Shown here: piece by piece, positions 1-24,050 of the stretch
Layout: every line of letters starts with the position of its first letter
How positions within the stretch are numbered: the first letter of the stretch is position 1
From: a virus
Virus record (IMG/VR): IMGVR_UViG_3300028559_001957
Span: 1-24,050 of that record
Length of the DNA stretch: 24,050 nt
Direction: 5' to 3' (one strand)
Program-made: the position numbers and the translations under genes
The notes under the pieces: generated by a model
The model's database searches: none
The model's input: only the letters and a program-made list of their open reading frames with translations
What the model was told of the DNA's origin: nothing

Positions 1-270
1 ATCATCACTATTTGTTATTGAATTTCCGACATGAGTTTCTGCAGCTGTATTTATAATATAATCGCAATCATACAAGAATTTAAGTTCATTGATATCACAA
101 TGTACAAATGAAAAATTTTCATATTTAGAAAATTCATCTAACAGCTTGCTATCAGAAGCGTATGTCATTTTATCTACTCCTTTAACATACCATCCTTTTT
201 CTAGACATAATCTAGTTACATAGGACCCAATAAATCCTAAACATCCTGTAATATATACAACTTTTTTCAT
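1..270 (-). CDS. dTDP-glucose 4,6-dehydratase-like protein (RmlB family), 3' part outside window
   Basis: Translating the minus strand from the ATG at 270 gives 90 residues with no stop before the window edge. The N-terminus MKKVVYITGCLGFIGSYV is a Rossmann NAD-binding GxxGFIGS motif. It is followed by DKMTYAS, which matches the DKLTYAG motif of RmlB, and by NTAAETHVGNSI, which matches the AAESHVDRSI motif. The family removes water from nucleotide-activated glucose to give the 4-keto-6-deoxy sugar, the first step towards rhamnose, fucose-like and dideoxy sugars. It is the last gene visible in the leftward sugar operon, starting 2 nt after the stop of the preceding epimerase gene. A GAAGGA stretch 8 nt before the ATG is one of the few Shine-Dalgarno-like sites here. 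Nucleotide specificity (dTDP, CDP or GDP) cannot be read from this fragment. Confidence 0.8.
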   Translation of the reverse strand, partial: MKKVVYITGCLGFIGSYVTRLCLEKGWYVKGVDKMTYASDSKLLDEFSKYENFSFVHCDINELKFLYDCDYIINTAAETHVGNSITNSDD

Positions 271-272
271 AA

Positions 273-1139
273 TTATTTTCCTTCTGTATTTTTTTCTTTT
301 TTGTAAAAATCTGTTAATTTTTCAATGATTGAATCTATATCGTATTTTTGTTTAAAACCATATGATAATAATTTTGCGGTATCTAGATAAGAGTGCCTTA
401 CTTGGACTATATCATGAAAATTTGTAGATTTAATCTGTATAATTTTTGATTTAGAATTTGTATGCTCTATAGATTTATTAATCATATCTAAAAACCTATA
501 TGGTTTTCCACTGCCTATATTAATAATTTGATTACATGGAGCTTTATCCATGCATAATTTAATTGCGTTGCATACGTCCTCTACATAAATATAATCTCTT
601 AAAACTTCTCCTCCGTAGTAAAGATGCACATCTTTGTCGTTAACTATTTCTTTTATTAGAAATTGAAGAGCATTTTTTTTCTTTGAAATTTTTCTATCTC
701 CTTCTCCAAGAACATTTGCTAATCGAAATATTCTGTATTTAATATTATAAGTTTGGCAGAAAGATATTAACAATTGTTCTGCGCAATATTTTGTTATTGA
801 GTAAAAACCAGTTGGATTGCATTTTGAGAAATCTTCTCGAAATGGCATTTCGTGATTCTGACCATATACAAACCACGAACTTATAAAGTTAAATGTAGTG
901 TCAGTATTTTTAGGAACATTTTCTAAAACATTCATTAGTACTGTTAAATTAGTATCAATATCTACATGTAAATTTGTGTGGACATTATAATTATCAATTG
1001 TACTTATCAAGTAAAGAATGTCATTAGATTTTTGAGTATGATCATCTCTTTGAATTTTTATTGTATTTTCTGGATAAAGTTCGCAAAATTTTGAACCTAT
1101 AAAACCATTTCCCCCAAATACTGAAATTTTATTTTCCAT
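273..1139 (-). CDS. NAD-dependent epimerase/dehydratase (extended SDR)
   Basis: This is a 288-residue extended short-chain dehydrogenase. Residues 8-16 (FGGNGFIGS) form the glycine-rich NAD(P) motif. S87/S88 with Y113 and K117 (YSITK) form the catalytic Ser-Tyr-Lys set. A C-terminal substrate-binding part contains RDYIYVEDV and NIGSGKPY, typical of UDP-glucose 4-epimerase and related sugar epimerases or reductases. The family acts on nucleotide sugars in the cytoplasm. At 288 residues it is somewhat shorter than the usual 310-340. It starts 4 nt after the fucosyltransferase-like gene and ends 2 nt before the RmlB-like gene, so it belongs to the same transcript. It may reduce or epimerise the 4-keto sugar made by the neighbouring dehydratase; the exact substrate is unknown. 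Confidence 0.85.
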   Translation of the reverse strand: MENKISVFGGNGFIGSKFCELYPENTIKIQRDDHTQKSNDILYLISTIDNYNVHTNLHVDIDTNLTVLMNVLENVPKNTDTTFNFISSWFVYGQNHEMPFREDFSKCNPTGFYSITKYCAEQLLISFCQTYNIKYRIFRLANVLGEGDRKISKKKNALQFLIKEIVNDKDVHLYYGGEVLRDYIYVEDVCNAIKLCMDKAPCNQIINIGSGKPYRFLDMINKSIEHTNSKSKIIQIKSTNFHDIVQVRHSYLDTAKLLSYGFKQKYDIDSIIEKLTDFYKKEKNTEGK

Positions 1140-1143
1140 ATAA

Positions 1144-1941
1144 TTATAAATCTAAATATTCGAAATTAGGATTAATTGCTCTAGCTAAAAAATTAACATT
1201 AGACGAAGGAGCGCATATTAAGAAATCAACCTTGGACATTAAATAAGCTTCAATAATAACATCTTCTGCAATTTTATATTGATATTGAAAATCATTTGAT
1301 CTCATATATCTATGATCATTAGGACTAGCATGTAATGGAGTATTGTCGTGCCCGCTTCTTAAACTATCATATCCAATAACTTTACTACCAAATACTACTT
1401 TAGGTAAAATATATCTTTCATATTCATCTGAACAAACAAATAATTTATCATAATTTATAAGTTTTTCTTTTACGATTTGCATGTATTTATCCATGTTTTT
1501 TTTATTTGGATGATCTGTGCCTCTAAAGTGAACGCCTAAAATTTTTTGATTTTCAAAATTATTTTTAACAAATGTATCAATTTTATATTGAATATGAGGT
1601 TTTAACTTTATATATTTATTAATAATATCATTAAATTCTAATCTTCTTTTTCGTATTTCTTCTTGCGTTTTTGGAATAATTTGATCATAAACGAATTCGC
1701 TTGGCTGATCAAATATAATTCCTACTTGTTTTTTAATTTGATTGGCTTCTGGCATTCTGATGGAATGGGGTTGATAGAAGAAATAATTCCAAACATTATC
1801 ATTATTTGTTTTATAAATACTATTAATAAAATCAATATAATATTTTTCATTTGGATTTTTATGCATAGCTCTAATTGTTTGCCATATGTATCCACACATT
1901 CCACAATTTTCTTCTGGTTTAATTAAAATATATTCACTCAT
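1144..1941 (-). CDS. Fucosyltransferase-like glycosyltransferase (HxRGTD motif)
   Basis: This 265-residue protein carries V-H-F-R-G-T-D at residues 137-143. That is the GDP-fucose-binding signature of alpha-1,6-fucosyltransferases, NodZ and protein O-fucosyltransferases. Later come FVCSDE and a C-terminal block EDVIIEAYLMSKVDFLI...SSNVNFLARAINP, which corresponds to the sugar-nucleotide-binding end of this GT-B superfamily. It probably transfers fucose or a similar 6-deoxy sugar onto a glycan or protein. The first residues include two Cys (C13, C16) of unknown role. Its ATG overlaps the stop of the upstream GT-A gene by 4 nt (ATGA), implying coupled translation. Fold assignment is fairly secure; donor and acceptor are inferred only. 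Confidence 0.75.
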   Translation of the reverse strand: MSEYILIKPEENCGMCGYIWQTIRAMHKNPNEKYYIDFINSIYKTNNDNVWNYFFYQPHSIRMPEANQIKKQVGIIFDQPSEFVYDQIIPKTQEEIRKRRLEFNDIINKYIKLKPHIQYKIDTFVKNNFENQKILGVHFRGTDHPNKKNMDKYMQIVKEKLINYDKLFVCSDEYERYILPKVVFGSKVIGYDSLRSGHDNTPLHASPNDHRYMRSNDFQYQYKIAEDVIIEAYLMSKVDFLICAPSSNVNFLARAINPNFEYLDL

Positions 1942-2897
1942 AAATTATCAATGTAGGTTTGTTCTATTATTTTTTGCCCATGAGTCATGCCGTAAGCCAT
2001 ATGAACTCCAAATCCATTTTTGACATAAAGTACTGAAGATTTATCCATTTTCATTCTTAGTGTTAATTGTCCTTCGTCCCATTCATCATAAAACATTCCA
2101 ACTGTATCTTTCCAAAATTTGGTTTCTGCAATAAACATGTTATTAGTAAAATAAGAAGTATCATAAGTTTCAAATGAATAATCATTCTTATTGAAAAATT
2201 TATCTTTATATTGCGCTATTTTAGAAGCAATAAACATATTATATTCAAAAGAAAATCTTGCTGGATGGACTCCTCTGACCATAAAATAATACCAAGGAAC
2301 TGGATTCGTTTCCCATCCTGTATTACAATTAGCAACAAAATCCCAATACTCTCTACCATCCCACTCTCTCATATTTTTAATTTTATTATTAATCTCAGTA
2401 TAATCTAAGCCCCATAAATTTTGCTGTACAGATCCATTTAATAATAATTCATGAGCTATTTTTAAATCTTCTTCATTTAAAAACTCTTTCATAAATAATT
2501 CTACGCTTGGCATGCCATTAGATAGTATTGGAGCAATAATTGGATTTTTAGGATTAATTGCGGAAAGATTCTCTATCATATAGTCTAAAACATACCTACT
2601 TATTAGTACATCGTCATCTAATTTGCATGAATACTTAAAATCTGTTTCTTGTGCGGTACGCACTCTATTTAAATAATTTAAATCATTATATTGAATAAGC
2701 GCCAGTTCAAAATTATGACCATTTGTTTGAAAAAACGTCTTCCATCTTTCGATTACGTCTTTTTCTCCATGTATGCAAACTCTAATTTTATCTAAATTTT
2801 TAATATTAGAAATTTCATTAATCATTTTTAATGTAAATGGAAATCTATAAGCTCTTGAACCACAAGAGAATAAATTAATTTGAAGCTTATTTTCCAT
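1938..2897 (-). CDS. Glycosyltransferase, GT-A fold, DDD motif
   Basis: The 319-residue protein begins with a beta-strand (LQINLFSCGSRAYRF) and has K-L-D-D-D-V-L at residues 92-98. This looks like the metal- and nucleotide-sugar-binding DxD motif of GT-A glycosyltransferases, preceded by the expected aromatic and polar helix. The second half is rich in Trp and Tyr (for example REYWDFVANCNTGWETNPVPWYYF as scattered positions 178-205), as expected of an acceptor site. No close named family is recognised. It lies 13 nt downstream of the DUF5672 gene with no evident ribosome-binding site, and its end overlaps the fucosyltransferase-like gene. Its probable role is one sugar-transfer step in the glycan built by this operon. 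Confidence 0.65.
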   Translation of the reverse strand: MENKLQINLFSCGSRAYRFPFTLKMINEISNIKNLDKIRVCIHGEKDVIERWKTFFQTNGHNFELALIQYNDLNYLNRVRTAQETDFKYSCKLDDDVLISRYVLDYMIENLSAINPKNPIIAPILSNGMPSVELFMKEFLNEEDLKIAHELLLNGSVQQNLWGLDYTEINNKIKNMREWDGREYWDFVANCNTGWETNPVPWYYFMVRGVHPARFSFEYNMFIASKIAQYKDKFFNKNDYSFETYDTSYFTNNMFIAETKFWKDTVGMFYDEWDEGQLTLRMKMDKSSVLYVKNGFGVHMAYGMTHGQKIIEQTYIDNL

Positions 2898-2910
2898 ATT
2901 GATTATATTA

Positions 2911-3585
2911 TTATATAATTATGGTTTCTAATAATTTTACTTTTTCTTGGAATTGATGATATTCTCCATCATGTACCCCATTAGTAGGTATACCTCTGCC
3001 ATGAAATCCAAAACAATTTTCAAGACTATACTGGCATTCTGATATTTTAGATTCTAAAGAAAATCTCATAGCAACTTCTACTGGAGCATAAGTGCATCCA
3101 TTGGAAGTAAAATAATCATAATATGTATTAGTTAATTCACCGTCATCATGACCACCTAAATGTTTTATATTTCTTGTTAATTGTATAAATTTATTACTTT
3201 TTAATACGAATCCTCCATTGCCAACTCTGTTTCTCTGTCCATAATTTTTCCATGGTGCCCCAATATAATCGTAATTTAAAAAATTATCATCCCATAGATG
3301 AGGATTAATAATAAACCCATCGTCATGAATAGATAAATAAAATTCTGTATTAATTAAATTAGGTAATTCTTCATATGCAAATTTAAAGGAATCAGAATGT
3401 GTTCTGTTCTGCGTTTCAACAAATTTAATATTACTAGGTAGATTATCTGGTTTTTTATTACTAACTAATATCATTTCTGCAAATTCTATATCTTTAGAGC
3501 TATACAATAAAGCTTTCGCACTTTGAATTGGATCAACACAATTTAGTGATAAAAGAGTTATATTTTTTAATTTAAATTTACTCAT
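2911..3585 (-). CDS. DUF5672-like glycosyltransferase
   Basis: This 224-residue protein contains SIHDDGFIINPHLWDDNFLNYD followed by YIGAPW and V-G-N-G-G-F-V-L-K-S, the hallmark block of the DUF5672 family. Members of that family sit in polysaccharide and phage glycan clusters and have a GT-A-like fold, with the HDDG aspartates as probable metal ligands. A late FGFHG motif is also family-like. The ATG overlaps the end of the RfbH-like gene by 4 nt. The recognition is from motif memory, not a search. No substrate can be given. Confidence 0.7.
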   Translation of the reverse strand: MSKFKLKNITLLSLNCVDPIQSAKALLYSSKDIEFAEMILVSNKKPDNLPSNIKFVETQNRTHSDSFKFAYEELPNLINTEFYLSIHDDGFIINPHLWDDNFLNYDYIGAPWKNYGQRNRVGNGGFVLKSNKFIQLTRNIKHLGGHDDGELTNTYYDYFTSNGCTYAPVEVAMRFSLESKISECQYSLENCFGFHGRGIPTNGVHDGEYHQFQEKVKLLETIII

Positions 3586-4910
3586 TTAAAAAATGCATCA
3601 ACTGTTTTTTCTACGTAATCTAATTGTTCATCTGTAATCACTGGGCTTGTACCCAAAAAGAATGTGTCTGTAGTAATTTTTCTAGCAACTGGAAAATTAT
3701 TAATAACTTCATTTTGATCCATTAAGCCTTCGTAAGCTGGTTGTAGCATAATATTACCAGCGAAATATGGTCTTGTTTGAATTTTTGAATCCTCTAGATG
3801 GTGAACAATGTCTTTTCTTTTGAATTTATTATTATCTTTAATAGTTAAAGCAAAGGCAAACCAACTTGGATCTGAATTTTTTGTTGCTTTTGGAAGAATA
3901 AAGTATTTTTCATATTTTGAAAATATATCAAACAAGCGTTTATGATTATGTTTCCTAAGACTAATCATTTCTGGTAACTTTTTAAGTTGCTCTAAACCCA
4001 TCGAAGCTTGTAGATCTGTAGGTTTTAAATTGTATCCGATTTCGTCATAAACATATTTATGATCAAATATTTCATTTGGTAGAGCTGGAAGCCAATTTGA
4101 AAATCTATTATTGCAGCTTCCATTTTTTAAAAGATTAGCTTTAAGTCCAACACAATAACATCCTCTTCCCCATTCTCTAAAACTTCTAGCTACAATTTCT
4201 TGCTGTTTTGTATTACAAGCTACAAAACCTCCCTCTCCCATTGTCATGTGATGCGCTGGATAAAAAGAACAACTTGAAAATTCACCAAAGCTACCAAGCA
4301 ATTTATTATTATAAGTCGATCCTAAAGCATCGCAACAATCTTCTAATAAAATTAAATTATACTCTTTAATGATTGACATTAATTGATCCATATTAGGAGG
4401 ATTGCCTAATACATGCGCAAACGTTATTACTTTCGCTCCTTCTTTAGCTTTTTGCTCTACCTGCTCAAGATTTAAATTTAAAGTATCAAGATCTATATCA
4501 ACAAAAACGGGTTTAAAATCAACTTGTAGTATTGGATTAATTGTTGTTGGAAAACCAGCTATAGGAGTTATCACTTTTGTACCTTTAGGTAAATTGTATA
4601 GCCTTTTAGATGTCAAGGCTGACATCATTATTAAATTAGAACTGCTTCCGCTATTTGTTAATATTCCATATTCCTTGCCAAGTTCTTTGGGGAAAATATT
4701 TTCAAAAGTAATACCATTTTTACCCAATACTAGCCAACCATTTAACAATGCTTTTGCAGACGCGGTATATTCTTCAGTTCCAAAAAATGGTCCAGCATAT
4801 TGAACCCAATCTTTTCCAGGAATCCATTGTTTTTTTGATTTTTCTTGACTAATGTAGTCTTCTATTAGTTTTAATATCTGTTCCATAGTTAATGTATATT
4901 CATTCCCCAA
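3582..4910 (-). CDS. rfbH: RfbH-type 4-keto-6-deoxyhexose 3-dehydrase (PLP and probable iron-sulfur enzyme)
   Basis: This is a DegT/DnrJ/EryC1/StrS-family protein. The decisive feature is S-F-Y-P-A-H-H-M-T-M-G-E-G-G at residues 215-228, where the PLP-binding Lys of aminotransferases is replaced by His (H220). That marks the CDP-4-keto-6-deoxyglucose-3-dehydrase (E1/RfbH/DdhC) branch, which removes the C3 hydroxyl to build 3,6-dideoxyhexoses. Cysteines C193, C251, C253 and C266 lie in the region where E1 binds a [2Fe-2S] cluster. The long form (442 residues) overlaps the upstream gene by 22 nt. The in-frame Met9 at 4886 would start 2 nt after the upstream stop and suits operon spacing better. 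A dedicated reductase partner (E3) is not seen in the window, so electrons may come from a host protein. Confidence 0.88.
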   Translation of the reverse strand: MGNEYTLTMEQILKLIEDYISQEKSKKQWIPGKDWVQYAGPFFGTEEYTASAKALLNGWLVLGKNGITFENIFPKELGKEYGILTNSGSSSNLIMMSALTSKRLYNLPKGTKVITPIAGFPTTINPILQVDFKPVFVDIDLDTLNLNLEQVEQKAKEGAKVITFAHVLGNPPNMDQLMSIIKEYNLILLEDCCDALGSTYNNKLLGSFGEFSSCSFYPAHHMTMGEGGFVACNTKQQEIVARSFREWGRGCYCVGLKANLLKNGSCNNRFSNWLPALPNEIFDHKYVYDEIGYNLKPTDLQASMGLEQLKKLPEMISLRKHNHKRLFDIFSKYEKYFILPKATKNSDPSWFAFALTIKDNNKFKRKDIVHHLEDSKIQTRPYFAGNIMLQPAYEGLMDQNEVINNFPVARKITTDTFFLGTSPVITDEQLDYVEKTVDAFFK

Positions 4911-5722
4911 TCATTCAAATTTGGAATTTGATATTTATTAATATTATCTTTTATAAATTTATATTTATAATTCATTTGAATATTTTGATTAGTATAAATA
5001 TCATAATTGACTTTTAATGGAAAGTCAAATGTTTCATATTGCCAATTAAAGTTATTTACTGATTCGTCATATGCTGTGACTGGGACTGTTTGTACGTTAA
5101 ATTTAAGCCTATTAACATAGTCTGTAACTTTCCAAAAATATTGTTTAATTGCTGCTGATTTTTTATCTAACCATTGTAAATGAGCTATGAAAAGAAACGG
5201 TTTATCTATTATTAGATTTTTACCAGTATGGGGTAAGTGTGTGGAATGCATTTGCGCTGGTTGGAATATTGCTCTATATTCATAGGAACCTATTCTATCT
5301 TTAAAATTAGTTTTCCATGGACCATCTACTCTTATTTGATTTTTATTAGTATACTGAATCCAATGTAAGTGAAAAACTGTATTTTTATTAAAATTTAATA
5401 TTTCTTCTAATTCTTTTTTTGATAATGCACCATCAAGATACTCATCGGAGTCTAGACAAATTATATTATTTGAATATTTTAGTGCTTCATCGTAAAGATA
5501 TTGTCTTTCATTTGTTTCTATTGAAAGCTCGTCTTCTTTCAGATCGTTTTTTAAAACACTTAATATATTATACTTTTCTTTATTTTCAATTAAAAAATCA
5601 TAAGTTCCATCTGTTGATCTGTCATCTAAAAATACGAAGCCATCTGCATAATTTTTCCAAACCTCTAGCATTTCTTTTATAAGAAACAATTCATTTCTAC
5701 TTCTAGTTATTTGAATAATCAT
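4889..5722 (-). CDS. Glycosyltransferase family 2-like
   Basis: The 277-residue protein has a short N-terminal GT-A core. It contains FLDDRSTDGT at residues 31-40 (nucleotide-binding loop) and C-L-D-S-D-E-Y at 89-95 (DxD-type metal motif). The remainder is aromatic and contains HLHW and AHLQW segments. This arrangement resembles bacterial GT2 or GT92-like enzymes that start with a TRxRNE-type strand (ITRSRNELFLIKEML). It is translated from an ATGA overlap with the upstream GT2 gene and its 3' end overlaps the long form of the rfbH-like gene. Donor and acceptor are unknown. Confidence 0.75.
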   Translation of the reverse strand: MIIQITRSRNELFLIKEMLEVWKNYADGFVFLDDRSTDGTYDFLIENKEKYNILSVLKNDLKEDELSIETNERQYLYDEALKYSNNIICLDSDEYLDGALSKKELEEILNFNKNTVFHLHWIQYTNKNQIRVDGPWKTNFKDRIGSYEYRAIFQPAQMHSTHLPHTGKNLIIDKPFLFIAHLQWLDKKSAAIKQYFWKVTDYVNRLKFNVQTVPVTAYDESVNNFNWQYETFDFPLKVNYDIYTNQNIQMNYKYKFIKDNINKYQIPNLNDWGMNIH

Positions 5723-6408
5723 TTGTATTTTTCCTGTATCTCTTTATCTTCCATTTGGGCTAGTTCTAACCCTGATACAGAAACTGAATCTTCTCTTTGA
5801 TAAAATGAGCCTATAATATCTGAGATTTTTTTAAATTTAAAACCAAATTTAGATAGCTTCAACCACATATCATAGTCTCCAGAAGATTTATAATTTTCAT
5901 TAAAATATCCAACGCTTTCTATTGCTTTCTTTTTTACTAACGGAAAAGGGCCACAATAACAAAATTTTAAAAGCAAGTCGTGAGAATAATCTGGCCAATT
6001 TCTTAGTCCTACTATAGAATCATAGCTTTGAGAATTTATAATACAACATGGACTATAAAATAAATCTATTTCTGGATATTTGTTTGCATAGTTTGAATAA
6101 GTTTGAATTGCAGATGGATAAATAAGGTCATCAGTATTCCAATTCATTATATAAGGATTAGAAGCATTTTTTATACCAATGTTCCAAGCGTTATATATAG
6201 TAATTCTTTCTGAGTTCTTTATAATTTGTTTACTAATCCCTTTCCTAAAGTTAAAATTATTGATGATGTCTACTGAGTTATCTGATGAATTTGCGTCTAT
6301 AAAAATAATTTCAAATTCTTTTTCAAATTGATTGTTTACGCAATTAAGGTAAACATCTAACCATTTAGAAGAATTATATACCGAACAGATAACCGAAATC
6401 AAATTCAT
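5719..6408 (-). CDS. Glycosyltransferase family 2
   Basis: This 229-residue protein is a compact, classic GT2 enzyme. The N-terminal strand ISVICSVYNSSKWL is followed by FIDANSSDNSVDII, the N-T-D-D metal motif at residues 91-94, and S-G-D-Y-D-M-W-L-K-L near residue 180, which holds the catalytic-base region (the ED/DxxW motif of the family). There are no transmembrane segments, so it is probably cytoplasmic. It shares one nucleotide with the GT4 gene upstream and 4 nt with the next gene. Its probable role is to add one sugar to the glycan assembled by this operon. Confidence 0.85.
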   Translation of the reverse strand: MNLISVICSVYNSSKWLDVYLNCVNNQFEKEFEIIFIDANSSDNSVDIINNFNFRKGISKQIIKNSERITIYNAWNIGIKNASNPYIMNWNTDDLIYPSAIQTYSNYANKYPEIDLFYSPCCIINSQSYDSIVGLRNWPDYSHDLLLKFCYCGPFPLVKKKAIESVGYFNENYKSSGDYDMWLKLSKFGFKFKKISDIIGSFYQREDSVSVSGLELAQMEDKEIQEKYK

Positions 6409-7271
6409 TAATTTAAAATTTTATTCCAAAAAATTTCTGGAGCATTTTTACAATTTTCAATAAATTTTTCTTTACCTAATTCTCGAAATTCGTGCATGCA
6501 TCCTATAATATTTGAGCTAGAGGACATTAATTTTATTCCACATAATACGCCTTCGCCAACAGATCTGCAAAATGGTTCTGGTATAATTGGGCTATAAAAA
6601 AGTGTTTCATATTTATTTAAAAGTTTAGGCATTTCTTCGTGACGGACTGTTTCTAGATATTCTACATTAGGAGTATTCCTTGCTAGAAAATCAAAAACTC
6701 TTGTTCCCCATCCAGCAACTACAAATTGTAATTGAGGATTGTTCATAACGAATTCAAAAAATGATAATGTACCTTTTAATTCATGCATAAATCCAACGTA
6801 TAAAATCTTGTCTTCTCTTTCTTGGTTTTGATTATAGAATAAATCTGTATCTATAGGATCCGCTACGATTTCTACATTATTAAAAATATTTCCATAATTA
6901 TTAATAAATAACTGATGATGAAAATTAGTTAAAAATACTGTCTTTTTACAAGATCTAAAAAGTTTTTCTCTGTCTTCTTGTTTTAAATATCTATTTGAAT
7001 CGTGTTCAAGTCTAACATGGTATTTGTGAGAAGCTATTTTATCTATGATATTAGGATACAATTTATATATTGCTTCTAAATTGGATGAAATTAATATATC
7101 ATATTGGTCAAAATCTTCAATATTAAAGTTGTAATTATAATTTGCTTCTAATATTGAGAAGCCTAATTCTCTACCTTTTTGAATAATAATATCATTACTT
7201 CTTTGCGCTCCTCCAGCAGAGTGTGATAAATTATAATCAGAAATCCACAATATTTTTTTATTATAATCCAT
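6408..7271 (-). CDS. Glycosyltransferase family 4-like (GT-B), first gene of the sugar operon
   Basis: The 287-residue protein shows the C-terminal GT-B domain: ILYVGFMHELKG, then FVVAGWGTR, VEYLETV, and a donor-binding stretch around EPFCRSVGEGVLCGIKLMSS, where Glu residues take the place of the family's E-x7-E motif. The N-terminal half has AGGAQRSNDII, a GT4-like acceptor-side glycine loop. It is a little short for GT4 (commonly 350 or more). It heads the leftward nine-gene operon. Its ATG lies 7 nt after a consensus -10 box, so its mRNA should have almost no leader, and there is no Shine-Dalgarno site. Confidence 0.82.
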   Translation of the reverse strand: MDYNKKILWISDYNLSHSAGGAQRSNDIIIQKGRELGFSILEANYNYNFNIEDFDQYDILISSNLEAIYKLYPNIIDKIASHKYHVRLEHDSNRYLKQEDREKLFRSCKKTVFLTNFHHQLFINNYGNIFNNVEIVADPIDTDLFYNQNQEREDKILYVGFMHELKGTLSFFEFVMNNPQLQFVVAGWGTRVFDFLARNTPNVEYLETVRHEEMPKLLNKYETLFYSPIIPEPFCRSVGEGVLCGIKLMSSSSNIIGCMHEFRELGKEKFIENCKNAPEIFWNKILN

Positions 7272-7278
7272 AATAATA

Positions 7279-7307
7279 ATATTATGGTATTTTTATAAAA
7301 ATGTCAA
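7279..7307 (-). promoter_or_regulatory. Sigma70-type promoter of the sugar operon
   Basis: On the minus strand the -35 TTGACA (7307-7302) and -10 TAATAT (7284-7279) are separated by exactly 17 nt. The predicted +1 falls at or within a base or two of the ATG at 7271. An imperfectly spaced inverted repeat (CCATAAT...ATTATGG, 7268-7287) covers the -10 and the start codon and might be an operator. Confidence 0.75.
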
Positions 7308-7337
7308 ACTTTAAAATTACAACTGATTATTGAAATA

Positions 7338-7622
7338 TTAATTGATTTCTGGAGCTGGCGCAGTAACAGCAGTGTTGGTTGGCTCTTCTACTTTAGTTAC
7401 AATTTTTGGAGCTTCTGCTTTATTCATATTTTTAATTTGTTCAGAGAAATCAATTTCAACTTCTGCCTTACTTTTCTTTTTTGGGCCTTTGAAGTTATTG
7501 AGACAAATTGCAACTTGTTGATTTTGTGGTCTTTTAGTTTCGCCCTTTTTATTCAAAAAATGCATGCAACGACCCATGTAATCATTTTGCTTTTCGTTAT
7601 CTTTTGGATTCGGTATCGGCAT
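7338..7622 (-). CDS. Small phage protein with MPIPNP...RCM...VAIC pattern, function unknown
   Basis: This 94-residue protein starts MPIPNPKDNEKQNDYMGRCM and continues with PQNQQVAIC. The pattern (MPxPxxxExxxxFMxRCM, then QRxAxCY-like) recurs in short proteins of many tailed phages, often near portal, protease or capsid genes. I know no established biochemical role for it. Residues 50-94 are low-complexity, charged and Pro/Ala-rich, so probably disordered. It stands alone on the minus strand between the sugar operon and the nrd leader. It is preceded by GTGTAATAATATAC, a motif shared with the other suspected late genes, which would place its start at the transcription start. Confidence 0.6.
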   Translation of the reverse strand: MPIPNPKDNEKQNDYMGRCMHFLNKKGETKRPQNQQVAICLNNFKGPKKKSKAEVEIDFSEQIKNMNKAEAPKIVTKVEEPTNTAVTAPAPEIN

Positions 7623-7629
7623 GTATATT

Positions 7630-7659
7630 ATTACACCTATTTACTTTTTTATTTGACAA
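7630..7659 (-). promoter_or_regulatory. Promoter of the 94-residue protein gene (GTGTAAT type)
   Basis: The minus strand carries TGTAAT (7635-7630) exactly 7 nt before the ATG at 7622. A TTGTCA (7659-7654) sits 18 nt further upstream. It could therefore be an ordinary weak sigma70 promoter, or a member of the GTGTAAT class seen at 11446, 23523 and 23806. Its -35 overlaps that of the divergent nrd promoter. Confidence 0.5.
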
Positions 7660-7684
7660 AATATATTGATTCATGTATTATAAT
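7653..7684 (+). promoter_or_regulatory. Promoter of the structured RNA / nrdAB leader
   Basis: TTGACA at 7653-7658 is followed at 17 nt by TATTAT (7676-7681), which overlaps TATAAT (7679-7684, spacing 20). Either -10 puts +1 at about 7688-7692, immediately before the first stem of the structured RNA. Confidence 0.7.
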
Positions 7685-7689
7685 ACGAC

Positions 7690-7960
7690 ATCTCGCTGAA
7701 AGGCGAAAAGGTTTGCCATACTCCTTAAAATGGTGAGTTAGATTAGTTCTTAACGTCAGGCAACGCTAACAGAGCTTGCGACCTGAGAAACCAGAAGAAA
7801 TTCTGGGAGTGTAGGTGAAAGGGCTAACACGCGATGGATGATCCTACCGACATCCGATAAGTGTTAGGGAGCCGAAAGGCTTATGGACTCAATTGGGAAA
7901 TTGAACTAACGGCTCAAGCGAACTTGTGGTAAAACACAGGGAAAGCTCTGCTTTGAAGGA
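7690..7960 (+). ncRNA. Large structured RNA upstream of nrdA, class not recognised
   Basis: This stretch is visibly much richer in G and C than its surroundings and has no convincing reading frame. It can be folded into many hairpins by eye. Examples: 7693-7706 (TCGC/GCGA with GAAA loop), 7756-7786 (TCAGG/CCTGA with inner CAA/TTG), 7791-7806 (CCAGAA-GAAA-TTCTGG), 7824-7867 (CTAACAC/GTGTTAG enclosing GGATG/CATCC), 7870-7881 (AGCC-GAAA-GGCT), 7889-7904 (TCAATT/AATTGA), 7915-7926 (CAAG/CTTG) and 7942-7954 (AAAGC/GCTTT). ACTCC (7720-7724) can pair with GGAGT (7806-7810). GTAGG (7811-7815) can pair with loop bases CCTAC (7843-7847), a possible pseudoknot. Three GAAA tetraloops suggest tertiary docking. 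A promoter lies just upstream and no terminator follows, so it may be an independent RNA or the regulatory leader of nrdAB. Group I or II intron, RNase P, tmRNA and cobalamin riboswitch signatures were sought and not found. Confidence 0.7.
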
Positions 7961-8105
7961 GCTCATTGGGAAATATTTATTAAGAATAGATATAAGATCA
8001 GTACACTTGTTTAGTAAGATATAAAGTTATTAACACTAATTTAGTTATTTTTCTTTTATAAAAATTAAAAACACTGTAAACTATTCTTTACCTTAGAAAG
8101 AAAAT
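7961..8105 (+). other. AT-rich remainder of the nrdA leader
   Basis: About 145 nt of AT-rich sequence lie between the structured RNA and nrdA. I see no good promoter, terminator or reading frame here. AGAAAGAAAAT just before the nrdA ATG is a weak purine-rich ribosome-binding candidate. Confidence 0.4.
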
Positions 8106-10367
8106 ATGAGCAAGAATGTTATTATAAAAAAAAGAAATGGCGCAACAGAAAAATTTGATGTAGAAAAAATAAATAAAGTAATCAACTGGGCAATTGATGG
8201 TTATACTGGAGTAAGTTTAACAGATATTGAAATCAACGCAAAGATAAACATACATGATGGTATAACAAGTAAAGAGATACACAACCTATTGATTGAAAGT
8301 GCAGCTAACCTTATTTCAGTTGAAAAACCAAATTATCAATTTGTTGCAGCTAGACTTTTGAATTATCAATTAAGAAAAGATGTTTGGAAAGGTAAGCATG
8401 CTCCAAGACTATCAGAGTTTTTAAGTCAAGGCATAAAAAATAAAGTATACGATAGTTCAATTTTAGAAAATTATTCTGAAGACGAAATAAATAAGATCGG
8501 AGAGTTTATTGATCACGAAAGAGATTTTACTTTTACTTATGCTGGAATCAAACAGCTTTGCGATAAATATTTAATTAAAAATAGAACCACTGGTCAGATT
8601 TATGAAACTCCACAATTTGCATATATATTAATTGCAGCTTATGCTTTTGCAAAATATCCAGCAGATTCAAGATTGAATTATGTAAGAAAATTTTATGACG
8701 CTATTAGTAAGCATAAAATTAATTTACCAACGCCAGTAATGGCTGGAGTAAGAACTTCTAGTAGAAATTATGCTAGTTGTTGTTTAATTGGCGTAGATGA
8801 CACAAGAGAAAGTATTACTGCTAGTGCAACTGCTGTTAGTATGGCTACAGCTAATAGATGTGGAATTGGTATTGATGTTAGTAAAATTAGAGCTATTGGC
8901 TCACCAATCAAGAATGGTGAAGTTGTTCATACTGGTTTAATTCCATTTTTAAAAATCTATGAAAGTAGCGTAAAGGCTTGGCAACAAAATGGACTAAGAG
9001 GTGGAAGTGCAACTTGCAATATTCAATGGTGGCATTACGAAATCGAAGATATTGTTGTATTAAAGAATAATGCAGGTACAGATGATAATAGAGTTCGTAA
9101 ACTTGATTATACAGTTGGTATGAGCAAATTATTCTATGATAGAGTTTTAAAAGACGAAGATGTTACATTATTTAATAATTCAGAAGTTCCAGAACTTTAC
9201 CAAGCATGGGGTACAAAAGACTTTGATAAAGTATATAAAGAATGCGAATCCAAGAAATTAAAACTTAAGAAAAAAATATCTGCTCGTAAATTATTTTCTC
9301 TTATAGTTAAAGAAAGAGTTGAAACTGGTAGAATCTATATTCTTAACGTAGATCACGCTAATGAACACGGAGCTTGGTCAGATAAAGTTACCATGAGTAA
9401 TCTCTGTACTGAAGTTATCCATCCAACTATTCCGCTAAATGATTATAATGACAAAAATGGCGAAATTGGAATGTGCATTCTTTCGGCAGTAAATATGCTA
9501 GAAATAAAAAACTGGCAAGATCTTGAAAAGACTTGCGATCTTATCGTAAGATTTCTTGATGAAATCATTGAACTTCAAGATTACTTTAATGTTGCTGCTG
9601 AAAATTTTGCTAAAAAACGTAGAAGTCTTGGAGTTGGTATTACTAATCTTGCAGCTTTTCTTGCTAAAAATGAATTAAAATATAGTTCAGATAAGTCGCT
9701 ACCAGTAATTGATGAATGGATGGAGCACTTTCAATATTACCTTTTAAATAGTAGTTTAGAATTAGCTAAAGAAAAAGGCAGATGCGAAAAATTCAATCAT
9801 ACAAAATATTCTAAAGGTGTATTACCAATTGATACTTATAAAGATAAAATAGATGAGATATGCAAAAGAAAATTATCTCTTGATTGGGAAAAGCTAAGAA
9901 AACAAATTAAAGAACATGGTTTAAGACATTCAACATTATCTTCATGTATGCCTTGTGAAAGTAGCTCAGTTATTCAATCCTCCACAAATGGCGTTGAACC
10001 TATTCGTAGTCTTATCACTTACAAAACTAGTAAAATGGGTAAACTTCCAGTAATGGTTCCAGGAATTGGTAAGTATGATGATAATTATGAATTAGCTTAT
10101 GATCTTAAAGATAATAGTGGATTATTAAAAATCAATGCAGTAATTCAAAAATATATTGACATGGCTATATCAACTAATGTATACTACAACTACAGTCATT
10201 ATGAAAACAATATATTACCAGACGCTAAAGTAATGAAAGAGATTATGTACGCATATAGTCTTGGATTAATTAGTCTTTATTACAATAATACAGATGATGG
10301 AGATAGAGAGCAATCACTAGATCAAAAAGAAGATAGAGACTGTTCAAGTGGCGCGTGTAAACTATAA
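8106..10367 (+). CDS. nrdA: Class I ribonucleoside-diphosphate reductase, large (alpha) subunit
   Basis: This 753-residue NrdA reduces ribonucleoside diphosphates to deoxy forms with NrdB. Residues 4-90 are an ATP-cone, the dATP/ATP activity-control domain. The catalytic barrel shows C225 (NYASCCLIG), N432-L-C434-T-E436 with C434 as the thiyl-radical cysteine, and C457 (MCILSAVN), the partner of C225; numbering nearly equals that of E. coli NrdA. SSCMPCESSSVIQSSTNGVEP-like residues (around 620-640) form the phosphate-binding region. The C-terminus ends D-C-S-S-G-A-C-K-L, the mobile CX4C pair that takes electrons from thioredoxin or glutaredoxin. It is full-length with every key residue present. 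nrdB follows after 3 nt. Unlike other operon heads here it has a leader of over 400 nt containing a structured RNA, suggesting separate control. Confidence 0.97.
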   Translation: MSKNVIIKKRNGATEKFDVEKINKVINWAIDGYTGVSLTDIEINAKINIHDGITSKEIHNLLIESAANLISVEKPNYQFVAARLLNYQLRKDVWKGKHAPRLSEFLSQGIKNKVYDSSILENYSEDEINKIGEFIDHERDFTFTYAGIKQLCDKYLIKNRTTGQIYETPQFAYILIAAYAFAKYPADSRLNYVRKFYDAISKHKINLPTPVMAGVRTSSRNYASCCLIGVDDTRESITASATAVSMATANRCGIGIDVSKIRAIGSPIKNGEVVHTGLIPFLKIYESSVKAWQQNGLRGGSATCNIQWWHYEIEDIVVLKNNAGTDDNRVRKLDYTVGMSKLFYDRVLKDEDVTLFNNSEVPELYQAWGTKDFDKVYKECESKKLKLKKKISARKLFSLIVKERVETGRIYILNVDHANEHGAWSDKVTMSNLCTEVIHPTIPLNDYNDKNGEIGMCILSAVNMLEIKNWQDLEKTCDLIVRFLDEIIELQDYFNVAAENFAKKRRSLGVGITNLAAFLAKNELKYSSDKSLPVIDEWMEHFQYYLLNSSLELAKEKGRCEKFNHTKYSKGVLPIDTYKDKIDEICKRKLSLDWEKLRKQIKEHGLRHSTLSSCMPCESSSVIQSSTNGVEPIRSLITYKTSKMGKLPVMVPGIGKYDDNYELAYDLKDNSGLLKINAVIQKYIDMAISTNVYYNYSHYENNILPDAKVMKEIMYAYSLGLISLYYNNTDDGDREQSLDQKEDRDCSSGACKL

Positions 10368-10370
10368 TCT

Positions 10371-11435
10371 ATGAAAACAGTATTAAATTTTAAAAATATA
10401 GACACTACTAAACAGCCATTGTTTCTTGGTGAAGATCTTAATCTTCAAAGATATGATCGGTTTAAATATCCAATATTTTTTGAGTTATTCAAAAAACAAA
10501 ATGAAAATTTTTGGTGGCCTCATGAAATAGCTTTAGGAAAAGATCGTAGTGATTACAATAACCTAACAGAAACAGAAAGATTTGTTTTTGATAGTAATTT
10601 AAGATTTCAAACTCTTGGCGATAGTATGCTCTCTAGAAGTATTCATTCTCTTAAAGATTATGTAAGTAATCCAGAACTTGAGATCTGTATGAATACATGG
10701 GCTCAATTTGAAGGCATTCATAGTTATTCATATTCTTATCTTTTGAATAATGTATATCCAGATGCTACTAAATTCTTTGATAGTATTATGGAAGATAAAG
10801 AAATTACAAGCCGCGCAGAGCTAATTAGAAATAATTTTGATAAAATTCTTGGAGATGATGAGAAGAAAGACCCTAAACAAAAGATTTTTGACGCAATACT
10901 TTCTATTAATGTAATGGAAGGGCTTGTATTTTATGTTTCTTTTGCTTGCTCTTTCTATTTTGGATATCGTGGTAAGATGGAAGGCAATTCCAAAATTATA
11001 AAATTTATTCAACGCGATGAAGCTCTTCATTTTGCGGTAAGTCAAAATTTACTTAAAATATTAAGAGACGAAGATAAAGAAGGCTTTACAAGTATAGTTA
11101 AGAAAAGTGAAGATAAAATCTATGCTTTTTATGAACAAGCCGCGAAGAATGAGAGTGAATGGTCAAAGTATCTCTTTAGTAATGGCAGTTTACTTGGATT
11201 AAATGCTGAAGTTTTAGATGGTTACTCTAAGTGGCTTTGTGATAGCAGACTAAGAAGCTTAGGTTATAAGAAGATATTTAATCAAAAAGATAATCCTATT
11301 GGTGGATGGCATGATAGTTACTTAGATAGTAGTAAAGTACAAGTCGCACCTCAAGAGACTGAGATTTCTAGCTATAAAGTTGGTGCAAGAAAAACCGATA
11401 TAGAAGATGAAGATTTTGGCGATTTAAAGCTGTAA
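10371..11435 (+). CDS. nrdB: Class I ribonucleoside-diphosphate reductase, small (beta) subunit
   Basis: This is a 354-residue ferritin-like radical-generating subunit. D84, E114 and H117 (FEGIH) are iron ligands, and Y121 is placed like the radical tyrosine Y122 of E. coli NrdB. The second ligand set lies in M-E-G-L-V-F-Y and Q-R-D-E-A-L-H-F, giving Glu, Glu and His. The Tyr and all ligands are kept, so this should be a class Ia-type subunit and not an Mn/Fe Tyr-less class Ic. The acidic C-terminal tail (EDEDFGDLKL) is the usual docking peptide for NrdA. It is separated from nrdA by 3 nt with no ribosome-binding site evident, consistent with coupled translation. Confidence 0.97.
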   Translation: MKTVLNFKNIDTTKQPLFLGEDLNLQRYDRFKYPIFFELFKKQNENFWWPHEIALGKDRSDYNNLTETERFVFDSNLRFQTLGDSMLSRSIHSLKDYVSNPELEICMNTWAQFEGIHSYSYSYLLNNVYPDATKFFDSIMEDKEITSRAELIRNNFDKILGDDEKKDPKQKIFDAILSINVMEGLVFYVSFACSFYFGYRGKMEGNSKIIKFIQRDEALHFAVSQNLLKILRDEDKEGFTSIVKKSEDKIYAFYEQAAKNESEWSKYLFSNGSLLGLNAEVLDGYSKWLCDSRLRSLGYKKIFNQKDNPIGGWHDSYLDSSKVQVAPQETEISSYKVGARKTDIEDEDFGDLKL

Positions 11436-11445
11436 TAGTTATATA

Positions 11446-11457
11446 TTAATGTGTAAT
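11446..11457 (+). promoter_or_regulatory. Candidate late-type promoter motif TTAATGTGTAAT
   Basis: This 12-mer is identical to the one at 23806-23817, and 14 of 15 bases match when the next three are included. TGTAAT ends 7 nt before the GTG start at 11465. No TTGACA-like -35 is found 15-20 nt upstream. Confidence 0.5.
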
Positions 11458-11464
11458 TATCTAT

Positions 11465-11794
11465 GTGAATTTAGATATTACACTGTTATTTAATCTTATT
11501 TTAGGAGCATTATCCTTTCTTGGGGGATGGTTATTTACTAGAGTATTCTCTCTTTTTGATAAGCAAGAGAATCTTATGAAGGAAATTAATGATAAAACAT
11601 TTAGTGATTTTATTACTTTAAGAAAAGAAATGGAATTAGAAGGAAGAAAGCATCAACAAGAAATAGCCGATTTAGCTTTAAAGATAAGCACTACTTACGT
11701 TACTAAAGAATCTTTTGAAGTTTATTTTGATAGAATCGAAGCAAAGTTAGATCGTAATTTTGATATAATACAAAATCATTTAAATAGAAAATAA
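11465..11794 (+). CDS. Small membrane-anchored coiled-coil protein
   Basis: This 109-residue protein has one N-terminal hydrophobic segment (residues 5-26, LLFNLILGALSFLGGWLFTRVF) followed by a long charged helix of about 80 residues with heptad-like spacing (IADLALKISTTYVTKESFEVYFDRIEAKLDRNF). The likely topology is a membrane anchor with a cytoplasmic or periplasmic coiled coil. Such proteins occur in phages as lysis accessory or virion-associated factors, but no family is recognised. The start is GTG, since the overlapping ATG is followed immediately by TGA. It lies 29 nt after nrdB and could be read from it or from the TTAATGTGTAAT motif just upstream. Confidence 0.6.
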   Translation: MNLDITLLFNLILGALSFLGGWLFTRVFSLFDKQENLMKEINDKTFSDFITLRKEMELEGRKHQQEIADLALKISTTYVTKESFEVYFDRIEAKLDRNFDIIQNHLNRK

Positions 11795-11795
11795 A

Positions 11796-12146
11796 TCAAT
11801 CAGTATGTGATTTAGGGTGTTTCTTTCCATTACGTTTTTTACTCCAGTCTTTGAAATATTTATTCTTAACTGGATCTTTCCCATAGAGTTGTTGTCTTTT
11901 TTCAGAAAGCTCTTTACTTCTATCGAAAAGATCACCAACATTTCCTCGTTGAGAAGAAGTTACCCTAGCAAAATCTTTATCACTTGAATTTACTGATAAT
12001 TTTTCTTGAGAATTTATCTGTGGACTAGTAAACAATCTATCCCATTTAATACCTTTTACATCAGTATATTCATGTTTATCGTTAATTCCTTGGATTAAAC
12101 ATATAGTTCTGCCATCAGTAGGATGCTGATATAAGTATTCTGGCAT
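11796..12146 (-). CDS. Small conserved phage protein (FmdB-like N-terminus), function unknown
   Basis: The 116-residue protein starts MPEYLYQHPTDGRTI, then INDKHEYTDVKGIKWDRLF. This resembles the N-terminus of FmdB-type zinc-ribbon proteins found in phages (short beta strands, Y-x-Y-x-H-P, then KHEY and G-x-x-W-x-R-x-F), but the zinc cysteines are missing. The C-terminal half is basic and lysine-rich (KRNGKKHPKSHTD), which would suit nucleic-acid or virion binding. It begins 1 nt after the GT4 gene stop and is the last gene of this leftward unit. GGAG lies 6 nt before the ATG. It ends 1 nt from the convergent membrane-protein gene. Confidence 0.5.
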   Translation of the reverse strand: MPEYLYQHPTDGRTICLIQGINDKHEYTDVKGIKWDRLFTSPQINSQEKLSVNSSDKDFARVTSSQRGNVGDLFDRSKELSEKRQQLYGKDPVKNKYFKDWSKKRNGKKHPKSHTD

Positions 12147-12147
12147 A

Positions 12148-13233
12148 TTACTCCATTAATTTTAATATTTGAGATACTGTATTATCTAATGCATATTGTT
12201 CTTGTAATTTTAAACCACTAGTATTTACTTTATTAGATTCAAGTCTTTTGATAGCTTTTTCACATCCATCAATAAAATCATCTTCTTTAAATGTATAAAT
12301 ATTTCCTTGATTTGCAGCTGCCCCTTTATGGAAAAACATATTGTCATATGCTTCTATTTTAGCAGAAGGATTTACTAAGCAAGAATTCTCCTCATTTGCC
12401 CAATCTTTGTATACGTGAGCATTTAAAATTACTCCATGTTTGCCTAAAGCTAGTGAATGAAATTCTGGTAATCCCCAACCCTCTCCACCACTCATGCCAA
12501 TTATAATATCTCCACTATTTAGATAATCATTGTAAGTTTCATTACTTTGCATGAAACCTAAGAAAGATATATTAAAATATCTTTTTCCATCCATCATTGA
12601 GTTTATTAAATTTTGCTGATCTTCTGGTTTTAAAAATGGATTAAAAATAGAACATTGAAGAAAATACTTTGGATTATTACCATACTTTTTTAACCAAGAT
12701 TGTATTACAATTTTATGATTTTTCCTTTTTTCTAATTTGCCAACTAAATTAAACGTGATTCTTTCATCTTGAAAGAATTGCTTTTGTTTTACGTTAAAAT
12801 TATTTTTATCAAAAAATAATGGAATATATTCTATATTTGAACATCCACTATTTTTAAAAATTTCACATGTATATTTAGAAGTAAAAACAGTTTTATAATT
12901 GTTTTTAACAATATTAATTTCTTCTTTAGTTGGCGAATCTAATTCGTAAAATGATAAAAGAACTTGCTTCTCAGCAAAACTTTCTAAACTACCCATTAAA
13001 TGCCAAAGTTTGAATATTTTTTCTTTCCTAGAGAAAGAAGATAATGACCCATCTACAGATTTTTTAATCCATAAATTAAGATCATTATCAACTTTCTGAC
13101 TAGAAAGATCAATATTATTTCCTATTGGAAATATCTTAGCGTTAAAATTCCTTTCGTATAAATTCTTAATTAAGGCAAATGAAGTTTGCCCAAAACTTAA
13201 ATTATTTAAAGGAATATTAAGAGCTATATCCAT
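12148..13233 (-). CDS. Glycosyltransferase family 4 (GT-B)
   Basis: The 361-residue protein has normal GT4 length. The N-terminal domain includes SFGQTSFALIKNLYER (acceptor-side glycine/serine loop). The C-terminal Rossmann domain includes FNLVGKLEKRKNHKIVIQSW, which matches the G-R-x-x-x-x-K-x-x-x region, and G-G-E-G-W-G-L-P-E-F-H-S-L-A-L-G, carrying the two glutamates that bind the nucleotide-sugar donor. It is cytoplasmic with no transmembrane segment. It sits away from the main sugar operon, 1 nt after the DUF736-like gene. This hints at a role tied to DNA or virion modification rather than the surface-glycan operon, but the substrate is unknown. Confidence 0.85.
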   Translation of the reverse strand: MDIALNIPLNNLSFGQTSFALIKNLYERNFNAKIFPIGNNIDLSSQKVDNDLNLWIKKSVDGSLSSFSRKEKIFKLWHLMGSLESFAEKQVLLSFYELDSPTKEEINIVKNNYKTVFTSKYTCEIFKNSGCSNIEYIPLFFDKNNFNVKQKQFFQDERITFNLVGKLEKRKNHKIVIQSWLKKYGNNPKYFLQCSIFNPFLKPEDQQNLINSMMDGKRYFNISFLGFMQSNETYNDYLNSGDIIIGMSGGEGWGLPEFHSLALGKHGVILNAHVYKDWANEENSCLVNPSAKIEAYDNMFFHKGAAANQGNIYTFKEDDFIDGCEKAIKRLESNKVNTSGLKLQEQYALDNTVSQILKLME

Positions 13234-13234
13234 T

Positions 13235-13555
13235 TTACAATAGATCTTCCTCTACTTCTTGAACTTGTTTAGCTTGAGGTTTTTGAGCCTTATCTTTAAC
13301 TGGTTGTGGAGTTTCTGCAGTTTTTACAGCAGATGAAGATCCATTAGTATCTTTAGAAAGATAAACTCTAAAATCTGGAGCCTTTGCATTTTCACCTTTG
13401 AATTTATTGGTGAATACTACAATTTCTACTTGTTCACCAAGCTCGTCCTTGAAGTATCCAGAAAGATATTTACCGCTTTTCCCTTCTCTTTTCCATAAAG
13501 CACCAATATCTCTTTTTTTCCATTCGTTATTATTATTTGTTTGATTTGTATTCAT
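13235..13555 (-). CDS. DUF736-like protein with acidic C-terminal tail
   Basis: The 106-residue protein has a compact N-terminal domain (residues 12-67) with W-K-K-R-D-I-G-A-L-W-K-R-E, then GKYLSGYFK, and A-P-D-F-R-V-Y-L. The pattern IGxxWxxx...APDFRVY recalls DUF736 and similar small beta-rich phage proteins. The C-terminal 40 residues are Pro/Gln/Lys-rich and end E-V-E-E-D-L-L, an acidic hydrophobic tip like those of single-stranded DNA-binding proteins. A role in DNA transactions is a guess from the tail and from the neighbouring sigma factor and kinase. The ATG is 8 nt after a consensus -10 box, so the mRNA is almost leaderless. Confidence 0.6.
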   Translation of the reverse strand: MNTNQTNNNNEWKKRDIGALWKREGKSGKYLSGYFKDELGEQVEIVVFTNKFKGENAKAPDFRVYLSKDTNGSSSAVKTAETPQPVKDKAQKPQAKQVQEVEEDLL

Positions 13556-13563
13556 ATTTTATG

Positions 13564-13592
13564 ATTATAATAGCTTTATTATAAAAAGTCAA
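13564..13592 (-). promoter_or_regulatory. Sigma70-type promoter before the DUF736-like gene
   Basis: The minus strand has TTGACT (13592-13587), a 17-nt spacer and TATAAT (13569-13564). The ATG follows 8 nt later at 13555. Confidence 0.8.
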
Positions 13593-13596
13593 GAAA

Positions 13597-14181
13597 TTAT
13601 ATTTGATCATTAAAACTATCTTTAAACGATTTAATCTTTAAGAAATGAATATGCTTATTATATATATTAATCACAGTTTGAGTGCTTATATTCAATTTTT
13701 TACCAATAGCATTCCAAGAGCGATTTTTCTTTTTAGGAGAATAGAAGCGCATTTTAAATATTTTATATACTCTTTTATCTTTTAAAGATTTTAAAATATT
13801 AAGGAAATAATCGCAGTTTTCTTTTTTCATATCTTCTTTTTGATCTTGAGAATTCTCTATCATATTCTGGAGGTATTCATTATCTGTGGGTAAGAATTTA
13901 GCATTTTTATTCAAAAAATTTAAACAATGATACCTAGCTTGATTACCTAACCAAGTAGAAAATTTTACATTTTTGTCTTCATTAAAAGACAGAGCGGATT
14001 GATATACAATAACATCTTTATCTTCATAAAGGTCTTTAGGGTCATGTCCCTTTTGAGCTATAAAAGATTGATATCTTTTTACAATTTCACAAAAAATACC
14101 ACTATGTCTATGTATTAAGCATTTAAGTGATTCACTATCTTGATTGTTTTTAATATTTTTAATTAGATCTAAGTCTGTCAT
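13597..14181 (-). CDS. Phage-type RNA polymerase sigma factor (sigma2/sigma4, ECF-like)
   Basis: The 194-residue protein has a sigma2-like region at about residues 18-95 (LIHRHSGIFCEIVKRYQ, then DLYEDKDVIVYQSALSF and VKFSTWLGNQARYHCLNFL, the -10-recognition helix). It also has a sigma4-like helix-turn-helix at about 125-185 (KDKRVYKIFKMRFY, SWNAIGKKLNISTQTVINIYNKHIHFLK). This two-domain plan is that of ECF or phage sigma factors that redirect host RNA polymerase. It overlaps the dNMP kinase gene by 23 nt and is co-transcribed with it from an early-looking promoter. It is the natural candidate to read the TTAATGTGTAAT motif found before other genes here, but that link is inference. Confidence 0.75.
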   Translation of the reverse strand: MTDLDLIKNIKNNQDSESLKCLIHRHSGIFCEIVKRYQSFIAQKGHDPKDLYEDKDVIVYQSALSFNEDKNVKFSTWLGNQARYHCLNFLNKNAKFLPTDNEYLQNMIENSQDQKEDMKKENCDYFLNILKSLKDKRVYKIFKMRFYSPKKKNRSWNAIGKKLNISTQTVINIYNKHIHFLKIKSFKDSFNDQI

Positions 14182-14743
14182 ATATATTCCTTAAGTTTTT
14201 CTGCATAAGCTCATACAAGAAGTTTGTATCTTGACAAGTTTCCCAGCATATACAAAAATCAGCTACAGCTTTTAATTTGTTATCATTAGATTTTTCTTCA
14301 ATATTAGCAGGAGGTATAATAGATCCATCATCTAGTTTTCTAGATAAATGAATTAATATACCATTATGAGATTTTAACCATGAGTATTCATCATCCTTAT
14401 ATTCAATGTATCTTACGTCAGTAACAATAGGCAAGATATTGTCTTTTAATAAATTTTCTACTTTAATATCTAATTGAGAAGTCCAATATTTTCCTTCGGT
14501 TTGACTTCTTCTACATTTGCCATAAGCAACCATTAATGGTCGAACCAATTCTTTATCTGCTCCATTACATTTAAATAAATCTATATTAAACTTTTCTTTA
14601 GTAAAATCGTTTAATTCTTTTTTTAAGTCATCTGCAAAAGCTAATCTTTGAGATTTTATCTGTTTTTCTTCTAGATATTTTTTAATAATAGAGTAAAAAG
14701 TATCTTTACCACATCTAGCAACACCAGTTATACCTATAATCAT
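14159..14743 (-). CDS. Deoxynucleoside monophosphate kinase-like P-loop enzyme
   Basis: The 194-residue protein has Walker A G-V-A-R-C-G-K-D-T at residues 7-15, followed by QRLAFADDLKKEL. This is the layout of T4 gene 1-type dNMP kinases, which phosphorylate dGMP, dTMP and modified dCMP. A Walker-B/NMP-binding part appears as LPIVTDVRY, and the C-terminus has a conserved IEEKSND segment. It would act with RNR, dCMP deaminase and PurA to balance the dNTP pool. Its ATG lies exactly 6 nt after a perfect -10 box, so transcription should begin at the A of the ATG. The 3' end overlaps the sigma gene. Confidence 0.8.
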   Translation of the reverse strand: MIIGITGVARCGKDTFYSIIKKYLEEKQIKSQRLAFADDLKKELNDFTKEKFNIDLFKCNGADKELVRPLMVAYGKCRRSQTEGKYWTSQLDIKVENLLKDNILPIVTDVRYIEYKDDEYSWLKSHNGILIHLSRKLDDGSIIPPANIEEKSNDNKLKAVADFCICWETCQDTNFLYELMQKNLRNIYDRLRSN

Positions 14744-14749
14744 ATAATC

Positions 14750-14778
14750 ATTATAATAAAAATAAAATATCTTGTCAA
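14750..14778 (-). promoter_or_regulatory. Consensus sigma70 promoter of the kinase-sigma unit
   Basis: The minus strand has TTGACA (14778-14773), a 17-nt spacer and TATAAT (14755-14750): a perfect consensus. The ATG starts 6 nt later at the predicted +1. The -35 overlaps the -35 of the divergent promoter. Confidence 0.88.
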
Positions 14779-14803
14779 GTTATTAGTTTTATGGTAATAT
14801 AAT
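14772..14803 (+). promoter_or_regulatory. Promoter of the dCMP deaminase operon
   Basis: TTGTCA (14772-14777) is followed after 17 nt by TAATAT (14795-14800), overlapping TATAAT (14798-14803). The predicted +1 coincides with the ATG of a 19-codon frame at 14807. Confidence 0.7.
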
Positions 14804-14806
14804 TGG

Positions 14807-14866
14807 ATGGAATTAAAATTTATTTTGATTATGTTATTTTCAGTTTATTTATTTTATAAACTATGA
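14807..14866 (+). CDS. 19-residue hydrophobic micropeptide coupled to dCMP deaminase
   Basis: The frame encodes MELKFILIMLFSVYLFYKL and then TGA. Its ATG is 6 nt after the -10 box, at the predicted transcription start. Its stop overlaps the ATG of the dCMP deaminase gene (ATGA), the coupling seen between real genes here. The peptide is one transmembrane-length hydrophobic helix with a charged residue at each end. It could be a leader peptide whose translation delivers ribosomes to the next start, a tiny membrane protein, or both. No family is recognised; the case rests on the start, stop and context. Confidence 0.55.
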   Translation: MELKFILIMLFSVYLFYKL

Positions 14867-15273
14867 GAAGAATATCATTTGAAGAATTGGCTATTAATAT
14901 AGCTTCAGAATGTGCTAAAAGATCAGAAGACCTTCACAAGAAGGTTGGATGTTGTATTTTGAATAAAGAAGGTAGGGTATTATCGACTGGTTACAATGGA
15001 CTTTTGCCCAAAGTAAATATGGATAAAAGCTTTTGGTTGAATCGAGATTTAAGAAGAAAATACGTCATACATGCAGAGATAAATGCTTTATCAAGAATAA
15101 AGAGAGAAGAAGAACCTTATATTTTAGCTACAACTTTACTTCCATGTTCTGCTTGCGCCTCAAATATAGCTTCATATGGAATTAAGAAAGTGATTTATAA
15201 AGAAGACTATCATATGGATAAAGGATGTTTTGACATTTTTAATTTTTATAAAATTCAACTTATTAAACTATAA
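14863..15273 (+). CDS. dCMP deaminase
   Basis: The 136-residue zinc enzyme converts dCMP to dUMP, the precursor of dTMP. H70-A-E72 supplies one zinc ligand and the catalytic Glu; P94-C95-S-A-C98 supplies the other two zinc ligands. STGYNGLLPK matches the substrate loop (GYNG) of dCMP deaminases as distinct from tRNA adenosine deaminases. Phage dCMP deaminases are usually 150-190 residues with dCTP/dTTP control, so this short one may lack part of the allosteric insert. It is coupled to the upstream micropeptide by ATGA and to the next gene by TAATG. Confidence 0.92.
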   Translation: MRRISFEELAINIASECAKRSEDLHKKVGCCILNKEGRVLSTGYNGLLPKVNMDKSFWLNRDLRRKYVIHAEINALSRIKREEEPYILATTLLPCSACASNIASYGIKKVIYKEDYHMDKGCFDIFNFYKIQLIKL

Positions 15274-15665
15274 TGAAAGATATTATAATACCATTACATA
15301 AAATAAGCAGAAATGCTATTGAACCAGATAAAATATCAAATAATGTTTTTAAATTTTACTCTGATTTTGATTACGAGATTCTGCCAGAAAGAAATAATAT
15401 AATAAAGTCTGGTTTTTACTTAAAAGATATTGATTTTTCAATTTTACCGACCAATATATATGCAAAATATAATTCAATAGCTTCTAGCTTTTCATCAAAT
15501 GATTCTCATTTAGATATCAATATATACTGTTATACCTTAAAAGATAAGAATAATTTTCATTTTGCTGAAATGGGTAAAATTCTTCAAAAAAAGTCTTGCA
15601 TTTTTTATCTAAATATTATATCATCCAACTATGAAGAAAATTATATATTTGATATTATTAAGTAA
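15273..15665 (+). CDS. Hypothetical protein, possibly dUTPase-like beta protein
   Basis: The 130-residue protein is soluble and has no recognised motif. Between residues 30 and 65 the run FEILP-like, N-N-I-I-K-S-G-F-Y-L, F-S-I-L-P-T-N-I-Y-A-K-Y-N-S-I-A faintly recalls the trimeric dUTPase jelly-roll (a TG-containing strand, then xRSxLA), and the position next to dCMP deaminase would suit dUTPase. The catalytic Asp/Tyr motif is not visible, so this is only a suggestion. Its ATG shares one base with the upstream stop (TAATG). Its 3' end overlaps the exported-repeat gene by 35 nt. Confidence 0.4.
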   Translation: MKDIIIPLHKISRNAIEPDKISNNVFKFYSDFDYEILPERNNIIKSGFYLKDIDFSILPTNIYAKYNSIASSFSSNDSHLDINIYCYTLKDKNNFHFAEMGKILQKKSCIFYLNIISSNYEENYIFDIIK

Positions 15666-15927
15666 TGCTTTTACTCTAACCTTAAAAGCACAAACTACCC
15701 AAGGAACTTATATTTATAGAAACTATAAAGATTCTATAGTAAGAGTTCCATACCCATCTTATGTGGTTCAAGGTAGTTATATCTATAGAACTTATCCAAA
15801 GTCAATAATAAGAGTTCCATATCCAGAATTTACCATTAAAGGTAATGATATTTACAGAACATATCCAAAGTCTATTGTTCGTACTCCATATCCAATAGGT
15901 AAAATCGGTAATGGAATACCTGAGTAA
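15631..15927 (+). CDS. Exported protein of three 23-residue tandem repeats
   Basis: The first 20 residues form a signal peptide (Lys-rich start, hydrophobic core, cleavage expected after L-K-A before Q21). The mature part is three near-identical units of 23 residues: QG(T/S)YIYR-Y-SIVRVPYP and variants, beginning at residues 24, 47 and 70. Each unit is rich in Tyr, Arg and Pro and has the consensus G-x-x-I-Y-R-x-Y-x-x-S-I-x-R-x-P-Y-P. Such a repeat could form a short beta-solenoid or surface-binding strand in the periplasm or outside the cell. No family is recognised. An A-Q cleavage site is common in Bacteroidetes exported proteins. It overlaps both neighbours (35 and 17 nt). Confidence 0.65.
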   Translation: MKKIIYLILLSNAFTLTLKAQTTQGTYIYRNYKDSIVRVPYPSYVVQGSYIYRTYPKSIIRVPYPEFTIKGNDIYRTYPKSIVRTPYPIGKIGNGIPE

Positions 15928-16255
15928 TATATTATTATCAGTTTTTTTAAATACTACTATATTAGTAGTATGGTTTTTAACTAATGCTTATTACGAATAT
16001 GTATCTAAAGTAATACCATTCCTATTTACTTCGTATAAAGCTTACATAAAAGATAATAGTTTTGTATATTATGCAGATTTCTTAGAGACAAGAAACACCT
16101 TTATATCTAAACTGTTTTCTTGTCCATTTTGTTTAGGTTTTTGGTCATCTTTAGTGTGTTCTATGATTTATAATGTTTTATTTTATATTTGTGTAATATA
16201 TATTGTATCATTGATTTTATTCTTTGGTATAAAATATATATGCTGCAACAATTAA
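15911..16255 (+). CDS. Membrane protein with CPFCLGFW motif
   Basis: The 114-residue protein has hydrophobic segments at about residues 7-27, 83-96 and 92-110, with a soluble loop between the first and second. Before the second lies F-S-C-P-F-C-L-G-F-W-S-S, a motif typical of DUF1360-like small bacterial and phage membrane proteins, in which a CxxC sits at the membrane face. Its role is unknown; superinfection exclusion or membrane remodelling would be typical guesses. It is translated from a start inside the exported-repeat gene and its end overlaps the next gene by 13 nt. Confidence 0.55.
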   Translation: MEYLSNILLSVFLNTTILVVWFLTNAYYEYVSKVIPFLFTSYKAYIKDNSFVYYADFLETRNTFISKLFSCPFCLGFWSSLVCSMIYNVLFYICVIYIVSLILFFGIKYICCNN

Positions 16256-16512
16256 TATTAAAAACAAGTTCAGATTATACAGCTTTTTTTAATAAATTAT
16301 CTACTTTAAAACCAGAAGATCAAGCAGTTAAACAAATTTTAAATTCTTTATTTAATTTAGAGAATGGATGTTCTTGCAAAAGAAAAGGCAGATACAAAAA
16401 CTGCGGTAATCAAATACAATTTTATTTGTCCAATCTAGAAGCTACATACATAGATCAATTGAAAGCTCTGTATCAAACAGAAAATTTTAAATTTGAATTT
16501 TTAATATCTTGA
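16243..16512 (+). CDS. Small phage protein with N-G-C-S-C-K-R-K motif
   Basis: The 89-residue protein starts at the internal ATG MLQQLIL. A longer frame from 16189 would add 18 residues but would overlap the membrane protein deeply. It contains N-G-C-S-C-K-R-K-G-R-Y followed by a helical segment (YLSNLEATYIDQLKALYQ). Short phage proteins with ENGCxCxxKxR and a following helix are common, but I know no function for them. The CxC could bind metal. It ends with TGA just upstream of the promoter for the GMP-reductase-like gene. Confidence 0.5.
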   Translation: MQQLILKTSSDYTAFFNKLSTLKPEDQAVKQILNSLFNLENGCSCKRKGRYKNCGNQIQFYLSNLEATYIDQLKALYQTENFKFEFLIS

Positions 16513-16537
16513 CTTATTTTAAATCATAGACTATAAT
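16509..16537 (+). promoter_or_regulatory. Sigma70-type promoter of the GMP-reductase operon, with inverted repeat
   Basis: TTGACT (16509-16514), a 17-nt spacer and TATAAT (16532-16537) precede the ATG at 16547 by 9 nt. A perfect inverted repeat, GACTAT-AATA-ATAGTC (16529-16544), covers the -10 and the start site and could be an operator or a 5' hairpin. Confidence 0.8.
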
Positions 16538-16546
16538 AATAGTCAT

Positions 16547-17653
16547 ATGAAACAAGAGTTTAAAGAGGCGCTCAGTTATGATGATATTTCACTTTTGCCG
16601 AATTTTTCAGATATTTCGTCTAGAAAAGAAGTTGATACAACCACAAAAATAAGTAGAAACAAATATATTGATATACCAATCATTCTTTCTCCAATGGACA
16701 CGGTTTCTTCTGTAAAATCTTGCATTAAGATTAATAAAATAGGTGGAGCTGGAGTTTTACACCGCTTCATGTCCATAGAAGACCAAATGAAAAAAGCCAA
16801 AGCAATTAGAGATGAAAGTAATTTTTGTATTACAGCGATTGGTCTAAAAGATGCAGTAGAAAGAATTAGAGATACTTCATTATATACTGATATTTATTTT
16901 GTAGATACAGCTAATGGATTAGCTAAAAATGTAGAAGATTTTCTAAGGTGGTATAAAACATCTGGATACAAGCAGGATATTATTGTTGGTAACACTTTGA
17001 CAAAAGAAAGCGTTTATAGACTCGCTAATTTAAAAGCGGATGGTTTTAGACATTTAATTGGTCCAGGTTCTATGTGTTTAACTCAAGTTAAAACTGGAAT
17101 TGGTTGCCCAAGTTTGACTGGAAATTTTTACGCTTGGCAAGCCGTAAGAAATTGGGAGTTGTCACAAGTAGATTTATTTAAACAAGACGAACCCAATCCA
17201 GACCATAGACCAAGCATACTTGCTGATGGAGGTATTCGTTATCCAAAGGATTTAGTTAAAGCTATAGCAAGTGGTTGTGATGCTGTGATTTGTGGAAGAA
17301 TTTTTGCTGGATTATTAGATGCGACTGATGATGAAAATATTATTGAAAAAGATGGAAAAAGATATGCAAAATACAGAGGAATGGCTAGTCAAGATGTAGT
17401 TGAAGATTATGAATTATATGATGGAACAAAAAAGAACCTTTTTGTAGAAGGAGACAATACTTTGATTCCAATTATAGAGAGTAAATCTATAGAAGATATT
17501 GTATATGATTTTACTAATGGACTTAGAAGCTCAATGAGTTATCTTGGCTTTAGATCTATAGAGGAAATGAGAGGCGGATTATGGACCAATAAGATACAAG
17601 CCGTAAGAAATAGCCCAAACAGCATGTACGAAGGATTTGCTCATGGAAAATGA
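16547..17653 (+). CDS. GMP reductase / IMP dehydrogenase family enzyme, GMP-reductase-like
   Basis: This 368-residue TIM-barrel protein lacks the CBS pair of IMPDH. N-terminal LSYDDISLLPNFSDI and P-I-I-L-S-P-M-D-T-V are family motifs. The active-site loop is I-G-P-G-S-M-C177 followed by Q-V-K-T-G-I-G-C-P-S-L, closer to the RVKTGVGYPQL of GMP reductase than to the RVVAGVGVPQ of IMPDH. Phosphate binding is by ADGGIRYPKDLVKAI and CDAVICGR, and YRGMASQ matches the flap start. GMP reductase turns GMP into IMP with NADPH, while IMPDH drives the opposite branch, so the call matters. With PurA in the same block, the GMP-to-IMP-to-AMP direction is favoured. It heads an operon and overlaps the next gene. 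Confidence 0.75.
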   Translation: MKQEFKEALSYDDISLLPNFSDISSRKEVDTTTKISRNKYIDIPIILSPMDTVSSVKSCIKINKIGGAGVLHRFMSIEDQMKKAKAIRDESNFCITAIGLKDAVERIRDTSLYTDIYFVDTANGLAKNVEDFLRWYKTSGYKQDIIVGNTLTKESVYRLANLKADGFRHLIGPGSMCLTQVKTGIGCPSLTGNFYAWQAVRNWELSQVDLFKQDEPNPDHRPSILADGGIRYPKDLVKAIASGCDAVICGRIFAGLLDATDDENIIEKDGKRYAKYRGMASQDVVEDYELYDGTKKNLFVEGDNTLIPIIESKSIEDIVYDFTNGLRSSMSYLGFRSIEEMRGGLWTNKIQAVRNSPNSMYEGFAHGK

Positions 17654-18389
17654 ATGGCAAGAACAAGCCAAGAAGCATGCGGTAAAAAATAAAACAGAAG
17701 AAGTTTGTGGCTTAGTAGTATCAAAAGATAATCGTTTAATGTATATCGGCGCAAGAAATATATCAGAAAATAAAAGAAATAATTTTGCAATAGATCCTAA
17801 TAGTTATATGTACGCTGCTAGTATTGGAAAAGTCGAAGCTTGTTTTCATTCTCATATTAAAAACACTTCATTTTCTTGGACTGATATAAATAATAGTTTT
17901 AAATTAAATTTACCATATTATTTATATAATATTAAAGAAGATAAGATAAATTATTTTTCGCCAATTGATCATAAAGAATATAAAAAATATTTACATTTAA
18001 AATTTGATTATGGCAAAAATGACTGTTTTTCCTTGATAAGAAGTTTTTATAAAAATCAATTAAATATTGAAATGTCAGATCCAGAACAAGATAGGGCCAT
18101 GAAATATATGCCACCAGAAAATTGTCTTATCTGGAGTAGAGAAAAATACAAACAATGGGCAAATGAAAATAATCTTCTAGATATAGACGTAAATGACATC
18201 TCTCAACTCAAAAAATATGATATACTAGTTTTTAATGGGTTCAATAAAGGCGAACCAAATCATGGTATGATATATATTGAAAATGAATTAGTTTTGCATC
18301 ATCCATTCAATGATATATCTAAAATAGAATCTATCAGAAAAGCTCATTTTAAATTTATAAAATTTGTAATTAGACATGAAAAATTTTAA
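17643..18389 (+). CDS. Tail assembly protein K-like: JAMM peptidase plus NlpC/P60 hydrolase
   Basis: The 248-residue protein has two domains, as in phage lambda tail protein K. Residues 1-100 are a Mov34/JAMM metallopeptidase with E19/E20, H69-S-H71 and S78-x-x-D81. Residues 120-248 are an NlpC/P60 cysteine-peptidase domain with C128 (YGKNDCFSLI), H207 (NHGMIYI) and a third polar position near H219. Both active sites look complete. Such proteins process or insert the tail tip and cut peptidoglycan. I chose the ATG at 17643; a TTG at 17637 in the same frame is less likely. It overlaps the GMP-reductase-like gene by 11 nt and is followed by a paralogue. Confidence 0.82.
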   Translation: MENEWQEQAKKHAVKNKTEEVCGLVVSKDNRLMYIGARNISENKRNNFAIDPNSYMYAASIGKVEACFHSHIKNTSFSWTDINNSFKLNLPYYLYNIKEDKINYFSPIDHKEYKKYLHLKFDYGKNDCFSLIRSFYKNQLNIEMSDPEQDRAMKYMPPENCLIWSREKYKQWANENNLLDIDVNDISQLKKYDILVFNGFNKGEPNHGMIYIENELVLHHPFNDISKIESIRKAHFKFIKFVIRHEKF

Positions 18390-19137
18390 CTCAATAGACG
18401 AAAACACTTTAAATAAAGTAAGGGCATATTGCTCTTCTAATAAAAATGAAGAGTCTTGTGGTTTTATATATAAAAATAATTCTAACATTTTAAATATTTA
18501 TAAGTGTCAAAATATAGCTTCTGATCCAAAAAAGTTTTTTTTAATAAACGACTCAGATTACGAAAAATGTTCTTTTAAGGGTAAGATTATAACTTGTTTC
18601 CATTCTCATTTAAATAATAAAATATTTTCATCAGAGGATATAAACAATAGCTTACAATCAGAAATTCCATATTTATTATACGACATTCAAAATGATGAAT
18701 TTAATTTTTTTGATTCTATAAAATACTCTTATTATAGTAAATATATAAATCTGCCTTATATTGCAGGAGTTAACGATTGCTGGTCAACTATCCAAAAATT
18801 TTTAAATAATGAAACAAATTTCAAAGCAACCGAACCAGATCCATCAAGACTCGATAAACCAGATCAAATATTATCGTGGGATTGGAGTGATCGTAAGGCG
18901 TGGATTGAATCAATGAATGCAATCAAAGTCGCTCCAACTCCAAAGAATGAAGATCAGTTAAAAACCTATGATGTTTTAATTTTAAAAAGTAAATATGAAA
19001 AAATACCAACATTTGGAGCATTATTATTAGAAGACAACTTAATCTTGCATCAAAATGATCATGAAATATCTAGAATAGAAGGTTTAAGAAAAGGACATAT
19101 AAATCTAATTAATTACGTTGGAAGATTTGACCCATGA
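18376..19137 (+). CDS. Second JAMM-NlpC/P60 protein, NlpC/P60 histidine replaced
   Basis: The 253-residue protein is a diverged paralogue of the preceding gene with the same domain order. The JAMM site is intact (E25/E26, H76-S-H78, S85-x-x-D88). In the NlpC/P60 domain C135 remains (GVNDCWSTI), but the segment equivalent to P-N-H-G-M is P-T-F-G-A at 211-215, so the catalytic His is Phe. The domain may thus be a binding module rather than an enzyme. The start overlaps the first paralogue by 14 nt and the end overlaps the aminotransferase ATG by 4 nt. Tandem duplication followed by division of labour is the likeliest history. Confidence 0.78.
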   Translation: MKNFNSIDENTLNKVRAYCSSNKNEESCGFIYKNNSNILNIYKCQNIASDPKKFFLINDSDYEKCSFKGKIITCFHSHLNNKIFSSEDINNSLQSEIPYLLYDIQNDEFNFFDSIKYSYYSKYINLPYIAGVNDCWSTIQKFLNNETNFKATEPDPSRLDKPDQILSWDWSDRKAWIESMNAIKVAPTPKNEDQLKTYDVLILKSKYEKIPTFGALLLEDNLILHQNDHEISRIEGLRKGHINLINYVGRFDP

Positions 19138-20360
19138 AAAATAAAGAACTCTATAAAAAGATAAAGTCTAATATGGGTTGCGTTTATTTCTCTCCTATTA
19201 CTTTTAAAACTTCGGAAGGAATTTATTTAGAAGACATCGAATCAAACAAATATATAGACTTTACTTCTGGTTATGGAGTTGTCAATATAGGCTGGCAGAA
19301 TAAAAAAATGATACAAAAACAAATTGATCAAATTTCAATTTCAAATTATGCACCGCCTTGGATGCCGACAAATGAAGCTAATGATTTAGCAGAAAAATTA
19401 AAATCATTTTTTCCAAATGAAAATTACAAATGCTTAAGAGCTACTGGTGGTGCTAATGCAAACGAAATGGCTTTATCTATTTTTTATAATAAATCTAAAG
19501 GAGAAATCGCCACATTTAATAGATCTTATCATGGTTGGAGTCAAGCTACAATTGGTATGAGTGAAAGTGATAAATTTAAATTCCCAAGTATAAAAAAAGA
19601 ATTTGAATCTGTTAAAATTGAATTACCTACAGATGATTCAGTGCAATATATAGAAGAAATTTTTAATAAAAATCCTAATATTAAAATATTCATAGCCGAA
19701 CCAATTCTAGTAAGCGGTGGAGTAATAATCCCTTCGAAAGTATTTTGGAATAATTTATATAACCTTTGCAAAAATAAAGGTATTTATTTTATCTTTGATG
19801 AAGCTATAACTGCTTTTGGCAGAACTGGATATATGTTTTATTCTAATTACTTAGAAATAAATCCTGATGCAATTGTTCTAGCTAAAGGCATTTCATCTGG
19901 ATACTCAACTATTGGAGCAGTTTTAGTAAAAGAAGAACATTTAAAAGATTATAAGTTTGCAGATGTTTCTGCAACTTTTTCATGGACTCCTTTCTCTTGT
20001 GCGATTGCTAAATATAATATAGATATAATACAAGAGGATGCTTTATGTGAAAATTCATTAACTGTTGGAGATTATTTAAAAAATCTTATAGAACATACAT
20101 TTAAAAAGTATTTTGATTCAGATTTATTTAAAATAAGAAATTTTGGATTAGTAATAGGGGTAGACCTTCTTAATAAAGAAGGATTACCTAATTTATTTTT
20201 AATAGGTAGGATACTTTTTGATTGTGCAAAAAATGGGTTAGTCTTATGCACTTCTTGGGATAATAAAACTTTAATATTTATGCCACCTTTATGCGTAAAT
20301 AAAGAGCAATGCAATACTGCAATCAAAATTTTAGATCAAATTTTAGCTAAAAAAGCTTGA
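19134..20360 (+). CDS. Class III PLP-dependent aminotransferase or aminomutase
   Basis: The 408-residue fold-type I enzyme has substrate and PLP motifs including T-G-G-A-N-A-N-E (104-111), SYHGW (131-135), I-F-D-E-A (220-224, the Asp binding the PLP ring nitrogen) and V-L-A-K251-G (the Schiff-base lysine). The order and spacing match glutamate-1-semialdehyde aminomutase, acetylornithine and omega-aminotransferases. It is full-length and looks active. A class III aminotransferase is unusual between tail-peptidase genes and nucleotide genes in a phage. Possible roles are an amino-sugar or amine for the glycans or for modified bases, but nothing in the sequence fixes the substrate. It starts by ATGA overlap and ends with TGA in the next promoter. 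Confidence 0.8.
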   Translation: MKNKELYKKIKSNMGCVYFSPITFKTSEGIYLEDIESNKYIDFTSGYGVVNIGWQNKKMIQKQIDQISISNYAPPWMPTNEANDLAEKLKSFFPNENYKCLRATGGANANEMALSIFYNKSKGEIATFNRSYHGWSQATIGMSESDKFKFPSIKKEFESVKIELPTDDSVQYIEEIFNKNPNIKIFIAEPILVSGGVIIPSKVFWNNLYNLCKNKGIYFIFDEAITAFGRTGYMFYSNYLEINPDAIVLAKGISSGYSTIGAVLVKEEHLKDYKFADVSATFSWTPFSCAIAKYNIDIIQEDALCENSLTVGDYLKNLIEHTFKKYFDSDLFKIRNFGLVIGVDLLNKEGLPNLFLIGRILFDCAKNGLVLCTSWDNKTLIFMPPLCVNKEQCNTAIKILDQILAKKA

Positions 20361-20385
20361 TATTCAATGATATATAGTATATAAT
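20357..20385 (+). promoter_or_regulatory. Sigma70-type promoter of the Sm-like/purA unit
   Basis: TTGATA (20357-20362), a 17-nt spacer and TATAAT (20380-20385) are present, with the ATG 8 nt later at 20394. The -35 overlaps the stop codon of the aminotransferase gene. Confidence 0.75.
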
Positions 20386-20393
20386 CCTTAAAG

Positions 20394-20603
20394 ATGAAAC
20401 AAAAAAATACTCAAAAATTAAATGTCTTAAAAAGAATGCTCGGTAAAAGAGTAGCAGTTATAACAAGCTATACTACTTTAGACCACTTCTATGGAGAAGT
20501 AACAGAAGTAATTGATGAAACTAATGTAGTTATTAAAAATGATAGGAATGAAGATTCTAAAGTTTCAATTTTCGATATCAGAAATCCAGCCCAAGAATTA
20601 TAA
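20394..20603 (+). CDS. Small beta-barrel (Sm-like?) protein
   Basis: The 69-residue protein has a basic N-terminal helix (QKLNVLKRMLGKRV) followed by strands V-A-V-I-T-S-Y, H-F-Y-G-E-V-T-E-V-I-D, T-N-V-V-I-K-N and K-V-S-I-F-D-I. That is the order and turn pattern of an Sm/Hfq-like or SH3-like barrel. RNA binding is plausible but unproven; no Sm2 motif can be identified with certainty. It is the first gene of a three-gene unit and is coupled to the next by TAATG. Confidence 0.45.
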   Translation: MKQKNTQKLNVLKRMLGKRVAVITSYTTLDHFYGEVTEVIDETNVVIKNDRNEDSKVSIFDIRNPAQEL

Positions 20604-20848
20604 TGAAACAAGATCAGCAAAAAGAATTAGCGGAAGTTAGTTTGTATGTTCAGCCTTATTTTAGAGGTCCAATTAGAAGACTAGCCCCTAAAATGCAAAG
20701 AAATGACCATTGCCAAATCAATAATAAAAAGTTTAAAAAATGCTGTGGTGCAGATGGTAGTAATTTTTGCAAAAAACTTCTTGGTGATTACTTGAACGAA
20801 CTTCAAAAGGCTCAAGAACAATTATCAAAAAATGATCAAAGCAGTTGA
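20603..20848 (+). CDS. Small protein with degenerate SEC-C-like zinc motif
   Basis: The 81-residue protein contains R-N-D-H-C-Q-I-N-N-K-K-F-K-K-C-C-G at 33-49. It aligns with the SEC-C consensus RNDPCPCGSGKKYKKCCG, the zinc hook of SecA that also occurs alone in small proteins. The second Cys of the CxC pair is Ile39, so only C37, C47 and C48 remain, with H36 or C56 as a possible fourth ligand. The C-terminal helix (YLNELQKAQEQLSK) may mediate binding. It overlaps the purA start by 17 nt. Its function is unknown. Confidence 0.6.
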   Translation: MKQDQQKELAEVSLYVQPYFRGPIRRLAPKMQRNDHCQINNKKFKKCCGADGSNFCKKLLGDYLNELQKAQEQLSKNDQSS

Positions 20849-21824
20849 TGTAATCTTTGGATTAGCTTGGGGTGATGAAGGCAAAGGCAAAATAAGTAAT
20901 GCAATATCTAAAAATTATGATATTGTTTGTCGTTGGAATGGTGGTCCAAATGCAGGTCACACAGTTTATCTTAATGATAAAAAGTATAAAACTCATATCA
21001 TTCCTTGTGGCGTTTTTCAAAATAAACTTAGTATCATTGGTCCAAATTGCGTTATCAATATTGATAAATTTTTTGATGAGATAGAATATTTAAAAAGAGA
21101 GGGATTTAATACATCTTTAATTAAAGTAAGTCCCAAGACACATATTATTACTGAAAAGCATATTCAGTATGATCTTAAATTCTTAAAACCTAAACTTGGA
21201 ACTACTGGACAAGGAATTGCTCCAGCTTACGCTGATAAAGCTTTACGAACTGGAAAACTTGCTGGAAATTATTTAGATAAACAATATCTTTGGGATGGTG
21301 AGCTTTACGGAGAAATTCTATGCGAAGGAGCGCAAAGCTTTTGGTTGGATTTAAATTATGGAGATTATCCATATGTTACAAGTAGCGAGACTTTGCCGTA
21401 TTCAGCTTGTTCTTTAGGGTTTAGTCCTAGAAAAATTAGAGAGATTATTGGAGTAGCAAAAATTTATGATACAAAAAGTGGAGTAGATCCATTATTTCCA
21501 GAATCTCTTTGGGAAGATCCAGAGCTAAATATGATTATTGATATTGGTCAAGAATTTGGATCTACAACTGGAAGAAAAAGAATAGTAAATTGGCTCAATT
21601 TAAACAAGCTAATTGATGCAGTTAAAATCTCTGGAGTAACTAAACTTATAATTAACAAATGTGATGTATTAGAACAAATTAATACTTTTAAAGCATATCA
21701 AAATAATACTTTATATAAATTTAATACCCTACAAGGAATGCAGTCTTTTATTAAAGCTTATTTAAATCACGCACTAAATAATTATATTGAAGTAATATTT
21801 TCTGGCGATAAAAGTAAAATTTAA
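20832..21824 (+). CDS. purA: Adenylosuccinate synthetase, short form
   Basis: The 330-residue protein converts IMP, aspartate and GTP to adenylosuccinate. It shows G10-L-A-W-G-D15-E-G-K-G-K (P-loop and catalytic Asp), G-P-N-A-G-H43-T-V (catalytic His), GTTGQGIAPAYADK, EGAQSFWLDLNYGDYPYVTSS, and C-terminal G-S-T-T-G-R-K-R. Bacterial PurA is about 430 residues; this size matches short archaeal-type PurA and phage PurZ. PurZ enzymes, which make 2-aminoadenine, replace the catalytic Asp; here Asp15 is kept, so the adenine route is expected. The plus stop TAA and the stop of the converging HNH gene share the palindrome TTAA at 21821-21824, leaving no room for a terminator. Confidence 0.92.
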   Translation: MIKAVDVIFGLAWGDEGKGKISNAISKNYDIVCRWNGGPNAGHTVYLNDKKYKTHIIPCGVFQNKLSIIGPNCVINIDKFFDEIEYLKREGFNTSLIKVSPKTHIITEKHIQYDLKFLKPKLGTTGQGIAPAYADKALRTGKLAGNYLDKQYLWDGELYGEILCEGAQSFWLDLNYGDYPYVTSSETLPYSACSLGFSPRKIREIIGVAKIYDTKSGVDPLFPESLWEDPELNMIIDIGQEFGSTTGRKRIVNWLNLNKLIDAVKISGVTKLIINKCDVLEQINTFKAYQNNTLYKFNTLQGMQSFIKAYLNHALNNYIEVIFSGDKSKI

Positions 21825-22378
21825 TTATTTTTAATTAAATTAATAAAATCAATCATTTCTTCTTTGGTAAAATCATTTTTCATTACATTAACGCAATAGC
21901 AAACAAATTCAACATTTCCTTGAATATACCCTATATTTGGATCAATTCTATCTAGACTTGCTTTTATTGGAGTTTTTTTAATATCTTCATCTTGACTCGT
22001 CCTAGATATTTCCATTTTGATATTAGTATAAGGACAAATTCCATTTTGCTTATCCCAAACTTCTTTTAGATATTCTGTGGTTAAATCTGTTTTATAGCCT
22101 TTCTTTTTGCTTCTTGATCTTGCTTTATTGGCGTGATATTTAAATGGACTATATTGATCAAGTCTACATCCACAGTATTTTTTTATTCTAACAGCATTAG
22201 CTTCTCTAAACTTTTTAAATTTATCTGGATTCTTTTTAACATCAGCCTTACCAACGCATTGATAACTACAATAAAATTTAGTTTTACCTTTATTAATTTG
22301 TCTATTATATTCAGATTTTAATTTATCAAAAATATTTCCACAATAAAGACATTTTAATTGAATTTTAGATATCGCCAT
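21821..22378 (-). CDS. HNH endonuclease with N-terminal zinc finger
   Basis: The 185-residue protein has an N-terminal CxxC...CxxxC zinc-finger-like part (C10, C13, C33, C37). A second part carries C-P-Y-T-N at about 113-117 and the HNH core S-L-D-R-I-D-P-N-I-G-Y-I-Q-G-N-V-E-F-V-C-Y-x-x-N-x-x-K-N. It belongs to the free-standing phage HNH type that spreads by homing into neighbouring sites. Its position, 68 nt downstream of the tmRNA and next to a partial copy of the tmRNA 3' end, suggests the tmRNA locus as its target region. Its ATG is 6 nt after a TATAAT, so its mRNA should be leaderless. Confidence 0.82.
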   Translation of the reverse strand: MAISKIQLKCLYCGNIFDKLKSEYNRQINKGKTKFYCSYQCVGKADVKKNPDKFKKFREANAVRIKKYCGCRLDQYSPFKYHANKARSRSKKKGYKTDLTTEYLKEVWDKQNGICPYTNIKMEISRTSQDEDIKKTPIKASLDRIDPNIGYIQGNVEFVCYCVNVMKNDFTKEEMIDFINLIKNN

Positions 22379-22384
22379 TTTTAT

Positions 22385-22413
22385 ATTATATGCGTATCAC
22401 TATTTATTCTCTA
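22385..22413 (-). promoter_or_regulatory. -10 element before the HNH gene
   Basis: TATAAT on the minus strand (22390-22385) ends 6 nt before the ATG. The hexamer 17 nt upstream (TAGAGA) is a poor -35, so the promoter may be weak or the gene may be read through from the tmRNA. Confidence 0.45.
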
Positions 22414-22420
22414 ATATAAA

Positions 22421-22444
22421 TTGGAGCCGAAGGGAATCGTTTAC
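22421..22444 (-). repeat. Partial duplicate of the tmRNA 3' end
   Basis: Bases 22421-22439 match 22445-22463, the 3' end of the tmRNA, at 16 of 19 positions with an offset of 24 nt. Read on the minus strand it has the form of a tRNA-type 3' half (CGATTCCC TTCGGCTCC A), with an acceptor strand CGGCTCC different from the CGGGTCC of the working tmRNA. Its T-stem 5' strand is missing, so it cannot be a gene by itself. Confidence 0.7.
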
Positions 22445-22445
22445 T

Positions 22446-22866
22446 TGGACCCGAAGAGAATTGAACTCTTGTGTTTTAAAAATCTAAATTAAAAATACTA
22501 CAAGTTTATTTTATTCCGTTAGTTCGCTAAAGAGTCGAATAAACAATTGGTTTTTAGCTATTCATTTAATAATAAATTTAACCTTAGTTAAGCTTATCCT
22601 TAATAATTCTTACAAGAAATCAAATGAAAAGGATCTCATAAGAATACATCTAATAACGCAATATTCCAGTAGATGTGTCGTGGATATCACGCTGTAACTT
22701 AGGCTACAGATTCGGTCATCTCAACAAGAGAAACTCTTGCAGAAATATGACCTTTATATTTTGCTGTTTTGGCAGTTAATATAATTGAAACTTTTTTAGG
22801 AGTCCTCGATTCAACCTCCACTTGCATTTCAATTTATTTTCTTAAAATCGAAACCATTACGGGCCC
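22446..22866 (-). ncRNA. ssrA: Transfer-messenger RNA (phage tmRNA)
   Basis: The 421-nt RNA begins GGGCCCGTAATGGTTTCGAT, the standard tmRNA 5' end. It finishes with a T-arm (AAGAG-TTCAATT-CTCTT) and CGGGTCC plus discriminator A, giving a 7-bp acceptor stem; CCA is not encoded (AGT follows). Helix 2 pairs GCAAG with CTTGT and TAAATT with AATTTA. Pseudoknot 1 is GGAG/CTCC (22816-22819, 22799-22802) with TTGAA/TTCAA. Twelve nt later TTAACT precedes the resume codon GCC (22773-22771). The tag frame runs 24 codons to TAA at 22701-22699, in the loop of a helix CTGTA/TACAG. It starts AKTAKYKG and ends MTESVA. A further ACATCTA/TAGATGT stem and GGAATA/TATTCT pairing fit pseudoknot 2. It rescues stalled ribosomes and tags their products. 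Confidence 0.93.
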
Positions 22867-22902
22867 AATGTTAAAGAACTATAATCTATATTACATTAGA
22901 TT

Positions 22903-22931
22903 TTGACTTTTATCAATATTTTATATATAAT
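22903..22931 (+). promoter_or_regulatory. Sigma70-type promoter of the small-gene unit
   Basis: TTGACT (22903-22908), a 17-nt spacer and TATAAT (22926-22931) are followed 6 nt later by the ATG at 22938. It is divergent from the tmRNA. Confidence 0.82.
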
Positions 22932-22937
22932 AGTAGT

Positions 22938-23105
22938 ATGGAAAAGATATATACTTTATTAGATCAAATTATTGAAAAAAATATTTGGGAAGATAATATG
23001 AGCAAAGATAAAGATGCTACTGGCGATAATTGGGATGTGCATCATTTAAAATTATTAAGAACACTTTTAGAAGAATATGAAAAAGAAAAAATTACAAAAA
23101 GCTAA
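22938..23105 (+). CDS. Small acidic/helical protein, 55 residues
   Basis: The frame encodes 55 residues starting MEKIYTLLDQIIEKNIWED and ending KEKITKS. It is helical, rich in Lys, Glu, Asp and Leu, with W17 and W32 and an HHLKLLRTLLEEYEK helix. Support comes from the start at the predicted +1 of a strong promoter and from the 29-nt overlap with the next gene, as elsewhere in the genome. No family is recognised. Small leading genes like this are often early phage proteins that bind host targets, but that is only a pattern. Confidence 0.6.
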   Translation: MEKIYTLLDQIIEKNIWEDNMSKDKDATGDNWDVHHLKLLRTLLEEYEKEKITKS

Positions 23106-23343
23106 AGATTTTACCGACAGATCCAATTATTGTATTGCTACTTGCGAGTGGATTGCGACTAAAGCTTTTAATATCTTATCAAAACTAGATGAACTAGATA
23201 ATGATAAATTCTGCTCATCTTATAATAAAAAATTTGAAGAATACATGAAAGAGTTAAAATACCTATTAGACAAAAGCGATAAAGAAATGCAAACAATGGA
23301 TAACTTAGAAAAAGAATTGAAGATTCTTCAAAAGAAAAAATAA
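23077..23343 (+). CDS. Small coiled-coil protein, 88 residues
   Basis: The protein begins with a basic KKKKLQKAKDF segment and has a central helix with C18 and C22 (YCIATCEWIATKAFNIL). It ends in a long charged helix (KEMQTMDNLEKELKILQKKK) with heptad spacing, so a dimeric coiled coil is likely. No motif of known function is seen. It starts inside the preceding gene and is followed after 1 nt by the next small gene. An alternative start further in cannot be excluded. Confidence 0.5.
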   Translation: MKKKKLQKAKDFTDRSNYCIATCEWIATKAFNILSKLDELDNDKFCSSYNKKFEEYMKELKYLLDKSDKEMQTMDNLEKELKILQKKK

Positions 23344-23344
23344 C

Positions 23345-23509
23345 ATGCCCAAAACTAAAAGAAAAAAATATTACGCAATTTTATCAAAAAACGATAATTT
23401 TCTTCATGGAGTATTTCCATTATCAAAAGAAGGATACAAAGAGGCAAAAACCTACATACAGAAAATTTCACCAAAAAACCATAAAAATTTTTATATACAA
23501 GAAAAATAA
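23345..23509 (+). CDS. Small basic protein, 54 residues
   Basis: The frame encodes 54 residues, from MPKTKRKKYYAILSKNDNF through HGVFPLSKEGYKEAKTYIQK to YIQEK. It starts 1 nt after the stop of the coiled-coil gene, so it is probably the third gene of this unit. The content (YYAIL, then GVFPLSKEGYKEAKTYI) looks like a small alpha/beta fold with a basic start. No family is recognised. The tight spacing and absence of an alternative long frame on either strand support it. Confidence 0.5.
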   Translation: MPKTKRKKYYAILSKNDNFLHGVFPLSKEGYKEAKTYIQKISPKNHKNFYIQEK

Positions 23510-23522
23510 TATTATATAGCCC

Positions 23523-23534
23523 AATAGTGTAAAT
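23523..23534 (+). promoter_or_regulatory. Candidate late-type motif AATAGTGTAAAT
   Basis: This is a variant of the TTAATGTGTAAT motif. TGTAAA ends 7 nt before the GTG at 23541, the same spacing as at 11446 and at 7630. Both GTG genes also share TATGTGAA at the start. Confidence 0.4.
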
Positions 23535-23540
23535 TATTAT

Positions 23541-23747
23541 GTGAAGGCTGAAATTGCAATTTGTCAAGAGTTTTCAAACAAGATTCATTATAAAGAATCA
23601 GAAAAGAGCATACTTGTTTTAGTTGATGAAAAGTACTTTGAAGATTTAAAGACTCAATTAGATAAATTGAACTATAAAGTAATAAGCAAAAGTAACCAAG
23701 GAGCCTCTACTGTAGTCGAGTTTGTTAAGATACACAAAGTTCATTAA
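23541..23747 (+). CDS. Hypothetical protein, 68 residues
   Basis: The small soluble protein reads MKAEIAICQEFSNKIHYKE, then SILVLVDEKYFEDLKTQLDKLNYKV and STVVEFVKIHKVH: a beta-alpha-beta arrangement like a small ferredoxin-type fold. The start is GTG; the ATG one base upstream is closed by TGA. It is preceded by the GTGTAAAT motif with 7-nt spacing. No family is recognised. Confidence 0.5.
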   Translation: MKAEIAICQEFSNKIHYKESEKSILVLVDEKYFEDLKTQLDKLNYKVISKSNQGASTVVEFVKIHKVH

Positions 23748-23827
23748 TTAGTCATTTTTTACAATGGCGAGAAACTAGATAATTTTATTTTATCAATTTT
23801 TATATTTAATGTGTAATCATATTTAAT
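23748..23827 (+). other. Short AT-rich intergenic region with late-type motif
   Basis: Eighty nt between genes. No clear hairpin-plus-T terminator is seen. TTAATGTGTAAT at 23806-23817 lies near its end. Confidence 0.4.
23806..23817 (+). promoter_or_regulatory. Candidate late-type promoter motif TTAATGTGTAAT
   Basis: The 12-mer is identical to 11446-11457. TGTAAT ends 10 nt before the ATG of a probable virion gene. No -35 box is evident. Confidence 0.5.
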
Positions 23828-24050
23828 ATGTCTAACCTCACAACAACAGATGCTTCTGAAAAAAGAATAAATTTAACTTATGATGCTACCCCAGCAGACC
23901 CAATATCTAATTTTACAGTAAGTGGAACAAATGGAACAGCTTTGCAAGAAAATGCTAACCGCGAAGAACTTTTTATTCAAAATTTACAAAGCGGCAATCT
24001 TTATGTAAAATATGGAACTTCAGCTGCTTCTAATTCATTTAATTTTGTTT
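23828..24050 (+). CDS. Probable phage virion protein, 5' part only
   Basis: The frame is open from the ATG to the window edge, 74 codons. It begins MSNLTTTDASEKRINLTYD and later has G-T-A-L-Q-E-N-A-N-R-E-E-L-F-I-Q-N-L-Q-S-G-N-L as separate stretches, then LYVKYGTSAAS. The pattern NxxREELFIQNL..xxLYVKYGxxAS is frequent in small tail, decoration or fibre-associated phage proteins, where it builds a beta-sandwich. The Thr/Ser/Asn-rich composition also differs from the Lys-rich enzymes in the window. No exact role can be given from this portion. It follows the late-type motif. Confidence 0.55.
   Translation, partial: MSNLTTTDASEKRINLTYDATPADPISNFTVSGTNGTALQENANREELFIQNLQSGNLYVKYGTSAASNSFNFV

Follow-up and report, generated by a model that had tools for sequence, protein, structure and literature searches.

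The question raised by this locus is what a 19-codon open reading frame is doing directly upstream of a viral dCMP deaminase gene. The original prediction had seen in it either a leader peptide that lets a leaderless message feed ribosomes into a gene lacking its own ribosome-binding site, or a membrane protein of very small size. The window, that is, the whole stretch of DNA analysed, is a 24,050-base virus record (G000), and related segments have a mean G+C content of 28 %.

Organisation of the locus and its surroundings

The features of the micro-ORF locus are listed by coordinates and strand.

14159..14743, minus strand: divergent nucleotide-kinase-like gene of leaderless type (ATG 6 nt after the -10 hexamer)
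14750..14778, minus strand: divergent promoter of the kinase gene, TTGACA-17-TATAAT (12/12)
14771..14779, no strand: palindrome CTTGTCAAG with the overlapping -35 boxes of both divergent promoters
14772..14777, plus strand: -35 hexamer TTGTCA of the micro-ORF/deaminase promoter, from the promoter scan and kept as CTTGTCAAG in relatives
14795..14800, plus strand: -10 hexamer TAATAT with TG upstream (extended -10 type), 17 nt from the -35 hexamer, the spacing being the same in relatives
14807..14866, plus strand: micro-ORF MELKFILIMLFSVYLFYKL, 19 codons with one predicted membrane helix, based on translation, leaderless-type spacing and conservation
14863..14866, plus strand: ATGA, shared by the stop of the micro-ORF and the start of the deaminase
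14863..15273, plus strand: dCMP deaminase, 136 aa (Pfam PF00383, E 1.7e-18)
15273..15665, plus strand: next gene in the same direction, with no assigned function, in 1-base overlap (TAATG) with the deaminase stop

The frame described in the original prediction is present at the predicted +1, its ATG lying 6 nt past the end of the -10 hexamer of TTGTCA-17-TAATAT, which is the expected start of transcription from this promoter. Its TGA (14864-14866) shares an ATGA with the deaminase ATG (14863-14865), which is the stop-start overlap that had been claimed, and the ATGA recurs in 8/8 loci of the closest family described below. Promoter-like sites in 13000-17000 numbered 29 against 29.5 expected from shuffles, so a single promoter match in the window proves nothing, and the evidence for the promoter is its conserved position in relatives, since the scan match alone is at chance level. 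The window peptide is hydrophobic over a length sufficient for one helix (Kyte-Doolittle mean of 2.09 in its best 15 residues) and is predicted to form a single membrane helix with an acidic N-terminus and a basic C-terminus.

The -35 boxes of the two divergent promoters overlap on the palindrome at 14771-14779 and both first genes look leaderless; two polymerases could hardly use the overlapping boxes at the same time. For the kinase-like protein, Pfam gives P-mevalo_kinase and DNMK, each scoring weakly and under the cut-off. Searches for its relatives were negative in 50,697 phage records and brought up a single distant hit in the genome collection, to an Armatimonadetes MAG at 30 % identity. 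Opposite the kinase, 6 of 8 loci checked (L116, L117, L120, L122, L123 and L157) carry, where the window has the micro-ORF, a membrane protein of about 115 aa that starts 5-6 nt behind a -10 hexamer; L130 and L162 have similar ORFs opposite the kinase with no strict promoter match. This DUF1360-like protein differs from the micropeptides in being full length and in having a CxxC-type stretch, and the likeness is limited to a resemblance of the first helix.

Further features of the window, on both sides of the locus, are as follows.

7686-7990, plus strand: 305-nt block before the ribonucleotide reductase gene, folding better than 100/100 shuffles (z -3.7)
13597-14181, minus strand: sigma-70-like protein (PF04542, 25.5 bits; TIGR02937, 41.4 bits, just below the cut-off)
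15911-16255: DUF1360 protein (Pfam DUF1360 match, run on this window protein only)
16547-17653, plus strand: IMP dehydrogenase/GMP reductase family protein
17652-19137, plus strand: two adjoining proteins, each with Prok-JAB-like stretches that miss the Pfam cut-off; the first has an NlpC/P60 domain as well
20832-21824, plus strand: short adenylosuccinate-synthetase-like protein (PRK01117, 258 bits; PurZ, 98 bits; both below the cut-off)
22446-22866, minus strand: phage-encoded tmRNA (Rfam RF00023, 80 bits)

The block at 7686-7990 has no Rfam gathering match and only a weak match to RMST_8 (E 2.5). Its copies in L026 and L031 share 99.7 % identity with it, compared with only 82-85 % between the deaminases of the contigs concerned and that of the window; this suggests a mobile or very conserved RNA. 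The sigma-70-like protein may serve phage promoters, and the proteins at 17652-19137 look like tail-type peptidases from their sequences. The tmRNA has an odd tag of 24 aa according to ARAGORN, and similar DNA occurs in many related loci.

Conservation of the micro-ORF and its counterparts

A search with the window protein found 24 viral loci with deaminase relatives. The 19-codon ORF with its ATGA is present in L001-L004, L008, L012 and L154, which together with the window make up the eight members of family I (peptide examples MELSFIVTILFSLYLFYKL and MELNFVLIVLFSIYLYFNL). The deaminases of six of these loci (L001-L004, L008 and L012) are 96 to 64 % identical to that of the window, and for L154 (contig 3300017917_003998) no deaminase identity value is listed. 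A relaxed DNA pattern of the ORF had 7 matches in the whole viral collection, namely the upstream regions of these six deaminases and L154, all of them the same type of locus. The frame is kept in these seven viral loci. As for a second copy at another place, the pattern had no match anywhere in 16 records that lack it upstream of the deaminase or at the promoter opposite the kinase, a count to be read with the reservation that some of these records may be incomplete and that the pattern is specific to family I. In five deaminase neighbourhoods of cultured phages the annotation shows no such micro-gene.

Whether the amino acids or only the frame are conserved had been proposed as a check, and the residues themselves prove to be under purifying selection. 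Seven of the 19 peptide positions are invariant in family I, and over its 28 pairs the mean pS is 0.43 and the mean pN 0.15. Because pairs share ancestry, neutral evolution was simulated along a tree, which was drawn from the same short alignment under a simple substitution model; for families I, II and III taken separately, all 1000 neutral simulations had a higher pN/pS than was observed, and the frame stayed open in all eight family I members in 0/1000 simulations. Changes per codon position, counted on trees drawn by hand, are lowest at position 2 both in family I (18/7/18; p = 0.06 for this test alone) and in family II (22/11/35). In family III they are 42/15/41 against 33/27/30 in the same phase upstream. 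Within its T-rich composition the hydrophobicity of family I is matched by 8 to 27 % of shuffles, and since it is no more than composition provides, the helix in the window peptide alone should not be over-read.

More distant deaminases, collected by a profile search and two single-sequence searches, are preceded at the same place by other short, mostly hydrophobic ORFs, exemplified by MTMSVILGILIFIAMSIKNK (family II), MVQTIICIAIGIGIAIKWHFFQNE (family III), MDYQNLFCISSGIAISIYWWYKNL (family IV) and MEALSNIILFSIFLYLILNNCRGLNGK (family V, in which we also placed L275, MEMTLIVLFAGFVYIRLGQMAK). The micro-ORFs of the clade thus fall into five sequence groups of 19-30 codons that end at the deaminase start; in families III-V stop and start either overlap by other lengths or are separated by 1-3 bases, and in the odd case of L042 the ORF extends 26 nt beyond the GTG start of the deaminase. 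Of the 9 rows tested from families II and III, 8 are matched in hydrophobicity by no more than 1.2 % of their shuffles (5.6 % for the ninth, L061), and the results for families IV, V and L073 are mixed (18, 0.8, 35, 2.2 and 14 %). A PHROGs scan of eight micropeptides of families II-V, the 19-residue window peptide being below the 20-residue minimum, returned weak matches only. One of these eight matched a holin (E 0.078), an identity that was rejected, as was a lysis context: neighbours with matches are mostly genes of nucleotide metabolism.

Short hydrophobic ORFs also adjoin three distant deaminases (L073, MEFLTVVVCYFFFRIGYLVFFKNASF; L085, MVDLFIALGIAYFVFRVLYLSFQFRG; L301, MLFLGIVALALGLSIIWEVAFGGH), and on reading of the DNA they are preceded by Shine-Dalgarno-like letters; the scripted test caught only L085 among them, and most other distant deaminase rows have no short hydrophobic ORF. 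If these three are real, the link between membrane-type micropeptides and dCMP deaminase would be wider than leaderless translation, which is a lead and not a result.

Starts of the deaminase gene and the choice between explanations

The census of deaminase starts was based on 113 unique rows (146 positions minus 33 duplicates), from which a clade set of 58 rows was picked by hand; L299, on the same contig as L038, and the distant L085 were left out of it. Five outgroup rows were added for the tree, which thus has 63 rows and leaves 50 of the 113 outside. After reading of the DNA, L042, L049, L058, L065, L292 and L294 were reassigned by hand to the micro-ORF class against the script, and L005 and L006 were moved from that class to deaminase-first because a separate promoter match lies before the deaminase ATG and the short ORF upstream stops 12 nt short of it. 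With these assignments, 37 of the 58 loci have a micro-ORF, 14 have no small ORF before the deaminase, the ATG of which lies 6-7 nt behind a -10 hexamer, and in 7 the stop of a larger gene, phosphodiesterase-like by sequence reading in 6 of them, overlaps or touches the deaminase start.

A strict promoter test, in which the -35/-10 pair had to be located 4-9 nt before the ATG, was passed by 14/14 deaminase-first and 25/37 micro-ORF loci, all 39 of them at 6-8 nt, with a background of 116/5710 ATG triplets (2.0 %) in the group. Among the 12 micro-ORF loci that fail, L042 and L008 pass when the right ATG is taken and the others have weaker hexamers. A Shine-Dalgarno-like match at -18 to -3 is present at 0/58 deaminase starts of the clade, which bears out the proposal that the gene has no ribosome-binding site of its own. 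In 162 kb of related sequence with 176 starts, -10 boxes with a -35 box peak 6-9 nt before starts and Shine-Dalgarno-like 5-mers are rare.

The arrangement is tied to the deaminase. Of the group's 154 genes other than the deaminase, a single one has an ORF of 14-35 codons that ends at its start, and that ORF is not hydrophobic. Of 64 ATGs that follow a promoter match (in 52 segments), those in the window, L030 and L058 open a short ORF coupled to the deaminase, and one in L030 opens a coupled short ORF of 8 codons before a 71-aa ORF.

Four deaminase-first loci (L005-L007 and L036) keep the CTTGTCAAG promoter, the -35 region of which is also present in 8/8 family I loci, and have the deaminase ATG at the position of the window's micro-ORF ATG. 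In the tree they form one starred group (100/98) with six family I rows, and L012 and L154, of the same peptide family, lie outside it; families III and IV, and likewise II and V, each form one starred group. Loss of the micro-ORF in these four loci or an exchange of promoter blocks would explain the pattern, and the tree favours neither. In both cases the deaminase can dispense with the micro-ORF; what is constant is the leaderless position.

The interval 14807-14866 is probably a genuine micro-gene: its message would be leaderless, its translated product a micropeptide with one membrane helix, and its coupling to the deaminase a matter of termination and re-initiation. Selection against amino-acid change speaks for a product of some importance, and a peptide kept by selection most likely acts on its own; translation itself is inferred from the substitution patterns. 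A membrane-linked role of its own is ranked first, and a leader without a functional product second, because the residues are under selection and the relatives without the micro-ORF show that the deaminase does without the peptide.

According to the second reading, the ORF loads ribosomes at the leaderless 5' end and hands them to the deaminase, or tunes it, and the peptide is discarded. This would account for the ATGA or near-overlap throughout the micro-ORF families, for deaminase starts without Shine-Dalgarno sequences, and for peptides that differ among families under a constant layout, but it leaves aside the selection on amino acids in three families and the hydrophobicity of families II and III beyond their composition. 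In addition, the 14 relatives that start the deaminase directly at the leaderless position need no feeder. We consider it unlikely as a full account. The ribosome-feeding part of the original prediction stands as far as leaderless spacing, stop-start coupling and the missing Shine-Dalgarno sequence are concerned, all of which are conserved, and fails as the whole reason for the ORF, given that 14/58 loci are deaminase-first.

Frameshifting that fuses the helix to the enzyme, giving a membrane-anchored deaminase, would suit the hydrophobic helix immediately preceding the enzyme in many loci; it is highly improbable, as even family III contains both +1 (L043) and +2 (L046) ORFs with respect to the deaminase, and overlaps differ in length, which leaves no common frame for a fusion. 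An attenuating leader peptide controlling transcription into the operon is equally hard to credit: the ORF does stand at the operon 5' end, but 13000-17000 contains no terminator-like site, the region has no Rfam match and an unremarkable fold (z -1.2), and the micro-ORF has no run of one regulatory codon. A chance frame in AT-rich DNA, although about 16 % of shuffled versions of the window's ORF that keep its dinucleotides still have an open frame of this length, is scarcely conceivable in view of the neutral simulations of the eight loci and the recurrence of a micro-ORF in most of the clade.

Proposed mechanism and relation to known systems

For the micropeptide gene proposed here, the promoter spacing would have RNA polymerase start at, or 1-2 bases from, the ATG at 14807, and ribosomes would begin on the 5'-terminal AUG without a leader. 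Leaderless translation of this type withstands kasugamycin (PMC5230787). The predicted product is a 19-residue membrane peptide with the single helix and terminal charges given above. Ribosomes stopping at the TGA of the ATGA would re-initiate on the overlapping AUG and make dCMP deaminase, as the overlap and the missing Shine-Dalgarno sequence suggest, and the peptide would have a function of its own, which may be exerted at the membrane and balanced against the deaminase. Precedents for the steps of this chain are known from mycobacteria (PMC4633059) and from ATGA gene pairs (PMC6728339). More speculatively, and with little confidence, the nascent helix could draw the message to the membrane and so set the local enzyme output, or the micropeptide could work with the enzyme there; phages would then have placed, kept or exchanged such a first-cistron micropeptide repeatedly. 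The micropeptide sequence may change from clade to clade under a constant layout.

The loci offer a natural series for how a gene without a Shine-Dalgarno sequence starts, the promoter position holding either the AUG of the enzyme or a micro-ORF with ATGA. They also indicate that 19-codon genes, which annotation skips, are detectable in uncultured phages by conserved layout and substitution pattern, and they point to an association of phage dCMP deaminases with micropeptides of membrane type. Searches of an open-licence library found no description of a micro-ORF in front of the dCMP deaminase gene of a phage.

The closest known class is the leaderless 'coupled' small ORFs of mycobacteria with an RTGA overlap with the next gene (Shell et al. 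2015, PMC4633059), which are the first ORF of a leaderless transcript, have 5-50 codons and lie directly before an annotated gene; the window's ORF, with 19 codons and an ATGA, agrees with them in length and overlap. In contrast to that class, the ORFs reported here belong to uncultured aquatic phages, precede one enzyme and are mostly hydrophobic, whereas the conserved mycobacterial examples are described as cysteine-rich and the word 'hydrophobic' is absent from the available text; ribosome footprints were measured in mycobacteria, and the present ORFs are known from sequence. The ATGA overlap is shared with gene pairs for which termination-reinitiation coupling was strict in 13/14 tested and the need for a Shine-Dalgarno sequence variable (Huber et al. 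2019, PMC6728339); unlike those pairs in general, the upstream partner here has 19 codons and a leaderless-type start. In its very small size and single predicted membrane helix the peptide resembles the prokaryotic small membrane proteins collected with the Pro-SMP finder (PMC10903887). The kind of arrangement is already known, since leaderless small ORFs coupled by RTGA have been described in mycobacteria; what appears to be new is that such ORFs occur in phages, recur before one enzyme, change their peptide while the layout is constant, and are present in some loci of a natural series and missing from others.
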